Origin: Vulcanimicrobiota bacterium
Lineage (GTDB): Bacteria; Vulcanimicrobiota; Vulcanimicrobiia; Vulcanimicrobiales; Vulcanimicrobiaceae
DNA: 64,000 bases
Direction of reading: 5' to 3'
Assembly: GCA_003161435.1 (NCBI GenBank)
Contig: PMOS01000012.1
Coordinates: 62,001 to 126,000, forward strand
Both the position numbers and the translations under genes were made by a program. Below are positions 1-64,000 of the stretch, in pieces; the first letter of the stretch is position 1; each line of letters starts with the position of its first letter. The notes beneath the pieces were generated by a model. The model was not told where the DNA came from, did not search any database, and saw only the letters and a program-made list of their open reading frames with translations.

Positions 1-136
1 TCTCGGCCAAGCCGGTCGCGTCGCAATCGGCCAGCGCGAGGGTCATCCCTTCGACCGCGAACTCGATCGCGACCGCGCGGCCGATCCCCGACGCGGCGCC
101 GGTGATCGCGGCGACGCGGCCCTGCAAATGCATCAT
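1..136 (-). CDS. Short-chain dehydrogenase/reductase, N-terminal part only
   Basis: The reading frame runs leftwards off the window, so only about 45 residues are visible. They begin MHLQGRVAAITGAASGIGRA, which is the Rossmann TGxxxGIG dinucleotide-binding motif of SDR oxidoreductases, followed by an acidic strand end (ALADCDATGLAE). There are two adjacent ATG codons at 136 and 133. The first forms an ATGA overlap with the stop of the upstream esterase, so the two genes are probably translated together. The substrate cannot be told from this fragment. Confidence 0.8.
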   Translation of the reverse strand, partial: MMHLQGRVAAITGAASGIGRAVAIEFAVEGMTLALADCDATGLAE

Positions 137-1191
137 GCCGCAGTCCGAAGCGCGGCCGCGACGGCGCGAACGCCGTCGCGCAAGGCCCGGCGCGCTTCTG
201 GGACGACGCCCGCGAGGTTGACGAACGCATGCGACAACGCGGGCCGAAGATCGTAGACCACGTCGACGCCCGCGGCGCGCAGATGGTCCGCGTACGCCTT
301 GCCTTCGTCGACCAGCGGATCGAAGCCGGCCGCGAGCAGATAGGTCGGCGGCATCTGCTCGGCGTGCGGTGCGAGCAGCGGGGACGCGAGCGGAGAATCC
401 ACGTCGAGTCCGGCGCTGTTCTTCGCCGCGAACCATGCCAGCGTCGCGGGCGTGAACGGCATCCCGGGCGCGGACAGCTGATGCGACGGGTACGTTCCGC
501 GCCGGTCCACTCCGGGATAGATCAAGAACTGATACGCGGGCCGTTGGAGGCCGCGCGACACAGCGACGCTCGAGATCGCGGCCGCGACGGTGCCGCCCGC
601 GCTGTCGCCGCCGACCGCGATGTGGGTCGCATCGGCGCCGAGAACGGCGGCGTTGCGCACCACCCAGGCGAACGCCGCAATACCGTCTTCTTGTCCGCGT
701 GGGAACGGGTGTTCCGGGCACAGCCGGTATTCGACCGAGACGATCGTGATCTGTCCTTGCACCGCGAAGAACCGGGCGAGGTCGTCGTACGACGGGACGT
801 CGCCGATGACGAACCCGCCGCCGTGAAAGAACACGAGCAGCGGGATGGGGGCATGTGACGGCGCGCTCGCGGGACGATACAGCCGCGCCGCGATCGCGCC
901 GTCGTCGGTCGGAATGTTCAGCTCCTGCGTCGTGACCGCGCCGCGCTCGCGGACGCCGCAGACCCGGTTCAGCCGCGCGTAGCTGCGCCGCATCTGCTCG
1001 ACGGTCACCCGCGGGTCGAACGCACGCCCGCGCCGCGCGGCCATGGCGACGAGCGCTGCGATGCGGCTATCGAGCAGGACACCATCACGCTGGGGAAGCG
1101 CGCCGCCCACAATCCGCCGGCGCACCGGCTCCGGTATCGTCCCGACGAACCGCACCGCCCCACGCTCGAACCGCTCTTCCCGCACGCTCAC
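133..1191 (-). CDS. Alpha/beta hydrolase, hormone-sensitive-lipase type esterase
   Basis: This 352-residue protein is a carboxylesterase of the HSL (bacterial family IV) group. The oxyanion-hole motif HGGG is at residues 123-126 and the nucleophile elbow GDSAGG at 195-200, with Ser197 as the likely nucleophile. Asp291 (in DPLVDE) and His321 (in SHAF) complete a plausible triad. It has no signal peptide, so it is likely cytoplasmic and acts on small acyl esters. It overlaps the downstream SDR start by ATGA. An esterase plus SDR pair suggests catabolism or modification of a small lipophilic ester, but the substrate is unknown. Confidence 0.88.
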   Translation of the reverse strand: MSVREERFERGAVRFVGTIPEPVRRRIVGGALPQRDGVLLDSRIAALVAMAARRGRAFDPRVTVEQMRRSYARLNRVCGVRERGAVTTQELNIPTDDGAIAARLYRPASAPSHAPIPLLVFFHGGGFVIGDVPSYDDLARFFAVQGQITIVSVEYRLCPEHPFPRGQEDGIAAFAWVVRNAAVLGADATHIAVGGDSAGGTVAAAISSVAVSRGLQRPAYQFLIYPGVDRRGTYPSHQLSAPGMPFTPATLAWFAAKNSAGLDVDSPLASPLLAPHAEQMPPTYLLAAGFDPLVDEGKAYADHLRAAGVDVVYDLRPALSHAFVNLAGVVPEARRALRDGVRAVAAALRTAA

Positions 1192-1274
1192 CCACCCGAG
1201 ATTCTCGCCAAACCCACCGCGACATCCTCATAACGTCGCGGTCAACCCTCACATTGTCGTCGTGAGGCTGGCGT

Positions 1275-1298
1275 GTCATCCTGAGCTTGTCGAAGGAC
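1275..1298. repeat. Dispersed short repeat, copy 1
   Basis: The plus strand reads GTCATCCTGAGCTTGTCGAA, a copy of the element also found near 27.3, 29.3 and 44.7 kb. On the minus strand it encodes SFDKLRMT. It lies exactly where similarity of the DUF72 remnant to its family ends, so it may mark the breakpoint that truncated that gene. Confidence 0.7.
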
Positions 1299-1302
1299 GG
1301 CC

Positions 1303-1579
1303 GGGGCTTGTCGACCCTGCTCGCACACGACCTCTTCAGGCTGAAGCGAAATCCGGACGGCACGCTCGCCGCCCAACGTGCGTATGTCGCCGGGCGGTGC
1401 GGGCGATAGAACGACGAGTTGATCTCGACGCACGAGAAGAGCCGAGCATAGCGTTCGAGACGGCTTCCCTCCCCGCCGGCACCCTCATCCACGCGGGCGA
1501 GCCTCCACCCCGCAGTCCCAACGCGCAACTCGACCGGTTCCATCGTTCCGAGTCTGCCCATGACGGGCAGGAGATTCAA
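1303..1579 (-). pseudogene. DUF72 (YecE-like) protein, truncated remnant
   Basis: The frame reads VELRVGTAGW, then LERYARLFSCVEINSSFYRP and ATYARWAASVPSGFRFSLK. These are the first conserved blocks of DUF72 proteins, a TIM-barrel family of unknown function usually about 240 residues long. Only about 85 residues match. The frame then runs into the dispersed repeat and non-homologous sequence and continues without conservation into the upstream end of the esterase gene. The rest of the family domain is absent, so this is read as a 3'-truncated pseudogene. Confidence 0.7.
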
Positions 1580-1660
1580 CTGCCCGCAATCGACTGACCG
1601 TACAAGGGCTCAGGCGACGGGCGCGCTTGTCGGCACTCCACACACACGCGGGGTACAGCT

Positions 1661-2050
1661 ATGTCGAACCGTGGATCTCATGTGCGCCGAGCGCTCGCAC
1701 TCGCAGTCGTGCTCGCATTGTCGGGCGCCGTCCCGGTGTTCGCCGCGACGCCTGCCCAGAAGGCGGCGGTCGCCGCGATGGTTTCGCATTTTCGTTCGGT
1801 AGGAAACTCGGACATCGAGCAGCCTTCATGCTTCATCATCCAGACCTACGCCCAGTGCTCGTACGGCACGGGCGGCGGTAACGCCGAGGGAAACGCGTGG
1901 CTGCATCAGACGAACGGCGCGTGGAAATTCCTGGGATCAGACGGCGGCGTCACCTACGCATCGATGATGGTGAAGCGTTACGGTATCCCGCTCGCGATCG
2001 CGAAGCAATTCCAAGCCAAGCTCTGCCCGAGTCCCTGTCCAGGAGCGTAA
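1661..2050 (+). CDS. Small exported protein of unknown function
   Basis: This 129-residue protein has a clear Sec signal peptide: a basic start, a hydrophobic core (ALALAVVLALSGAVPVF) and a cleavage site near AAT. The mature part has four cysteines (CFIIQTYAQCS and CPSPC) and could be disulphide-bonded. A stretch around GNAWLHQTNGAWKFLGSDGG resembles exported domains that follow a W-K-F-L-G-S-D-G pattern. I do not recognise a named family. It stands alone between the DUF72 remnant and the convergent histidine kinase gene. Confidence 0.65.
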   Translation: MSNRGSHVRRALALAVVLALSGAVPVFAATPAQKAAVAAMVSHFRSVGNSDIEQPSCFIIQTYAQCSYGTGGGNAEGNAWLHQTNGAWKFLGSDGGVTYASMMVKRYGIPLAIAKQFQAKLCPSPCPGA

Positions 2051-2062
2051 GCGGCAGGCAAG

Positions 2063-3187
2063 TCATGATCGGGGCAACGCGAGCGTAAAGCAGGCGCCGC
2101 CGAGCGGTGATTCTGCGAGCTCGACGCGGCCGCCGGCGCGTTCGAGCATCAGTCGTGCCAGTGCTAGGCCAATGCCGCTGCCGTTGGCGGCGGTGACGGC
2201 GCGCTCGCCGAATGCGAACACTCGCTCGCGATCCTCGGGCGCAATCCCTGGCCCGTCGTCATCGATCGTGATCCACACGAAGCGTTCGTCCTCGATGCCG
2301 GCCTGGAGATCGATGCACCCGCTTGCCCGACCGTGCTTCACGGCGTTGTCGATGAGGTTGACGAGAACGAGCGTGAGCCGGTCCGTGTCGATCGCGACCC
2401 GTACGGACGGAACGTGGCCGATGGCAATCGCTACCCGGCGCGCCGCTGCGCTTGACAGGCACGCATCCCGGGCGCCTTCGATCGCTGCGGCGAGCGAGCC
2501 GACGGCCTGCTCCGAACCGCCCGCCTGTAAGTCCAGCAGCGAGATTTCGAACATGCCTTCGACCAGGCGGCTGAGACGGAGTGATTCGTTGTAGGCGATG
2601 TGCACGAAGCGCTCGCGGGTCGCCACGTCGACGTCGCGGTCCAGCAGCGTCTCCAAGTAGCCGCGAATCGATGAGAGCGGCGTCCGCAGCTCGTGCCCCA
2701 GCGACGAGAAGAACGCGTAGCGCTCGCGTTCTTGCGCACCACGCACCAGCGCGCGCTCGAGCACGTCGTCGATGCGCCGCGCATCGGTCGCGTAATCGTA
2801 GATCGTCCAGCCGGTCCGGACATCCTGACGCGTCGCCGCCTCCATCGTCGCGGCGATGCGCGCGAGCGCGGAGCGCACGTCGATCGGTGCGGCCCCGGCG
2901 TTTCCGTCGCGCGTCGGTACCACCAGCGCCGCGACGAACAGGTCGCTGCCGGCATCATGCGCGACCAGATCGTCGGCTCGCAGGACGCGCGAGACCGCGG
3001 TCGAGAACGCGGCCGTGGCCGCGCGCTCGAGCGCGCGCGCCGCGCGCAGTCCGCGCCGCCACGCGACGCGCTCGAGCTCCGGCATCCGGACGACCAGAAT
3101 GGGTCGCGGTTCGGTCGCCTGGGAAGAGAGCCTCCGCTCGAAGTCGTCGAGCCGCGCGAGCAGTCCGCCGATCTTAGCCGCGTGCAA
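2063..3187 (-). CDS. Sensor histidine kinase
   Basis: About 374 residues. The H-box (SSLGHELRTPLSSIRGYLET) holds the phospho-accepting histidine. It is followed by the N-box (LVNLIDNAVKHG), the G1 box (IDDDGPGIAPEDRERVF) and the G2 box (GSGIGLALARLML) of a HATPase_c domain. The roughly 170 residues before the H-box contain no membrane segment and look like a GGDEF/GAF-like sensory fold, so the kinase is probably soluble. No ATG fits. The best start is TTG at 3187, which overlaps the 3' end of the response regulator gene and makes the pair an operon. The partner is the OmpR-type regulator immediately upstream. Confidence 0.88.
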   Translation of the reverse strand: MHAAKIGGLLARLDDFERRLSSQATEPRPILVVRMPELERVAWRRGLRAARALERAATAAFSTAVSRVLRADDLVAHDAGSDLFVAALVVPTRDGNAGAAPIDVRSALARIAATMEAATRQDVRTGWTIYDYATDARRIDDVLERALVRGAQERERYAFFSSLGHELRTPLSSIRGYLETLLDRDVDVATRERFVHIAYNESLRLSRLVEGMFEISLLDLQAGGSEQAVGSLAAAIEGARDACLSSAAARRVAIAIGHVPSVRVAIDTDRLTLVLVNLIDNAVKHGRASGCIDLQAGIEDERFVWITIDDDGPGIAPEDRERVFAFGERAVTAANGSGIGLALARLMLERAGGRVELAESPLGGACFTLALPRS

Positions 3188-3863
3188 ACTTGTATCCGTA
3201 TCCGTGGATCGTTTGGAGCAGCGGCGGAAGCTTTTCCCCTTCCTCGAGCTTGAGGCGCAGCCGGCGAACGTGCACATCGACCGTGCGGGCGTCACCGTCG
3301 AAGTCGTAACCCCAGACGCGTTCGAGCAAGGTTGCGCGCGAGAGCGCCACCCCGGCGTTCGCGGCGAGCTCGAGCAGCAGCGCGAACTCGCGCGGCTTGA
3401 GGCCGACGTCGCGGCCGTCGACGCGCGCCTCGCGCGCCGCTTGATCGACCTCCAGCCGATCGAACGTCAGCGTCACCGGCGCGGTCGTCGAGGTCATCCC
3501 GGTCCGGCGACCGACCGCCTTGATCCGCGCCACGACCTCGCGCGGCGAGAACGGTTTGACGACGTAGTCGTCGGCGCCGACCTCGAGGCCGACCACCCGA
3601 TCGATCTCCTCCGAGCGCGCGGTCAGCACCAGGATCGGCATGTCACGCCCTTCCCGCCGCAGGGTGCGCACGATCTCGAAACCGTCGATCACCGGCAGCC
3701 CGAGGTCGAGGATCAGGGCGTCGGGGCTGGTTCGCGCAAGCCGGAGCGTGCCGGGGCCGTCCACCGCCTGCTCGCACCGGAAGCCTTCCTGTTCGAGGTG
3801 GTGCACCAGGAGCTCGCGGATCGACGCGTCGTCTTCCGCAACCACGATTCGCGTGACCGCCAT
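3174..3863 (-). CDS. OmpR/PhoB-family response regulator
   Basis: This 229-residue two-domain regulator has a receiver domain with the acidic pair at residues 10-12, phospho-acceptor Asp53 (LILDLGLP), Thr81 and Lys103 (VVKPFS). A winged-helix DNA-binding domain covers about 130-226 (REFALLLELAANAG, then RTVDVHVRRLRLKLE and TIHGYGYKF). It overlaps the downstream histidine kinase. The promoter must lie in the short divergent gap (3864-3910) shared with the SRAP gene. The controlled genes are not evident. Confidence 0.93.
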   Translation of the reverse strand: MAVTRIVVAEDDASIRELLVHHLEQEGFRCEQAVDGPGTLRLARTSPDALILDLGLPVIDGFEIVRTLRREGRDMPILVLTARSEEIDRVVGLEVGADDYVVKPFSPREVVARIKAVGRRTGMTSTTAPVTLTFDRLEVDQAAREARVDGRDVGLKPREFALLLELAANAGVALSRATLLERVWGYDFDGDARTVDVHVRRLRLKLEEGEKLPPLLQTIHGYGYKFARG

Positions 3864-3910
3864 ACCGGTCAGGGTGCCCCCGGCCCGTCCACCGAATGCA
3901 ACCCGCGCTC

Positions 3911-4579
3911 ATGTGCGCTCGTTTCTCGCTCGCGTCACCCGGCCGCATCGTCGACCGCTATCCGCAGTTCCGCCTACGCCGAACCGTAGAGCGGCGCTAC
4001 AACATCGCGCCGACGCAGGACGTTCTGGCGGTGCGCAACGACGCGGCAGGGGAGATCGCACCGCTGCGCTGGGGGCTCGTCCCGGCCTGGGCGCAAGATC
4101 CGGCGATCGGACCGAAGCTCATCAACGCGCGCGCCGAGACGCTCGCCGAACGGCCCGCCTTCAGCGACGCGCTGCAGCACCGGCGCTGCGTGATCTTCGC
4201 CGACGGCTTCTACGAATGGAGCGGCTCGAAGAAGCATCGCCGGCCGCACCGGTTCGTGGTGGACTGCGGCGAGCCGTTCGCGTTCGCCGGCCTCTACGAG
4301 CGTTGGGGCTCGGCGGCGGACGCGCTCGAAACCTGCACGATCGTCACCTGTGCCGCCAACCCGGTGTGCGCAACCGTGCACGACCGGATGCCGGTGATCC
4401 TCGGCGACGACGCGATCGAGCCGTGGCTCGACGGCGCGGTCGACGACGCGGTCGGGACGCTGGTCCCGTTCGCGTCGTCCCGCATGACGTCGTTTCTGGT
4501 GACGCCGGAGCTGAACCGCGTGAGCTTCGACGATCCGCGCAGCCTCGAGCCGATCGCCGAGGAAGCAACGCTCTTCTAG
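3911..4579 (+). CDS. yedK: SRAP-domain abasic-site protein (YedK/HMCES family)
   Basis: SRAP proteins crosslink covalently to abasic sites in single-stranded DNA through Cys2 and so shield them during replication. An ATG exists 15 bases upstream (3896), but only the start at 3911 puts the essential cysteine at position 2 (MCARF), so that start is chosen. The other active-site residues match YedK: Asn31 (YNIAPTQ), Asn72 (INARAE), Glu102 (GFYEW) and His157 (TVHDRMPVIL). The 222-residue length is normal. It is divergent from the response regulator and converges on the MaoC gene with the two stop codons overlapping. Confidence 0.92.
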   Translation: MCARFSLASPGRIVDRYPQFRLRRTVERRYNIAPTQDVLAVRNDAAGEIAPLRWGLVPAWAQDPAIGPKLINARAETLAERPAFSDALQHRRCVIFADGFYEWSGSKKHRRPHRFVVDCGEPFAFAGLYERWGSAADALETCTIVTCAANPVCATVHDRMPVILGDDAIEPWLDGAVDDAVGTLVPFASSRMTSFLVTPELNRVSFDDPRSLEPIAEEATLF

Positions 4580-5001
4580 CGCTCGTCCTTTTGGAGTAGG
4601 CCGTCGCCTTCGACGACGACTTTGCCGTGCTGGTTGACGATGCGGATGCGCACGCGCATGCGCCGCTCGGCCGGGATCAACTCGACCACCTCGGCGGTCG
4701 CGGTGAGGGTGTCGCCCAGAAAGACCGGCCGCCGAAAGTGCAGCATCTGCTCGACGTAGATCCCGCCGGGCTTCTGCAGCACGAGGCCGACCACGGTCGA
4801 AACCAGGCTCGCCGAGAGCATGCCGTGAGCGGCACGCCGCCCGAAGCGTGTCGTCTTGGCGTATTCTTCGTCGACGTGCAGCGGATAGTTGTCGCCGCTG
4901 ACCGCTGCGAACAACAGGACGTCGGCTTCCGTGATGGTCTTCGAGAACGTCGTCGAGTCGCCGATGCGAAACGCTTCGTACGCCTTCGCGCCGTAACTCA
5001 T
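4576..5001 (-). CDS. MaoC-like (R)-specific enoyl-CoA hydratase
   Basis: This 141-residue hot-dog-fold protein has the hydratase-2 motif: Asp37 and His42 in SGDNYPLHVDEEYA are the catalytic pair, and RAAHGML follows. It would hydrate trans-2-enoyl-CoA to (R)-3-hydroxyacyl-CoA, or act on a related acyl thioester. ATG 5001 is chosen over an upstream in-frame ATG because it forms an ATGA overlap with the methyltransferase stop and starts exactly at the family N-terminus (MSYGAKAYEAF). It is the last gene of the run starting at the GlcG-like gene. Confidence 0.9.
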   Translation of the reverse strand: MSYGAKAYEAFRIGDSTTFSKTITEADVLLFAAVSGDNYPLHVDEEYAKTTRFGRRAAHGMLSASLVSTVVGLVLQKPGGIYVEQMLHFRRPVFLGDTLTATAEVVELIPAERRMRVRIRIVNQHGKVVVEGDGLLQKDER

Positions 5002-5708
5002 CGCGGCGCGGCTGCCGCGTCGACGACGAGGAACCACGGGCGTATGCGCAGCTTGGCAGCGAGGGCGGCGTCTTGCCGATGGGCGTCGGGTGTCGGCCGC
5101 GGCTCACGCAGCGCGCGCAGGACGAACCCCGCCGCGACGACGTCGTCCACGATCTTCTCGAGCGGGCGGTGGTAGTAGCGCACCGGGACCTTCTCCACCG
5201 CGAAGTCGCCGAACGCGTCGTCGACCAGCCGCACCGCAAAGTAATCGTCGTCCGGCTCGAGCGCCGCCGACGGATGATGCGTCGAGAACACGAGGCGGCC
5301 GCCCGGCCGCAGAACCCGCCGGAACTCGCGCAACGGGCCGAGCCAGTCGGCGACGTAATGGAGCGTGAGCGAGGACAGCACGAGGTCGAACGCGCGCTCG
5401 GGTAGCGGCAACGGCTGCGCCAGATCGGCCTGTAACACCCGCGCGGCGTCACCGAGTCGTGCGCGGGCCAGACGGACCATCGACTCGCTCGCGTCGAGCG
5501 CAACGACGCGTGCTCCGCCGGCGAGCAGCCATGCGCTGTGCTCGCCCGCGGCAGCGCCCGCGTCGAGCACGTCGAGATCGCGCACGTCACCGAGGATCGC
5601 GCGCACGGCGGGCCGTTCGTACTCGGCGTTGCAGACATTGGACGCCGTCACGCGCGCGTAGGACGCGGCCAGATTGGGGTCGTCGTACAGCGGGTTCGAA
5701 CCGGTCAT
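4998..5708 (-). CDS. Class I SAM-dependent methyltransferase
   Basis: The 236 residues carry the AdoMet motif I (DVLDAGAAAGEHSAWLL), an acidic residue ending strand 2 (VVALDAS), motif post-I (VLQADLAQPLPLPERAFDLVLSSLTLHYV) and a FRRVLRPGGRLVFS motif typical of Methyltransf_11 proteins. The substrate is unknown; the family includes small-molecule and quinone methylases. It is coupled by ATGA overlaps both to the cyclase gene upstream and to the MaoC gene downstream. Confidence 0.88.
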   Translation of the reverse strand: MTGSNPLYDDPNLAASYARVTASNVCNAEYERPAVRAILGDVRDLDVLDAGAAAGEHSAWLLAGGARVVALDASESMVRLARARLGDAARVLQADLAQPLPLPERAFDLVLSSLTLHYVADWLGPLREFRRVLRPGGRLVFSTHHPSAALEPDDDYFAVRLVDDAFGDFAVEKVPVRYYHRPLEKIVDDVVAAGFVLRALREPRPTPDAHRQDAALAAKLRIRPWFLVVDAAAAPR

Positions 5709-7507
5709 CGCGCCGGCGCGGCGGCCGCGGTCCGGAGGCGCAACACGTCGACCGGCTGCAAGACGCCGCGCAGCGTCACGACGCCGCGTTCCGCCGTCGG
5801 CAGCAGCTCCGACACGCGCGGGTCTTCGGCCAGCACGTTCGTCAGCAGCAGCTCGCCTGCGCGGGCCGCGCGCGCGAGGCGCGCCGCGTGGTTCACCGTC
5901 GCGCCGAAGTAGTCCAACCGTCCGTTCGCGGTCAGCGCGACGCAGGGCCCGCGGTCGAGCGCGATCCGCAGCTCGAGCGGCGCAGCCGCCTCGCCGAAGC
6001 GCAACGCCGCCTCAACCGCATCGCACGGCTCGGCGAAGACGGCCGTCAGGCCGTCGCCGGAGGTCTTCACGATCGCGCCGCGCCCGGACACGATCGGCTC
6101 GCGCAGCGCGTCGAGGGTGCTGCGCACGATCCGCGCGGCGTGCGCGTCGCCGAAGTCTGCCGCGAGCCGGTCCAGACCGACGACTTCGCTGCACACGAAC
6201 GTTAGCGAACGGATCGCACCCTGTACGCCGTCGGCGAACACCTCGTCGGGGAACAGGTCGCGGAACACCTGAAGCGCCGTGACACGCGCGGCGGTCGCCA
6301 TGCTGCGCGAAAGCTCGGCTTCGACCACGCGCACGACGGCGTCGTCCGCGGAGGTGTTGGAGATCTGCAGCCGCACCGTGCCGGCCCGCACGACCGACGT
6401 GCCGGCACTCACGCGCGCGGAGCCGATGCGCGCATCGAGCGCCGCGGCTCCGGCGTCGTCCTCGACGGTGAAGCGCGCGATGCGATCGGGTAACACTTGA
6501 ACGACGTAGGCGCCGGGGCGCAGGACGACATCGAACGCGGCAGTGCCGCCCGCTTCGATCGAACGCTGCGCGAGAATCTGCCGGGCCGCCTGCGGTCGCA
6601 GCGGTCGGGGCCCGCCGGCCTCCGGCTTGCCGGCGGACGACGGCACCTCGAACGTCAGCTCCACGTTGCGGTCGAAGTCGCCCGCGAACGTGATGCCGCA
6701 GATCTCGCAATGAAGGGTCGGACCCAATGCGGACAGCGCCTGCACCGCGGCGCGCGGCACGCGGCACCTCGGGCAAACGATCGTCCAGAACAATGTGAGC
6801 AATCCCGCGCGCGCCGCGCCGAGCATCGCCGCCACGACGTGATCTCGCGGCAGATTCCACGCGTCGGCCACGTCGTAGGGCCGCATCCGCGCCAGGGACG
6901 CGCGAGGCGCGTGCTCGATCAGCGCGGCCAAATGCGCCGCGATCGCGGGTTCATCCTCGGTGTGGGTTTGCAGGGCTTCGAGCGCGTCGACGAAGCGCGC
7001 GACGCCGGCGATGCTCGCCGGCGGAACCTCGGCGAGGTCGCCCCGCGCGCCGTTCTGCGGCAGCGCGCGCGCGCGCTTCTCGGCTTGCCGATAGCCGCGC
7101 TCGACCCGTGCTCGCGCAACGGCGAGTAGCGGACGCGCGAGGAGCGCTCCGACCGCGTCGCGCGTCTCGAGCTCGACGCTATGCTCGAGCCGCGCTCCCG
7201 CGCCGTCACCGAAGATACGCAGCTCCGCGCTGTAGCGCGTGACCGGACCGCGGCGGAAACGGCGCTCGACGGCTAGGCGCTGCGGCGCCTCCCAGGCGAG
7301 CGGAGCCTCGTCCCATTCGGTGCCGAACGGCCCGAGTCGAGCCTCGGCGACGGCCGCCGGTGGGCCGCTCTCGCGCGGTTCGTAGCGATAGCGCGCGGGC
7401 GGCAGGCCGGTGTCCCGGTCGAAGGCGTCGGTGTCGGAAACCGCGAGCCACAAGGTTTCCGGCGCCAGATCGAAGGCGTAGATGTGCCGCTCGGCGTGCG
7501 TCGTCAC
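5705..7507 (-). CDS. Adenylate/guanylate cyclase-like protein with DUF5939 N-terminus
   Basis: About 600 residues starting at GTG 7507, which overlaps the GlcG-like stop as GTGA. The N-terminal 230 residues look like an SRPBCC/START fold. A zinc-ribbon-like pair (CPRCR, then CEICG) lies at about 245-275, then a beta-rich segment. A class III nucleotide cyclase domain covers about 433-600: SLTFVCSEVVGL, KTSGDGLTAVF with the second metal Asp, and DYFGATVNHAARL with the transition-state Asn/Arg. The first metal Asp, normally in FTDIVG, is replaced by Ser-Glu, so activity is uncertain. The protein is soluble. It probably senses a small hydrophobic ligand, but this is inferred. Confidence 0.8.
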   Translation of the reverse strand: MTTHAERHIYAFDLAPETLWLAVSDTDAFDRDTGLPPARYRYEPRESGPPAAVAEARLGPFGTEWDEAPLAWEAPQRLAVERRFRRGPVTRYSAELRIFGDGAGARLEHSVELETRDAVGALLARPLLAVARARVERGYRQAEKRARALPQNGARGDLAEVPPASIAGVARFVDALEALQTHTEDEPAIAAHLAALIEHAPRASLARMRPYDVADAWNLPRDHVVAAMLGAARAGLLTLFWTIVCPRCRVPRAAVQALSALGPTLHCEICGITFAGDFDRNVELTFEVPSSAGKPEAGGPRPLRPQAARQILAQRSIEAGGTAAFDVVLRPGAYVVQVLPDRIARFTVEDDAGAAALDARIGSARVSAGTSVVRAGTVRLQISNTSADDAVVRVVEAELSRSMATAARVTALQVFRDLFPDEVFADGVQGAIRSLTFVCSEVVGLDRLAADFGDAHAARIVRSTLDALREPIVSGRGAIVKTSGDGLTAVFAEPCDAVEAALRFGEAAAPLELRIALDRGPCVALTANGRLDYFGATVNHAARLARAARAGELLLTNVLAEDPRVSELLPTAERGVVTLRGVLQPVDVLRLRTAAAAPAR

Positions 7508-7935
7508 ACCAGCGCGGCGACGCCCGCCCGCGCGACGATCGTGTCCTCGTCGATCGTGCCGCTGCTCACCCCGACCCCACCGACGACCTGATCGTCGACC
7601 ACCAGCGGGATGCCGCCTCCGATCCCGGTCACCCGCTCGGCGGCCAGCGCCGACCGGATCGTGGCCAGCAGATCGCCCCCGCCCTCGTCGGCCGTCGCCC
7701 GTTTGCGGGTGGCGGCCGAGATCGCCTTGGTGAGCGCGATCGAGATCGAAGCCGTCCGGGCACCGTCGGTCCGGCCGAAGGCCAGCAGGTGGCCCCCGGC
7801 GTCGACGACCGCGACGCATTCCGGGATGCCGATTCGCTCGGCCTCGGCCAGGGCGGCGTCGAGCACGGCCCGGGCGCCGGCGGCAGTCAGGAACCGAGCG
7901 GTACCAATGTACGTTGTTCGCGAAGTGTCAGACAC
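7504..7935 (-). CDS. GlcG/HbpS family protein (DUF336)
   Basis: A 143-residue protein of the GlcG/HbpS (haem-binding/Corrinoid-adenosyltransferase-like) fold. Family signatures seen are CVAVVDAGGHLLAFGRTDGA, the Lys/Thr helix (SIALTKAISAATRK) and GGIPLVVDDQVVGGVGVSSG. Known members bind haem or have unclear roles next to oxidases. The only reasonable start is GTG 7935. That start is one base from a plus-strand ATG (7937), so no promoter fits between them and one of these starts or transcripts is unusual. It leads the operon with the cyclase, methyltransferase and MaoC genes. Confidence 0.85.
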   Translation of the reverse strand: MSDTSRTTYIGTARFLTAAGARAVLDAALAEAERIGIPECVAVVDAGGHLLAFGRTDGARTASISIALTKAISAATRKRATADEGGGDLLATIRSALAAERVTGIGGGIPLVVDDQVVGGVGVSSGTIDEDTIVARAGVAALV

Positions 7936-7936
7936 G

Positions 7937-7987
7937 ATGACGGCGCTTTTGATCGTTCTCCCGCCCCTCCTGTTCGAGCCGGCGTGA
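7937..7987 (+). other. 16-codon hydrophobic mini-ORF (leader or frameshifted signal peptide)
   Basis: ATG 7937 opens a frame reading MTALLIVLPPLLFEPA and then TGA. The TGA overlaps the GTG of the next frame as GTGA. The peptide looks like a signal-sequence core. It could be a translationally coupled leader peptide, or the true signal peptide of the following protein separated by a one-base frameshift (sequencing error or mutation). Confidence 0.35.
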
Positions 7988-8712
7988 TTGCAGCCGACGC
8001 TCAGTTTCGGCTGACGGCGAATGCGGCCGCGGCCGCCTTTGCAAGCTCGCCGCCCTATATCGCCTACAAGACCGACGTCGTCATCGACGTTCCGTCGATG
8101 CACCAGCACAAGGTCGTGTCGCGGGCCGTCGAGTCGCGCACCAAGGACGACTACGCGGTGCTGCAAGATTTACCCAGCGGCCAGCGGCAGTACGCGCACA
8201 GCTTCCCGCTGATCCCGACGTTCGACGCGCTGTCCTACTTCCGGGTGACCTTCAACGGGAACCGGCGCGATCTCCTGAGCTACGTCGAGCCGGGCGATCC
8301 GCTCACGTTCAAGGATCCGCGCGAAACCTCGCACGCGGATGTCGTCATCGTCTCCTTACGGTTCTATCACGCGTCCTACGCCGCCGACACGACGGACGCC
8401 GTCGCGCACATCGAGATGGATGCGCTGCCGACCCTCACGCAGGGGAACCGCTCTGATTTCTACATTCACGACGTATACGTCGATACGGCGACCAATCTGC
8501 CGACTCGCGTCGTCTACATCGGGCCGACCACGACGTTTACGTGCGACTACGAAGTCGTGCAGACGCACTGGCTCGTTCGCCACGTAACGTACGTCCACAC
8601 GTTCTACGGGCCGTTGCGCATCGGGCGCGTCACGGCGACGGCTGACGCGACCAATGGGGACTTCGCGTTCCCGGCGGCACCGAGCGATCCAAAGCTCGTC
8701 AGCGCACCGTAA
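7984..8712 (+). CDS. Hypothetical protein, probably exported
   Basis: From GTG 7984 the frame gives 242 residues of well-ordered, beta-rich sequence with many aromatic residues (YIAYKTDVVIDVPSMHQHKV, then FYIHDVYVDTATNLPTRVVY). The overall pattern recalls LolA-like or other periplasmic beta-sheet proteins, but I cannot assign a family. No signal peptide exists in this frame, yet a hydrophobic leader is encoded immediately upstream in the neighbouring frame, so export is suspected. The neighbours on the plus strand are unrelated to it. Confidence 0.6.
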   Translation: MIAADAQFRLTANAAAAAFASSPPYIAYKTDVVIDVPSMHQHKVVSRAVESRTKDDYAVLQDLPSGQRQYAHSFPLIPTFDALSYFRVTFNGNRRDLLSYVEPGDPLTFKDPRETSHADVVIVSLRFYHASYAADTTDAVAHIEMDALPTLTQGNRSDFYIHDVYVDTATNLPTRVVYIGPTTTFTCDYEVVQTHWLVRHVTYVHTFYGPLRIGRVTATADATNGDFAFPAAPSDPKLVSAP

Positions 8713-8828
8713 AGATTCGATCACCCGCCCCTTAGCGGCCGGTTGCCGTCCCCTCCTCGAGCCGCCCAATGCGCCCGGGGACCCTCTCGCGTTACCGCTC
8801 GGTTACGGCGCGTCCCTAGCATACGGCC

Positions 8829-10925
8829 ATGAGGAGCTCGCCGCCCATTCCGGAGCCGGAACCAGAAACCCCGGCCACGCGGGCGCCCGACCTCGCGCGC
8901 GCGAACGTCTTCAACCGCCTCTATATCGTGGCCATGTTCGCCGTCATCATTTCGATCGGCAGCTTCGGCATCGACGTGATTGCGCGCAGCCAAGAGACCG
9001 ACGCCCACGTCGCGCAGACGTTCCAGCATGCGAACGACGTCAGCGAGATGCGGACCGCGCTGGATCGAGAAGAATTCGAGCTCAACTCTGAGCTGCGCCG
9101 GCGGCAGGGCATCGAGTCGGATCGGCTCGTCCGGGCGACCGAGCTGTTCGACGACGCGAACCTCGAGGTCGACCGCGTCGGCTGGGCGGCAAACGAGCCG
9201 CTCTTGAAGCGGTTGGCCGCGCGCCAAGCGGCCTTCGTCGCGGACAGCCGCGAGATCGCCGGTGCCCTCGCCAACGGCGACTACGCGCGGGCGGCGCGCA
9301 TCGACGCAGAGAGCGCGAGTCCCAACGTCGACGCGATGCGGTATACGCTCGACGCAATATCGGCCGGTCTGTTCCGCGCCAGCGTCGCCGACGCGGCCGG
9401 TGCACGGCGGTTCATGTGGGACCTGCAGCACCTCATCGGCGCAGTCACCCTCCTGGGCATCGCGCTGATGGCGGGATTCGCGGTGCTCCTGGGCCGCTAC
9501 AAACGCGCCGCCGATACCTCGGCCGCAGCGACGCTGGCGGCACTCGAACAAGCGGCGCTGACCGACAGCCTGACCGGGCTCGGCAACAACCGCGCGTTCT
9601 ACGAAGATTTCGATCGCGAGATCGCCCGCGCCAAGCGGCACGATCATCCCATGGTGCTGGCATTGATCGACGTGGACGACTTCAAGTCGGTGAACGACAA
9701 GGACGGGCATTCGCACGGCGACGCCGTTTTGGCGCGCGTCGGAGAGCAGTTGCGCACCGCGCGCCAGGAGGATCGCGCGTATCGTATCGGCGGCGATGAG
9801 TTTGCGCTCATTCTGGTGGAAAGCGATCCCGAAGCCGCCGAGCTCGTGCTGGGACGCCTGCAAGCCGATATACGCGAGTCGGCGCTGGGCGCGACCGTGA
9901 GCATCGGCTACGTCAACCTTTGCGGCGACCAGGTCGACGCGGAGTCGTACGAACTCGCCGACACCGCGCTCTACGAAGCGAAGCGACTGGGCCGCAATCA
10001 GACCGTGTGCTTCCAGAACATCAGCGGCACGGTGAACGTCTTCTCGCCGCGCAAGGCCGACGCCGTTCGCACGATGATCGCCCAGGGACTCGTGAAAACC
10101 GCTTTCCAGCCGATCTGGGACATCCAGAGCGTCAATCCGCTGGGCTTCGAGGCCCTGGCACGCCCCGATCCGGCGCTCGGCTTGTCGGGCCCGCAAGAGG
10201 CGTTCGACGTCGCGCAACGCATGCGGCAGCTTCCCGAGCTCGACATGGTCTGCACGCGAAAGACCCTCGAAACCGCGGTGAACTTACCGCCCGGTTCGGT
10301 CATCTTCCTCAACTACTCCCCGGCCTCGATGATCCACGCCGGCTTCGATCCGCAAGCGTTTGTCGAAGCGGTGCGCGCGGCGGGTTTGCTTCCCGAGCAG
10401 ATCGTCATCGAGCTGACCGAGCGCCGCATCGATGATCCCGCGGCGGTCGCGCAGCGCGTCGCGGCACTCCGGGAGCTCGGCGTGCGGATGGCGCTCGACG
10501 ACACCGGAAGCGGCCACGCGGGGCTGGAGATCTTGAGCAAGGTCCGGTTCGACTTCGTCAAGATCGACCGCGGCCTCATCGTCGAGGCCATGCACAACCA
10601 GGAAGCGCGCGGGGTGTTGGCGGGGATCATCGCGATCGCGCGCGAGACGGGGAGCTACCTGATCGCCGAAGGCATCGAGACGGCGGAGATGTTGGATTTC
10701 GTCCGCAACGCGCACGTCTCCAACTTCGCGGGCGTACGCGGGATCCAAGGGTATCTGCTCGGGCGACCCGAGGTGGGCCGCGTCGATCTGCGCTCGCTCG
10801 ACCAGCATCGCGACTTTCTCACGGCCCGCCAAGCCGACGACCCACGTGTCGGCAGAATGCTCGCCGGGCGCAACGGGAGCAGGGGCGGCGGGTACGCCGA
10901 TCCGGGTCTCACCGCCGCACGCTGA
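8829..10925 (+). CDS. Membrane-anchored GGDEF-EAL protein
   Basis: 698 residues. TM helices at about 31-51 and 203-222 bracket a roughly 150-residue helical extracytoplasmic sensor. The GGDEF motif is intact at 321-325 with an inhibitory I-site (RQED, 312-315) at the canonical spacing. The EAL domain has EAL at 441-443, LNYSP, ELTER, LDDTGSG, VKIDR and EGIET, so the metal and catalytic residues are present. Its loop-6 motif is DDTGSG rather than DDFGTG. It should be able to make and/or degrade c-di-GMP. It is a close architectural relative of the protein at 46.9-48.8 kb. Confidence 0.93.
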   Translation: MRSSPPIPEPEPETPATRAPDLARANVFNRLYIVAMFAVIISIGSFGIDVIARSQETDAHVAQTFQHANDVSEMRTALDREEFELNSELRRRQGIESDRLVRATELFDDANLEVDRVGWAANEPLLKRLAARQAAFVADSREIAGALANGDYARAARIDAESASPNVDAMRYTLDAISAGLFRASVADAAGARRFMWDLQHLIGAVTLLGIALMAGFAVLLGRYKRAADTSAAATLAALEQAALTDSLTGLGNNRAFYEDFDREIARAKRHDHPMVLALIDVDDFKSVNDKDGHSHGDAVLARVGEQLRTARQEDRAYRIGGDEFALILVESDPEAAELVLGRLQADIRESALGATVSIGYVNLCGDQVDAESYELADTALYEAKRLGRNQTVCFQNISGTVNVFSPRKADAVRTMIAQGLVKTAFQPIWDIQSVNPLGFEALARPDPALGLSGPQEAFDVAQRMRQLPELDMVCTRKTLETAVNLPPGSVIFLNYSPASMIHAGFDPQAFVEAVRAAGLLPEQIVIELTERRIDDPAAVAQRVAALRELGVRMALDDTGSGHAGLEILSKVRFDFVKIDRGLIVEAMHNQEARGVLAGIIAIARETGSYLIAEGIETAEMLDFVRNAHVSNFAGVRGIQGYLLGRPEVGRVDLRSLDQHRDFLTARQADDPRVGRMLAGRNGSRGGGYADPGLTAAR

Positions 10926-10981
10926 TCCACCCCGAGATACGAACGAAGGAACGAACCGTCGGGCTCGCTCCTTCGCGTTCG

Positions 10982-11072
10982 TGGCGGAGAGGGAGAGATT
11001 CGAACTCTCGGAACGCTATTAACGTTCGCCCGCTTTCGAGGCGGGTGCCTTCAACCACTCGACCACCTCTCC
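10982..11072 (-). tRNA. tRNA-Ser(CGA)
   Basis: A 91-nt type II tRNA with acceptor GGAGAGG pairing with CCTCTCC, discriminator G and an encoded CCA. The anticodon loop CTCGAAA gives anticodon CGA, there is a long variable arm, and the T arm has GTTCGAATC. The 5' 22 nt overlap the 3' end of tadA. Confidence 0.95.
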
Positions 11073-11497
11073 GTGCGCCGCTTCTCCGCGAAGAACCCGC
11101 GGAGCTGTGCCGCAGTTTCTTCCGCGAGCACCCCGTCGACGACATCGACGCGATGGTTCACCGCGGCCGATCCGAGTATATCGATGACGGAACCGGCCGC
11201 CCCTCCCTTGGGGTCCCGGCAGCCGTAGATCAACCGCTCGATCCGTGCGCCCGCCAGCGCACCGGCGCACATCGCGCAGGGTTCTTTGGTGACGTAGAGC
11301 GATCCGCCGATTCGCCAACGGCCGAGCGCCTGCGCCGCGGCCCGGATGACGAGCATCTCGGCGTGCGCAGTCGGATCCGGCCGTGCCTCGCGCTCGTTGT
11401 ACGCCTCGAAGATTCGCCCGTCGACGACCAGAACGGCACCGATCGGAACGTCGCCGGCAGCGGCCGCTTGCCCGGCGAGCTCGATCGCGCGGCGCAT
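11051..11497 (-). CDS. tadA: tRNA-specific adenosine deaminase TadA
   Basis: TadA deaminates the wobble adenosine of tRNA-Arg(ACG) to inosine. Zinc ligands and catalytic residues are seen as His45 and Glu47 (AHAEM) and Cys74 and Cys77 (PCAMC). ATG 11497 (MRRAIELAG) gives 148 residues, a normal length; a longer frame would run through the upstream tRNA-Arg. The stop codon lies inside tRNA-Ser(CGA), so the last seven or so codons are also the 5' part of that tRNA. Its substrate tRNA-Arg(ACG) is encoded at 15.0 kb in this window. Confidence 0.93.
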   Translation of the reverse strand: MRRAIELAGQAAAAGDVPIGAVLVVDGRIFEAYNEREARPDPTAHAEMLVIRAAAQALGRWRIGGSLYVTKEPCAMCAGALAGARIERLIYGCRDPKGGAAGSVIDILGSAAVNHRVDVVDGVLAEETAAQLRGFFAEKRRTERWSSG

Positions 11498-11546
11498 CTG
11501 CAGCCTGTCCTCAGCCGCGGTCGAAAGGGCCTCCGAACAGGAAACG

Positions 11547-11620
11547 TGCTCCCGGCCCGGCTCGAACGGGCAACCTTCGCCTTCGGAGGGCGACACTCTA
11601 TCCAATTGAGCTACGGGAGC
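11547..11620 (-). tRNA. tRNA-Arg(CCG)
   Basis: Acceptor GCTCCCG pairs with CGGGAGC, with discriminator A and no encoded CCA. The anticodon stem TCGCC/GGCGA encloses loop CTCCGAA, giving anticodon CCG. It is 49 bases upstream of the tadA start on the same strand. Confidence 0.93.
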
Positions 11621-11712
11621 AGCCTCGTCTCGCTTCGCTCGCCCGAGGCTCGGCATGACCCGCGTACACGCGGGTCAGCCGGGTGGGGTCGGCGGCGATG
11701 GCGAGATGATCT

Positions 11713-11964
11713 TTAGCGGCCCCGGTCTTCCGTGGCGGCGGGGCCGGTTGGGCCGGTGGTCGGTATGTGCTTGAACAAGTCGAGCTTGTGTTCGACGAGC
11801 CCCCGGTAGAACTTGCGCACGCAATCGGGGTGCCCGAAGAAGTACGTCCGCGCGTACGCCAAGTCGTCCCCCGAGCTGTCCGGCACGTAGTGGCTGATCT
11901 CAATCTCTTCCATCTGCGCCCGGTCGACCGGGTGCGGACAGAAATCGCAGGGGATCGTGGACAT
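11713..11964 (-). CDS. Small CxxC protein, unknown
   Basis: 83 residues beginning MSTIPCDFCPHPVDRA. A CxxC at residues 6-9 together with HxxC (FGHPDCVRKFY) could form a zinc site. The C-terminus is Pro/Thr/Gly-rich and probably disordered. It lies between tRNA-Met and tRNA-Arg on the same strand and could be cotranscribed with them. I do not recognise a family. Confidence 0.6.
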   Translation of the reverse strand: MSTIPCDFCPHPVDRAQMEEIEISHYVPDSSGDDLAYARTYFFGHPDCVRKFYRGLVEHKLDLFKHIPTTGPTGPAATEDRGR

Positions 11965-11986
11965 GTGGTTACCTCGAGAAAATTCG

Positions 11987-12058
11987 TGACTCGGGTAGGA
12001 TTTGAACCTACGACCTAGGGCTTATGAGTCCCCCGCTCTACCGCTGAGCTACCGAGCC
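11987..12058 (-). tRNA. tRNA-Met(CAT)
   Basis: Acceptor GGCTCGG pairs with CCGAGTC (one G-U), with discriminator A and no encoded CCA. The anticodon loop CTCATAA gives CAT. The anticodon stem has one A-G mismatch. The body resembles elongator tRNA-Met more than initiator. A lysidine-modified tRNA-Ile2 cannot be excluded by eye. Confidence 0.9.
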
Positions 12059-12191
12059 GCCGTGCGTCCGTCGCGAGCCTTGTCGGACCGTCGAAAGAAA
12101 GCCGCACGTCGATTATCCAGAACCCGTCAAGACCCTCCACGGGTGCACGGCCCCGGCAGGCCCTCGAAGAGCACCCGCCAACGGCAGGTGT

Positions 12192-13721
12192 ATGACGAAT
12201 GGGGTGTACCGTATCGCCGCGGTTGCGGCGTTGTTTCTTCCTTTCGCTCTTCCGCTTCCGGCAGGCGCCGACGACGCTGCGGCGCTGATCGCCAAGCACC
12301 GAGCCTACGTGGGCTGGTACGCCGGTGATGGGGTCGTCAAGACGCTGCGCGAAGCCGGCGATGTGACCCGAGACGACAAGGTGCTCGTACGAATGACCAG
12401 GCTGCGCTACGGTGTCGCGTTCCGCGACACGCGCGTGAGCGTCGGCGGCATTCACAGCGACGAGGGCTTCACGGGCAGCGTCTCTTGGACGTCGAACGTG
12501 AACGGCTTTACCGTGCGGTCGATCGGGGAAGCCGTGCGCGCCCTGTACGACGTGGACGCGGTCTTCGGCGAGACGACCACCACCGCGGCGTTCACACCTA
12601 CGGCGTTGCGCACCCAGAAGGTCGACGGCGTCGACTGCACCGTCGTGCGCCTCACCTCGCAAGTCGGCTTCCCGCTCGACGTCTACGTCGATCCTGCGAC
12701 CGGCGCGTTCCGCCGCGTCGTCATCGACCCTGACGGAAAATACGAAGACTCGTTCGAGGGCTTGGCCTACAAGGAGGTCGACGGCAAACGATTCTTGTCG
12801 GCATGGCACTACGGTGACGCCAAGACGCGGTTCGCGTATACCGTGGTCGAGCCGAACGCGACGATTGCACCGGACGACTTGCGGCCCCCGAAGCAGACCG
12901 CATCCTGGACCTTCGGGGACGCGCCGGCGGCGGTCGAGTACGTCGACCAGCCTGCGCCGAGGCTCTACGCCGATCTCATCGTCAACGGTGTCAAGGGAAA
13001 GTTCATCATCGACACCGGTGCCGCCGACACCGTCGTCTTGGACTCGTTCGCGCGAAAGGTCGGCGCCGAACGCTTTGGGGTATCCACGCTCAGCGGGATC
13101 GGCGAAGGATCCACGAAATCGAATCTGTTTCGCGTTGCGACGGTCGTCGTTGGAGGCTCGACGCTGCACGACGTCATCGTCGAGAGCGGTCTAGATGAGC
13201 AGGCCTGGGGCGGCGAGGGAGCCGTGGGGCTGATCGGCTTCGACCTGCTCGCCGGCGTCGTCGCCGATCTCAACCTCGACGCTAAGACGCTCCGCCTGAT
13301 GGACGCCGCAAAGGTGGCGCCCGACGAGAAGTCCGGGTTCGTGGTCCACGTCGATCTCTCGGACGGTCACATTCGCACGCCGATGCGGCTCGACGACCGC
13401 TTCGACGTCATCGCCACGCTCGACAGCGGAAATCCGTCCGACATCCTGTTCTCGCGCGACCTCATCGAACGCAACCATCTCAACTTCAGCGTGAAGTACA
13501 ACGCTCTCGCCTCCGGGGTTTCCGGCAGCGAGCTTCAGGGATGCGGAAAGCTCCAATCGCTGTCGCTGGGACCGGTACGGTATCAGGCGCCCGCCGCGTG
13601 CAGCTCGCCGTCGTTCTCCCGCAACGAGATCTTGGTCGGCCTCGATTTCATGCACGCCTTCAACTACGTGTTCGACTATCCTGACGGCATCATCGTCATG
13701 ATACCGCGCAAGAACTACTGA
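12192..13721 (+). CDS. Exported protein with two retropepsin-like aspartic protease motifs
   Basis: 509 residues with a Sec signal peptide (about 1-25). The N-terminal half (to about 250) is a beta-rich domain of unknown type. The C-terminal half has LIVNGVKGKFIIDTGAADTV with Asp274, a DTGA catalytic motif of gag-asp/retropepsin-like proteases, then IATLDSGNPSDILFSRDL with Asp411, a second D-S-G motif. Two half-sites in one chain would allow a pepsin-like single-chain protease. It is likely periplasmic or secreted. It converges on the collar-domain gene with a 7-base overlap. Confidence 0.75.
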   Translation: MTNGVYRIAAVAALFLPFALPLPAGADDAAALIAKHRAYVGWYAGDGVVKTLREAGDVTRDDKVLVRMTRLRYGVAFRDTRVSVGGIHSDEGFTGSVSWTSNVNGFTVRSIGEAVRALYDVDAVFGETTTTAAFTPTALRTQKVDGVDCTVVRLTSQVGFPLDVYVDPATGAFRRVVIDPDGKYEDSFEGLAYKEVDGKRFLSAWHYGDAKTRFAYTVVEPNATIAPDDLRPPKQTASWTFGDAPAAVEYVDQPAPRLYADLIVNGVKGKFIIDTGAADTVVLDSFARKVGAERFGVSTLSGIGEGSTKSNLFRVATVVVGGSTLHDVIVESGLDEQAWGGEGAVGLIGFDLLAGVVADLNLDAKTLRLMDAAKVAPDEKSGFVVHVDLSDGHIRTPMRLDDRFDVIATLDSGNPSDILFSRDLIERNHLNFSVKYNALASGVSGSELQGCGKLQSLSLGPVRYQAPAACSSPSFSRNEILVGLDFMHAFNYVFDYPDGIIVMIPRKNY

Positions 13722-14323
13722 CCTGACCGTTGATCCTTGACGTTGAAGCGATACGTCTGCTCGATGCGCTGTTGCTCGGCAAGCTGTTCGGCGGTCGGCA
13801 CGGTTCCCGGATACCAGGATGGGTTCGAATCGGGCGGAGCCTTCGCGACCGCGGGTGGTAGGGCCGTCGGTAGCGTGACGGTGAGGCCGGGGACGGCCAC
13901 GCCGTTCGCGTAGCGATTACCGGGACGCAGGTTCTCGAAGGCCGCCGGAGTCCTCGGAAACGATCCCGCCACGGCGATGATCCAGCCTTGCTTCGTCGCG
14001 GGCAACTTGAAGGTCGCCTTGCCGTTACCACCCGCGCTCGTGCCGAGCACGGAAAACAGAAGCGGGTTGGCCGAGATCTGGAGGGTCTGCCCTTCGAGGA
14101 GCATCCAGCCGGGCGGCGCCGCGGCGCCGTCCCAACGCACCGCTTCGCCGATGATCGGGTGCGCCAAGACGTTCGGCGAAACCGGTAACGCGGCGGTACC
14201 TGCCGCTGCCCGCGCTGCGGACCGGCCGGAGAGTTGCGGCATGACGCTCGTGGAGCCGCGCATGCCGCCGCAGCCGGCAAGCGTCGCCGCCGCGCCCGAC
14301 GCCAAGAACAACGTTCGCTTCAT
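13715..14323 (-). CDS. Lipoprotein with phage-tail-collar-like domain
   Basis: 202 residues starting MKRTLFLASGAAATLAGCGG, a lipoprotein signal with the lipobox LAGC. The body has the collar (PF07484-like) pattern GEAVRWDGAAAPPGWMLLEG, then NPLLFSVLGTSAGGNGKATF. This is the fold found in phage tail-tip proteins and in microcystin-dependent-protein families. The gene follows the second collar gene by three bases on the same strand, so the two form an operon. No other phage gene is nearby. Confidence 0.75.
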   Translation of the reverse strand: MKRTLFLASGAAATLAGCGGMRGSTSVMPQLSGRSAARAAAGTAALPVSPNVLAHPIIGEAVRWDGAAAPPGWMLLEGQTLQISANPLLFSVLGTSAGGNGKATFKLPATKQGWIIAVAGSFPRTPAAFENLRPGNRYANGVAVPGLTVTLPTALPPAVAKAPPDSNPSWYPGTVPTAEQLAEQQRIEQTYRFNVKDQRSGQ

Positions 14324-14326
14324 CGG

Positions 14327-14857
14327 CTAATTCCGTGCGGGGAAGATGCCCTGGAGCGCGATGCAAAAGTTCAGCGCGAGGAACGGTTGAACGTTCGAAT
14401 GCGGCTGGCCGCTCCCCGCGTTCGCGATCATCGCCGGGTTCATCGTCGTCGTGGGCATCTTGACGGAGTAGATGGTGAGCCCTTCGGAACCGACGGCGGC
14501 CGGGAGATGCCCCGCCGGATTTCCGATCGACCCCGATCCCTGCGAGCCGTCGGCGTTCACCAAATGCGTGTGGCTCGGCATTTGCGCGACGTTGAGCGCG
14601 ATGCTTTCGGCGCCGCCCGCCTCGCCGAGCGAAACCGGTGAAAGCCCGCTTCCCTGGCCGATGTGGACCCCGACGCGACCCTGCAGATTTGGCAGCAGGA
14701 ACGTCGTAGTGCCGTTTCCGCCGTAGGTCGTCCCGAGCAGCGCAAAGAGCGCCGTGTTTTGAGAGATCACCAAGGTCTGTCCGTTACACATCATCCAGCC
14801 TCGCGGCGCGAAATTGAACGCGAAGGTGCGGATCTCGCCAACGAACGGCTCTGACAT
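14327..14857 (-). CDS. Microcystin-dependent-protein family (tail-collar fold) protein
   Basis: 176 residues. The start MSEPFVGEIRTFAFNFAPRG at 14857 is the usual family N-terminus; a longer in-frame ORF upstream is ignored. WMMCNGQTL, NTALFALLGTTYGGNG, TFLLPNLQGRV and a C-terminal NVQPFLALNFCIALQGIFP are hallmark motifs of MdpB-like tail-collar proteins. Such proteins occur widely outside prophages, often in pairs or triplets, and their function is unsettled. No signal peptide is seen. Confidence 0.88.
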   Translation of the reverse strand: MSEPFVGEIRTFAFNFAPRGWMMCNGQTLVISQNTALFALLGTTYGGNGTTTFLLPNLQGRVGVHIGQGSGLSPVSLGEAGGAESIALNVAQMPSHTHLVNADGSQGSGSIGNPAGHLPAAVGSEGLTIYSVKMPTTTMNPAMIANAGSGQPHSNVQPFLALNFCIALQGIFPARN

Positions 14858-14969
14858 CGATATCTCCATCGGCGCGCACGGCGCGCGCTCGCCCGTAACG
14901 GTACGACGGACGAGGCAGCGCTCCCCGCCGACCGGCGTCACACCCGCGCGACCCAACGCCCGACGGAAT

Positions 14970-14994
14970 TGAAAAACCCCGCCGTAGCGGGGTT
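14970..14994 (-). terminator. Rho-independent terminator
   Basis: On the minus strand AACCCCG, a short loop and CGGGGTT are followed by TTTTTC. It sits 4 bases past the 3' end of tRNA-Arg(ACG) and should end that transcript before the collar genes. Confidence 0.75.
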
Positions 14995-14998
14995 CATC

Positions 14999-15072
14999 TG
15001 CGGTCGGAGGGACTCGAACCCCCAACCTACAAGTTCGTAGCCTGTTGCTCTATCCAATTGAGCTACGACCGC
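14999..15072 (-). tRNA. tRNA-Arg(ACG)
   Basis: Acceptor GCGGTCG pairs with CGACCGC, with discriminator A and no encoded CCA. Stem ACAGG/CTTGT encloses loop CTACGAA, giving anticodon ACG. This is the substrate of TadA, whose gene is 3.5 kb away. Confidence 0.94.
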
Positions 15073-15157
15073 GCGCGCACGCTCCCTGAGCGGCGACCTC
15101 CTGGGTTACGGCGCTCCGGAAGCGATCCCTGCCGCGCGCACGCCGCCGCGTTAGCGC

Positions 15158-15164
15158 AAGGAGG
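15158..15164 (+). promoter_or_regulatory. Strong Shine-Dalgarno AAGGAGG facing an ATC codon
   Basis: AAGGAGG is followed after CGGCT by ATC (15170). That ATC is in frame with the ATG at 15248 of the methyltransferase-like gene. No ATG, GTG or TTG sits at the expected spacing. This may be a rare AUC start or a base error for ATG. Confidence 0.5.
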
Positions 15165-15247
15165 CGGCTATCGACGACTTCTACCGCCTGGGGAATGCCC
15201 AGCGAATAGCCCTCGCAAGTGCGGCGCGCGACAAGGGCGAGCCTCTC

Positions 15248-15757
15248 ATGATCCGATGGGAACACGTGCAGGCCGACTTCGGCGATCGCTGGCAACCGCG
15301 TGCCGCACTGGCTGCGGAATGGCTCGCCGGTGCGAATTCGGTGGCCGACCTCGGCTGCGGAAGCATGAATCTCGAGCGGTGTCTGCGCCCCGAGCAGTCC
15401 TACGTTCCGGTGGACGTGGCGCGGCGCGACGAACGAACCATCATCCTCGATTTCAACCTCGTTCCCGATCTCGTTCGGCTGCCGCAGGCGGACGCGTGCG
15501 CGCTGCTCGGCGTCCTCGAGTACTGCTACGAGCCGTCGGCGTTTCTGAGCGCCGTACGAGCCACGTACGAGCAGGTCGTCGCCACGTTCAACACCAGCCA
15601 CGCCGATGAGAGCCTCGAGATGCGCCTCGGCCACGGCTGGGTCAATCACTATTCGCACGACGAGCTTCTCGAGCTCTTCGCAGCTCACGGCTTTGTCGCC
15701 GCCCGCGAGCACCTGTTCGAAGGTCGCCGCCGGGAGTACCTCTTCGATCACCGATAG
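15248..15757 (+). CDS. Methyltransferase-like protein
   Basis: 169 residues from ATG 15248, or about 195 if translation starts at ATC 15170 behind an ideal Shine-Dalgarno. SVADLGCGSMNLERCL is a shortened AdoMet motif I, followed by an acidic strand end (YVPVDVARRDE). The later part (ACALLGVLEYCYEPSAFLSA, then HYSHDELLELFAAHGF) matches class I methyltransferases of glycan clusters. The glycine-rich loop has one Gly replaced, so binding is likely but not certain. It heads the plus-strand glycan genes and overlaps or abuts the next one. Confidence 0.7.
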   Translation: MIRWEHVQADFGDRWQPRAALAAEWLAGANSVADLGCGSMNLERCLRPEQSYVPVDVARRDERTIILDFNLVPDLVRLPQADACALLGVLEYCYEPSAFLSAVRATYEQVVATFNTSHADESLEMRLGHGWVNHYSHDELLELFAAHGFVAAREHLFEGRRREYLFDHR

Positions 15758-15773
15758 CTTCGCTCCGATCCGC

Positions 15774-17156
15774 TTGTCCTACTTCCAGCGCGTTCGCAAC
15801 ATCGGAGACCTGCTAGCGCCGTACATCGTCGAGCACGTGACGCAGCGCCCGACGGTTTCAGCTCGCTCGACCGAACATTCGTACCTCTTGTCGATCGGGA
15901 GCTTACTGCAGACGACGACGCGCCGTTCGTTCGTTTGGGGAACCGGTCTGATCCACCCGAGCGCGGACATCGGGGATCCGGACGCGCGGCGGGTCCTCGC
16001 CGTCCGAGGAAAGCTGACCTACGCGGAGCTCGTTCGCAACGGCGTTCGCGTCGGCGACGTACCGTTCGGCGATCCTGCTTTCCTGATCCCGCGACTGCTG
16101 CAGCAGAGCGGTTCAGCCTCGCCTCGCTTTCCGCTCGGCCTCGTCCCGCATTTCGTCGACCGCGACCATCCGTTTTTTCTCGAGGCCGCAAAAGATCCGA
16201 GTATCAAGGTCCTCGATGTGTGCGATCCCGCCGACGTGTTCTTCGCCGAGCTGGCGTCGTGCGGCGCGATCGCAAGCAGCTCGTTGCACGGCTTGGTCTT
16301 CGGCGAGGCGTTGGGATTGCCGACGCTGTGGTTGGAGGTTTCCGACAAGGTGCTCGGCGAGCGGTTCAAGTTCGCAGACTGGTTCTCGCTCTCCGCAAAC
16401 CCGCAGGCCGCGCCGATGGGTCCCGATGCGTTTACGTCGCCGGCTGAAATCGTGACGCGGTGCGAACCTCGGGAGATCGAGATCGACGCCGAGGCGCTGG
16501 TGCGGGCGCTCACTTCGGACATCATCGAGGAATGCAGCCGAACGCCGGAACGGTTGCACGTCGTACCGGTTGCCGAATGCCGCCGCCGTCCATTGCCGGT
16601 ATTTCTCGTCTCGGGCGACAACGCGCAGAATCTCGCGCAGACGATCGCGTCGCTCCAGCGGCAAGACCCTGCCGTCGAGATCCTCGTCTACGATGACGGA
16701 AGCTGCGACCCGCACACGGTCGAGTTGCTCGACGCGGTCCAAAAAGCGGGAACGACGATCTACCGGCGTGCCGGATCCGGTCCGTCGTCCCGGCTCGAGC
16801 GCGTGAACAGCGCCGTGCGCAACTTCTTCGACGACTGGGCCGAGCCGTCGCGCTACGCGATCGCCGACTGCACGCACGAGGCGGTCCCGCTCGCCGCCGG
16901 AGCGATCGCGCTCTACGACGACCTGCTCGATCGTGTTCCGCGCGTCGACAGCGTCGGCCCGGCGATATCGATCGCCGGAGACGATCGAGCAACTGCGCCG
17001 ACCGCGGCGAAGTATCCGATCCGTCACGTGCCCGCACGGACCGAAACCTGCACGTGCGCGATCGTCGAGGGAGGATATGAGGTGGGGTTCGCGGTCTACC
17101 GCGCGGGAAAGCCGCTCGCCGGCGTCATGCAGAGCTTGCGGGTTTGCCGTGCGTAG
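15774..17156 (+). CDS. Polysaccharide pyruvyl transferase (ExoV/GumL-like) fused to a glycosyltransferase-like domain
   Basis: About 460 residues. The N-terminal 240 match the ketal-pyruvyltransferase family: RNIGDLLAPYIVEHVT, SFVWGTGLIHP, LAVRGKLTYAEL, FGDPAFLIPRL, LVPHFVDR and IASSSLHGLVFGEALGLPTL. These enzymes transfer pyruvate from PEP onto sugars of exopolysaccharides. From about residue 280 a second domain starts (LPVFLVSGDNAQNLAQTIAS, then ILVYDDGSCDPHTVELL), which resembles a GT-A fold but has no clear DxD. The start is uncertain: TTG 15774 is the best canonical choice. The 3' end overlaps the convergent broken deacetylase. Confidence 0.75.
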   Translation: MSYFQRVRNIGDLLAPYIVEHVTQRPTVSARSTEHSYLLSIGSLLQTTTRRSFVWGTGLIHPSADIGDPDARRVLAVRGKLTYAELVRNGVRVGDVPFGDPAFLIPRLLQQSGSASPRFPLGLVPHFVDRDHPFFLEAAKDPSIKVLDVCDPADVFFAELASCGAIASSSLHGLVFGEALGLPTLWLEVSDKVLGERFKFADWFSLSANPQAAPMGPDAFTSPAEIVTRCEPREIEIDAEALVRALTSDIIEECSRTPERLHVVPVAECRRRPLPVFLVSGDNAQNLAQTIASLQRQDPAVEILVYDDGSCDPHTVELLDAVQKAGTTIYRRAGSGPSSRLERVNSAVRNFFDDWAEPSRYAIADCTHEAVPLAAGAIALYDDLLDRVPRVDSVGPAISIAGDDRATAPTAAKYPIRHVPARTETCTCAIVEGGYEVGFAVYRAGKPLAGVMQSLRVCRA

Positions 17157-17710
17157 GGTTCTCTTGCACGGCGAACATCGTTCGCGCGTCCAGCCACGCC
17201 GTCGCGTCGTGCCGCGAAACGCTCTCGACGAGCCGCGCGATGAACTCGTAGGATCGCGCGTTCTGAAAGAGATGATGAGTGAGCAGACCCGTCGGCTCGT
17301 CACGATCGTACCGGCCGGTGCGGCGCCCGCATAGGTGATCGACGATCGAGTCCAGGTAGACACCATCGTCTTCGAACGACGGGGGATCGGACCACCGGAT
17401 CGGCGACACGTGAGCATTGATCTGCACGACGCCGTCCGCTGCAAATGCAGCCGGGCGCGGCCCTCTCTTCGAGATGCCGATGAGCCCGCTCGGTCGCAGC
17501 AGTGGAAGAAAGCGTTCGTCAAAGGCGTGAAACGAACACCGAGACCGGCGTCACCGCGAGAGCCAGCGGGATCGTCCCGGCATGACGCAACGGCACGTCC
17601 AACTGCGGCGTCCACTCCACCGCGTCGTCGTCGCGCCACCAGAACGTCGCGGTCGAGCCGGCGTCCTGCCGGCGGTCGAGCTCATCGGTCAACTGCAGCC
17701 AATCGCCCAC
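17125..17710 (-). pseudogene. Polysaccharide-deacetylase-like gene, deleted and frameshifted
   Basis: This is a broken copy of the intact gene at 24719-25468. Starting at GTG 17710 (overlap with the GT2 stop region) it reads TATFWWRDDDAVEWTPQLD and IPLALAVTP. It then jumps straight to a VSVFV block, losing about 65 residues that include the HxxxH metal motif. A frameshift follows (consistent with loss of about 8 bases in a VPPFH-like stretch). The +1 frame continues AFDERFLPLLRP, then INAHVSPIRWSDPPSFEDDG and LLTHHLFQN to the stop at 17125. Both lesions would inactivate the enzyme. Confidence 0.8.
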
Positions 17711-17711
17711 G

Positions 17712-18512
17712 TCAGTCGGTCCGCTGCCAATAGTGGGCCGCCCACGGATCGCTCCGATCGAGCTCGCGATCCGCCGGATCGCGAAGCCGTTTGAGCGCAC
17801 CCGCCGGCGGGAGCTGAAATGCATCGCGCGGCTGGCCGGCCCGCGCGCGGTGCCAACCGATCGCGATCTCCGCTTGGGCGAACGTTCGCGTCGTGTATTT
17901 TTCGAAGGCGTGCTCTTGACTGCGCGCGAGGTAGTGTCGCAAGGCGAGGTGCTCGGGTGCGAGGCGAACGCCGGGACCGTCGACGAAATGCCCTCCGCTC
18001 GCCGTCATCGAGAAGCCGGCCGTCTTGCGCCAAGCGCGCATGAGTCTGGGCGAACGCGGCTCGAAGAAGTAGTAGAACGACATCGGCTGATGTTCGGGTC
18101 CGTCCGGCACGTACTCGGCGTCGACCGGCAGGAACACGAACTCATCGAAGTTGACGACGTTCCAACCGTCGCCGTCCAGCCGGGCGAGCGCATCGTTCAG
18201 CCTTTCACCCGGCCGGTACGAGTGCATCACCTCGTCGGCGTCGAGATGGATGACCCAGTCGGTCTCCAGCCCGTCGACGATCGCCATCTTCTGCCGCAGC
18301 TGTTCCGAGAGCGAGAACTCGCCCGTGAACGGCAGCCCCCGGACATCGATCAAGTTCGCCGCGAACTCGGGCCGCCGGTAGATCTCGGCGCTGCCGTCCG
18401 ACGAGTCGTTGTCGAGGATGACGAACTCGATCCCGTTGCGAACGAGATGGCGAAGGCAGTTGGCAAGATACGCCGCTTCGTCACGAATCGCCAAGACGGC
18501 GGTGACGATCAT
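17712..18512 (-). CDS. Family 2 glycosyltransferase
   Basis: 266 residues with a GT-A fold: MIVTAVLAIRDEAAYLANCL, ILDNDSSDGSAEIYRR and the metal-binding DxD (VIHLDADEV). A C-terminal part GHFVDGPGVRL fits glycosyltransferases that act on surface glycans. ATG 18512 begins only 5 bases after the CCA of tRNA-Ser(GCT) on the same strand. There is therefore no room for a promoter or Shine-Dalgarno outside the tRNA, and the mRNA may be released by tRNA 3' processing. Confidence 0.88.
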   Translation of the reverse strand: MIVTAVLAIRDEAAYLANCLRHLVRNGIEFVILDNDSSDGSAEIYRRPEFAANLIDVRGLPFTGEFSLSEQLRQKMAIVDGLETDWVIHLDADEVMHSYRPGERLNDALARLDGDGWNVVNFDEFVFLPVDAEYVPDGPEHQPMSFYYFFEPRSPRLMRAWRKTAGFSMTASGGHFVDGPGVRLAPEHLALRHYLARSQEHAFEKYTTRTFAQAEIAIGWHRARAGQPRDAFQLPPAGALKRLRDPADRELDRSDPWAAHYWQRTD

Positions 18513-18517
18513 GCAGC

Positions 18518-18609
18518 TGGCGGAGAGGGAGGGATTCGAACCCTCGATACGATGTAACTCGTATAACGGTTTAGCAAACCGCCGCCTTCAGCCACTCGGC
18601 CACCTCTCC
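18518..18609 (-). tRNA. tRNA-Ser(GCT)
   Basis: A 92-nt type II tRNA with acceptor GGAGAGG/CCTCTCC, discriminator G and encoded CCA. Loop TTGCTAA gives anticodon GCT, there is a long variable arm, and the T arm has GTTCGAATC. The GT2 start codon is 5 bases beyond its 3' end. Confidence 0.95.
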
Positions 18610-18982
18610 TTGTACCGGAAAGCCTTGTCCTACGCGGTTTCGGAGTCCTCTTGGGCTAGTCTCCGAACGACCGGCGCAGCGTGGTTTTCCACCATTCTTC
18701 CACCATTACGCCGTTGCAGTGGTGAGCCGCCGTCTCGCAGCGCGGCGAGCGTCACCGGCCTTCTTGGCGGCGTCAGCGTCCATGCCAAACTTCATCGATC
18801 GTGTGCGCAGCCGGATGACGGTGCGGATTGTGGGCGAGATATGTATTCATATCTCGCCACCTCTATAGGTCGCGCCCTAAGTGGGATGGCGGCTCTGCGA
18901 GGCACCCGACTGCTAGACTTGCGCATAACGCCGTACTCAGCCCCACGTGGGTGCGTGAAAGCAGACGCCGCCGGCGTCGTGG
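18610..18982. other. Intergenic, no gene seen
   Basis: No convincing reading frame. It holds a pair of TTCCACCAT motifs at 18687-18706, a similar pair of which recurs at 24473-24493, and a perfect 11-bp inverted repeat at 18833-18858. Base composition is less GC-rich than the flanks. Confidence 0.5.
18833..18858. repeat. Perfect 11-bp inverted repeat
   Basis: Arms GGCGAGATATG and CATATCTCGCC are separated by TATT. No U-run follows on either side, so it is not a standard terminator. It could be an operator or a stable RNA hairpin about 125 bases beyond the stop of the small minus-strand gene. Confidence 0.6.
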
Positions 18983-19228
18983 TTAGAGGGCAGCGAGTTC
19001 CGCGTCGAGAGCCGCCAGCATCGCATCGACACGGGTCTGCCCCGCGGCGGCCTCGTTCGCGAGCTTCTTCTCCGCCAAGAGCTGGAGCTTGGGCTGCGCT
19101 GCCGTCGCGATGGCACGGCCACGCTCGACCGCGGACTTGTAACCCTCGATGAGGATGAGGACGTTCGTAGGAGCACGAGCGTGTCGAAGCGGCCGCTGCT
19201 CGGCGGCGACGGGGCTGAAATAGTACAT
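18983..19228 (-). CDS. Small hypothetical protein
   Basis: 81 residues beginning MYYFSPVAAEQRPL. The second half is an Ala/Leu/Lys-rich helix (ATAAQPKLQLLAEKKLANEA). I recognise no family. It is supported as a real gene by a strong Shine-Dalgarno, AGGGAGG at 19234-19240, with the same GGAG-to-start spacing of 6 seen before other genes in the window. It stands alone in a gene-poor region. Confidence 0.6.
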   Translation of the reverse strand: MYYFSPVAAEQRPLRHARAPTNVLILIEGYKSAVERGRAIATAAQPKLQLLAEKKLANEAAAGQTRVDAMLAALDAELAAL

Positions 19229-20008
19229 CGTGACCTCCCTGGGAGAAGTGTTGCAACGACCCGCTCCCTCGGACAGCGTGGCGAGCTCCGACGCTCCGTA
19301 CCAAGGGCGGAGTAGCAGCGCGAGGCGCAGCCCTTGCTCATTGCTTCGTTATCTCACCCCGGGGGCTCGAAACCAGAACGATTCGGAAGCACCGAATCGT
19401 CTAGGTGCCCCTTGGCGTATTCCGGTTTTCAGATCCTATATGGTTTCTTAAACCGACTTCACCGCCTTGCGGCGCCAGTCACGGCACGCCCATCGCGCTC
19501 AAGAAGGCGTGAAGCTCGGGCTCGACAGTTCTCGCACTCGCAAGTCCGGCGTGTGTGATTACGCTTGCCAGAGCGTCGGCCGATTCGGGCTTATCGTATC
19601 CCGGCCACCTATTTCGTAATGCGCCCAGGGAGAGTACACTGGTCGGCGGCCTAAGTGCTTGGCAATTGGGCAAGTGACGAAGGACCATGGCTTCAAAACA
19701 CGGTCGCTGTCAGACTACGTGGAACCTTGCCTCTCGCGCGACTGCGACAAATCTCCGATCTCGATTCTGATCACGGCCCAATTGATCTTCACGCAGTTCG
19801 TTCGGAGCGTTCGATCCTAGACGCAAAGTCCGCCCAGTCTCCGGCGCATACGGTTACGGCCGTGACTCCGAGGCTGTATTCGGCCCTGCCGCATTCGTGC
19901 AGCGCGAGAACGACCTTGACGGCTCGCAGGAAAAACCTCTGCCTTCCGGTTGCGCTGCCGGTTGACAACGCTTCTCCAGAGACGTGGCCGCAGTCAAGAA
20001 CTGCCGCG
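19229..20008. other. Intergenic, no convincing gene
   Basis: About 780 bases with scattered short frames only. A minus-strand frame at 19479-19688 encodes PGYDKPESADALASVITHAG and similar text, which could be a remnant of a protein-coding gene, but there is no ribosome site or family match I can name. Confidence 0.4.
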
Positions 20009-21772
20009 TTACGGGTTGATCCTCCCGATCTTGCTGGCACCTAGTTCCGTGAACCAGAGGTTGCCGTCCGGACCGGTCGTGATGTAACTCGGGAAGCTGT
20101 TGGGCGTGGGAGTCGCGAACTCGGTGATGGTTCCCGAGGGCGTCACCCTTCCGATCTTGGCGGCACCGGCTTCCGTGAACCAGAGGTTGCCGTCTGGACC
20201 GGTCGTGATGTTAGACGGGCCGCTGTTGATCGCAGAAGTCGCGAACTCGGTGATGGTCCCCGAGGGCATCACCCTTCCGATCTTGCCGACGTTGTTTTCC
20301 GTGAACCAGAGGTTGCCGTCCGGACCGGTCGTGATGACATACGGTCCGCTGTTGCTCGTGGGAGTCGCGAACTCGGTGATGGTCCCTGAAGGCGTCACCC
20401 TTCCGATCTTGCCGACGCCGTTTTCCGTGAACCAGAGGTTGCCGTCCGGACCGGTCGTGATGAAATTCGGGCCGCTGCCGCTCGTGGGAGTCGCGAACTC
20501 GGTGATGGTCCCTGAGGGCGTCACCTTTCCAATCTTGCCGGCGCCGGATTCCGTGAACCAGAGGTTGCCGTCCGGACCGGTCGTGATGAAAAACGGGGCG
20601 CTGCCGCTCGTTGGAGTCGCAAACTCGGTGATGGTCCCCGAGGGCGTCACCCTTCCGATTTTGCTGGCGACCTCTTCCGTGAACCAGAGGTTGCCGTCCG
20701 GACCGGTCCTGATGAAATTCGGTGCGAAGCCCGCAGAAGTCGCGAACTCGGTGATGGTTCCTGAAGGCGTCACCCTTGCGACGTTGCCGCCTCCTTCCGT
20801 GAACCAGAGGTTGCCGTCCGGACCGGTCGTGATGTAATACGTGTGGTTGGGCGTGGGAGTCGCGAACTCGGTGATGGTCCCAGACGGCGTCACCCTTCCG
20901 ATGTTGTAGGCATTGAATTCCGTGAACCAGAGGTTGCCGTCCGGACCAGCCGTAATGAAATACGGTCCGCTGCTGCTCGTGGGAGTCGCGAACTCGGTGA
21001 TCGTGTGGACGGCCGTATTGACGGTGAGTATCGCTTGCCCCGATGTCAGGCCCGTCGCGCTCGCGGTGATCGTCGGGTTGGCGATCGCGGCGCCGTTGTA
21101 GCTCAAGGTGATTCCCGAGGTCGGCGCGCTGAGCGAACTCTGCGAAAGGTGCGTCGCGCCCGAGCCGTCGGAGTCGGCGAGATTGACGGCGAGGGCGCCG
21201 CCGCTCGCGTTCGCGTAGCTGCCCGGCCCGATGATCGTGTTGCCGTCCGCATCGAGCGCGTTGGCTCTGACCGCGACGGTCGTCGAGGTTCCAGCGGTAA
21301 CGCTGCTTGGGGTCAGCACGACCGACAGCGATGCGACCACGCCGTTGAACGTCACACTGACGGTGTTGGCCTGATCGATCACGATCGTTTGGGTCAGCGT
21401 CCCGGTCGAGAGCAGGTTGCCGCCGGCGTTGGTTCCGTCATACAGGTTGACCGTGAAGATGTCGCTGCCGACCGGCGCGAGGATTTGCGCGCTGCACACC
21501 GTCGTGCAGTTGACAATGGTCGGCGTACCGGCGCTTCCGCCGCTCGGCGTAACGGCGATCGACGCCGATTTGGTCGAGGTCGAGATATACGCCGGGCGCC
21601 GCGCGGTACTCGACGGCGATCGAACGATGATCTGGAACTGGACGAGCGCGGTTTTTTGCGATGGCGACTGAGCCGTCACCGGCGTCGTGGTACCACCCCC
21701 GCCGCAACCTGCGGCGAGCGCAGCGATCAGAGCAAGGAGTGTCGCACGGGTACTCGATGCGCGCGAGATCAT
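20009..21772 (-). CDS. Lipoprotein with eight-repeat Vgb-like beta-propeller
   Basis: 587 residues from ATG 21772, which forms an ATGA overlap with the preceding lipoprotein gene. It starts MISRASSTRATLLALIAALA and has lipobox LAAGC. About 250 residues of Ig-like beta domains follow. Then come eight tandem units of about 42 residues with the consensus ITEFATPT, ITTGPDGNLWFTE and KIGRVTPSG, as in virginiamycin-B-lyase-like propellers. The lyase function is not implied: the same repeat occurs in many surface proteins. It is likely anchored in the outer envelope facing outside. Confidence 0.85.
   Translation of the reverse strand: MISRASSTRATLLALIAALAAGCGGGGTTTPVTAQSPSQKTALVQFQIIVRSPSSTARRPAYISTSTKSASIAVTPSGGSAGTPTIVNCTTVCSAQILAPVGSDIFTVNLYDGTNAGGNLLSTGTLTQTIVIDQANTVSVTFNGVVASLSVVLTPSSVTAGTSTTVAVRANALDADGNTIIGPGSYANASGGALAVNLADSDGSGATHLSQSSLSAPTSGITLSYNGAAIANPTITASATGLTSGQAILTVNTAVHTITEFATPTSSSGPYFITAGPDGNLWFTEFNAYNIGRVTPSGTITEFATPTPNHTYYITTGPDGNLWFTEGGGNVARVTPSGTITEFATSAGFAPNFIRTGPDGNLWFTEEVASKIGRVTPSGTITEFATPTSGSAPFFITTGPDGNLWFTESGAGKIGKVTPSGTITEFATPTSGSGPNFITTGPDGNLWFTENGVGKIGRVTPSGTITEFATPTSNSGPYVITTGPDGNLWFTENNVGKIGRVMPSGTITEFATSAINSGPSNITTGPDGNLWFTEAGAAKIGRVTPSGTITEFATPTPNSFPSYITTGPDGNLWFTELGASKIGRINP
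20027..21003. repeat. Tandem 126-bp coding repeats (8 units)
   Basis: Each unit contains nearly identical stretches such as GTGAACCAGAGGTTGCCGTC and TCGCGAACTCGGTGATGGT (plus strand). The units encode the propeller blades. High DNA identity between units suggests recent duplication or gene conversion. Confidence 0.85.
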
Positions 21773-22359
21773 GGCGTTCTCCGTTTGCTCTGACCACCAA
21801 CCGTCGTCGTCGTAACGTCGACCGTCAAGGTCGTCGTCTGGCCGTTTCCGCCGGTGATGGTGAACGTGCAATGCCCGATGGCGACCGGTGTGATCGTGAA
21901 GCTCGAAGAACTCGTCGTCGGCGAGATGGTCGCGATGCCGCTGCACGAATTCGGCTGCCCGGCAGCCGGCGTCGTGGCCGTGAACGCTCCGCCGTAGTTC
22001 GATTGACTCGCGGTCACGGTCTGCGCGTTCGCGGCGCCCGTTCCGGCAAACGAGATCGCATTGATCGACAACGTCACGCTTCCGGGTGCCGGCGTCGGAG
22101 TGGGCGTTGGTGTCGGTGTCGCGGTGGGCGCGCTCGTTGGTGTCGGCGTCGCGGTGGGCGCGCTCGTCGGCGTCGGCGTGGCAGTGGGCCGGGTCGTCGG
22201 AGTCGGCGTAGCAGTGGGCGCGCCGCTCGTGATGGGCGTCGGAGACGGTGTCGGAGTCAGGGTCGCGACCGACGCGGTTCCGCCCGGGCCGCTGCATGCG
22301 GCGAGCGAAACGGTGACCGCAGCAAGCAGAGCACCGCATGCGACGAGTAACTTCATCAT
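21769..22359 (-). CDS. Lipoprotein with Thr-Pro linker and C-terminal beta domain
   Basis: 196 residues from the first ATG of MMKLLVACG; a longer frame has unlikely N-terminal sequence. It has a lipobox (LAAC at the cleavage site), a roughly 70-residue TPTPT/SAPTATPTPT linker, then a roughly 100-residue beta domain (GSVTLSINAISFAGTGAANA, then GHCTFTITGGNGQTTTLTVD) resembling bacterial Ig-like/BACON-type modules. The linker would span the envelope or a capsule. It is translationally coupled to the propeller lipoprotein, so the two may work together on the surface. Confidence 0.8.
   Translation of the reverse strand: MMKLLVACGALLAAVTVSLAACSGPGGTASVATLTPTPSPTPITSGAPTATPTPTTRPTATPTPTSAPTATPTPTSAPTATPTPTPTPTPAPGSVTLSINAISFAGTGAANAQTVTASQSNYGGAFTATTPAAGQPNSCSGIATISPTTSSSSFTITPVAIGHCTFTITGGNGQTTTLTVDVTTTTVGGQSKRRTP
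22085..22225. repeat. Low-complexity repeats encoding the Thr-Pro linker
   Basis: Repeats of GGTGTCGGCGTCGCGGTGGG-type units encode the (TPTPTSAPTA) linker on the minus strand. Length variation between strains would be expected here. Confidence 0.7.
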
Positions 22360-22838
22360 CGATCGTATCCCGTCACGGAAGTGTCCGATCAGGAGCAATG
22401 CGAGCAAGCGTGCTGCGGCGATGGGTTCCGCAGGGGTCTTCACGCACCTGCTTCGCTCTAACTGTCGCTGTCGCGGTCGTACACAGCGACATCAACTTGC
22501 GGCTTAATCCACGCCCTAAGCTTAAATGTCGAGTGGAAAGAGTACGGCGATTCCATGCTGCCCGAAGTCTGCAACAGCGCGACGACTCGCCCTTAGAGGC
22601 CCCGGGGACTGGTGAGGCCCTTATTTTAAGTGACGTATAGGCGTAACGCAGAATCGACGTTATAGCGCTAGAAGTAGGCCACGATCGCGGAGTTGCCACG
22701 TCGGGGCTCCTCGCCCCGAACCCTCGCCAGCGCGGCGGCGCTGGACCCGCTCGCGTGCGGTCCTCGGCCTGTCGGCCTGCGGTCCTCGCGAGAGTCGGGC
22801 TCCCTTTTCGAGGAAGACGACAGCAGACTCCGCTTCGG
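22360..22838. other. Intergenic, no gene seen
   Basis: About 480 bases between the lipoprotein pair and the NRAMP gene, both read leftwards. It should hold the promoter of the lipoprotein operon. Near 22760-22800 it has GC-rich self-complementary runs (CGGCCTGTCGGCCTGCGG) that might terminate the NRAMP transcript. No convincing frame. Confidence 0.4.
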
Positions 22839-24098
22839 CTACGTCCGAGACAACACGACGAACGCGATCAGCGCGAACGTCATGAAGACACAAAGCGACC
22901 AACCCATGACGTTGCTAAACCGTGAATTCGTGAATTGTTCCATGATCTTCCGGTTACTTGCGATCTGCGTGACGATGAACAGTAGCACGGGCGAGATGAC
23001 ACCATTGAGGACGGCCGCATAATAAAGCAATTTGAACGGTGGTATGTGCAACGCGTTTACGAGAAGTCCGATCACGCACGACGCGACAATGATTCCGTAA
23101 AAACGCCATTCTTGCCAGAAGGGCTTGCTTAGTGTTCGCGACCAGTTGAACGCACCGCCCACAGCGTACGCAGAGGATCCGGCCATCACGGGAATGGCGA
23201 GCAAACCTGCACTGACGATACCCACACTAAACAGGAGAAACGTGAAGCTGCCCGCTAGCGGCTTCAGCACTTCCGCGGCTTGTGCTGCACTCTGCACGTC
23301 CGTATGGCCATGTGCGTTCAATGTAGCCGCCGCCGTAATGATGATGAAGAACGTGATGGCATTCGAGAAGAACATGCCGAACACAGTATCGTAGCGCAGG
23401 AACCGAACGTCGGCGCGCGACGCGTTCGGTCGCGATGACTCTTCTTGCTTGATTTTGTGTTCATCCACCAGTTCTTCGACCTCCTCCTGTGATTGCCAAA
23501 AGAATTCATACGGCGAAATGGTGACGCCGAAGACGGCGATCAACGTCAAGATGAAATCTTTCTTCCACTCAAAATGCGGCACGAACGTAGCGGTCAATAC
23601 CTGCCGCCAATCGACGTGCACGGTGAAGGCCGAAATGACGTACGTCAGCAGCGCGAGGCCGAGGAACTTCAGGTACACAGCATAGTTGCGGTAAGGAACC
23701 AGAACGATGAGCGCGCCTGTGATCAAAGTTGTGAGCGCCAGCAGTAGATAATAGGGAATGTGCCATAAGAGCTGCGCTGATTCCGCCATCGCGCTCAAGT
23801 CGGCACCGATGTTGATCGTGTTCGTGACGACTTGGATGGTGATGACAAATATCAACACCGGACGGGCGTAGTTGTTGCGAATCACGGCCGCCAGACCTTG
23901 TCCAGTTACAAGGCCGATTCGTCCGCACATCTCTTGTATGACGGCCATGAAAGGGAACGAAAGGAGCGCGATCCATAGCTGCAGATAGCCGAACTGGGCG
24001 CCGGTTTGAATGTATGTGCCTATTCCGGCGGGATCATCGTCGGATGCTCCGGTCACGAACCCGGGTCCCAAGTGCTTCAAAAGGGCTGAAAGCTTCAC
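22839..24098 (-). CDS. NRAMP-family divalent metal transporter, divergent type
   Basis: 419 residues with about 11 membrane helices. TM1 has SDDDPAGIGTY (Asp22-Pro23) in place of the classic DPGN. TM6 has ISPYEFFWQ (194-202) and lacks the methionine of the MPH motif that favours Mn and Fe in canonical NRAMPs. The charged loop EEVEELVDEHKIKQEE follows TM6. The fold is clear, but the metal specificity is open (Mg or other hard ions are possible). The start is GTG behind AAAGGAG. Codons here are visibly less GC-rich than in neighbours, suggesting transfer. Confidence 0.85.
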   Translation of the reverse strand: MKLSALLKHLGPGFVTGASDDDPAGIGTYIQTGAQFGYLQLWIALLSFPFMAVIQEMCGRIGLVTGQGLAAVIRNNYARPVLIFVITIQVVTNTINIGADLSAMAESAQLLWHIPYYLLLALTTLITGALIVLVPYRNYAVYLKFLGLALLTYVISAFTVHVDWRQVLTATFVPHFEWKKDFILTLIAVFGVTISPYEFFWQSQEEVEELVDEHKIKQEESSRPNASRADVRFLRYDTVFGMFFSNAITFFIIITAAATLNAHGHTDVQSAAQAAEVLKPLAGSFTFLLFSVGIVSAGLLAIPVMAGSSAYAVGGAFNWSRTLSKPFWQEWRFYGIIVASCVIGLLVNALHIPPFKLLYYAAVLNGVISPVLLFIVTQIASNRKIMEQFTNSRFSNVMGWSLCVFMTFALIAFVVLSRT

Positions 24099-24718
24099 AT
24101 CACTCCTTTAGCTCGGATGCCTCAGATGGAGACTGGAGTAGCGCTCGGCAACAACGGCCGCGTCCGGACGGATGCGAACCCGGGACCTAGCCGGCTCGAT
24201 TCCGCCTCGCGAACGCCTTCTTCGTTTGCTTGATCGATGGGAGTTCGGACGACCCGATGCGGCAGTTCTCATACATCGCGAGTCGCCTCGTCAATGTGCT
24301 GGCGTATTGCCGCGTCTACCGGCTCCTGAATGAGCCGCATCTGTTCATCTGTTGGGTCTCTGCCATTGCGGCTCGGATTCGTGCCGCTGTGTCGTCGCTC
24401 GTCGCGGCGAGCACAGCCTCGCGCAGTGCATCAGCGTCCATGCGGCCATTATAGCGCCCGGCCGGGATTGGCTTCCACCATTTTTTCCACCATACGCTGC
24501 ACGCACACGCGGGACGAGGCGGGATCAGTCGGTATGATCGAGGGCCGAATCCCTCACGAAACAACACGTTCCGGTTGGAATCGCGTCGGGCAAGGCTTTT
24601 TCCCGGCGGTCCCTTCAGCCGCGTTCCGCGACCCTCCAGCCGACCTTCGGTGCACGCGGCGAGGGCGGCACCCCGGACGCGATGCGCGACCCAAGCGCAA
24701 CTCGCGACCCGACGGTTC
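24099..24718. other. Intergenic, no convincing gene
   Basis: About 620 bases. A short minus-strand frame (from ATG near 24441, MDADALREAVLAATSDDTAA) has no visible ribosome site. A pair of TTCCACCAT motifs at 24473-24493 resembles the pair at 18687-18706. Confidence 0.4.
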
Positions 24719-25468
24719 TTATCGGAGAAACACGTCCCTTCCGTCGAGCCATTTTCCGGCCGGATGCTGTGACGTCACCGCTATCAGCCGGGCAATGAAC
24801 TCGTACGACCGGTCGTTCTGCACGAGGTGATGGGTCAACAAACCGGTTGGTTCAGCTGCATCGTATCGTCCGGACCGGCGTCCGCTCAGGTGATCGATGA
24901 TCGCTGACAAGTACTGAGCGTCCTCGCCGAACGAGGGCGGATCCGTCCAGCTGATCGGCGCGACGTGAGCATTCACCTGGAGAAGCCCCGGCGCGGCGAG
25001 CCGGCTCGGCCGCGGGCCCTTGCGCGAGATGCGTTCGATCCCGTTTCGCGGGAGCAGCCGAAGAAAACGCTCGTCGAAGCCGTGGAAAGGAGGAACAAAT
25101 ACGCCGATCGACTGTCCGTCGAAATACTCTGCGAGCACGCGGCGGCCGCCGGCCAGTTCTCGCGCAACATCCTCTGGAGAGCGCGATGACGGGTATTCAC
25201 TGCTTCCGGCAGTTGCATGGTTTGCGTGCGCCCAACCGTGCTGTAACACGACGACGGATGCTAAGCCCCGTAACCGCTCCGCGAGATCTTGCGTTGCCGA
25301 TTTCGGAATGACGGCCAACGCGAGGGGGATGAATCCAGCGCACCTCAGCAGCCGGTCCAACTGCGGCGTCGGCGCAACGGCGTCGTCATCCCGCCACCAG
25401 AACGTCGCGGTTTCGCCGGATTCGGACCAGAGATCCAGCTCCTGGGCCAAGCCCTGCCAGGCCGTCAC
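24719..25468 (-). CDS. Polysaccharide-deacetylase-like protein
   Basis: 249 residues. FWWRDDDAVAPTPQLDRLL gives the acidic metal motif, HGWAHANH the His pair, and VFVPPFHGFDERF the R/P-F-type motif of NodB-fold carbohydrate esterases. The C-terminal blocks HVAPISWTDPPSFGED and PTGLLTHHLVQN are shared with the broken copy at 17.1-17.7 kb. No signal peptide is seen, so it probably acts in the cytoplasm on a glycan precursor. It lies 18 bases after the methyltransferase gene on the same strand. Confidence 0.8.
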   Translation of the reverse strand: MTAWQGLAQELDLWSESGETATFWWRDDDAVAPTPQLDRLLRCAGFIPLALAVIPKSATQDLAERLRGLASVVVLQHGWAHANHATAGSSEYPSSRSPEDVARELAGGRRVLAEYFDGQSIGVFVPPFHGFDERFLRLLPRNGIERISRKGPRPSRLAAPGLLQVNAHVAPISWTDPPSFGEDAQYLSAIIDHLSGRRSGRYDAAEPTGLLTHHLVQNDRSYEFIARLIAVTSQHPAGKWLDGRDVFLR

Positions 25469-25486
25469 CTCGCGACCGCCCTTCCG

Positions 25487-26146
25487 CTAAACGCCGGTAA
25501 GACAGTAGCTTCTCCATCTGCGGTCTGTGTCACGGTTCACCACCTCGGTCCTGACCGCAACTCGATACCTGCCGGCCGCCAATTCAGCCTCGAACATCCG
25601 AGTCAGCAGAGCTCCATTCCCCAAAGGATTTGGGGATTGATACTGAGAGACGATGATGTAACCGGCCGGGCGGACGAATGCAGAATATCGATCGATCATT
25701 TCAATCGGGCTCTTCAGGGTTGACAGCGAGTCGTTGAATATGACCGCATCGTACTGCACGCCTGCGGGCGGGACGAAGTCCTCGATCGAGGAACTGCACA
25801 GTCGGGCGCTCGGATGCTGCTCTTGGGCTCGTTGAATCGCGGTCCGCGAGATGTCGAAGCCAGTGTACTCGATACGGGCCGTATCGAAGTAATCGATGAG
25901 CACTCCTTCTCCGCACCCCGCATCGAGAACGTGCCCCCTTCGCACAAGCTTGTGGACGTAGCCGGCGATCAGCGCATGGCGAGCGGCCTGACTCAAATCG
26001 CCGAGATCATCCCAATTCCCGTTGCGAAATGTTTCATCCCAATCATCAACGGGAGAATATTGCCGTTGCCACGATTCGGGAGTGTAGCGTTCGCCGCTCA
26101 CGAGGTTCCCATAATTCACGCTCCTGAGATTCTCCTGCGGGCTCAT
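25487..26146 (-). CDS. Class I SAM-dependent methyltransferase
   Basis: 219 residues from ATG 26146, only one base past the stop of the upstream glycosyltransferase; a longer frame is rejected as it overlaps that gene. VLDAGCGEGVLIDYFD is AdoMet motif I, YTGFDISRTAI strand 2, and YDAVIFNDSLSTLKSPIEMI the motif IV region. An N-terminal block (RYTPESWQRQYSPVDDWDET) resembles methyltransferases of sugar or glycan clusters. The likely role is modification of the product of the adjacent glycosyltransferase and deacetylase. Confidence 0.85.
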   Translation of the reverse strand: MSPQENLRSVNYGNLVSGERYTPESWQRQYSPVDDWDETFRNGNWDDLGDLSQAARHALIAGYVHKLVRRGHVLDAGCGEGVLIDYFDTARIEYTGFDISRTAIQRAQEQHPSARLCSSSIEDFVPPAGVQYDAVIFNDSLSTLKSPIEMIDRYSAFVRPAGYIIVSQYQSPNPLGNGALLTRMFEAELAAGRYRVAVRTEVVNRDTDRRWRSYCLTGV

Positions 26147-26147
26147 T

Positions 26148-27302
26148 CTATACCTGAGGAGCGACTCGATCAACGCTGACCGCCGGCTGAGCCATCGACG
26201 CGATCCGCGCGGCGATCCGTTCGGCGGCGTCCGGGTGGGCGAGGCTGCGCGCGCCGGCGCGCAGTCGGAGTGCGATGCGTTCATCGTGCAGCACGTCGTC
26301 GACGACCTTCACCATCTCGTCGCCGTGCGTCGTCTGTAGCGCCGCACCGCGCGCGGTCAGATACCGCAGGTTGCGCTCCTCCTGACCGGGCAGCGGGCGC
26401 AGCAACACCATCGGCAGCCCGGCCGCGAGCGCCTCCGATGTCGACAGACCGCCCGGCTTGGTGACGAGCACGTCGGCGGCGTGCATCCAATCGAAGACGT
26501 TTTCGACGAAGCCGAGGACGCGTACGTCGGCCCCGTCGCGCCGCGCCTCTTCGGCGACGCGCAACTCCAAACGCCGGTTCTTCCCGACGATCACGACCGG
26601 CGTCACCGGTTCGGCCGAGCGTGCGAGCGCGCGCACCGTCGCCGCAACCGGCCCTAGTCCCAGCCCTCCGCCCATCACCAGTGCGACCTCCGCCGCGCGC
26701 GGCAGGCCGAGCGTCTCGCGCAGCGCGCCGCGGTCGGGCGGCGGCTCGCCGAACCTCGGATCGACCGGGATGCCGTCGATCCCGATCCGCTGCGGGTCGA
26801 TCCCGCGTCCGACGAGCGCCGCGCGAATCTCCGGCGTGGCAACCGCGTACGCATCGATGTTGCGGTAGATCCAGAACGGGTGGACGACGAAATCCGTCAC
26901 GATCCCCATCACCGGTATCGACGGATCGTAGAGCCGCTTGTACGCCGACATCACGCCGCACGGGAAGGCATGCGTGCAGACGACGACGCTCGGCTTGAGC
27001 CGCTGCATCAATCCGCGGATGTTGCGGGCGGTGAACTCGCTTGCCCACACGCGAAAGCCGCCGGCCTCGGTCGCGCGCTCGGCCCGATTGTAGATAAAGC
27101 CGTAGAGCTGCGGAATGGTGCGCACCATCCCGATGTAGCCGTCGCTCACCACTTTCGAGAACAGCGACGCGGCGTACCGATAGCTGTCGACGACGTCTCC
27201 GCGCATTCCGCGCGCCGCGAGGCGAGTGCTCACCGCGGCGGCGGCGGCTTTGTGCCCTTCGCCGACGCGCGCCGAGAGGAAGAGGACCGGGCCCTTCGAC
27301 AT
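26148..27302 (-). CDS. MGDG synthase/UgtP-like glycosyltransferase
   Basis: 384 residues. It begins MSKGPVLFLSARVGEGHKAA, the N-terminal block of GT28-like diacylglycerol glycosyltransferases (MGDG synthase, UgtP). CTHAFPCGVMSAYKRL, GIVTDFVVHPFW and the sugar-nucleotide site VLVTKPGGLSTSEALAAGLP support this, as does LPGQEERN. It would build a glycolipid at the inner membrane surface. The start codon ATG 27302 lies inside a dispersed repeat copy. MurG is less likely because of the MGDG-type N-terminal domain. Confidence 0.87.
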   Translation of the reverse strand: MSKGPVLFLSARVGEGHKAAAAAVSTRLAARGMRGDVVDSYRYAASLFSKVVSDGYIGMVRTIPQLYGFIYNRAERATEAGGFRVWASEFTARNIRGLMQRLKPSVVVCTHAFPCGVMSAYKRLYDPSIPVMGIVTDFVVHPFWIYRNIDAYAVATPEIRAALVGRGIDPQRIGIDGIPVDPRFGEPPPDRGALRETLGLPRAAEVALVMGGGLGLGPVAATVRALARSAEPVTPVVIVGKNRRLELRVAEEARRDGADVRVLGFVENVFDWMHAADVLVTKPGGLSTSEALAAGLPMVLLRPLPGQEERNLRYLTARGAALQTTHGDEMVKVVDDVLHDERIALRLRAGARSLAHPDAAERIAARIASMAQPAVSVDRVAPQV

Positions 27303-27314
27303 GCTCAGGACAGG
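27292..27314. repeat. Dispersed short repeat, copy 2, carrying a start codon
   Basis: The plus strand reads CCCTTCGACATGCTCAGGAC, a copy of the element with one change (ACATGC for ACAAGC), which creates the ATG used as start of the glycosyltransferase on the minus strand. Confidence 0.65.
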
Positions 27315-27316
27315 CG

Positions 27317-27532
27317 CTACGCCTGTTCCTCCGGCGGCGCCGCCTCTTCGGCGAGGACGAAGAAGTCGTCGAGGATCTCCTGGGCGAGATCCTCGTCCTC
27401 GAGCAGATCGCCGAACTGGTCCGTTACGACGAACTCGTCGGCTCCTTCGTTGTAGCACACCGCGAACGCGTTGCCTTCGTCGTCCTCGACCAGCCCGACG
27501 ACCTCGAACCGCAGCGCGGTGCCGTCCTCCAT
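27317..27532 (-). CDS. DUF1292-like small acidic protein
   Basis: The frame ends EEAAPPEEQA and contains LRFEVVGLVEDDEGNAFAVC, the pattern of the YrzB/DUF1292 family of small acidic proteins of unknown function, often next to ruvX and mltG. ATG 27532 is the only canonical start but would cut the conserved LKDVLELHMEDG strand. In the same frame ATC at 27631 stands six bases after AAGGAG and would give 104 residues. The true N-terminus is therefore probably upstream of the coordinates given. Confidence 0.75.
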   Translation of the reverse strand: MEDGTALRFEVVGLVEDDEGNAFAVCYNEGADEFVVTDQFGDLLEDEDLAQEILDDFFVLAEEAAPPEEQA

Positions 27533-27637
27533 GTGCAGCTCGAGGACGTCCTTGAGATCGAGCGGATGCTTCTCGACGTTGCCGCCGGGGACGCCGTTGT
27601 CGCCCGGGCTCGCACTGCCGTTGGTATCGATGGGATG

Positions 27638-27643
27638 CTCCTT
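27638..27643 (-). promoter_or_regulatory. Shine-Dalgarno AAGGAG facing an ATC codon
   Basis: On the minus strand AAGGAG, overlapping the mltG stop codon, is followed by CATCCC and ATC (27631) in the DUF1292 frame. No ATG, GTG or TTG is available between it and 27532. The spacing equals that at 15158. Confidence 0.5.
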
Positions 27644-28673
27644 ACTTGAGGTACTGCTCGACGTTCGCGTTGTGCTCTTGCAGCGTCTTCGCGAAGGCCG
27701 AGTGTCCGTCCGGTTTTGCTACGTAGTACAGGTAGTCGGTCTTGGCGGGCGCGAACGCCGCGTCGAGCGACGCCTTGCCGGGGTTCGCGATCGGCGTCGG
27801 CGGGAGCCCGGTGTGGCGATAGGTGTTGTACGGTGAGTCGATCTCGAGATCGCGCTTCGTGATCACGTCGTGATGTTCCGCGAACGTGTACTCGATCGAC
27901 GCGTCGACCTCGAGCGGCATCCCGAGCCGCAAGCGGTTGTAGATCACCGAGGCGATCAGCGGCCGATCTTCATCGGCTTTTCCCTCACGTTCGATCAGCG
28001 AAGCGATCGTCACGACGTCGGGGACGCTGCGCCCCAGCGCGCGCGCCCGCCGCGCCGCGTCGGCAGGGAGCTCGCGCCGAAACTCGTCGACCAAGATCTT
28101 CGCCACGGAGGCCGGCGAATCGTCGATCGGGATCAGGTACGTGCTGGGAAAGAGGTAGCCTTCGAGGTTCTGCGTCCTCGCCCCATCGACGCTGATACCG
28201 CCGGCCTGCAAGAACGTGCGCTCGTAGAGGCCGGCATCGCCGAGCGACCGGTCAGCCAGCGTTCGCGCAACCTCGCGCGCCGTGTACCCCTCCGGAATCG
28301 TCACCCAGACGGCGAACTGTTCCCCGCGCACGATGCGCTGCAGCACCGCATCGCTCGTTTGGTGGGCAGGGAAGCGATATTCGCCGGCCTTCACGTCGTT
28401 GTCGACGTGGCGCAGCCGCGCGAGCAGCCGGAATACGAGCGGGTTCGCCAGCACGCCTTTGTCGTGCAACAGGCCGGCGACTTGGCCGAAGGTCGAGCCG
28501 CGCGGGATCACGACGTCGGTCTGCTCGGTCGGGAGCGTGTGATCGACGTAGACCGCGTCGCGGAACCACAGCGACGCCGCCCCGACGATCACGCCGACGC
28601 CGACGATGGTGGCGAACGCGAGCCCGATCAGCGCGCGGCCGGCCCGATTCACCGCGGCTTGCGGGCTTGCCAC
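27642..28673 (-). CDS. mltG: Endolytic murein transglycosylase MltG
   Basis: MltG cleaves nascent glycan strands and sets their length. The 343-residue protein has one N-terminal TM helix (about 12-36), a LysM-like region (VVIPRGSTFGQVAGLLHDKG), GYLFPSTY at 172-179, the catalytic Glu228 in TIASLIERE, and the signature SPYNTYRHTGLPPTPIANPG. It acts at the outer face of the inner membrane. GTG 28673 starts 25 bases inside ruvX, so translation is coupled. Confidence 0.95.
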   Translation of the reverse strand: MASPQAAVNRAGRALIGLAFATIVGVGVIVGAASLWFRDAVYVDHTLPTEQTDVVIPRGSTFGQVAGLLHDKGVLANPLVFRLLARLRHVDNDVKAGEYRFPAHQTSDAVLQRIVRGEQFAVWVTIPEGYTAREVARTLADRSLGDAGLYERTFLQAGGISVDGARTQNLEGYLFPSTYLIPIDDSPASVAKILVDEFRRELPADAARRARALGRSVPDVVTIASLIEREGKADEDRPLIASVIYNRLRLGMPLEVDASIEYTFAEHHDVITKRDLEIDSPYNTYRHTGLPPTPIANPGKASLDAAFAPAKTDYLYYVAKPDGHSAFAKTLQEHNANVEQYLK

Positions 28674-29056
28674 GTTTCGAGAATCCCCACCGCAGCCAAC
28701 TGGTCGACCACCTTCTTGCGTTTCGCCCGCGAGACGTCGGCGGCGATCAATGCCTTCTGCGCCGCCGCGGTCGTCAACCGTTCGTCGACGCGCGCGATCT
28801 CGCCGTCGAACGCGCGCGCGAGGTGCGTCACGAACGCGTCGATCTGTTCGCTCGCCAACGCACGCTCACCGCTGAGCGTGAGCGGATCGCCGACGACGAT
28901 CGTGCGGGCACCGCGCTCGCGCGCGATCGCGACGATCGCTGCGACGTCGTCGCGGACGTTGCGGCGCTCGACCGTAGAGTGCGGGAAAGCGAACGTTCCT
29001 TCGCCGACGGCTACACCAATGCGCCGCGTTCCGACGTCGAGCGCGATCACCGTCAC
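28649..29056 (-). CDS. ruvX: RuvX/YqgF RNase H-like protein (pre-16S rRNA 5' processing)
   Basis: 135 residues. Conserved acidic sites are in VIALDVGTRRIGVAVGE, VVGDPLTLSGE and DERLTTAAAQKAL, as in YqgF, which trims the 5' end of 16S rRNA and is annotated as a putative Holliday junction resolvase. The start is GTG 29056 in a GTGA overlap with recO, and the 3' end overlaps mltG. Confidence 0.93.
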   Translation of the reverse strand: MTVIALDVGTRRIGVAVGEGTFAFPHSTVERRNVRDDVAAIVAIARERGARTIVVGDPLTLSGERALASEQIDAFVTHLARAFDGEIARVDERLTTAAAQKALIAADVSRAKRKKVVDQLAAVGILETWQARKPR

Positions 29057-29808
29057 GAGGAGAATTCGTAGACCAGCGCGCGTGCCTTTGGGCGCCGGCC
29101 GAGATGCCAGGTGACGATGTCGTCGGCGGCCCGAGCGACGCGCAGCGTCGCGAGCAGTGCCGCTCCGGAGCCGCGTTCGGCGCCCAGCGCCCGAAAATTG
29201 GCGACGTCGGCGGCATCGAAGGCGTGCGCGTCACCCCGCGCCCCGTAGCATCGCTCGCAGCCCAGGCCCCCGGCTTCGAGGTCCAACCACGCCCGAGCCT
29301 GTCCTGAGCTTGTCGAAGGCGTGAACCCCGCGCCGCAACGCACGCACGCATCGTCCGCCGGCGCCAGACCGAGCGCGTTCAGCAGGCGCAGCTGAAAGCG
29401 CGGCACCAGACCGGCAGGCGATCCGCTCGCCGCGACGGCGCCGATCGCGCCGGCCAGCAGCGCGTAGATCTCCGGCAGCGCGAGCTCCGGCTCGCAGAAC
29501 AGGTCGATCGTCTCGGCGAACAGCGACGCGGTCGCTAGTGCATCGGGGCGCACGAGCCCGTTCCAGTATGACGCGATCGTGCGCACCTCGGTGATGACGT
29601 CGAGCGAGCGCCCCTTGTGCAGCGCGACGCGGATCTCGGCCAGCGGTTCGAGCCGCCCGCCCATGGCGCTGCGCGGGCGTCGAACGCCTTTGGCGACGGC
29701 GTCGACCTTGCCCCGCTCGCGCGTGAGGAGCGTGTAAACACGATCGGCCTCGCCGAGCGGTCGCGCGCGCAGCACGATCGCGTCGGTGGTGGAGCTCCGG
29801 GAGGTCAT
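29053..29808 (-). CDS. recO: DNA repair protein RecO
   Basis: 251 residues with the OB-fold N-terminus (DAIVLRARPLGEADRVYTLL, then GKVDAVAKGVRRPRS) and zinc ligands Cys155, Cys158, Cys184 and Cys187. RecO loads RecA with RecR at gaps. The residues TPSTSSGQARA (163-173) between the two Cys pairs are encoded by a copy of the dispersed repeat, an apparent in-frame insertion in the zinc loop. It is coupled by ATGA to the CorC-like gene upstream and by GTGA to ruvX downstream. Confidence 0.93.
   Translation of the reverse strand: MTSRSSTTDAIVLRARPLGEADRVYTLLTRERGKVDAVAKGVRRPRSAMGGRLEPLAEIRVALHKGRSLDVITEVRTIASYWNGLVRPDALATASLFAETIDLFCEPELALPEIYALLAGAIGAVAASGSPAGLVPRFQLRLLNALGLAPADDACVRCGAGFTPSTSSGQARAWLDLEAGGLGCERCYGARGDAHAFDAADVANFRALGAERGSGAALLATLRVARAADDIVTWHLGRRPKARALVYEFSS
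29298..29319. repeat. Dispersed short repeat, copy 3, inside recO
   Basis: The plus strand reads CCTGTCCTGAGCTTGTCGAA. It is in frame with recO and adds about 11 residues to the loop between the zinc-binding CxxC pairs. Confidence 0.75.
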
Positions 29809-31106
29809 GCAGGTCGGGCGCTGGCGGCTTCGGCTTGAGGGACGTCTTCGCTTTGATGCGTGAGCACGCGGACGGCCAAGATACGCCGGCCCCGCGTACG
29901 ATCGACGCGCAGCCAAATCCCGTTGCCGGCCTCGATCTCCTCACCCTCGCGCGGCAGGCGGCCGAACAATCCGACGATATAGCCGCCAATCGTCTCGAAC
30001 TCTTCGTGCGGCAGCGTGATCCCGAGCGCGTTGTTGACGTCCTCGATGTTCGTGCCGGCCTCGACGACCCACTCGTCGTCGCTCAGCCGGCGGATCGCTT
30101 CTTCTTCGCCTTCGTCGTGCTCGTCGCGAATCTCGCCGACGATCTCCTCGAGCAGATCCTCCATCGTGACCAAACCGGCGGTGCCGCCGTACTCGTCGAG
30201 CACGATCGCCAGCGAGTACTTGCCGCGCTGCATCTCGCGCAGCAGCTCGGAGATACGCTTGTTCTCCGGCACCAGCGTAACCGGCCGCATCAACGTGCGC
30301 AGGTTCGTCGACGCGATCGTCCCGTTGGAGAGCGCGATCAGCAGCTCGCGGTCGTGGACGACCCCGATGACGTTGTCGACCGTCTCATCGTAGACCGGCA
30401 GCTTCGAGTAGCCTTCGGCGATGACGAGGTCCAGAGCGCGGCGCGGTGACGACGTGACGCTGACGGTGACCATATCGGTGCGCGGGGTCATCACCTCGCG
30501 CACGATCGTGTCGCCGAACTCGATGATCGAGTGGATCAGCTCGCGCTCTTCTTCCTCGAGAACCTTTTGCTCGACGCCGACGTTGACCAGGGTCTTGATA
30601 TCGTCCTCGGTCACGTACGGCCCACCGTGCGGGTGCCCGCCGAAGATCCGCACCAGACCGTCGGTGATCCACAAGAACGCCGCGGTGAGCGGGGTCAAGC
30701 ACCCTTTGACCATGTTGAGCAGCGGCGCGATCCGCAGCGCCGTGCGGTCCCCGGTGCTCACCGCCACCGTCTTGGGCAGGATCTCGCCGAACACCAGGAT
30801 CGCGATCGTCATCACGACGGTCGACCAGACGACGGCGTGCGGAACGCCCCACTGCAAGAACAGATAGGTGGCCAGCGAGTCGGCCGCCAGCAAGACGAAC
30901 GTGCTGCCGATCAGCACGGTGGTGAGCGTCCGGTTGCGGTCCTCGACCAGCCGCACGAGCCGCGCCGCTCCGCGGATCTTCTTTTCGAGCAGCGCGCGAG
31001 CGCGGATTCGGCTGGTGGCGACAATTGCCGCCTCTGATGCCGCGAAGAAGGCGGCCACGCCCACCAACAGGACGAGCGCTGCGACCTCGGGCCATTTCGA
31101 CGTCAT
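29805..31106 (-). CDS. CNNM/CorC-type (HlyC/CorC family) membrane protein
   Basis: 433 residues. A DUF21/CNNM membrane domain with about four helices covers residues 1-180 (LVLLVGVAAFFAASEAAIVA, then FGEILPKTVAV). Two CBS domains cover about 200-320 (VMTPRTDMVTVSV, then PENKRISELLREMQ), and a CorC_HlyC domain ends the protein (EIVGEIRDEHDEGEEE, then TIGGYIVGLFGRLPREGE). Family members are linked to Mg2+ transport or efflux. It lies upstream of recO in an ATGA overlap. Confidence 0.93.
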   Translation of the reverse strand: MTSKWPEVAALVLLVGVAAFFAASEAAIVATSRIRARALLEKKIRGAARLVRLVEDRNRTLTTVLIGSTFVLLAADSLATYLFLQWGVPHAVVWSTVVMTIAILVFGEILPKTVAVSTGDRTALRIAPLLNMVKGCLTPLTAAFLWITDGLVRIFGGHPHGGPYVTEDDIKTLVNVGVEQKVLEEEERELIHSIIEFGDTIVREVMTPRTDMVTVSVTSSPRRALDLVIAEGYSKLPVYDETVDNVIGVVHDRELLIALSNGTIASTNLRTLMRPVTLVPENKRISELLREMQRGKYSLAIVLDEYGGTAGLVTMEDLLEEIVGEIRDEHDEGEEEAIRRLSDDEWVVEAGTNIEDVNNALGITLPHEEFETIGGYIVGLFGRLPREGEEIEAGNGIWLRVDRTRGRRILAVRVLTHQSEDVPQAEAASARPA

Positions 31107-31197
31107 TGGGGCGTCGGGCCGCGTTTGCCCGAGGGTAGAGGGTCGGTACTCAAGCGGGGGTCATTATAACACACCGTTGCCGCCAGCCCGTGAGCCG

Positions 31198-31590
31198 TCA
31201 GCGAGCGAGGACGCCGCAGAGGACCGCGATGCCGGCCGCGAGCGCGGCGAGTGCTGCGAGCAGGACGCCGGCCGCCGCAACGTCCTTCGCGCGCTTCGCG
31301 AGCGGATGGTTTTGCGGCGACGCCAGGTCGACGACGGCTTCGAGCGCCGTGTTGAAGAGTTCCGCCGTGACGACCAGCCCGATTGCGAGGGCAACGATCC
31401 CCCAGCCGAGCGGCGCGAGGCGCACCCAGATCCCGCCCGCGACGACCACCACCGCGAGCACCGCGTGGATCCGCAGGTTCGGTTGCGTGCGCCAGGCTGC
31501 AGCTAAGCCCGCGAACGCGTAGCCGAACGAGGCACCCACGCCGTGACGGCGCGGGCCGCCGTCAGCCGAGGTCGGCGAGCGTGAGGTCAC
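31198..31590 (-). CDS. dgkA: DgkA-family lipid kinase (undecaprenol/diacylglycerol kinase)
   Basis: About 130 residues with three membrane helices and the family signature ELFNTALEAVVDLASPQNHP followed by AKRAKDVAAAGVL. These small kinases phosphorylate undecaprenol (Gram-positives) or diacylglycerol. The start is uncertain: GTG 31590, overlapping the upstream gene by 29 bases, gives a normal length; GTG 31539 is the alternative. Its place near ybeY and recO matches the Firmicutes gene order. Confidence 0.9.
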   Translation of the reverse strand: MTSRSPTSADGGPRRHGVGASFGYAFAGLAAAWRTQPNLRIHAVLAVVVVAGGIWVRLAPLGWGIVALAIGLVVTAELFNTALEAVVDLASPQNHPLAKRAKDVAAAGVLLAALAALAAGIAVLCGVLAR

Positions 31591-33064
31591 GGCTGCCCTC
31601 CCAGTGCGCGCGATATGCGGCGCGCGGCGCAGCGTCGTCTTTGGCTTGCGCCTTGAGCGCCTCGGCGAGCCCCCATTCGAGGTGCGGATCGTTCGGATAG
31701 CGCTTGAGCTCGGCGGCGAACACCGTCTCGGCCTCGGCGGGTTTAGCTGCCGCCAGCAGCGCCGCGCCGTACCCTTCGCCGATCGGCGTCTGCCAGGAAC
31801 TCTTAGGATCTCCCAGCGCAGCGTTCTTGGTCGCGTCGTACGCCCGGGCGTACCCGGCGACACGTCCCGCCGCGTCATGCGCCGCCAGCGCGATCATCGC
31901 GTCGCCGAGCCCCGCGCGGCCGCCCGTCCGGTCGCCCAGCTTGTTCAGCGCGGCGCGCGCGGTTTCGGCGTCGCCCTGACGTGCCGCTGCGATCAACCGC
32001 GCGAGCACCGCACTGCCGCCGCCGTCATTCTTGGTGAGCTGCAGGACCCGCGCGTCGTCGTGCAACCGCAACGCCGCCTTGATCTGCATCGTCGCGTCCT
32101 CGTGTTGTGCGAACGCGCGCGTCTGATCGTTGCGCCCCAGCGTCGTGAGCCCATAGAGCACGAAGTCGACGTCGTGGTCGTGATAGAGCCGCATGTATTG
32201 CTGGCCCGGTCCGTCGCCTTGCGCGAACCAGGCTTGGTCGTTCGCGACAGCCCGCTCGTTGTCGTCGACCAACCGTCCGTACTCCCCGAGTCGCGCCCAG
32301 ATGTGGCCGCTCACGTGCGGCAGGTGCGACGTTCCCGGCGGGTAGCCGTACGAGGCCAGCGCGTCCGCGTCCGAAACCGCATCGTGAGCCCGGTGCAGCT
32401 CTTCCATCAGATGGATGCGCAGGTGGTGCGCACCCAGGTTCGTCGGCTCGAGCGCGAGGGCGGCGTCGAGGTCGGAGATCATCTCGTTCGCCTTCGGCGT
32501 GACCGCATCGTGACCGTCGAACAGCGCATCCTCGGCGTTCCAGATCGCGAAGGCCGCGACGGTGAGCACGTTGGGGTCGTCGCGATGAGTCTTCGTCCAC
32601 GCGCTCAGCGCGTCGGCGTAGCGCACGAAGCGCTCCTTCTTGGTCCCTCGTGCGTACCGCTTCGAGACCGCGTCGATCAGCATGCGTTCGATCTCGCTCG
32701 CGCCGGCGAGGTGCTTGCGACCTTCGGCGGCTGCGGCTTCGCCGCGTTTGTCCCCTTCGGCCGTCCGCGGTCCGTTGATGTCGATCGTGTCGGCTTCACA
32801 CTCGCCCCAGTATGCCAGCGCGACGTTCGGATTGCGCGCCAGCGCCTCGCCGAACGCGACGCGCGCCTCGCCGACGTCGAACGCGTAGAGCATCATCACG
32901 CCGCGATCGATCAGCCGCTGCGTCGCGTCGTCAGCGCCTTGCACGGCCCAGTGTGCGCGCGCATCCTGCACGACCGGCGGTTGCGGCGGCGCGGTCTGCG
33001 CCGGAGCGGCGGGCGCGACGCCCAGCAGCGCACAGCCCAGCACCGCGAGGAGCGGGTGTCTCAT
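31562..33064 (-). CDS. Exported TPR-repeat protein
   Basis: 500 residues from ATG 33064 (MRHPLLAVLGCALLGVAPAA), chosen because it gives a clean signal peptide and an ATGA overlap with ybeY. The mature protein is helical with TPR-like units (FDVGEARVAFGEALARNPNV, LDAALALEPTNLGAHHLRIH, AETVFAAELKRYPNDPHLEW). Histidine-rich stretches GAHHLRIH and LPHVSGHIW are conserved in related large exported TPR proteins. Its function is not known. It interrupts the usual ybeY-dgkA adjacency. Confidence 0.82.
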   Translation of the reverse strand: MRHPLLAVLGCALLGVAPAAPAQTAPPQPPVVQDARAHWAVQGADDATQRLIDRGVMMLYAFDVGEARVAFGEALARNPNVALAYWGECEADTIDINGPRTAEGDKRGEAAAAEGRKHLAGASEIERMLIDAVSKRYARGTKKERFVRYADALSAWTKTHRDDPNVLTVAAFAIWNAEDALFDGHDAVTPKANEMISDLDAALALEPTNLGAHHLRIHLMEELHRAHDAVSDADALASYGYPPGTSHLPHVSGHIWARLGEYGRLVDDNERAVANDQAWFAQGDGPGQQYMRLYHDHDVDFVLYGLTTLGRNDQTRAFAQHEDATMQIKAALRLHDDARVLQLTKNDGGGSAVLARLIAAARQGDAETARAALNKLGDRTGGRAGLGDAMIALAAHDAAGRVAGYARAYDATKNAALGDPKSSWQTPIGEGYGAALLAAAKPAEAETVFAAELKRYPNDPHLEWGLAEALKAQAKDDAAPRAAYRAHWEGSRDLTLADLG

Positions 33065-33558
33065 CGCGGGCTCGATTCGAGGTAGGGCCACGGCATCCCG
33101 ATCGCCTCGGCCAGCCGCCGCTCTTCGGCTTCCATCACGCGCCGCTCGTCAGGTACGAGATGATCGTGCCCGGCCAGATGCAGCACGGAATGAATCAGCA
33201 GCCGCTGCACCTCGCGTTCGAGCGGCGCATCGTAATCGGCCGCTTGGCGGGCGGCGGTGTCGACGCTGACGACGATGTCGCCCAGCATCCGCTCGCGCGC
33301 GCGATCCGGCGCGATCGGCCGGGTACGAGCGGTTCGATCGAACGCTTCGGGAGCGAAGATCGGAAAGCTGAGCACGTCGGTCGGGTCATCCTTGCCGCGG
33401 TGCTCGCGGTTGAGCTCGCGCATCGCGCGATCGCGGACCAGCGTCAGCGAGACGCTCGACCCTGCTTCGCCGATCTCCGCCAACAGCCGTTCAACGGTCG
33501 CCGCGAGCGCGCGCGTATCGAGCCCGCTGCCGCGCGTTTGATTGGCGACGTAGATCAA
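33061..33558 (-). CDS. ybeY: Endoribonuclease YbeY
   Basis: YbeY is a zinc metalloprotein for 16S rRNA maturation and ribosome quality control. The signature here is HSVLHLAGHDH, matching the HxxxHxxGxxH zinc motif, preceded by NREHRGKDDPTDVLSFPIF and LGDIVVS. About 165 residues result from TTG 33558 (IYVANQTRG), the only start fitting the family N-terminus; longer frames overlap phoH. It follows phoH by 10 bases and overlaps the TPR gene by ATGA. Confidence 0.93.
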   Translation of the reverse strand: MIYVANQTRGSGLDTRALAATVERLLAEIGEAGSSVSLTLVRDRAMRELNREHRGKDDPTDVLSFPIFAPEAFDRTARTRPIAPDRARERMLGDIVVSVDTAARQAADYDAPLEREVQRLLIHSVLHLAGHDHLVPDERRVMEAEERRLAEAIGMPWPYLESSPR

Positions 33559-33568
33559 CGACCGCCCA

Positions 33569-34522
33569 TCACGCCTCGCGTTCGCGCGAGAGCCGGTCGT
33601 AGGCGGCCACGATGCGCCCGACGAGCGGATGCCGAACGACGTCCGTCTCGTCCAAGCGAACGACGCGCACGTCGTCGACCTCGGCGAACAGCCGCTCCAC
33701 GTCGAGGATCCCGCTGCGCAACCCGCGCGGCAGGTCGATCTGCGTGTCGTCGCCGTTGACGACCATCTTGGAGCCGGCACCGATTCGCGTGAGGAACATC
33801 TTGAGCTGCTCGTGCGTCGCGTTCTGCGCCTCGTCGAGGATGATGAACGCATCGCTGAGGGTGCGGCCGCGCATGAACGCCAACGGCGCGACTTCGATCG
33901 TGCCGCGCTCGAGATACTTCTCGGTGGCACCGTTCTCGAGCAGTTCCTGCAACGCATCGTAGAGCGGCCGGAGATAGGGGTCGACTTTTTCCTTGAAGTC
34001 GCCAGGCAGAAAACCGAGCTTCTCTCCCGCATCGACGGCGGGCCGGGTGAGCACGATGCGCGAGACGTCACGGTTCTTGAGCGCGCGCACCGCCATGACG
34101 ATCGCCAAGAATGTCTTGCCCGTGCCGGCCGGACCGATCGCGAAGGTGAGCGTATTGCTGTCGATCGCCGCCGCGAGCGCGCGCTGTCCGTTCGTCTTGG
34201 GCCGAATCTCGCGACCGCGCGCGGTGGTCGCCAGCGTCGGCGGGATCCCGCGCTCACCGCTGGCGCGAGCGGCCAGCGCGACGTCGTCGGGGGTCACCTG
34301 CGTCCCCGACCGGGCCGCGGCGAGCATCGCGCTCAGGACGTCTTCGGCGCGGCGCACGGCGGTGCGGTCGCCGCTGACGTGCACGCGGTCGCCGTCCAAG
34401 CGCAGGACGACGGGGATGAGCGCTTCGAGCGCGTTGAGGTTCTGATCGCGGTAACCGCAGAATCGCAGGGGATCCGGCAGGCCGCCCAGGTCGAAGGTCG
34501 CCTCGCTGGTGATCGACGGCAT
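33569..34522 (-). CDS. phoH: PhoH-family ATPase (PhoL-like)
   Basis: 317 residues. Walker A is GPAGTGKT at 130-137, Walker B the AFIILDEAQNAT block, then MFLTRIGAGSKMVVNGDDTQ and the terminal LDETDVVRHPLVGRIVAAY. This is the short PhoH (YbeZ/PhoL) form, a KH-like N-terminus plus an RNA-helicase-like ATPase, that works with YbeY in rRNA processing. ybeY follows directly. Confidence 0.95.
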   Translation of the reverse strand: MPSITSEATFDLGGLPDPLRFCGYRDQNLNALEALIPVVLRLDGDRVHVSGDRTAVRRAEDVLSAMLAAARSGTQVTPDDVALAARASGERGIPPTLATTARGREIRPKTNGQRALAAAIDSNTLTFAIGPAGTGKTFLAIVMAVRALKNRDVSRIVLTRPAVDAGEKLGFLPGDFKEKVDPYLRPLYDALQELLENGATEKYLERGTIEVAPLAFMRGRTLSDAFIILDEAQNATHEQLKMFLTRIGAGSKMVVNGDDTQIDLPRGLRSGILDVERLFAEVDDVRVVRLDETDVVRHPLVGRIVAAYDRLSREREA

Positions 34523-34557
34523 CTTCCCCTACAACGGCGTTGCGCAGCGGGAAGGTG

Positions 34558-34968
34558 TCAACGCAGCGCGACGGGCGGCGCGAGAATCTCGGCCAGGATG
34601 ACGGCCGTACGCGCGTGGGCGGAATCGCCGAACGCGCCGCGCAGCACCGGGGACGCCAGGGCGGCCGGCGGCGGATCTCCCGGCGCGCTGACGGTGCGCG
34701 CGGGTGCCGGACGGATGGGTATCGTGCGCGGCTGCACCGGTGGCGGCGCCGCGACGCTCCGCGGCGGTGCAGCCGCCGCCGGCGCGGCGGCCACCGTCCC
34801 CGGCGGTTGAAGCGCGCGCCGGGTGAGCGCCGCCTGCCGCGCAAGCGTGGCTTTTTGGCGCTTGGCAACCCAGCTGACGAGGCCGCCGAGGACCGCGATC
34901 AGCCAGATGGCACCGCCGGCGTGGCTGATCGCCCATTGCAGCGAGTCTGCAGCGTCGGCGAGCAACAT
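34558..34968 (-). CDS. Small membrane protein with Pro/Ala-rich tail
   Basis: 136 residues. One membrane helix lies at about 17-36 (GGAIWLIAVLGGLVSWVAKR), then a basic patch, then a long Pro/Ala/Val-rich cytoplasmic tail. The start ATG 34968 shares its A with the floA stop (TGATG). In Firmicutes the corresponding slot holds yqfB/yqfC/yqfD; no similarity to them is evident. Its placement suggests a role with the flotillin-like FloA, but that is inference. Confidence 0.65.
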   Translation of the reverse strand: MLLADAADSLQWAISHAGGAIWLIAVLGGLVSWVAKRQKATLARQAALTRRALQPPGTVAAAPAAAAPPRSVAAPPPVQPRTIPIRPAPARTVSAPGDPPPAALASPVLRGAFGDSAHARTAVILAEILAPPVALR

Positions 34969-35969
34969 CACTGCTGCGGGGCACCACCGCCGGCGGGCGA
35001 TTGCCCGTCGGTTGCGACCGTCGAACCGATCGCGCCGCGCATCTCGGTGTCGGCCTTGACGTTGTTGAGCTTGTAATAGTCCATCACGCCGAGGTGACCG
35101 GCGGTGAATGCTTGCGCGATCGCGGCCGGGATCTGCGCCTCGGCCTCGACGACCTTGGCGCGCATCCGCTGCGTCTCGGCCTTCATCTCCTGTTCGGCCG
35201 CTTGCGCCGCGTACTGTCGCTCGGCGGCCTTCGCTTGCGCGATGCGACGGTCGGCCTCGGCTTGCGTCGTCTGCAGATCGGCCCCGATGTTCTTGCCGAC
35301 GTCGACATCGGCGATGTCGATCGAGACGATCTCGAACGCGGTACCGGCGTCGAGTCCTTTGGCCAGCACGGCTTTGGAGATGCGGTCGGGGTATTCGAGG
35401 ACTTCCTTGTGATCGGCGGCCGCGCCGACCGCGCTGACGACGCCTTCGCCGACGCGCGCGACGATCGTCGGCTCGCCCGCGCCGCCGACGTAACGGTCGA
35501 GATTCGAACGCACCGTGATCCGCGCTTTGACGTTGAGCTGAATCCCGTTCTGCGCGACACCCTGGAAGATCGGCGTCTCGATCACTTTCGGGTTCACCGA
35601 CGTCTGCAGGGCTTCGAGCACGTCGCGCCCGGCCAAGTCGATCGCGGCCGCACGCTGCCACTCCAGCGGGATCTGCGCGCGCTGGGCGGCGATCATCGCC
35701 AGCACGCACTTGTCGATGTTACCGCCGGCCAGAATGTGCGATTGCAGCTGGTCGACCGTGAGCGGCAGGCCTGCCTTGCGCGCGCGCACCAGCGCGGCGA
35801 CGAGCACGCCGGCCGGGACGCCGATGATTCGCATCCGGATGAGAGAACCGATCGAGAGCGGCACGCCCGCAGCGATCGTGCGAATCCACAAGCCCAGCGG
35901 GAAGTAGTACAGGAACAGGATGATCCCGATGAGCACCGCGACGAAGATGACGATCGCGAACAGTCCCAT
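34968..35969 (-). CDS. floA: Flotillin-like protein FloA
   Basis: 333 residues. An N-terminal hydrophobic hairpin/anchor ([20 protein letters not shown]) is followed by [20 protein letters not shown], a SPFH-type domain, and an Ala/Glu/Lys/Gln-rich coiled coil at about 235-300 ([20 protein letters not shown]). FloA organises functional membrane microdomains. The Shine-Dalgarno GGAGG overlaps the nfeD stop, so the nfeD-floA pair is coupled as in Bacillus. Confidence 0.95.
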
Positions 35970-35972
35970 GCG

Positions 35973-37274
35973 CTAACCTCCTGCGTCGGGGCGCACGAAG
36001 ATGCGAGCCCCCTCAACGCGAGTAACCCGAACGGGTGTTCCGGCCGGGACGAACTCCCCCTCCGTCAACACGTCTTCGCGAACGTCGCCGAACGCCGCCA
36101 CGCCGGCCGGCCGCAGGAACGACACGGCGACGCCGCTCGCGCCCAACAGATGGCGGTGATCGGCACTGGCGACGTAGTCGGGGCCTTGCGTGCCGGCGAA
36201 CATCAGCCGCTTGACGAACGCGTTCTCAGGGAGCACGCGCTGGAGCAGCGCGAACGCGACCGCGCTCAGCACGATCGCGATTGCCAGTGCCTGCAGGGCG
36301 CCGACGAAGAACGGGATGCCGAAGGCGAGCAGCACCGATGCCACCAGGATGAGGATGCCCAACACACCGGCGACCCCGTGCCCGGGCAGCACGTGCAACT
36401 CGAACAGGATCAGCAGCAGCCCGACCAGTGCGAGCGCCAAAACCAGCCCGTTCGAGAATCCGCCGTAGATGTGCGTGCCGAAGAACAGCGCGAGCGACGC
36501 CGCCCCGATCGCGCCGGCCACGCCGTGCAGCGTCTGCAGTTCGATCAGCAGGCCCAAGAACCCGATCGCCAACAGGATGCCGCTGATCTCCGGGCTGGTC
36601 GCGATGCGCGCAACTTGCTCGGCGAACGAGTACTGCGCGGTCGCGCGCGTCGCGTTCGCGACGCCGAAGTACGTGAGGGCCTTGTCCAGCGAACCGACCG
36701 TCGCCTCCGAGAAGCCGGCCTGGCGCGCTTGGTCGGCCGAAAGGTTGAGAATCCCGCCCGGCGGCTTGTACGCCGGCGCGTCAACGCTAGTGTCGACCAT
36801 TGCCGCCGCGAGCGTCGGATTGCGGTGAAAGCGCGCGGCGGTCGACCGGAATTCGGCACGCACCGCCGAGACGGTCTTGGGATCGTGCGGGATCGGCTGC
36901 GCCGAACCGATCGACCCGCCGTCCTCGACGACGATCCGCGACGCGGCCAGCGAAACCAACGCGCCGGCCGACCAGGCGCGCTCGACGTATGCGTAGACCG
37001 GAACCTCGCTGCCGAACAGCGCGTCCCTGATCTCCGTACCGGACTGGACGAGGCCGCCGAAGGTGTTCACGTCCAGCACGATCGCCCGGGCGTGGTCGGC
37101 CTTCGCTTCGGCGACGGCGCGGGCGACGAAGTGCGCCATCCCCTCGTCGATCGTCCCGTTGATCGGGACGATCTCGACCGTGCCCTGGTCCGGCGTCGCC
37201 AGAGCAGCGTGCACCCCGGCGGAGAGGACTCCGCCCAGGAGGCACAGCGTCACGAGCAAGCGGCGAGCGATCAC
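35973..37274 (-). CDS. nfeD: NfeD-like membrane serine protease (ClpP-class)
   Basis: 433 residues. It has a signal peptide, a ClpP/crotonase-type protease domain (VPINGTIDEGMAHFVARAV, then AYVERAWSAGALVSLAASRI with the nucleophile Ser), then 4-5 TM helices and a C-terminal OB-fold NfeD domain (REDVLTEGEFVPAGTPVRV). NfeD proteases cleave membrane proteins such as stomatin/flotillin partners. It lies directly upstream of floA. Confidence 0.93.
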   Translation of the reverse strand: MIARRLLVTLCLLGGVLSAGVHAALATPDQGTVEIVPINGTIDEGMAHFVARAVAEAKADHARAIVLDVNTFGGLVQSGTEIRDALFGSEVPVYAYVERAWSAGALVSLAASRIVVEDGGSIGSAQPIPHDPKTVSAVRAEFRSTAARFHRNPTLAAAMVDTSVDAPAYKPPGGILNLSADQARQAGFSEATVGSLDKALTYFGVANATRATAQYSFAEQVARIATSPEISGILLAIGFLGLLIELQTLHGVAGAIGAASLALFFGTHIYGGFSNGLVLALALVGLLLILFELHVLPGHGVAGVLGILILVASVLLAFGIPFFVGALQALAIAIVLSAVAFALLQRVLPENAFVKRLMFAGTQGPDYVASADHRHLLGASGVAVSFLRPAGVAAFGDVREDVLTEGEFVPAGTPVRVTRVEGARIFVRPDAGG

Positions 37275-37304
37275 GACCGTGACTACCGGCCGCCGCCGGG
37301 GGAG

Positions 37305-37751
37305 TTACGCCGAAGCGAGCTCTTCGCTCACGATCTGCCGGATCGCGTTGCCGTCGGCCAGCCCCTTGAGTTGCGGCACGACCGCTTTCATGACGGCGCC
37401 CTGGTTCCGCCCCTCAGGCGGCAGGGCGGCCAGCGCGTCGCGAACGACCGCTCGAATCTCCTCCGCCGATTTCTGGGCCGGCAGGTAGGTCAGCAAGATC
37501 TCACGCTCGCGCGTCTCCTTCGCCGCCAGCTCGTCGCGACCGGCCTTGCTGAACTGCTCGATCGAGTCGCTGCGCTGCTTGACGAGCCGTTGCACGACGG
37601 CAAGCTGGTCGGCGTCGGAGAGGTCGGCGCCTGCCTCGATGCGCCGGTAGTCGAACGCGGACAGAACGCTGCGCAACGTGTCGAGCCGCACTTGGTCGCG
37701 CGCCCGCATCGCGTCCTTGAGGTCTGTGCCGATCTGCTCCTTGATGGTCAC
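37305..37751 (-). CDS. yqeY: GatB/YqeY-domain protein
   Basis: 148 residues of the YqeY family: LKDAMRARDQVRLDTLRSVL, SDADQLAVVQRLVKQRSDSI, KETREREILLTYLP and GAVMKAVVPQLKGLADGNAI. It resembles the tRNA-binding tail of GatB; its exact role is unknown. The start GTG 37751 forms a GTGA overlap with one frame of the TonB-receptor remnant upstream. Confidence 0.94.
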   Translation of the reverse strand: MTIKEQIGTDLKDAMRARDQVRLDTLRSVLSAFDYRRIEAGADLSDADQLAVVQRLVKQRSDSIEQFSKAGRDELAAKETREREILLTYLPAQKSAEEIRAVVRDALAALPPEGRNQGAVMKAVVPQLKGLADGNAIRQIVSEELASA

Positions 37752-38345
37752 GCGCTCAGCGGCCGGAGTGGAATCGTATTTGCAGCCGGATGATCCGCGG
37801 CGGCGCGGAGATCCGGATCGGGATGAACGAGATCTGCGCCTCGTTCCCGGCCGCGTCGACCGAGCCCGCGACGATCGGCGTACCCGGCACCCGGCGTCGC
37901 GAGATACGTTCCGAAGTTGTTCGTGTTCAGCAAGTTCTGCACACCGACGTGAAGTTCGACGTTCTTGCTGACCGGTCGCCGAAGCGTGAAGTCGACCTGG
38001 GTGAACGGCGGTTGAAAATACGCGTTGTTCCTGCCTTCGTAGTCGGCGCCGAGCGCAGCGAACGTTCCGTCGCGCCAGGTGTAGGTGAGCTGCCCGTACC
38101 CTTTGAGATACGGCAGGCACGTCGGGATACCCGGCGCGGCGACGCCGTTCCCGCAGATCTGCACGTTATTGACCGGGAAGCCGCCCCGCCGCTGTATAGC
38201 GACGCCGGTAATCCCGACACGATGGAGCGCTCGGCGGCGGCGCTCAGATTGAAACCGAGTCCCGCGAGTGGCGCATAGCGATACTTGACCGTCGCCGGCG
38301 CTCTGGCGCGTCCCAGTTCCATGCCGCTCTTTTTGACCGACCGAG
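37752..38345 (-). pseudogene. TonB-dependent receptor, C-terminal remnant with frameshifts
   Basis: Three frames together read as the end of an outer-membrane receptor barrel: YRYAPLAGLGFNLSAAAERS and ASLYSGG; then, shifted, GFPVNNVQICGNG, YGQLTYTWRDGTFAALGADY, TQVDFTLRRPVSKNVELHVG and VQNLLNTNNFGTYLATPGAG; then, shifted again, TPIVAGSVDAAGNEAQISF to a stop near the yqeY start. The N-terminal plug and most strands are missing. At least two frameshifts make it a pseudogene, and it separates rpsU from yqeY. Confidence 0.75.
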
Positions 38346-38400
38346 AGCGCTCATTCCTTCGCCATATGGCCAACCCCGCGGCCGCCGTCGTGCACAGCCC

Positions 38401-38440
38401 CAAAAGGAATCGGCGCCCGCGAGATGTCGCGAGCGCCGAT
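38401..38440 (-). terminator. Rho-independent terminator of rpsU
   Basis: On the minus strand ATCGGCGC and GCGCCGAT close a hairpin with inner TCGCGA/TCGCGG pairing, followed by TCCTTTTG. It lies 20 bases past the rpsU stop. Confidence 0.75.
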
Positions 38441-38460
38441 AGAATCCTGGCCTTGCTCTG

Positions 38461-38631
38461 CTAGCTGCGGCGCTTGCGCGCGGCAGCGCTCTTCTTCTTG
38501 CGGCGGACGCTGGGCTTCTCGTAGTGCTCGTGCTTGCGCGCTTCAGCCAGGACGCCGGCCTTCTGGGTCGCCTTCTTGAAGCGACGCAGAGCGCTCTCGA
38601 TCGTTTCACCCGGTGCGACTCGAATCTCCAT
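38461..38631 (-). CDS. rpsU: 30S ribosomal protein bS21
   Basis: 56 residues, [20 protein letters not shown], then [20 protein letters not shown], the standard bS21 sequence with its basic tail. ATG 38631 is preceded by GGGAGGTG. A longer frame starting at 38691 is rejected because it adds non-conserved residues. It follows the HIT gene on the same strand. Confidence 0.95.
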
Positions 38632-38746
38632 TACTACGAAACACCTCCCTCCGCCACGGCAAAGCCGTATCGTGACCCGGTCAGGGCCCAACGAAGGACG
38701 ATACCACAGGACGCAGCACCCGTCTACCAGGAATCCTTGCGCAGGC

Positions 38747-39097
38747 TCATCCTGGGGGCCAGGTCATGTGGCGGCCGGCGAGGACGTGCGCGTGGAGGTG
38801 ATGGACCGTCTGTCCGCCGTCGGGCCCCTCGTTCATGACCACCCGGTAACCGTCGCGGCCGAACCGCCGGCCGATCTCCGACGCGGCGGACAGAAACCTC
38901 GCGGCTCGATCGCCGCCGGCGGACGCGACGAAGTCGCTGAGATGCGCCGCATGTTCGGTCGGCACCACGAGCACGTGCGTCGGCGCCTGCGGGTTGAGGT
39001 CGCGAAACGCCACCACGTGCTCGTCGCGCAGCACTTCGTCGGCGGGGATCTCGCGGCGAACGATCTTGCAGAAGAGACACGCGTCGTCGGTGGCCAC
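38747..39097 (-). CDS. HIT-family nucleotide-binding protein (HINT type)
   Basis: 116 residues with the histidine-triad motif [10 protein letters not shown] (His100, His102, His104), CxxC near the N-terminus ([13 protein letters not shown]) and [19 protein letters not shown] proteins hydrolyse nucleoside phosphoramidates such as aminoacyl-AMP. It starts 5 bases past the substrate-binding-protein gene and leads on to rpsU. Confidence 0.94.
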
Positions 39098-39102
39098 TGC
39101 GT

Positions 39103-40692
39103 TTAGCTCCCGTGGATGAGGTTGAAGTGGTACGTCGTGTTCGGACTGGGGATGAAGCCTTTGAGCGTCGCCTTCAGCACGACCGGCACGGAGGTGTGCA
39201 CGAGCGGGATCGCCGGCACCTGGTCGTGCACCATTGCGTTCGCCTGCCGGTACACGAGCTTGCGCTGCGTGTCGTCGACCGTCGTCTGACCGGCCAGCAT
39301 GAGACGGTGAAATGCCGCATCGCGCCAGAACGAATAGTTCTGCGCGGTCCCGTCGGTGTGCGCGGAATCTTGGTCGAGCAGCGGGTAAAAGAAATTGTCC
39401 GGATCGCCGTTGTCACCCGACCAGCCGATGAGGCACATGTCGTGCTGGCCGTGCTTGATCTTGTCGAGGAAAACGCCCCACTCCGCGGGCTGCAGCGTCA
39501 CGATGATCCCGGCCTCGCGCAACTCGGCCTGCAACGTCTCGGCGACACGCTGCGGCTCGGGCAGATACGGCCGCGGCGCGGTCGAGTAGCTCAGCGTCGT
39601 CGTGATCCCGTTCGGAAAGCCGGCGGCGGCGAGCAGCGCGCGCGCTTTCGCGGGATCGTGCGGGTACGCTTTCACCGACGGGTTCTCGCCGAGCATCCCG
39701 GGCGGGGTCCAATTATCCGCCACGACCGCGCCGGCCGAATAGAGGTTCTTGGCCATCGCGGCGGCGTCGATCGCGTAGGCCACGGCTTGCCGCACGCGCA
39801 GGTCGCCGAACGGCTTCTTCTCGACGTCCATCGCGAGGTAGCTCACGTTGTTGGACGGCTGTTCGGCCACCCGAAGCCCGGCCTGCGATGCCAGCGTCTT
39901 CGCGTCATCGGGACGCGGATCGGTCAGCATGTCGATGTCGCCCTTCTCGATCGACAGCACGCTGGTCGCCTGATCCGGTATGTCGCGGATGATCACGGTC
40001 GGAAAGGCCGGCTTGGGGCCGGGGAAATGCGGGTTCGCAACCAACGTGATGTGATCGTCGCGCTGCCACTCCGCCACGGCGTAGGCGCCGCTGCCGACGG
40101 GTTTGAGCTCGAAGGCCTTGGGGTCGGCCGTAATCGCCGTCGGCGAGCCGATCCCGAACGACGGTTCGGCGATGTCGCGCAGAAACGGTCCCAGCGGTCG
40201 AGCGAGCGTGATCACCACGCGGGTCGCGTTGGGGGCTTGCACGTCGGCGATCGCGCCGGGAAAACCGCCGAAGTCGTCGGCGTAGTACGAGTACGCGAAG
40301 TTGCCGTGGGCGGGATTTGTTTGGAGCCGCCAGCGATCGAAGTTGAACTTCACCGCCCTCGCGTCGAGCGGGGTTCCATCGGAGAACACGAGGTGCGGGC
40401 GCAACTCGAAGGTCCATACTTTGCCGCCGGCGCCGGACGACCAGCGCATTGCCGCGTCGCCGACGATGTCGAACGTACCGGGCCTGAAGGTGACCAGGTT
40501 CTGCAGCACCTCGCTGGTCGTGTTGAGCGACAGCCCGTCGGTCGCATGCGACGGATCGAGCACGACGGCGTCTTTCACGCGTGCCATCACCAGCGCCGGT
40601 CCGCCGCTCGACGCCGTGTCCCCGCCCCCACACGCACTCAATCCAACCGCAAGTACGATTGCCGCGATCAAGGCCGCGGCGGATCGCCCCAT
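39103..40692 (-). CDS. Peptide-type ABC substrate-binding lipoprotein (family 5)
   Basis: 529 residues from ATG 40692, which shares a base with the upstream stop (TAATG). It has a lipobox (GLSAC) and a mature SBP_bac_5 fold: SSGAGGKVWTFELRPHLVFS, LDARAVKFNFDRWRL, NVSYLAMDVEKKPFGDLRVR and LIGWSGDNGDPDNFFYPLLD, motifs of dipeptide/oligopeptide-binding DppA/OppA proteins. No permease or ATPase genes are nearby, so it may share a transporter encoded elsewhere. DppA-type proteins can also bind haem or glutathione. Confidence 0.92.
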   Translation of the reverse strand: MGRSAAALIAAIVLAVGLSACGGGDTASSGGPALVMARVKDAVVLDPSHATDGLSLNTTSEVLQNLVTFRPGTFDIVGDAAMRWSSGAGGKVWTFELRPHLVFSDGTPLDARAVKFNFDRWRLQTNPAHGNFAYSYYADDFGGFPGAIADVQAPNATRVVITLARPLGPFLRDIAEPSFGIGSPTAITADPKAFELKPVGSGAYAVAEWQRDDHITLVANPHFPGPKPAFPTVIIRDIPDQATSVLSIEKGDIDMLTDPRPDDAKTLASQAGLRVAEQPSNNVSYLAMDVEKKPFGDLRVRQAVAYAIDAAAMAKNLYSAGAVVADNWTPPGMLGENPSVKAYPHDPAKARALLAAAGFPNGITTTLSYSTAPRPYLPEPQRVAETLQAELREAGIIVTLQPAEWGVFLDKIKHGQHDMCLIGWSGDNGDPDNFFYPLLDQDSAHTDGTAQNYSFWRDAAFHRLMLAGQTTVDDTQRKLVYRQANAMVHDQVPAIPLVHTSVPVVLKATLKGFIPSPNTTYHFNLIHGS

Positions 40693-42239
40693 TAGCGCGT
40701 CCGGACGGTGAACGACCACTTGCGCGTTTGCGGGTTTCCGGCGTTGTCCGCGACGGTGACGGTCACGTTGACCGGCCCGTCGGCCAACGGTGCGCCGGCG
40801 GTGTAGGTGATGAACTGGTCGGTGCGGGTCGAGGACGCCGTGACGTCGAGTCCGTTGACCTCGATGCGAACCTTCGACACGTCGATCCCGACGTCAGTGG
40901 GCGACTGGTACGTCGCGTAGATCGAAGGTTTGTTGTTGTTGACGACCTGGCCGTTCGTCGGCGCGATGTCGACGATCTGCGGCGGCGTCGTCGTGACGGC
41001 GAGCAGTTGCGACGCCTCGGCGCGCGGCGCTTCGACGGTCCCGACGATCAGGTGCCCGTAGACGGTCGTGCGGCTGAAGTTCACCCCCGGCGGCACCGTG
41101 TAGCGCGTCGTGTACGTCCCCGGCTCCGTTTCGGGCAGCCCGATCGCGGTCACGTACGTCCCGATGTCGAACGACGCGCGCCCGCCCGGAGTGCCGTGCA
41201 GCGTGACGGTGAATGCCTGACCTGCGCGCAACGGCCCCGGCGCGGTCAGCGAGACATCGGCGATCTGCACTGCGCCGGCTGGTCCCGGGGTCGTAAGCAC
41301 GACGCGGCTGACGATGATCTGCCGCTTCTCGAGCGTATCCGGATTCATGCGTACCGTGACGTTGTCGCCGACCTTGAGGTCCGCCATCGTCGCCGGCTGA
41401 CCGTTGAGCGTGATCTCGGTGCTCTTGTCCGGGGTGACGACAGAACCGCTCTGCAGCACGAACGCGCTCGCCGAGACCGCGGCGATCGTTCCTGCCTTGG
41501 AGGCATAGCGCGCGACGATTTGATCGACGCTGCCGTCGCTGCGCAGAATGACGCTGACCGCGTCGCCGACGTGTACGTCGTGCAGGGTCGCCGGAGTATT
41601 CGTTCGCGTCACCACGTCTTGCACGATGACTTTTGCGTCGGAGGTGATCGCGATCGTGCGGGCCGAGCCCGAGCGCGTGAGCGTGATCGATTCGGGCACC
41701 GAGTCCAGGTCGAGCGCGCTCACCGCGCCGACGATCTGCGTCGATCCGCTCGAGGTGTGCTGCTCGAGCCCAGGGGTGCGCCCGACGATCGAAGAGATCA
41801 CCTCGACGCGTGCCGCCTTGGAGTCGTACGAGGCTTGCGCGCCGAGTGAGTCGGCGACGAAGCGAAGTGGAACGTACGTCGCCCCGTCGATCTCGGTCGC
41901 CGGCGTATCCATCACGATCGTTCGCGCGTCGACCGTCGAGCGGCTCGAACCGACGGTGATCGTGATGCGCTTCGACGGCGCCGAAGCGACGATCGTGTTG
42001 CCTTCCCGCGAAATGCCGATGCCCAACGCGCTATAGATCCGCACGACTGGCACCATCACGCGGTCGGCCTGAATGCGCGGCGCCGGATCGCGTGGCAGCT
42101 CTTCGCCGTTGACCACGATCGTGATCGTCCGGGCGGGCGCTTCGTCCTTCTTGGGTGGCGGTGCGGCCCAGGCCGGAACCAGCCACGCTCCCGCGCACAG
42201 AATCGCGACCGCGGCGACCGCGACCCTATTCATTGTCAT
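40692..42239 (-). CDS. Exported protein with copper-amine-oxidase N-like and Ig-like domains
   Basis: 515 residues from ATG 42239 (MTMNRVAVAAVAILCAGAWL), overlapping the GT4 gene end. After the signal peptide comes a Cu_amine_oxidN1-type domain (IQADRVMVPVVRIYSALGIG, then ATYVPLRFVADSLGA), then beta-rich segments and a C-terminal Ig-like domain (PPQIVDIAPTNGQVVNNNKP, then NVTVTVADNAGNPQTRKWSF). In Firmicutes the first domain is a wall/glycan-associated module, not an oxidase. Position at the end of the GT run suggests a cell-surface glycan role. Confidence 0.8.
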   Translation of the reverse strand: MTMNRVAVAAVAILCAGAWLVPAWAAPPPKKDEAPARTITIVVNGEELPRDPAPRIQADRVMVPVVRIYSALGIGISREGNTIVASAPSKRITITVGSSRSTVDARTIVMDTPATEIDGATYVPLRFVADSLGAQASYDSKAARVEVISSIVGRTPGLEQHTSSGSTQIVGAVSALDLDSVPESITLTRSGSARTIAITSDAKVIVQDVVTRTNTPATLHDVHVGDAVSVILRSDGSVDQIVARYASKAGTIAAVSASAFVLQSGSVVTPDKSTEITLNGQPATMADLKVGDNVTVRMNPDTLEKRQIIVSRVVLTTPGPAGAVQIADVSLTAPGPLRAGQAFTVTLHGTPGGRASFDIGTYVTAIGLPETEPGTYTTRYTVPPGVNFSRTTVYGHLIVGTVEAPRAEASQLLAVTTTPPQIVDIAPTNGQVVNNNKPSIYATYQSPTDVGIDVSKVRIEVNGLDVTASSTRTDQFITYTAGAPLADGPVNVTVTVADNAGNPQTRKWSFTVRTR

Positions 42240-43224
42240 CCTGATGGCATACCACCTCGCGATAGACGGCGGCCGTCGAAGCCGCGAACCGATCCCAGGT
42301 ATACGCCCGCAGCGTGGCGACGCCCTCGGCGGCACGTGCGCGAGCGGGCGCCGGATCGCGTGCGACACCACCGATCAACGACCCGAGCGCGGCGACGTCG
42401 CCCGGTGCGAAGGTTTGAATGAACGGCAGGGTCACCGCCGGCGCGGCGTTCGTCGTGGCGAGAACCGGCGTACCGGCGACTGCTGCCTCGAGGACCGGAA
42501 TCCCGAAGCCTTCCGCCAACGATGGCTGTACGTACGCGAGCGCGCCGCGATAGCGGCGTGCCAGCGTCGCGTCGTCGAGTTCGCCCAAGAACTCGAGCGC
42601 GCCGCGCTCGCGTGCATAACGGCGTCGAACGCCCGGCTCGTCCGGTCCGGTCAGGACGAGGTCGAGCGCGAGCTGTGGCGGCAATGCAGCCCAGGCGGCG
42701 TAGAGCGTCGAGAGATCTTTGTGTGGCCGATGATTGCCCGCGTACAGCACGTACGGTCGCTCCGCCGGCCACGGTACCGCGTCGGGCACCGCGTCACCGT
42801 AGCCGAGCGGGACGATGCGGATGCGCTCGCGCGCAACCCCCAGCAGCGCGACGCAGTCCTGCGCGACGCGCGGATCGCTGACCAGCACGCGGTCGGCGGC
42901 GCGGTAGAGCGGCGCCGCGACGAAACGCCAATACGCCGCCGTCGCGCGCGAGAACAGCGCCGGGAAGCGCAGGTGGATCACATCGTGCACCATCGCGACG
43001 TACGGACGCGGCACGAACGGTGCCGCGTGGAGGTAAGGCAGGTGCACGAGCTGCGGCCGCGCCGCGCGCAGCGCGAACGGCTGCAGCGCGAGCGGAGCGC
43101 GAACGGGCAGCAGCTCGACGTCGGGTGCGACGCGGTTCACGCGCTCGAGCAGCGCGCTGGTGTACGCACGCATCCCCGCCGAGGCACGCGTCGTGGCGCG
43201 CGCCGCGACCGCGACGCGGATCAC
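42226..43224 (-). CDS. Family 4 glycosyltransferase
   Basis: 332 residues from GTG 43224 (GTGA overlap with the upstream GT4). It has a GT-B fold: VHDVIHLRFPALFSRATAAY, YVLYAGNHRPHKDLSTLYAA (donor domain start) and the nucleotide-sugar motif AYVQPSLAEGFGIPVLEAAV, with Glu in E-G-F-G-I-P-V-L-E. It is a paralogue of the next gene upstream. It likely adds one sugar of an envelope polysaccharide. Confidence 0.9.
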   Translation of the reverse strand: MIRVAVAARATTRASAGMRAYTSALLERVNRVAPDVELLPVRAPLALQPFALRAARPQLVHLPYLHAAPFVPRPYVAMVHDVIHLRFPALFSRATAAYWRFVAAPLYRAADRVLVSDPRVAQDCVALLGVARERIRIVPLGYGDAVPDAVPWPAERPYVLYAGNHRPHKDLSTLYAAWAALPPQLALDLVLTGPDEPGVRRRYARERGALEFLGELDDATLARRYRGALAYVQPSLAEGFGIPVLEAAVAGTPVLATTNAAPAVTLPFIQTFAPGDVAALGSLIGGVARDPAPARARAAEGVATLRAYTWDRFAASTAAVYREVVCHQDDNE

Positions 43225-44224
43225 CCGATCAACTCGCGATAGACGTCCGCGGTCGCGCGAACCGTGCGCTCCCAGGTGAGATGCGCCGTTCGCACGCGCG
43301 CATGCCGAGCCGCGCTCGCGAACGCGGCCGGGTCTTCCAGCACGCGCAACAGCAACGCCTTCAGCGCGCCCGCATCGCCGGCCGGATAACGATGAACGTA
43401 CGGCTTGAGCACCGACGGCACAGCCGACTCGGCCGCGACGACCGGCGTCCCCGCCTGAAGCGCCTCGAGCAGCGGGAGCCCGAAACCTTCGCGCAACGCG
43501 GGGTGAACGTAGGCGAGCGCGCCGCGATGCAGGCGCCAAATCTCGTCGGTGCTGCAATCGCCGGCGAACGCGAGCTCGCCGCGCGGGTGGCTGACGCCGC
43601 GCAGCGACGGCTCTTCGGCGCCGGTGAGGACCAGATCGACGGGCATGCGCTCGGGCAGCGACGCCCACGCGGCGACCAAGCTCGCCAGATCCTTGTGCGG
43701 CCGATGGTTGCCCGCATAGAACAGATACGGCCGCGCGCGGACGAGTGGCGCGGGGAGCGGATCAGGTACGTCGACACCGAGCGGGATGACGCGCACGCGC
43801 GCCGGATCGACGCCGACGAAATGCACCAGCTGCTCGAGCGTCGCATCGTCGTCCGTGATCACCGCCCGAGCGCTGCGCAGAACGGGGGAGACGACGTAGC
43901 GCCAGTACGTCGCGACCTTGCGTTTCGCGTGCTGCGGGAACTCGAGGTCGATCAGGTCGTGAATCGTCACGGCGTACGGCACCGGGACGATGCACGGCAC
44001 GAACGGCGTGGGAAAGTGCGCCAGCCGCGGCCGCAATCGCGCGAGCGCGAGCGGCAGTCCGACCTGCTCGGCCAGGTCGAAGTTGTCGCCTGAGCCGAAC
44101 TCGGCCAGCCTCAGATCCGAAGCGACGCGCGGTAGCCAGCGTCGCAGTGCGCGCACGTAGGCGAGCATCCCCGCCGATGTGTGCGACGTCTCGCGCACGT
44201 CGAGCGCCACGTCGGGACGGGCGA

Positions 44225-44228
<4 letters not shown>
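43221..44228 (-). CDS. Family 4 glycosyltransferase
   Basis: 335 residues from GTG 44228, in a GTGA overlap with the GT2 gene. Motifs are TSAGMLAYVRALRRWL, TIHDLIDLEFPQHAKRKVAT, YLFYAGNHRPHKDLASLVAA and AYVHPALREGFGLPLLEALQ. The two GT4 paralogues and the GT2 gene form one translationally coupled series, suggesting stepwise assembly of a repeat unit. Confidence 0.9.
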
Positions 44229-46710
<2,482 letters not shown>

Positions 46711-46854
46711 CTAGCGGCCGAGGCAGCACCCGCCCAAGCGGCTAGGCGGCTGCCGATGGTGGCCTGGGCGACCGCGAGGCGTTACCGCGATCGACGATGA
46801 TCGTACGCAGCGCTGCGGGCCGACTCGTCGGCCCGCGCAGCCGGCGGGCGTTTA

Positions 46855-46860
46855 GGGGAG
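46855..46860 (+). promoter_or_regulatory. Shine-Dalgarno GGGGAG facing a CTG codon
   Basis: GGGGAG is followed by AGCATT and CTG (46867) in frame with the GGDEF-EAL gene; the next canonical start, TTG 46882, is 21 bases away. The GGAG-to-start spacing of 6 equals that of the two ATC cases. Confidence 0.5.
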
Positions 46861-46866
46861 AGCATT

Positions 46867-48810
46867 CTGGAACGCGCACATTTGATCAGCCAGATGGCGT
46901 ATGCCGGACTCGTGATCATTTTGGTTGGCCTGATGGGATTCGCGATCGCCGGCGCGTCCGTGGGGCAAGCGGCCGCGCGCAAGGTCGACGAGACGATCCA
47001 CCAGGTCCGCTTCCTGGTGGACGCGCAGCTGCGGGTAGCGACCGAGGAGTCGCTCGAGCGACTGTACCGGCTCGAGCCGAGCGCGGCGACGCGTGCGTTG
47101 CATCACCAGGCCGAGGTGCGCCTCGACGACGACCTTCGCCGAATAACGCCGTCGGCCGCGACCGCGGCTATCTTGGCCGCGGAGTCGCGCTACGATATTG
47201 GCGTCAAGCGGCTGTTCGCTGCGATCGATGCGCACGACCCTGCGACAGTTCTCTTCATCGACCAGCACGAGTCCGATCCAGCCTTCGCCGCGGTCGAACA
47301 CGGCATCGACGCTCAAGCGGCACTGGCACGCGGCCACGCCGACGCTTCTCTGCGCTCGTTGAAAAAAACCGAAGCAACGATCCTCGCGATGAATGCCTTG
47401 CTCTCGGTCATCGGCCTTTTGCTGCTCGTCGTCGTGCTCGGCGTTCTCCGCCACTACCGGCGGATGGTCAGCAACGCCTTGAAGGCCGAGCTGAATCGGT
47501 TCAAGCAGGCGTCGCTGACCGACTACCTCACCGGCTTGGGGAACCACCGTGCGTACCAGGAAGGCATCGCGCGCAGCGTCGACGAGTGCGCCGGCACGGG
47601 GTCGGTCGTGACGATCGCTCTGCTCGACGTCGACGAGCTCAAGGTGCTCAACGACCGCAACGGACACGTGACGGGCGATCGGCTCCTGGCCTCGCTGGCC
47701 CAGGTCCTGCGCGCGGCGGATCTCAGCTCGGTGCCCTACCGGTTGGGCGGCGACGAGTTCGCGCTGACCTTCGCCGGGATGTCGTCGCTGGTCGCCAAAG
47801 CGCGCATGGAACACGTTCGCACGGCCGTCGAGGCGCGCATGAACGGCATGACGGTCAGCGTCGGGATCTCGACGACGTCGCCGAAGGAGCCCGATCTGTT
47901 GGTCGTCCGCGAACAAGCCGATGCGGCGCTCTACGAAGCGAAGCGCCGCGGGCGCAACTGCGTCGTCACGTTCGACGAGATCCGCGACGAGCATCCGGTC
48001 TTCTTGCCCGCGCGCGTCGAAGAAGTTCGCGGCATCATCGCCAGTGGGGCGATCGGCGTCGCCTTTCAACCGATCTGGAGCATCGACCACTGCAGCGTGA
48101 TGGGATACGAGGCTTTGGCACGGCCGCTCGGCGACAACCCGATCAACCCCCAAGACGCGTTCGACATCGCCGAGCGCATCGGCAAGGCGCACGATCTGGA
48201 CCGGGTCTGCCGAACGGCCATTCTAGCCAAGGCCGAGACGGTGCCGCCTGATGCGCTCCTTTTCCTCAACGTCTCCCCGCAATCGCTCGACCACGCGGCC
48301 TTGGAGGGGACGACGCTCGTGCAGGCGGTTGAAGCTGCGGGGCTTACGCCCGGCCGGGTCGTCCTCGAGATCACGGAGCGGTCCATCGCCCGGATGGACG
48401 CGGTGATCCGCGAAGCGACGCGGCTGCGTTCGCTGGGATTTCTCTTGGCCCTCGACGACGCCGGTTCGGGGAACTCGGGCCTCGAGATGCTCAGCAAGCT
48501 CGCGGTCGACTTCGTGAAGATCGATCGCGACGTCATCGTTCGAGCGCAAGCCGGCGCGGGTGGCCGCGGCGTGCTCGCGGGGATCATCGCGATCGCGCAC
48601 GAGATGAACGCGCAGATCATCGCCGAGGGCATCGAGGATTCGGCGATGCTCGAGCTCGTCCGCGGCGCGACGCGTACCTCGCCGGTCGATTGCGGCGTGC
48701 AAGGCTACTATCTCGGCCGGCCGCAGGCCGACTTCGTCGGCGCCCGCGCGAGGGACGTCGCGGTCCAGCGCCTTGGGGGCACCCTCATCGCCGCTCACGC
48801 GCTGCGTTGA
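46867..48810 (+). CDS. Membrane-anchored GGDEF-EAL protein
   Basis: About 647 residues from CTG 46867 (or 642 from TTG 46882). TM1 is AGLVIILVGLMGFAIAGASV; a helical extracytoplasmic sensor of about 150 residues follows, then TM2 (LLSVIGLLLLVVVLGVL). GGDEF is intact at 294-298 but has no RxxD I-site at the usual spacing. EAL is at 415-417 with LNVSPQ, EITERS, LDDAGSG, VKIDRD and AEGIED. The loop-6 motif is DDAGSG, as in its relative at 8.8 kb. The stop overlaps the TTG start of the permease fusion (TTGA), so the two are one operon. Confidence 0.92.
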   Translation: MERAHLISQMAYAGLVIILVGLMGFAIAGASVGQAAARKVDETIHQVRFLVDAQLRVATEESLERLYRLEPSAATRALHHQAEVRLDDDLRRITPSAATAAILAAESRYDIGVKRLFAAIDAHDPATVLFIDQHESDPAFAAVEHGIDAQAALARGHADASLRSLKKTEATILAMNALLSVIGLLLLVVVLGVLRHYRRMVSNALKAELNRFKQASLTDYLTGLGNHRAYQEGIARSVDECAGTGSVVTIALLDVDELKVLNDRNGHVTGDRLLASLAQVLRAADLSSVPYRLGGDEFALTFAGMSSLVAKARMEHVRTAVEARMNGMTVSVGISTTSPKEPDLLVVREQADAALYEAKRRGRNCVVTFDEIRDEHPVFLPARVEEVRGIIASGAIGVAFQPIWSIDHCSVMGYEALARPLGDNPINPQDAFDIAERIGKAHDLDRVCRTAILAKAETVPPDALLFLNVSPQSLDHAALEGTTLVQAVEAAGLTPGRVVLEITERSIARMDAVIREATRLRSLGFLLALDDAGSGNSGLEMLSKLAVDFVKIDRDVIVRAQAGAGGRGVLAGIIAIAHEMNAQIIAEGIEDSAMLELVRGATRTSPVDCGVQGYYLGRPQADFVGARARDVAVQRLGGTLIAAHALR

Positions 48811-51794
48811 GCGCCCAGGCCCCGCATCGCCGAACGCTCGGTTGGATCGGGACGGCCGCCCTGGCGATGGGCGGCAGCAATCAAAGCTTATTTCTGGTCG
48901 GGGCGCTGTTTGTCGGCCAGGGCACGATCCACGGGCAAGGCAGCGCAGCCGTTCCGCTGCTCATCGCCGGCGTGATGCTCAGCTGGGCCGCGCTGCCCGG
49001 CTGGACCGAACTCGTGCTGCTGTCGCCGAATCGCGTCGGCGGCATCGCCGCGGCGTGCACCGAGGCGTTCCGCCCGTACAGCTCGCTGCTCTCCGCCTTG
49101 GTTGGCTGCTGCTACTGGTGGGGCTGGGTTCCGACTTGCGGCCTGACGGCGTTGCTCTCTGCGTCGGCGCTGCACTTCTGGCTGTTGCCGGCGATTCCGA
49201 TCACCTGGCTCGCCATCGCCATCATCGGCGTGTTCCTCGTCATCAACCTGTGCGGCGTCGAGTGGGCGGCGCGCGTCGCGATACCGATCGCGGCAGTTTC
49301 GGTGACTCTTTCTTTTCTGGCCGCGTTCGTACCGGTCGTGACGGGTCACGTCGACTGGCACCTGGCGACGACGTTTCACCTTACGACGCCGTTCGAGGGC
49401 TGGTTCGGCGGTTTCACCTCGCTGATGGCCGGACTTTATCTGGTCGGATTTGCGGCGCCCGCTTTCGAGGCCGCCGCGTGTCATGTCGGGGAGACGATCG
49501 ATCCGCGCCGGAACGTGCCACGCGCGATGTTCGCCGGCGCGGCGATGGCCGGCGTCTACTTCATCGTGCTGCCCGTCGTCTTGCTGGGCGTCATCGGCCC
49601 CGCGGCACTCGGCCGCGACCTCGCGACGGAGCTCGGCCCGACCTTTGCGCCGCTCTTCGGCTCGCTCGCCAAAGCGATGGCCGTCGGATTCATGGTCTTC
49701 AACATGTTTCACGGAACGCTGCAGCCTCTGGCCGGTGCCTCGCGAACGCTCTCGCAGCTGGCGGACGACGGCGTCTTTCCACGTTTCCTGGGGCTGCGTT
49801 GGAAGAACGACGTGCCGTGGGCGGCGACGATCGTCACCGCAGCGGCCGGAATCGGCTTCCTGTTGATCGGCGATCGGATTTGGCTGATCGCGGCGGCGAA
49901 CTTCACCTACTTGATCGCGATCTGCTTGCCGAGCGTCGCGGTGTGGCTGCTGCGCCGCGACGCGCCGGAGCGCGAGCGTCTGTATCGCGCACCGCGCGGC
50001 ACGATCGCACTCGGCCTCGGCGCGACGGTGTGCTGGGCGATCGCGGCGATCTTCGGCTTCGAGCAATTCGGCTTGGTGACGGTGATCCTCGGACTGCTGT
50101 TCGCGTATTCCGGCGCCGCGCTCTATGCCTGGCGAAAGCTCGAGGACCGCCAATCCGGCAGGGTGGCCGGCATCTTCAGGTCGCTCCAACTCCGATTGAC
50201 GCTGGCGATGGTCGTGATCTTGACTTGCGATGGCGCCGGTTATTTTCTCGCCATCCAAAGCGTCCCCGCCGGCGAGCTGTCCCGAGCGACGGCGCTGCAG
50301 GACATCTTCGTCCTGGTCGCGCTGTTGACGATCGGCGTCGGGCTCGTCCTGCCGGGCCTCATCGCGCACGCTGCGACGCGCGATTTGAAGAGCGCGAACG
50401 AACGTCTGCGACACGAAACCGAAGCGCTCGAACAGGAGATCGCCGAGCGCGCGCTCGTCGAGGAACGCCTCGTGCACGGCGCGTTCCACGACGCGCTCAC
50501 CGGGCTGGCGAACCGGGCGCTGTTCATGGATCGCTTCAAACAGATGATCGCGCGAGCGGAGCGCCGGCACGATCACCTCTCCGCCGTGCTGTTCCTGGAC
50601 TTGGATCGTTTCAAGCTCGTCAACGACAGCCTCGGACATCTCGTCGGCGATCAGTTGCTCGTCTGCGTCGCCGATCGTCTGAGGAAGTGTCTGCGGAAAT
50701 CCGACACCCTGGCGCGCTTGGGCGGCGACGAGTTCATCTTTCTGCTCGACGGCTTGAGCAGCAGGATCGATGCGAGCGCGTTCGCCGAACGGATCCTCGC
50801 TGCGCTCGCACCTGCGTTCCACATCCAAGACCACGAAATATTCGCCTCGGCGAGCATCGGCATCGCGATCACACGGACCGGCTTCGACGCGCCGGAGGAC
50901 GTCCTGCGAGACGCCGACATCGCGATGTACCGCGCGAAGTATCTCGGCAAAGCGCGCTACGTCGTTTTCGCCCCGGAGCTCTTGGAGCAGGCCGTCGGTT
51001 TGCTCCAGCTCGAAACCGACCTCAAGGGCGCGCTCGACAGGCACGAGTTCGTCGTCTTCTACCAACCGATCGTATCGCTGGCCGCGGGCGACCTGCTCGG
51101 TTTCGAGGCGCTGGTCCGATGGCAACATCCCAAGCGCGGGCTGCTGGCGCCGGGCCTGTTCATCCCAGCCGCTGAAGAAAGCGGCGCCATATTCGAGCTC
51201 GGCGCACAAGTGCTCGGCGAAGCGACGCGGCAAGGTCGCATCTGGCGGGATACTTTCGGCACGGCGCGACCGTTGACGATGAGCGTCAACGTTTCGGCGC
51301 GGCAGTTTTCCGACTCGCGGCTTGTCGCCGTCATCAGCAAGGCGCTAGCGGACTCGGGGTTGAGCGCCGACGATCTCTGCGTCGAGATCACCGAAAGCGC
51401 GATCATGGCGAACGCCGAAACCGCCGCCGCCACGTTGACCGAGCTTCGCGCGATGGGTGTCGACGTTCAGCTCGATGACTTCGGGACCGGATACTCATCC
51501 TTGGGGTATCTCCAGCGACTCCCGGTCGACACGCTCAAGATCGACCGCTCCTTCATCAGCGCCGCCGGCAGCGGGGTCGGCAACCCGGAGATCGTCCGCA
51601 CGGTCACGTCGCTCGCTCAGAGTTTGTCGATGAAGACGACCGCGGAAGGAATCGAAACGCTCGAACAGCTCGAGCAATTGCGATCGCTGGGCTGCACGAA
51701 CGGTCAGGGCTACTACTTCTCGCGGCCGGTGAACGCAGCCGACGCGCGCGGCTTGATCGCCGCCTGGCCGCAAGAGCAACGCCGCAGCGCCTAG
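48807..51794 (+). CDS. Amino-acid permease (APC family) fused to GGDEF and EAL domains
   Basis: 995 residues from TTG 48807. Residues 1-440 form a 12-helix APC-superfamily permease: TM1 with the unwound-helix type motif AMGGSNQSLF, and the conserved cytoplasmic loop AAPAFEAAACHVGETIDPRR followed by NVPRAMFAG. Two more TM helices (about 470-530) and a short coiled coil lead to GGDEF (639-643, with I-site RKSD at 630-633) and EAL (767-769) with SVNVSARQFS, EITESA, LDDFGTGYSS, LKIDRSF and AEGIETL. All c-di-GMP catalytic residues are intact. It looks like a transporter used as a sensor (transceptor) for c-di-GMP turnover. Confidence 0.9.
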   Translation: MSAQAPHRRTLGWIGTAALAMGGSNQSLFLVGALFVGQGTIHGQGSAAVPLLIAGVMLSWAALPGWTELVLLSPNRVGGIAAACTEAFRPYSSLLSALVGCCYWWGWVPTCGLTALLSASALHFWLLPAIPITWLAIAIIGVFLVINLCGVEWAARVAIPIAAVSVTLSFLAAFVPVVTGHVDWHLATTFHLTTPFEGWFGGFTSLMAGLYLVGFAAPAFEAAACHVGETIDPRRNVPRAMFAGAAMAGVYFIVLPVVLLGVIGPAALGRDLATELGPTFAPLFGSLAKAMAVGFMVFNMFHGTLQPLAGASRTLSQLADDGVFPRFLGLRWKNDVPWAATIVTAAAGIGFLLIGDRIWLIAAANFTYLIAICLPSVAVWLLRRDAPERERLYRAPRGTIALGLGATVCWAIAAIFGFEQFGLVTVILGLLFAYSGAALYAWRKLEDRQSGRVAGIFRSLQLRLTLAMVVILTCDGAGYFLAIQSVPAGELSRATALQDIFVLVALLTIGVGLVLPGLIAHAATRDLKSANERLRHETEALEQEIAERALVEERLVHGAFHDALTGLANRALFMDRFKQMIARAERRHDHLSAVLFLDLDRFKLVNDSLGHLVGDQLLVCVADRLRKCLRKSDTLARLGGDEFIFLLDGLSSRIDASAFAERILAALAPAFHIQDHEIFASASIGIAITRTGFDAPEDVLRDADIAMYRAKYLGKARYVVFAPELLEQAVGLLQLETDLKGALDRHEFVVFYQPIVSLAAGDLLGFEALVRWQHPKRGLLAPGLFIPAAEESGAIFELGAQVLGEATRQGRIWRDTFGTARPLTMSVNVSARQFSDSRLVAVISKALADSGLSADDLCVEITESAIMANAETAAATLTELRAMGVDVQLDDFGTGYSSLGYLQRLPVDTLKIDRSFISAAGSGVGNPEIVRTVTSLAQSLSMKTTAEGIETLEQLEQLRSLGCTNGQGYYFSRPVNAADARGLIAAWPQEQRRSA

Positions 51795-51800
51795 TTGGAT

Positions 51801-54080
51801 CTAGCTGTTCGCGGCCGAGCTCGGTCGAGCGGGCTTCGGCGCCCGGTTCGCCGCCGTGCCGGGGATCCGGCGCCGTTCCGGGCCGCTCGCGATGACGCGT
51901 TCGCTCGACGGGTTCGCGACATCGCGGAGTGCGACTGAAAACGCGAGCGGGACGCGGCTCGCCACCAGCGCGCCCGCAGCCGAGGCCGACAGCGGGCGCG
52001 CAAACAGGAAACCTTGCGCGTACTCGCACGAAAGCTCCTGAAGCGCCCTGAGCTCTTCGACCGCTTCAACGCCTTCGGCGACGACGGTCAACCGCAGGTT
52101 GTGGGCCAGCGACACGATGGCGCGCACCATCTCGCCCCGCTCCTTGTTCGCCTGCATCCCGGAGATGAACGAACGGTCGATCTTGACCGCGCTCACCGGC
52201 AGCATGCGCAGGTAACTCAGCGACGAGTATCCCGTTCCGAAATCGTCGATGTGAATATCGACCTGCAGCGCACGCAGTTCGGCCAGGACCGAGGCCACGG
52301 TTTCCGAGCGTTCCATCATCGTGCTCTCGGTGATCTCGAGGTTGAGCGAGCTGGCCGCGACGTGCGATTCGGCCAAGCTGCGCTGCACGCGCTGGCAGAG
52401 GTCGTTGTGGCTGAACTGCTTGGCCGACAAGTTGACGCTCATCGTCAGCGGGACCGCGTCGAGCGCGTCGGCTTGCCACGCGCGCAGCTGCGCGCAGGCA
52501 GTCCGCAGCACCCATTGGTCGATCGGCACGATCAAACCGGTCTGTTCCGCGGTCTGAATGAACTCCGCGGGCTGCAAGATGCCGCGCGTTGGATGCTTCC
52601 AGCGCACGAGCGCTTCGAAACCGACCAAGCGCAGATCGCCGAGTGCGACGATCGGCTGGTATTCGAGAAACAGCTCGTCGCGTTCAACGGCGTGTCGGAG
52701 ATCGCTTTCGACCGCGTGGCGAGAGACGACGCTGGCGCGCATCCGGTCGTCGAAGATGACCGTATTTGCACGACCAAGGGCCTTCGCTTCGTACATTGCG
52801 ATGTCGGCGTCGCGCAGGATGTCTTCGGAACGGTCGTACGCATCCGTGCCGAGCGCAACGCCGATGCTGGTGGTCGCCCGCGCTTCGTGCATCTCGACGT
52901 GGATCGGCGGCTCCATCGCGGCGTGGATGCGGTCGGTCAGGCCGATGATCTCTTTCGTCGACGCGATGGAACTGACCAACACGGTGAACTCGTCGCCGCC
53001 GATCCGCGCGACGACGTCCTCGGGCCGTACGCACGCTCGCAAGCGCTGGCCGATTTGGGTGAGCAGCTGATCGGCGAGGACGTGTCCGAGTCCGTCGTTG
53101 ATCGTCTTGAACTGGTCCAGGTCGAGGAAGAGCACGGCGAACCTCGAGCCGGCGTGCCGTTTCGTATGCGCGATCGTCCGCTGCAGGTGCTCCACGAACA
53201 GCGCCCGATTCGGCAAGCCGGTCAGCTCGTCGTAGAACGCCTGTTTGCGCATCGTCTTCTCGTTCGCCCGCGACTCCGTGACGTCGTGGGCGGTCACTGA
53301 GAAACCCTGCGCAGCGCCGAGTGAACCTGCCTTGAGCAGCGTGATGCGGCGGCGGGCGATGAAGCGGCTTCCGTCGCCGCGCAGCTGCCAGCGCTCGTTC
53401 TCGACCTGTCCGAGTTCGGCGGCCCGCCGCAGCTCGACTTCGGGGAGGCCGCGAGCGGTGTCGCCGGCGGTGAAGAGCTTCGAGAACGGCGCGCCGATGA
53501 TCTCCGCGTGCCGGTACCGGAAGATCTGCTCGGCGCCGGAGTTCCACAGCGTGATCAAACCGTCGGGTCCGATCGAGAACATCGCGTAGTGGTCCACGCT
53601 CTCGACCAGCAACCGAAAACGCTCCTCGCTCTGGCGCAGCGCGATCGCCGCCTCGTAACGCTCGGTGCTGTCGCGCACGATCTTGGTGAAGCCGTGGCGG
53701 CGCCCTTCGCCGTCGATCAGCGGTTGCACCGTGTTGGTGCCCCAGAAGCGCGTACCGTCCTTGCGCATGTGCCAGCAATCCCGATCGAGACGTCCGCGCT
53801 CGATCGCGATGCGCATCTCAGCGTCGGGAATACCCGCGGCTCGGTCCTCGGCCGTGAAGATGAGCCCGAAGTCGGCGCCGATGACCTCGCTGCGAGAGTA
53901 TCCGAACGCGTGCTCCGCACCGGGATTCCACGTCGCGATCCGGCCCTCCGACGTCGTCGTGAAGATGGCGAATTCGGTCACGCTGTCGCAGACGAAGCGC
54001 GAGAGCGCCTCGGCTTCGTCTCGAGAGGCTCGGGATGCAGTCGAAACCGCGATGCGGCGGCCTTTACGGTCGGACGTCAC
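51801..54080 (-). CDS. PAS-PAS-GGDEF-EAL protein
   Basis: About 759 residues from GTG 54080 (an in-frame ATG exists at 54152). There are no membrane helices. PAS1 is at about 30-145 (FVCDSVTEFAIFTTTSEGRI, then WNPGAEHAFGYSRSEVIG) and PAS2 at about 150-270 (WNSGAEQIFRYRHAEIIGAP). GGDEF is at 361-365 with I-site RPED just before, and EAL at 489-491 with SVNLSAKQFS, EITESTM, IDDFGTGYSS, VKIDRSF and AEGVEA. It is a soluble c-di-GMP enzyme with all motifs. It lies 99 bases downstream of kaiB on the same strand and could be its output. Confidence 0.93.
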   Translation of the reverse strand: MTSDRKGRRIAVSTASRASRDEAEALSRFVCDSVTEFAIFTTTSEGRIATWNPGAEHAFGYSRSEVIGADFGLIFTAEDRAAGIPDAEMRIAIERGRLDRDCWHMRKDGTRFWGTNTVQPLIDGEGRRHGFTKIVRDSTERYEAAIALRQSEERFRLLVESVDHYAMFSIGPDGLITLWNSGAEQIFRYRHAEIIGAPFSKLFTAGDTARGLPEVELRRAAELGQVENERWQLRGDGSRFIARRRITLLKAGSLGAAQGFSVTAHDVTESRANEKTMRKQAFYDELTGLPNRALFVEHLQRTIAHTKRHAGSRFAVLFLDLDQFKTINDGLGHVLADQLLTQIGQRLRACVRPEDVVARIGGDEFTVLVSSIASTKEIIGLTDRIHAAMEPPIHVEMHEARATTSIGVALGTDAYDRSEDILRDADIAMYEAKALGRANTVIFDDRMRASVVSRHAVESDLRHAVERDELFLEYQPIVALGDLRLVGFEALVRWKHPTRGILQPAEFIQTAEQTGLIVPIDQWVLRTACAQLRAWQADALDAVPLTMSVNLSAKQFSHNDLCQRVQRSLAESHVAASSLNLEITESTMMERSETVASVLAELRALQVDIHIDDFGTGYSSLSYLRMLPVSAVKIDRSFISGMQANKERGEMVRAIVSLAHNLRLTVVAEGVEAVEELRALQELSCEYAQGFLFARPLSASAAGALVASRVPLAFSVALRDVANPSSERVIASGPERRRIPGTAANRAPKPARPSSAANS

Positions 54081-54179
54081 GGTTCCAAATCGACGGCGCG
54101 CACGACCTAACACTACCCCACGCCTGCGCCGTGCCGCGTCCCAAAACTGCACACTTTGCGACGCTTGTGAGGCGCGCCG

Positions 54180-54473
54180 CTAGCGTGGAAGCGTTTGCAG
54201 AAAGTAGTGGAGCTGACTTGCCTCGCTCAAGTCGCCGATCAGCCGGCGCGCGCACGACGGCGCCACCAGCGTGGGCGTGACGAGCACCCGGCTGTTCAGC
54301 GCCCGTTCCGGAAACTCGAACACGTTGACGATCTCGAACGCGAAGTAACCGGTTTCGAACCTCTCAAGGGCAAGCTGCAGGTTGCCCTGCGCGCTTATGG
54401 AGCTCGGGTTGTCGCCTGCGACGAATAAGTAGAGCGGTAAGCCCGGCGTGCCGCCCGGTGTGGCATCCGTCAT
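54180..54473 (-). CDS. kaiB: Circadian-clock-type protein KaiB
   Basis: 97 residues of thioredoxin-like KaiB: LYLFVAGDNPSSISAQGNLQ, FEIVNVFEFPERALNSRVLV, TPTLVAPSCARRLIGDLSE. The strand LYxFVAG, the cis-Pro TPTL and the RRxIGDLS block are diagnostic. In cyanobacteria KaiB binds the CI ring of KaiC after a fold switch. It overlaps the kaiC stop by ATGA. Confidence 0.93.
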   Translation of the reverse strand: MTDATPGGTPGLPLYLFVAGDNPSSISAQGNLQLALERFETGYFAFEIVNVFEFPERALNSRVLVTPTLVAPSCARRLIGDLSEASQLHYFLQTLPR

Positions 54474-56182
54474 CGCTCCAACTCCGCCACCCCGCTGAGA
54501 ATGTCGGCCGGGTCGCCGAATCGCGACAGCCGGACGGCCGCCGCGTCGGCGCTCCTGACGTTGCTGCGCACCGCGGTGCGCTTCACGAGGGCGGCGCGGT
54601 GATCGTCGATTTGGGCGAGCCGGCGCCGGAACTCGGCGACGTTCTGGCTCAAGGTCGCGCGCTCTTCGTCGAGCGTTCGCAACTCGACCCTACGCTGTTC
54701 TTCGTCCTGTTCGCTCTCGATGAGCATTTCTTGCTCGCGGCGCAAGCGCGCGGTGCCGAGCAAGACGTTTCCGCCGCTGGAGTACACGTCGGCCAGCGCC
54801 ACGCCTTCGTTGCTCAAGAACACCTCGCGCATCTGATTCGAATGTGCCGTGCCGCGCGCCTTGACGACGGTCAGCGTGCGGTTCCGCTCGCCGTGCTGCG
54901 CCGCGTAGCTCAGGTGAATCCAGGTGTCGGCGACGGCCGAAACCCGCATCACCGTGCTCTCGATCTCACCCTCGCGCGACTCGGAAACTGCGGTGAAGAT
55001 CGCGGTGATGCTGCGCGCCTTGAACAACACGACGAGCCGTTCGGTGACGACCTCGGCCATGTCCAGGCCGCCCGACTTGATCAGGGCGGAAACCGGATCG
55101 ATGACGACGCGCGTCGGGCGATGCGCGTCGATGAGCGCTTCGATCGCCAGGGAGTGTTCGTCGCCGATGGCGGCCCCGGCAGCGAACGACTCGGCGCACA
55201 GCAGTCCCGAGTCTTTGAAGGACTGGAGCTCGATGCCGAGCGACCGTGCGTCGTAGATCATCTGCTCGGCCGGCTCGTCGAAACCGACGAACAACACCCG
55301 CTCGCCGGCCTCACAGCCGGCCCAAAGAAACTTTGCGCCGAACGTCGTCTTCGACGTTCCCGGCAGTCCTGAGATCAGCGTCGTGGTCCCCATGCGATAA
55401 CCGCCCTCGAGCATGCGGTCCAACCGCTCGACGCCCGTCGAAAGGCGCGTCTCCAGAGTCTTCGTCTGGCCGATCCGGGTGCGAATCGGCAGGCTCAGCA
55501 CCTTGAGGCCGTCGGTCGAGATCGTGTACGGATGGTCGCCGGCGAGAAAGCTCGCGCCGCGCAGCTTCACGACGCGCAAGGTCCGGCGGAGCAGCTCCCC
55601 CACCATCGTCGAGCGCAGCTGTAAAACGCCGTCGGCGGCAAAGTCGGTGAACCCGAAGCGCTCGGGGACTCCGGAGACGCCGTCGTCTGACTTCATCGTG
55701 AGCAAGGCCGTGACGCCTGACTCCTGAAGCCAGCTCAACACGCGCAAAATCTCGCGGCGCCGGTTCGCATCGTTGCGGCCCAGGGAGAACACCGCATCGA
55801 GGCCGTCGAGCGCGAGCCGCTTGATACCGAGCCTGACCACGAGCGAAGAGACGACCGCGATGAGCCCGCCCAGATCGAACGTCCCGCTCTCGATCGCGTC
55901 CTCCGGCAGGCGGCCGTCCACGATGTGAACGCTCTTTCCGACGACGTCGTCGAGCGATAGCGACATCCCGCGAAAGTTGACCTGCAGCGCGCTCGGCGAC
56001 TCTTCGAAGGAGATCATCAGCCCGGGTTCGCCGTGCTCCGTCGCACCGGCGACGAGATACTGCAACGCCAGGACCGTCTTGCCGCTGCCGGGGGCGCCGG
56101 CTACGACCGTCGTGCGGCCCGCCGGAAACCCGCCGCACAGCACCGCATCCAGGCCCGATACGCCGGTTGCGCTCTTCAACAT
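54470..56182 (-). CDS. kaiC: KaiC-family ATPase/kinase, double RecA domain
   Basis: 570 residues. CI domain: Walker A GAPGSGKT (29-36), catalytic Glu60-Glu61, Walker B Asp126. CII domain: Walker A GLPGTSKT (272-279) and Asp302-Glu303 where KaiC has Glu-Glu. Aligning VSAVADT (414-420) with the KaiC autophosphorylation stretch keeps Ser415 (S431) but puts Ala416 in place of T432; Thr410 matches T426. The C-terminus (480-570) is a charged coiled coil rather than a KaiA-binding tail, and no kaiA is present. It starts 37 bases past an upstream GGDEF-EAL gene. Confidence 0.93.
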   Translation of the reverse strand: MLKSATGVSGLDAVLCGGFPAGRTTVVAGAPGSGKTVLALQYLVAGATEHGEPGLMISFEESPSALQVNFRGMSLSLDDVVGKSVHIVDGRLPEDAIESGTFDLGGLIAVVSSLVVRLGIKRLALDGLDAVFSLGRNDANRRREILRVLSWLQESGVTALLTMKSDDGVSGVPERFGFTDFAADGVLQLRSTMVGELLRRTLRVVKLRGASFLAGDHPYTISTDGLKVLSLPIRTRIGQTKTLETRLSTGVERLDRMLEGGYRMGTTTLISGLPGTSKTTFGAKFLWAGCEAGERVLFVGFDEPAEQMIYDARSLGIELQSFKDSGLLCAESFAAGAAIGDEHSLAIEALIDAHRPTRVVIDPVSALIKSGGLDMAEVVTERLVVLFKARSITAIFTAVSESREGEIESTVMRVSAVADTWIHLSYAAQHGERNRTLTVVKARGTAHSNQMREVFLSNEGVALADVYSSGGNVLLGTARLRREQEMLIESEQDEEQRRVELRTLDEERATLSQNVAEFRRRLAQIDDHRAALVKRTAVRSNVRSADAAAVRLSRFGDPADILSGVAELER

Positions 56183-56219
56183 GAGGTCTGTCCCTTCGGT
56201 GCGCCGGTTCGCCGGCGGG

Positions 56220-59012
56220 TCATACGACGATCGCTTGATCGTGAAGTGAGATGAGCAGGTCGAAGAATTCGATCGGGCGCGAGACGAGGAAACCTTGGCC
56301 GGATCTGCAGCCGTGACTCAACAGCCAGCCCGCCTGTTGCTCCGTCTCGATCCCTTCGGCTAGCGTCGCCAAACCGAAACGCTCGGCCATGCGCAGCAAC
56401 ATCTCGCACAGCGCCGCGTCTTTCTCGTCCCCCGGTAAGCCGTCGACGAACGACTTGTCGATCTTGATCAGATCGACCGACAGGCGCTTGAGGTACGACA
56501 GCGACGAGTAGCCCGTGCCGAAATCGTCGATTGCCACACGCAAGCCCCAACTCCGGAACAGGGTCAAGGTGTGCATCGACCGCTCGACGTTTTGCATCGC
56601 GGCCGTCTCCGTAAGTTCCATCCCCAGCTTCGTCGACAACCCCGGGTTCGCGCGCAGCGTCTGCCGTATCGTTTCGATGAACGAAAAATCGCTGAGCAGC
56701 TGCGGCGCGATGTTGAAATAGCAGATGAAGTCCGCGGGGAGATCTGCGCTCTGAATGTCCCGGACGACTCGCTCGAACACCCAGCGTGAGAGCGGGCTCA
56801 TCAAGCCGCTGCGCTCGGCAAACGGGATGAACTCCGACGGCGGCAATCGGCCCCGCGTCGGATGGTCCCATCGAACCAGCGCTTCAGCGCCGACGATGGT
56901 ACGGGTCGCCAAGTCGAACGTCGGCTGATACACCAGTGCGAGTTGATCGGCGGCGATCGCCGCGGATAGGTCGATGGAGCGGACCAGCCGCTCCGCGAGA
57001 ATCGCCTCCATCGGCGCATCGAACAACATCAGGCTCGCCGGTCCGTGCGACTTGGCGACGTCGAGCGCGACGGCCGCCCGGCGCATGAGATCGTCGGCGC
57101 TCACCCCACCGCCGTACGACGGAGCCACCCCGAACGTCGCGGTCACGTCGAACGCGCGCGTACCGTCGCGATCGGCGGTGTGAAACGGCGTGCGAAATCG
57201 CTGCATGTACCGATCGAGTGCCGCGGTGACGGACCCCTCGTTGCCGGTCTGCCGCAGCAGGATACCGAACTCGTCGCCGCTTAGGCGCGCGACGAGGTCG
57301 CGGTCGTCGACGCCGCTCAGCGTCGCGGCGATCGCGACCAGCACCTCGTCCCCAATCTCGTGACCTTCGACTTCGTTGAGCTGCCGGAAATCGTCGATAT
57401 CGGCGATGGCGACGGCAAACGGCGTACCGCGCGCGGCTTCGAGACGGAGCGCGTCGCGGAATTGAAGCCGCGTTTCCAAACCGGTGAGCGCGTCGTGGCT
57501 GTTCTGAAAGTGCAGGCGCTCCACTTGTTCCTGCTGCGCGAAACGGTTGGAAAGGAACGAGGCGACCAGATCGACGTAGGCCACGTCGTCCTCACCGTAG
57601 GGTTCGTCCGTCATCCGTTCGGGCGAAGCGAACAGGACGAAGTGGGTGTTGAGGCCGATCTGTAGCGGCGCTCCGATCAGGCTGTACCATCCGATGCCGA
57701 CCGCGATGCCGTACTCAGAGCGCGGCTCTTCGGCCAAATCGTCCCACGCCTGCGTGCGGCCGGTGGCGAGCAGCAGGCTCTGCATCGTGTTCTCGATCGG
57801 AAACGTCGCTCCGGGATACACCCGCCCCGTCGCCTCGCTCGGCCCCACCCAAGAGGTCGCGTCGACCACGATCGTCGTTTGTTCCAAATGGCTGAGCAAA
57901 CCGAAGATCGGCCTGTTACCGCGAATCGCGGCGGTCGCGATCCGGAGAATTTCCTGATAGCGTGAGCGGTCGTCGGAGATCGTGTCGGTAGCTGCGATGC
58001 GCCACAGCGCTTGGATACGATCGGCACGTTTCATCGACTCGCTCTCGGCACGGGTGAGAGCGATCTCGGTTTCACCGAGCTTCTTCGTCGTGCCGGCAAG
58101 AGCGCGCGTCGCCGACGCCAGGACGAACGTCGTGGCGGCAAGCTGCAGGAAGCGCGCGACGTAGAACGCGGCGGTGTATCGCTGCGGGAACAGCAGGTAG
58201 AGCGTGATCTCGGCGGTCTGGACGATCAGCGCCAGCGTCAAGGCGCGGTCGACCTCGATCGGCTTCGCGATGCGCGTCGTGGCGACGGCCGCGGAGCCGC
58301 ACAGGATGAGCAGCGCGAAACCGGCGCCGGTCGTCCGCAAGCCCCCTAATGTCGTACCGACGGCGAGCTGCGGAAGGAAGTCGACCAGCCACAACGCCAG
58401 TGCCAAGCCCACGGCGACAACGACGCACATCACCACGACCGCACGTCCAGCGAAGGCCGTCGTCACGCGTTGCTCGGCACGCCGACCAGTCCGCAGCGAA
58501 ACGTAGGCGAGTGCACCGGCCCCGGCGACGGCGTGCCAGAAGACGTAGAGCCAGATCCCGGCCTGGGCGCTTCTCGCCCAGATCGGCGGCGTGTCCGGTA
58601 GCAACGGGAGCACCAGCATCGCGAACAGCGTGAAGATGCCGACGGCCCCGAACGTCAGCCCAAGGACGAAGCTCGAACGCCGCGGCGCCGCCGCGTTCGC
58701 GCCGACGAACAGAACTGCAGCGGTCGCGAGGTTAGCCAAGACCGCCACGAAATACGCCGCGGGGACCAGCGACGAAAGCGCGGCATGCGGTAGGTTTGCG
58801 AACGCTATGCCGGCGAGCGCGACACCATAGAGCGCGACGAGCGCGGCCCAGCTCGCGAACCCCGGGATGTTCCAAGCGGGATACGCGGCCGAACCGCTAT
58901 TCCGAGAGGAATCGCCTCGAACGACTCGACGCAGCGCGGTACGAGAGCGTCGAAAAATATCTTCGACACGGAAGAGAGCCAACTGATCCCCATCGGACCC
59001 GCGTCCACCCAC
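56220..59012 (-). CDS. Membrane sensor-GAF-GGDEF-EAL protein
   Basis: About 930 residues from GTG 59012 (start uncertain). Seven to eight TM helices cover about 50-300 in a MASE-like arrangement, then a coiled coil, a GAF-like domain (about 330-500: RGNRPIFGLLSHLEQTTIVV, then GIGWYSLIGAPLQIG), a degenerate GGDEF (SGDEF at 578-582, no I-site: DDRD) and an EAL domain (710-712) with FNIAPQ, ELTETA, IDDFGTGYSS, IKIDKSF and AEGIETE. The EAL part looks active, so a phosphodiesterase with regulatory SGDEF is likely. It is upstream of kaiC and co-directional. Confidence 0.9.
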   Translation of the reverse strand: MGGRGSDGDQLALFRVEDIFRRSRTALRRVVRGDSSRNSGSAAYPAWNIPGFASWAALVALYGVALAGIAFANLPHAALSSLVPAAYFVAVLANLATAAVLFVGANAAAPRRSSFVLGLTFGAVGIFTLFAMLVLPLLPDTPPIWARSAQAGIWLYVFWHAVAGAGALAYVSLRTGRRAEQRVTTAFAGRAVVVMCVVVAVGLALALWLVDFLPQLAVGTTLGGLRTTGAGFALLILCGSAAVATTRIAKPIEVDRALTLALIVQTAEITLYLLFPQRYTAAFYVARFLQLAATTFVLASATRALAGTTKKLGETEIALTRAESESMKRADRIQALWRIAATDTISDDRSRYQEILRIATAAIRGNRPIFGLLSHLEQTTIVVDATSWVGPSEATGRVYPGATFPIENTMQSLLLATGRTQAWDDLAEEPRSEYGIAVGIGWYSLIGAPLQIGLNTHFVLFASPERMTDEPYGEDDVAYVDLVASFLSNRFAQQEQVERLHFQNSHDALTGLETRLQFRDALRLEAARGTPFAVAIADIDDFRQLNEVEGHEIGDEVLVAIAATLSGVDDRDLVARLSGDEFGILLRQTGNEGSVTAALDRYMQRFRTPFHTADRDGTRAFDVTATFGVAPSYGGGVSADDLMRRAAVALDVAKSHGPASLMLFDAPMEAILAERLVRSIDLSAAIAADQLALVYQPTFDLATRTIVGAEALVRWDHPTRGRLPPSEFIPFAERSGLMSPLSRWVFERVVRDIQSADLPADFICYFNIAPQLLSDFSFIETIRQTLRANPGLSTKLGMELTETAAMQNVERSMHTLTLFRSWGLRVAIDDFGTGYSSLSYLKRLSVDLIKIDKSFVDGLPGDEKDAALCEMLLRMAERFGLATLAEGIETEQQAGWLLSHGCRSGQGFLVSRPIEFFDLLISLHDQAIVV

Positions 59013-59202
59013 GCGTTAGTCGACGGTATGCCGCCTCAATGCCGTCCGGCGTAGTATACCCGAAACGACAGCGGCCGCACGTGTTCAAAACGACACACCG
59101 CTCAGCAGTTGCAGGTCGCCGTCCGGTCGGCGTAGACTCAATGGACAGACTGGTGTGGAGTCTTCGTATGGAAGCTTTTGATTCAGCATCGAGCGCGACG
59201 AC

Positions 59203-59847
59203 ATGAAGGACCCTAATCGTCCGGACCCGTTGGCCGACGAGCTGGTCCCCCAGCCGCCGCGCCAGGAGCGCAGTCGCCGCGCCCACGATGCGCTGGTCGG
59301 TGCGGCTCTTTCACGATTCGCTGAAACCGGTTACGAAGCGACCAGCATCGACGACATCGCGACGCAGGCGGGCGTCGCGGTGGGTGCATTCTATTTGCAC
59401 TTTCGCTCGAAGCGGCAGGTGTTGCTCGTCCTCCTCGAACGTTTGCTTCAGGAGCTCGAATTCCGGCCGGTCCTTGCGCCGGACGCCGATGCGGCGACGA
59501 TCATCGCGCGCCTTCGGTATTACTTTCGCAAGGAGTTGAACTATGCGGGGGTCTACCGCGCCTGGCGCGAGGCGGCACTGAGAGACGCGTCCCTGGCTGC
59601 GCTCGATGCCCGGCTCGAGGCCTGGGCGACCGCGAGGGCCGCGCAGTTGCTCAACGCTGCGGCGGCGCGTCCGGGCGCGCGCGCGAACGTCGACACGCCC
59701 ACGCTGGCTCGGATGTTGAGCGTGATCTTCTGGCGGTCACTCGACGCTCCCGCCGCCGATCGCGACGCCTTGGCCGGTACGGTCGCGGCGGTCGTTACGC
59801 ACGCGGTGTTCGAGGACGCGGCGGGCGTCGACGCCGTATCTCGCTAG
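59203..59847 (+). CDS. TetR-family transcriptional regulator
   Basis: 214 residues. The TetR HTH is at about 22-68 (ALVGAALSRFAETGYEATSI, then DDIATQAGVAVGAFYLHFRS), followed by a helical ligand-binding/dimer domain. It is divergent from the MASE-GAF-GGDEF-EAL gene with about 190 bases between, so it may control itself and possibly that gene. It converges on the Crp/Fnr gene with overlapping TAG stops. Confidence 0.92.
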   Translation: MKDPNRPDPLADELVPQPPRQERSRRAHDALVGAALSRFAETGYEATSIDDIATQAGVAVGAFYLHFRSKRQVLLVLLERLLQELEFRPVLAPDADAATIIARLRYYFRKELNYAGVYRAWREAALRDASLAALDARLEAWATARAAQLLNAAAARPGARANVDTPTLARMLSVIFWRSLDAPAADRDALAGTVAAVVTHAVFEDAAGVDAVSR

Positions 59848-60506
59848 TCGTGCAGGACGACGTTCAGCAGCGAGCTGTGGACGTGCAAACCTTGCAAGCC
59901 GCCGTCGTAATCGATGAGGCCGAGACGGCGGAACTTGTTCATGAAGAAGCTCACTCGCGAGCGCGTCGTCCCGACCATATCGGCGAGGGTTTGTTGACTG
60001 ATCTTGGCGATCACCGGCTCGGGCAGCGACTCTTTCCCGAAGTTCGCCAGCAGCAGTAGCACGCGGGCCAAGCGCTTCTCGCACGAGTTGAAGAGCTGAT
60101 CGGTCAAATCTTCTTCGATTCGAATATTTCGCGAGAGCAGATGCGCGATGAACCCCTCCGCAAACGCCGGGCGATCGTGGAGCAGCCGGATCATCGCCGT
60201 CTTTTCGATCCGCACGACGGAGCACACTGCGATCGACGTCGCCGTCATCATCCGGACAGCCTGGCCTGCGAGGCATCCTTCGCCAAAGTATTCGTCGCTG
60301 CCCAGAATCGCGAGCACGGCTTCTTTTCCCCGCGGCGAAAGCAGCGACACCTTGATCCGGCCGCGCTGAAGGAAAAACACTGAATCGGCGGGCTCACCCT
60401 GAGCGAAGACGATCTGACGCGACGCATACGTTCGAATCGATCGTCCCTCGCCTACTTCTTCGAGGATGTGCTTCGCGTCGAAAACCTGCGGCACAAGTTG
60501 CGCCAT
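59844..60506 (-). CDS. Crp/Fnr-family transcriptional regulator
   Basis: 220 residues from ATG 60506. The cyclic-nucleotide-binding fold has RQIVFAQGEPADSVFFLQRG and GKEAVLAILGSDEYFGEGCL. The cAMP-contacting R-x-A is replaced by QAVRMMTATS, so the ligand is uncertain. The winged helix is SQQTLADMVGTTRSRVSFFM. There is no N-terminal Cys cluster, so it is not an Fnr O2 sensor. Promoter-region inverted repeats lie upstream at about 60583. Confidence 0.92.
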   Translation of the reverse strand: MAQLVPQVFDAKHILEEVGEGRSIRTYASRQIVFAQGEPADSVFFLQRGRIKVSLLSPRGKEAVLAILGSDEYFGEGCLAGQAVRMMTATSIAVCSVVRIEKTAMIRLLHDRPAFAEGFIAHLLSRNIRIEEDLTDQLFNSCEKRLARVLLLLANFGKESLPEPVIAKISQQTLADMVGTTRSRVSFFMNKFRRLGLIDYDGGLQGLHVHSSLLNVVLHD

Positions 60507-60582
60507 GGGAACCCCCAAGCGCACGAGGTCGGACCCGGCCGCACTCGTGCTCCCTTGTACCATACCACGACCAACGGCATTT

Positions 60583-60595
60583 CGGTACGTTACCG
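60583..60595. promoter_or_regulatory. Short inverted repeat in AT-rich leader upstream of the Crp/Fnr gene
   Basis: CGGTA-CGT-TACCG lies in an AT-rich patch about 80 bases upstream of the Crp/Fnr start. It could be an autoregulatory operator. It does not match the classic TTGAT/ATCAA Fnr box. Confidence 0.35.
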
Positions 60596-60629
60596 TACGA
60601 AAAAAATCGCTAATAACATGAATCGATAT

Positions 60630-61529
60630 TCAGGTTGGTATGAATCGTGCGGCCTCGAGGTCCGGTTCTTCGTCTTGCGGCGGCACGACGGCGACGACGA
60701 AACGGTCCAACTCGGCATAGTCTCGAATTGTCTCGACGCCGCTTCGCGGCAGCGCGGAGCGCACCAGCGCCTCTAGGGCGCGCGCGTTCACCGGCGCTGC
60801 TTCGAGCACGATGATACCGCGCGGTGCGATCAGCGCCGGGAGATCCGGGAGTAGACGCCGGTAGAGAGCGAGGCCGTCGGGCCCACCGTCGCGCGCAACG
60901 ATCGGTTCGAACGAAACCGGATCGGGTGCCGCCGCGCACTGCGCAGTCGGCACGTAGGGCAAGTTCACCACGACACAGTCGAACGGCGCGTAGGAAAGGA
61001 GCGGCGCGGCGAGGTCGCCGTGCAGGAACGTAACGTGTTGAAACACGTCGTTGCGCGCAGCGTTACCGCGCGCGACGGCCAGCGCCGCCTGCGAGGTATC
61101 GCTCGCGTAGACGTTGAGCTCGGGAAGCTCGCAGGCCAGCGACACCGCGATCGCTCCGCTGCCGGTCCCGACGTCGGCCGCCGTACCCGCCTCGCGGCCG
61201 ATGGCCCGCAGATGCCTGACCGCCCATTCCACGGCGAGCTCGGTTTCCGGACGCGGCACCAAGACGCGCGAATCGACCGCGAACATGCGTCCGTAGAAAC
61301 CGGCCTCGCCGGTAACATACGCGAGCGGAACACCGGAAGCGCGACGAGCAACGAGGGCTTCGAAGCGCTCGGCGACGTCCGGCGTGAGCTCGCGCTCGCG
61401 ATGCCCGATCATCTCCTGCCGCGACACGCCGCCCGCATGCGCGAGCAAGAACACGGCGTCGAGCCGTCCCGTTCCGCCGACCGGTTCGAGCCGCACTGCC
61501 GCATCGCGCAGCGCTTCACCGATCGTCAA
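60630..61529 (-). CDS. prmC: Release-factor glutamine methyltransferase PrmC
   Basis: PrmC methylates the Gln of the GGQ motif in release factors. From TTG 61529 it has 299 residues: helical N-terminal domain (LDAVFLLAHAGGVSRQEMIG), VPLAYVTGEAGFYG, VLVPRPETELAVEW, AdoMet motif TAADVGTGSGAIAVSLACEL and the catalytic NLPY (VVNLPYVPTAQ) in place of the usual NPPY. It lies downstream of prfA, its substrate gene. Confidence 0.93.
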   Translation of the reverse strand: MTIGEALRDAAVRLEPVGGTGRLDAVFLLAHAGGVSRQEMIGHRERELTPDVAERFEALVARRASGVPLAYVTGEAGFYGRMFAVDSRVLVPRPETELAVEWAVRHLRAIGREAGTAADVGTGSGAIAVSLACELPELNVYASDTSQAALAVARGNAARNDVFQHVTFLHGDLAAPLLSYAPFDCVVVNLPYVPTAQCAAAPDPVSFEPIVARDGGPDGLALYRRLLPDLPALIAPRGIIVLEAAPVNARALEALVRSALPRSGVETIRDYAELDRFVVAVVPPQDEEPDLEAARFIPT

Positions 61530-61551
61530 AGGTCGCCGCGCCGAACGCCGG

Positions 61552-61737
61552 TCACGCCGAGCTGCGAAAGGGCTGGGCGGCCACCGAGCCGCTCCGGATC
61601 GACGCTCCAGCTTCGCGCTCGACCACACCGCGCGCGGCGCGCGCCCAAGCGTAGCTGCTGACGACGCGGTGCGAAGCGAAGAATTGCGCTTCGCCGAAGC
61701 GCCGGCTCAGCCGCAGGAGGCGGTGCAGCGGGATCAT
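61552..61737 (-). CDS. Small frame between prfA and prmC, uncertain
   Basis: A 61-codon frame (MIPLHRLLRLSRRFGEAQFF, then SIRSGSVAAQPFRSSA) fills the roughly 280 bases between prfA and prmC. It has no visible Shine-Dalgarno or family match. It may be a small gene or chance. Confidence 0.25.
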   Translation of the reverse strand: MIPLHRLLRLSRRFGEAQFFASHRVVSSYAWARAARGVVEREAGASIRSGSVAAQPFRSSA

Positions 61738-61813
61738 GACGTCCTGCGAATCCTCGCGCCCGCGCTCACCGCGCAGCAGGGCGAGGCGACGAGAGCGGCA
61801 CGCCGGTTCATTC

Positions 61814-62899
<1,086 letters not shown>

Positions 62900-62957
62900 C
62901 AGGCAAGAAAGAAGCGCGCCGGCGAGCGGCGCGCTTCGGTGGTCCGTACGGGGTGCG

Positions 62958-63242
62958 CTAAAGTGCGGCCGAACCGGCCTCCGAGGCTTGTTCCGCCTGC
63001 TTGCGCGTCTTGCGCTCGGCAGCCTCGGCCTTCTTCTTGTCGGCCATGGCGGCGCGCTGGTTGAATTTCTCGACGCGGCCCGCCGTATCGAGGAACTTCT
63101 GCTGCCCGGTCCATAGCGGATGACAGGTTGAGCAAACTTCGACCGCGATCGTCGGTGACGTCGATCCGGTGGTGAACTGGGCACCGCAAGCGCACGTAAC
63201 GTGGGCTTCCGGATACCATTTGGGGTGACCCTTGGTCTTCAC
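62958..63242 (-). CDS. rpmE: 50S ribosomal protein bL31, zinc-binding type
   Basis: 94 residues: [20 protein letters not shown], zinc ligands Cys17, Cys19, Cys37 and Cys40, and [20 protein letters not shown]. The C-terminal Lys/Ala-rich tail ([20 protein letters not shown]) is longer than in most bL31. The start is GTG 63242. It is followed by prfA as in many Firmicutes. Confidence 0.95.
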
Positions 63243-63263
63243 AGCCCACCTATTTTATCACCG

Positions 63264-63310
63264 CGTGCAAGAGGAGCCGGGGACCGCAGTCCACCGGCTC
63301 CTCTTGCACG
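63264..63310 (-). terminator. Perfect 17-bp hairpin, likely terminator of the S53 protease gene
   Basis: Arms CGTGCAAGAGGAGCCGG and CCGGCTCCTCTTGCACG are perfect complements with a 13-base loop. It lies 20 bases past the protease stop. No U-tract follows, so termination is probable but not certain. Confidence 0.6.
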
Positions 63311-63329
63311 GAGAGAACGGAGCGGCCGG

Positions 63330-64000
63330 CTAGACGCCGACGACCGTTTGAATCAGGTGCCGGGCGAACGGAACGCCGATCCCGGTCATCTGATCGTAGC
63401 CCGTACCCGCGTTGAAGCCGGGGTCCGGCGTCGGCACCGGGTTGGGGCAGGTCCCGACCTGACCGGGGTTGACGCGGCACGGTATGACGCCGTTGTTGCC
63501 GAAGGTGACGTCATAGAACGTCGCCGGGTATTGCGTCGCGTTGTTATAGATCTTGTACAGCACCGGACCGGGGTTGCCGAGACGGTAGGTTCCGGCGGGG
63601 CCCTTGCAGCTCGTCGTCACCTTGCAGGCTGACAGGACGAGCGCCCACATCGCCGCCATTTCGGGCGCCGCGACGCTCGTGCCGCCGTAGCCGCCGGAGC
63701 CCGCGAAGCCGAAGTCGGCGTTGACGATCGTCGAGACGCTGGTGACCGGATCGCCGTTGAGCGAGATATCGGGCTGGTTGCGGAACGAACCGGTAATCCC
63801 CGGGCCGGTCTGCCAGCTGGGCAGCGGGATGTAGGCCGACAGCCCGCCACCCGAACCGCTCGATCCGGCATCGGTCTGGAAACCCCAGCCGGTGATCGGT
63901 CCGATGAAGCGCCCGGCGTTGTCGACCGGCGTGGTGACGCCGCCGACGCTCATCACGTCGGCGGAGCTCGCCGGCCACGAGACGCACTGGTTGTTGACAG
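63330..64000 (-). CDS. Sedolisin-like (S53) serine protease, C-terminal part
   Basis: The frame continues off the window to the right; about 223 residues are visible. GYGGTSVAAPEMAAMWAL holds the catalytic Ser in the SGTSxxxP-type motif. GFNAGTGYDQMTGIGVP is the Ca2+-binding region typical of sedolisin/kumamolisin peptidases. FYDVTFGNNG and a ADVMSVGGVTTP block also fit. It is a secreted acid protease by family; the signal and pro-domain are outside the window. Confidence 0.88.
   Translation of the reverse strand, partial: VNNQCVSWPASSADVMSVGGVTTPVDNAGRFIGPITGWGFQTDAGSSGSGGGLSAYIPLPSWQTGPGITGSFRNQPDISLNGDPVTSVSTIVNADFGFAGSGGYGGTSVAAPEMAAMWALVLSACKVTTSCKGPAGTYRLGNPGPVLYKIYNNATQYPATFYDVTFGNNGVIPCRVNPGQVGTCPNPVPTPDPGFNAGTGYDQMTGIGVPFARHLIQTVVGV

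What the first reader, a model, noticed from the sequence alone, without database searches (positions are those of the whole stretch)
48807..51794. Amino-acid permease fused to GGDEF-EAL: a possible c-di-GMP transceptor
One uninterrupted frame joins a full APC-superfamily permease (TM1 GGSNQS, the FEAAACHVGETIDPRR loop, about 12 helices) to intact GGDEF (with I-site) and EAL domains. Transporter-like sensors fused to kinases are known (CbrA-type). I am not aware of a described APC-GGDEF-EAL protein. Binding or transport of an amino acid or polyamine could directly set c-di-GMP levels.
Basis: partly seen in the sequence, partly recalled or inferred. Interest (0 to 1): 0.85.

Follow-up and report, generated by a model that had tools for sequence, protein, structure and literature searches.

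The report
Amino-acid-permease-like sensor fused to c-di-GMP enzymes
A membrane module shaped like an amino-acid transporter, always found joined to internal signalling enzymes, appears in bacteria of at least three phyla; in this genome it is fused to the enzymes that make and break the biofilm signal c-di-GMP, so it is probably a rare, so far undescribed type of nutrient sensor.

Summary
One open frame (48807-51794, +, 995 aa) joins an APC-fold permease, two extra membrane helices, a helical linker, and GGDEF and EAL domains with intact catalytic motifs. It is not an assembly accident: two other Eremiobacterota MAGs carry the same fusion in one frame, one of them with a frameshift later, inside EAL. 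The more interesting result is that the permease plus the two extra helices form a discrete family (765-966 bits, against under 60 for ordinary permeases in the same genomes). I found 23 copies in Eremiobacterota, Pseudomonadota and Actinomycetota. None stands alone; every assignable copy is fused to a signalling output: GGDEF-EAL (10), histidine kinase (11) or GGDEF-HD-GYP (1). Most carry a HAMP relay. It therefore behaves as an input (sensor) module, and at least five output changes are needed on its tree. The nearest named transporters are trimethylamine-N-oxide permeases, only distantly. Best reading: an APC-derived membrane receptor that sets c-di-GMP turnover on binding a small, probably amine-type, solute. 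Whether it also transports is open. I found no description of it in the papers held. New variant of the transporter-derived sensor kind (CbrA, Ks-Amt5).

The parts
48807..51794 (+). whole fusion gene, 995 aa, TTG start
   Evidence: conserved start region (HPRTIGW) begins at residue 7-9 of this start
48837..50054 (+). APC permease domain (AA_permease_2), residues 11-416
   Evidence: Pfam 2.9e-36; profile matches to y+LAT2, GkApcT, BasC; low-confidence model matches AdiC, BasC, SLC7A10 folds
48870..48887 (+). TM1 signature GGSNQS (22-27), in at least 21 of 22 modules at each position, absent from the standalone relatives aligned
50184..50366 (+). two extra membrane helices TM13-TM14 (460-520), with invariant D475, Y479, D499
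   Evidence: TM13 not found in standalone relatives
50367..50480 (+). helical linker that runs from TM14 into GGDEF; HAMP-less in the three Eremiobacterota proteins, where most other members have HAMP
50481..50951 (+). GGDEF domain (559-715); I-site RKSD 50694-50705, GGDEF motif 50721-50735
   Evidence: Pfam 6.7e-47, motifs
51018..51728 (+). EAL domain (738-974), catalytic residues intact
   Evidence: Pfam 1.7e-68, motifs, alignment to solved GGDEF-EAL proteins 5m3c and 4rnh
46882..48810 (+). upstream membrane GGDEF-EAL gene; its TGA overlaps the TTG start of the fusion gene (TTGA)

Best explanation
The N-terminal 14-helix module is an APC-transporter-derived membrane sensor. A small solute, most likely an amine-type compound, binds in the pocket between TM1, TM3, TM6 and TM8 and shifts the module between alternating-access states. 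The shift moves TM13-TM14, and the continuous helix leaving TM14 changes the packing of the GGDEF-EAL dimer and so the balance of c-di-GMP synthesis and breakdown. Shown: the fusion, the catalytic motifs, the discrete family, obligate fusion to signalling outputs, output swapping, and conservation focused on core helices. Inferred: ligand binding, its class, dimerisation through TM13-14 and the linker, and the direction of control. Unknown: whether the solute is also transported.
For: All 23 copies found are fused to or run into cytoplasmic relay or output domains, with no standalone copy in about 1,970 genome searches. Outputs are GGDEF-EAL (10), histidine kinase (11), GGDEF-HD-GYP (1), and one cut by the contig end after HAMP. 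HAMP, a signal-relay domain, follows TM14 in 18 by Pfam. At least five output changes are needed on the module tree. The module is more conserved than the output (window against L039: 64% against 34.5%; against L044: 60% against 45%). Conservation is highest in TM6, TM10, TM1 and TM3. Neighbours are mainly signalling genes, not catabolic operons: GAF-HK-REC and REC-EAL flank it in Robbsia and Paraburkholderia, GGDEF-EAL in the window. Catalytic residues are intact. Precedents: CbrA (PMC7096432, PMC13022988) and Ks-Amt5 (PMC5764959).
Against: No ligand, no activity and no confident structure: the two AlphaFold runs gave pLDDT of about 35-38 over the membrane part, from only 10 sequences. The module is rare and patchy: 3 of 149 genomes of the phylum and 0 of 10 listed same-genus genomes. 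No genomic context points to a substrate. The copies were found with one module profile, so more distant standalone relatives could have been missed.
Confidence: 0.66

Rival explanations
1. True transceptor: the module still transports its solute and the transport cycle itself sets the output, as proposed for CbrA with histidine.
For: Full-length APC fold with all 12 core helices kept; CbrA is reported to take up histidine while signalling (PMC7096432, PMC13022988).
Against: TM1 signature differs from carriers of the nearest families; neighbours are mainly signalling genes, not catabolic ones; Ks-Amt5 lost transport (PMC5764959).
Confidence: 0.3
2. Reverse control: c-di-GMP bound at the GGDEF I-site or EAL gates a functional transporter.
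For: I-site and EAL pocket are intact.
Against: The same module is paired with kinases and HD-GYP, and HAMP relays normally carry signals from membrane to output.
Confidence: 0.06
3. The membrane part senses a physical or bulk signal (proton gradient, membrane state) rather than a solute; invariant intramembrane D475 is the switch.
For: D475 and D499 are invariant in 22 of 22 modules.
Against: The strongest conservation is in the APC core helices TM1/3/6/10, not in TM13-14.
Confidence: 0.15
4. Artefact: two genes joined by a sequencing or assembly error, or a decaying fusion.
For: Copies in L050 (inside EAL) and L057 (inside the module) carry frame breaks in their MAG contigs.
Against: Intact fusions in independent genomes of three phyla; same junction in L050 and L051; catalytic motifs conserved.
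Confidence: 0.01

Closest known systems
CbrA / MxtR(CrbS) SLC5-STAC sensor kinases
   Same: LeuT-fold transporter domain with 13 helices at the N-terminus, signalling output at the C-terminus; both types are nutrient-sensor candidates.
   Different: SLC5 (SSS) not APC; STAC domain, absent here by Pfam; output only kinase in the papers read; no c-di-GMP version found.
Ks-Amt5 ammonium sensor kinase (PMC5764959)
   Same: Transporter fold turned into a sensor directly fused to an output, without HAMP as in the window protein.
   Different: Amt fold, trimer, histidine kinase; transport lost, shown experimentally.
Trimethylamine-N-oxide permease family (NCBIfam NF053774)
   Same: Nearest named permease family; alignable over the 12 core helices.
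   Different: Scores 116-128 against a cut-off of 690; standalone carriers; TM1, TM6 and TM3 motifs differ.
MASE/MHYT/5TMR membrane sensor domains of GGDEF proteins
   Same: Polytopic membrane input module combined with GGDEF-EAL and kinases alike.
   Different: No match of the window protein to these profiles; far fewer helices; not APC fold.
Yeast amino-acid transceptors (Gap1)
   Same: Amino-acid permease that also signals.
   Different: Signals through separate PKA pathway proteins, not a covalently fused enzyme (from PMC3166329 abstract and general knowledge).

Membership tests
APC superfamily amino-acid permease (PF13520) | Significant full-length match to the permease profile | tested here: met
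   2.9e-36, residues 11-416, profile 1-403 of 427
APC superfamily amino-acid permease (PF13520) | APC/LeuT fold | tested here: inconclusive
   Foldseek hits are AdiC, BasC and SLC7A10 at 1e-7, TM about 0.5-0.6, but the model is low confidence
APC superfamily amino-acid permease (PF13520) | Transports an amino acid or related solute | not testable with these tools
   needs uptake assay
Trimethylamine-N-oxide permease (NF053774) | Score above curated cut-off 690 | tested here: not met
   116, 120.5 and 128.3 bits; proteins that pass, L060 and L058, score 787 and 829
SLC5/STAC sensor proteins (CbrA type) | SSS (SLC5) domain and STAC domain | tested here: not met
   no such Pfam hit in the window protein or relatives
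GGDEF-EAL c-di-GMP enzymes | GGDEF motif with catalytic residues | tested here: met
   GGDEF at 639, I-site RKSD at 630
GGDEF-EAL c-di-GMP enzymes | EAL catalytic residue set | tested here: met
   E767, N828, E860, D890, D891, K911, E947, Q967
GGDEF-EAL c-di-GMP enzymes | DGC or PDE activity | not testable with these tools
   needs enzyme assay
Transceptor | Same protein both transports and signals | not testable with these tools
   neither transport nor signalling measured

The most novel reading that the evidence does not exclude
A new class of true transceptor: an APC carrier that still transports a small amine and whose transport cycle directly drives c-di-GMP synthesis or breakdown, spread across phyla as an exchangeable module that repeatedly captured GGDEF-EAL, HD-GYP or kinase outputs.
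Probability: 0.25. Interest if true: 0.85.

Novelty: new variant of a known kind. Interest (0 to 1): 0.64.

Why it matters
Most c-di-GMP enzymes have unknown input signals. A module with a solute-binding transporter fold, conserved at 56-74% identity to the window copy across phyla and attached to three kinds of output, gives a tractable way to find a direct nutrient-to-c-di-GMP link, and to ask how a transporter becomes a receptor. Because the cultured species Robbsia andropogonis and a Paraburkholderia isolate carry kinase versions beside a REC-EAL protein, the question can be tested outside uncultured bacteria.

Tried and rejected
AlphaFold2 on the full protein and on the module: membrane part at pLDDT of about 35-38, too poor to dock a ligand or judge the pocket; more rows could not be added because only window and the search for related loci sequences are permitted. 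Viral contigs and phage records: no relative. Plasmids: one true member, on a Paraburkholderia megaplasmid; the other hits are ordinary permeases at 24-26% identity. Gene neighbours for a ligand clue: mostly signalling genes or unrelated housekeeping genes; one member (L047) has an ordinary amino-acid permease two genes away. Independent origin of the GGDEF-EAL parts: Eremiobacterota, Actinomycetota and Burkholderiales outputs fall apart in a tree, and the window's groups with the neighbouring PAS-GGDEF-EAL (91/93), but one-clade tests are only marginal (p 0.024 and 0.047), with a small background and one long branch, so this is a hint. Literature: no paper found with an APC-GGDEF-EAL protein; subscription papers are not covered.

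Full report
Check of the observation. The window belongs to a 3.83 Mb, 83%-complete genome. Its nearest fusion relatives lie in the same family, and one of them is recorded as Candidatus Eremiobacterota. The frame 48807-51794 on the plus strand is open. Pfam gives AA_permease_2 (11-416), GGDEF (559-715) and EAL (738-974), all far above cut-off. The TTG start overlaps the TGA of an upstream membrane GGDEF-EAL gene by the sequence TTGA. The helix count is not: after the 12 permease helices come two more, at about 460-484 and 491-520, and the second continues into a long helix that reaches the GGDEF domain.

Is the fusion real? Two genomes of the same family but other genera carry the same order of domains: L050 (from PLAE01000122) with 74% identity in the module, and L051 (from JANYGA010000240) with 68%. 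Their GGDEF-EAL parts are 61% and 59% identical to the window's. L051 is intact. L050 is broken by a frameshift within EAL, and the rest of EAL is readable in another frame. No copy was found in the 10 listed genomes of the window's own genus, so the gene is patchy.

What the module is. A profile of the permease plus two helices (A1) separates a family sharply: intact members score 765-966 bits, ordinary permeases in the same genomes at most 55. I found 23 copies in 22 genomes or records: Eremiobacterota (3), Burkholderiales including Robbsia andropogonis and a Paraburkholderia megaplasmid (5), an alphaproteobacterial-MAG order (2), and Actinomycetota including Solirubrobacterales and Acidimicrobiaceae (13). 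Frequency is low: 4 of 399, 7 of 232, 2 of 96, 2 of 248 and 3 of 129 genomes in the orders searched, which were chosen because they hold a member, and only the seed genome itself in phylum samples of 359 and 356. MAG names are those of the records; one labelled Rhodospirillales (L009/L051) falls in the window's family by the genome search's grouping.

Outputs. GGDEF-EAL, some with GAF: window, L050, L051, L039, L042, L043, L044, L046, L048, L052. GGDEF-HD-GYP: L055. Histidine kinases, several with REC, HPt, PAS or GAF: L014, L017, L040, L041, L045, L047, L049, L053, L054, L056, L057. L012 is cut by the contig end after HAMP. HAMP follows TM14 in 18 by Pfam; the three Eremiobacterota proteins have instead a short linker (46-49 residues from the end of TM14 to the GGDEF start where counted). 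No copy is a bare permease. On the module tree the three Eremiobacterota fusions are one clade (100/100), next to a kinase version (87/82), and at least five changes of output class are needed. This is the pattern of an input module whose outputs are exchanged.

Nearest carriers. Among named families the trimethylamine-N-oxide permeases score best (116-128 bits; the other families at most 66), yet far under the cut-off of 690. An alignment with standalone carriers shows the module's own TM1 (GGSNQSLF; relatives GVPPLVLF, GSPAFVLF, GSALLVTV), TM3 (YWWGWVPTCG) and TM6 (GFAAPAFEAAACHVGE). N25, Y103, W104, W107, E221, C225, H226, E229, R313, N365, Y368 and, in the added helices, D475, Y479 and D499 are invariant in 22 modules. 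Information is highest in TM6, TM10, TM1 and TM3; in the LeuT fold TM1, 3, 6 and 8 line the substrate site (general knowledge). The module is more conserved than the attached enzymes (64% against 34.5% for L039, 60% against 45% for L044), which fits one shared ligand.

Context. In Robbsia and Paraburkholderia the gene sits between a GAF-HK-REC gene and a REC-EAL gene, so even kinase versions may end in c-di-GMP. In the window it follows a GGDEF-EAL gene and faces a PAS-PAS-GGDEF-EAL gene, kaiB-kaiC and MASE4-GGDEF-EAL. The genome has 26 GGDEF matches. No neighbour clearly suggests a substrate.

Structure. Both AlphaFold runs failed to give confidence in the membrane part. The weak module model still finds AdiC, BasC and SLC7A10 (E about 1e-7, TM 0.5-0.6) and shows breaks at residue 25 in TM1 and 215 in TM6, as expected for this fold, but at such confidence this only agrees with the sequence result.

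Mechanism, with status. Fusion, motifs, family, output swapping: shown. That the module is a sensor: strongly inferred from obligate fusion and HAMP. That it binds a small amine-like solute: inferred from fold and nearest family, weak. That the signal passes TM13-14 to the dimeric enzyme: inferred. Transport: unknown; precedents go both ways (CbrA transports, PMC7096432; Ks-Amt5 does not, PMC5764959).

Comparison. It works like CbrA-type and Ks-Amt5 sensors but belongs to neither: no SLC5, STAC or Amt domain. I found no paper describing an APC permease fused to GGDEF-EAL or to bacterial kinases in the open-access library; papers outside it could exist. I rate it a new variant of the transporter-derived sensor kind.

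Noticed in passing
window 54180-56182 (-): kaiB (97 aa) and two-domain kaiC (570 aa) pair between two GGDEF-EAL genes: a KaiBC and c-di-GMP cluster outside cyanobacteria.
   Followed up: no
window 46882-48810 (+): Upstream GGDEF-EAL protein has DDAGSG in place of the usual DDFGTG of EAL, so its phosphodiesterase part may be weak or altered.
   Followed up: no
window 51801-54152 (-): PAS-PAS-GGDEF-EAL whose catalytic part groups with that of the fusion (91/93), possibly the local source of the captured output.
   Followed up: partly
window 56220-59012 (-): MASE4-GGDEF-EAL protein in the same cluster.
   Followed up: no
L017 4157-11537; L053 8643-15218: Operon-like set GAF-HK-REC, APC-module hybrid kinase, REC-EAL in Paraburkholderia (megaplasmid) and Robbsia.
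   Followed up: partly
L057 8660-11552: Kinase-type copy in an actinobacterial MAG is split by a frame break inside the module.
   Followed up: no
L060 382-2853: Trimethylamine-N-oxide permease-type gene beside an aminomethyltransferase gene on Paracoccus aminophilus plasmid pAMI6.
   Followed up: no
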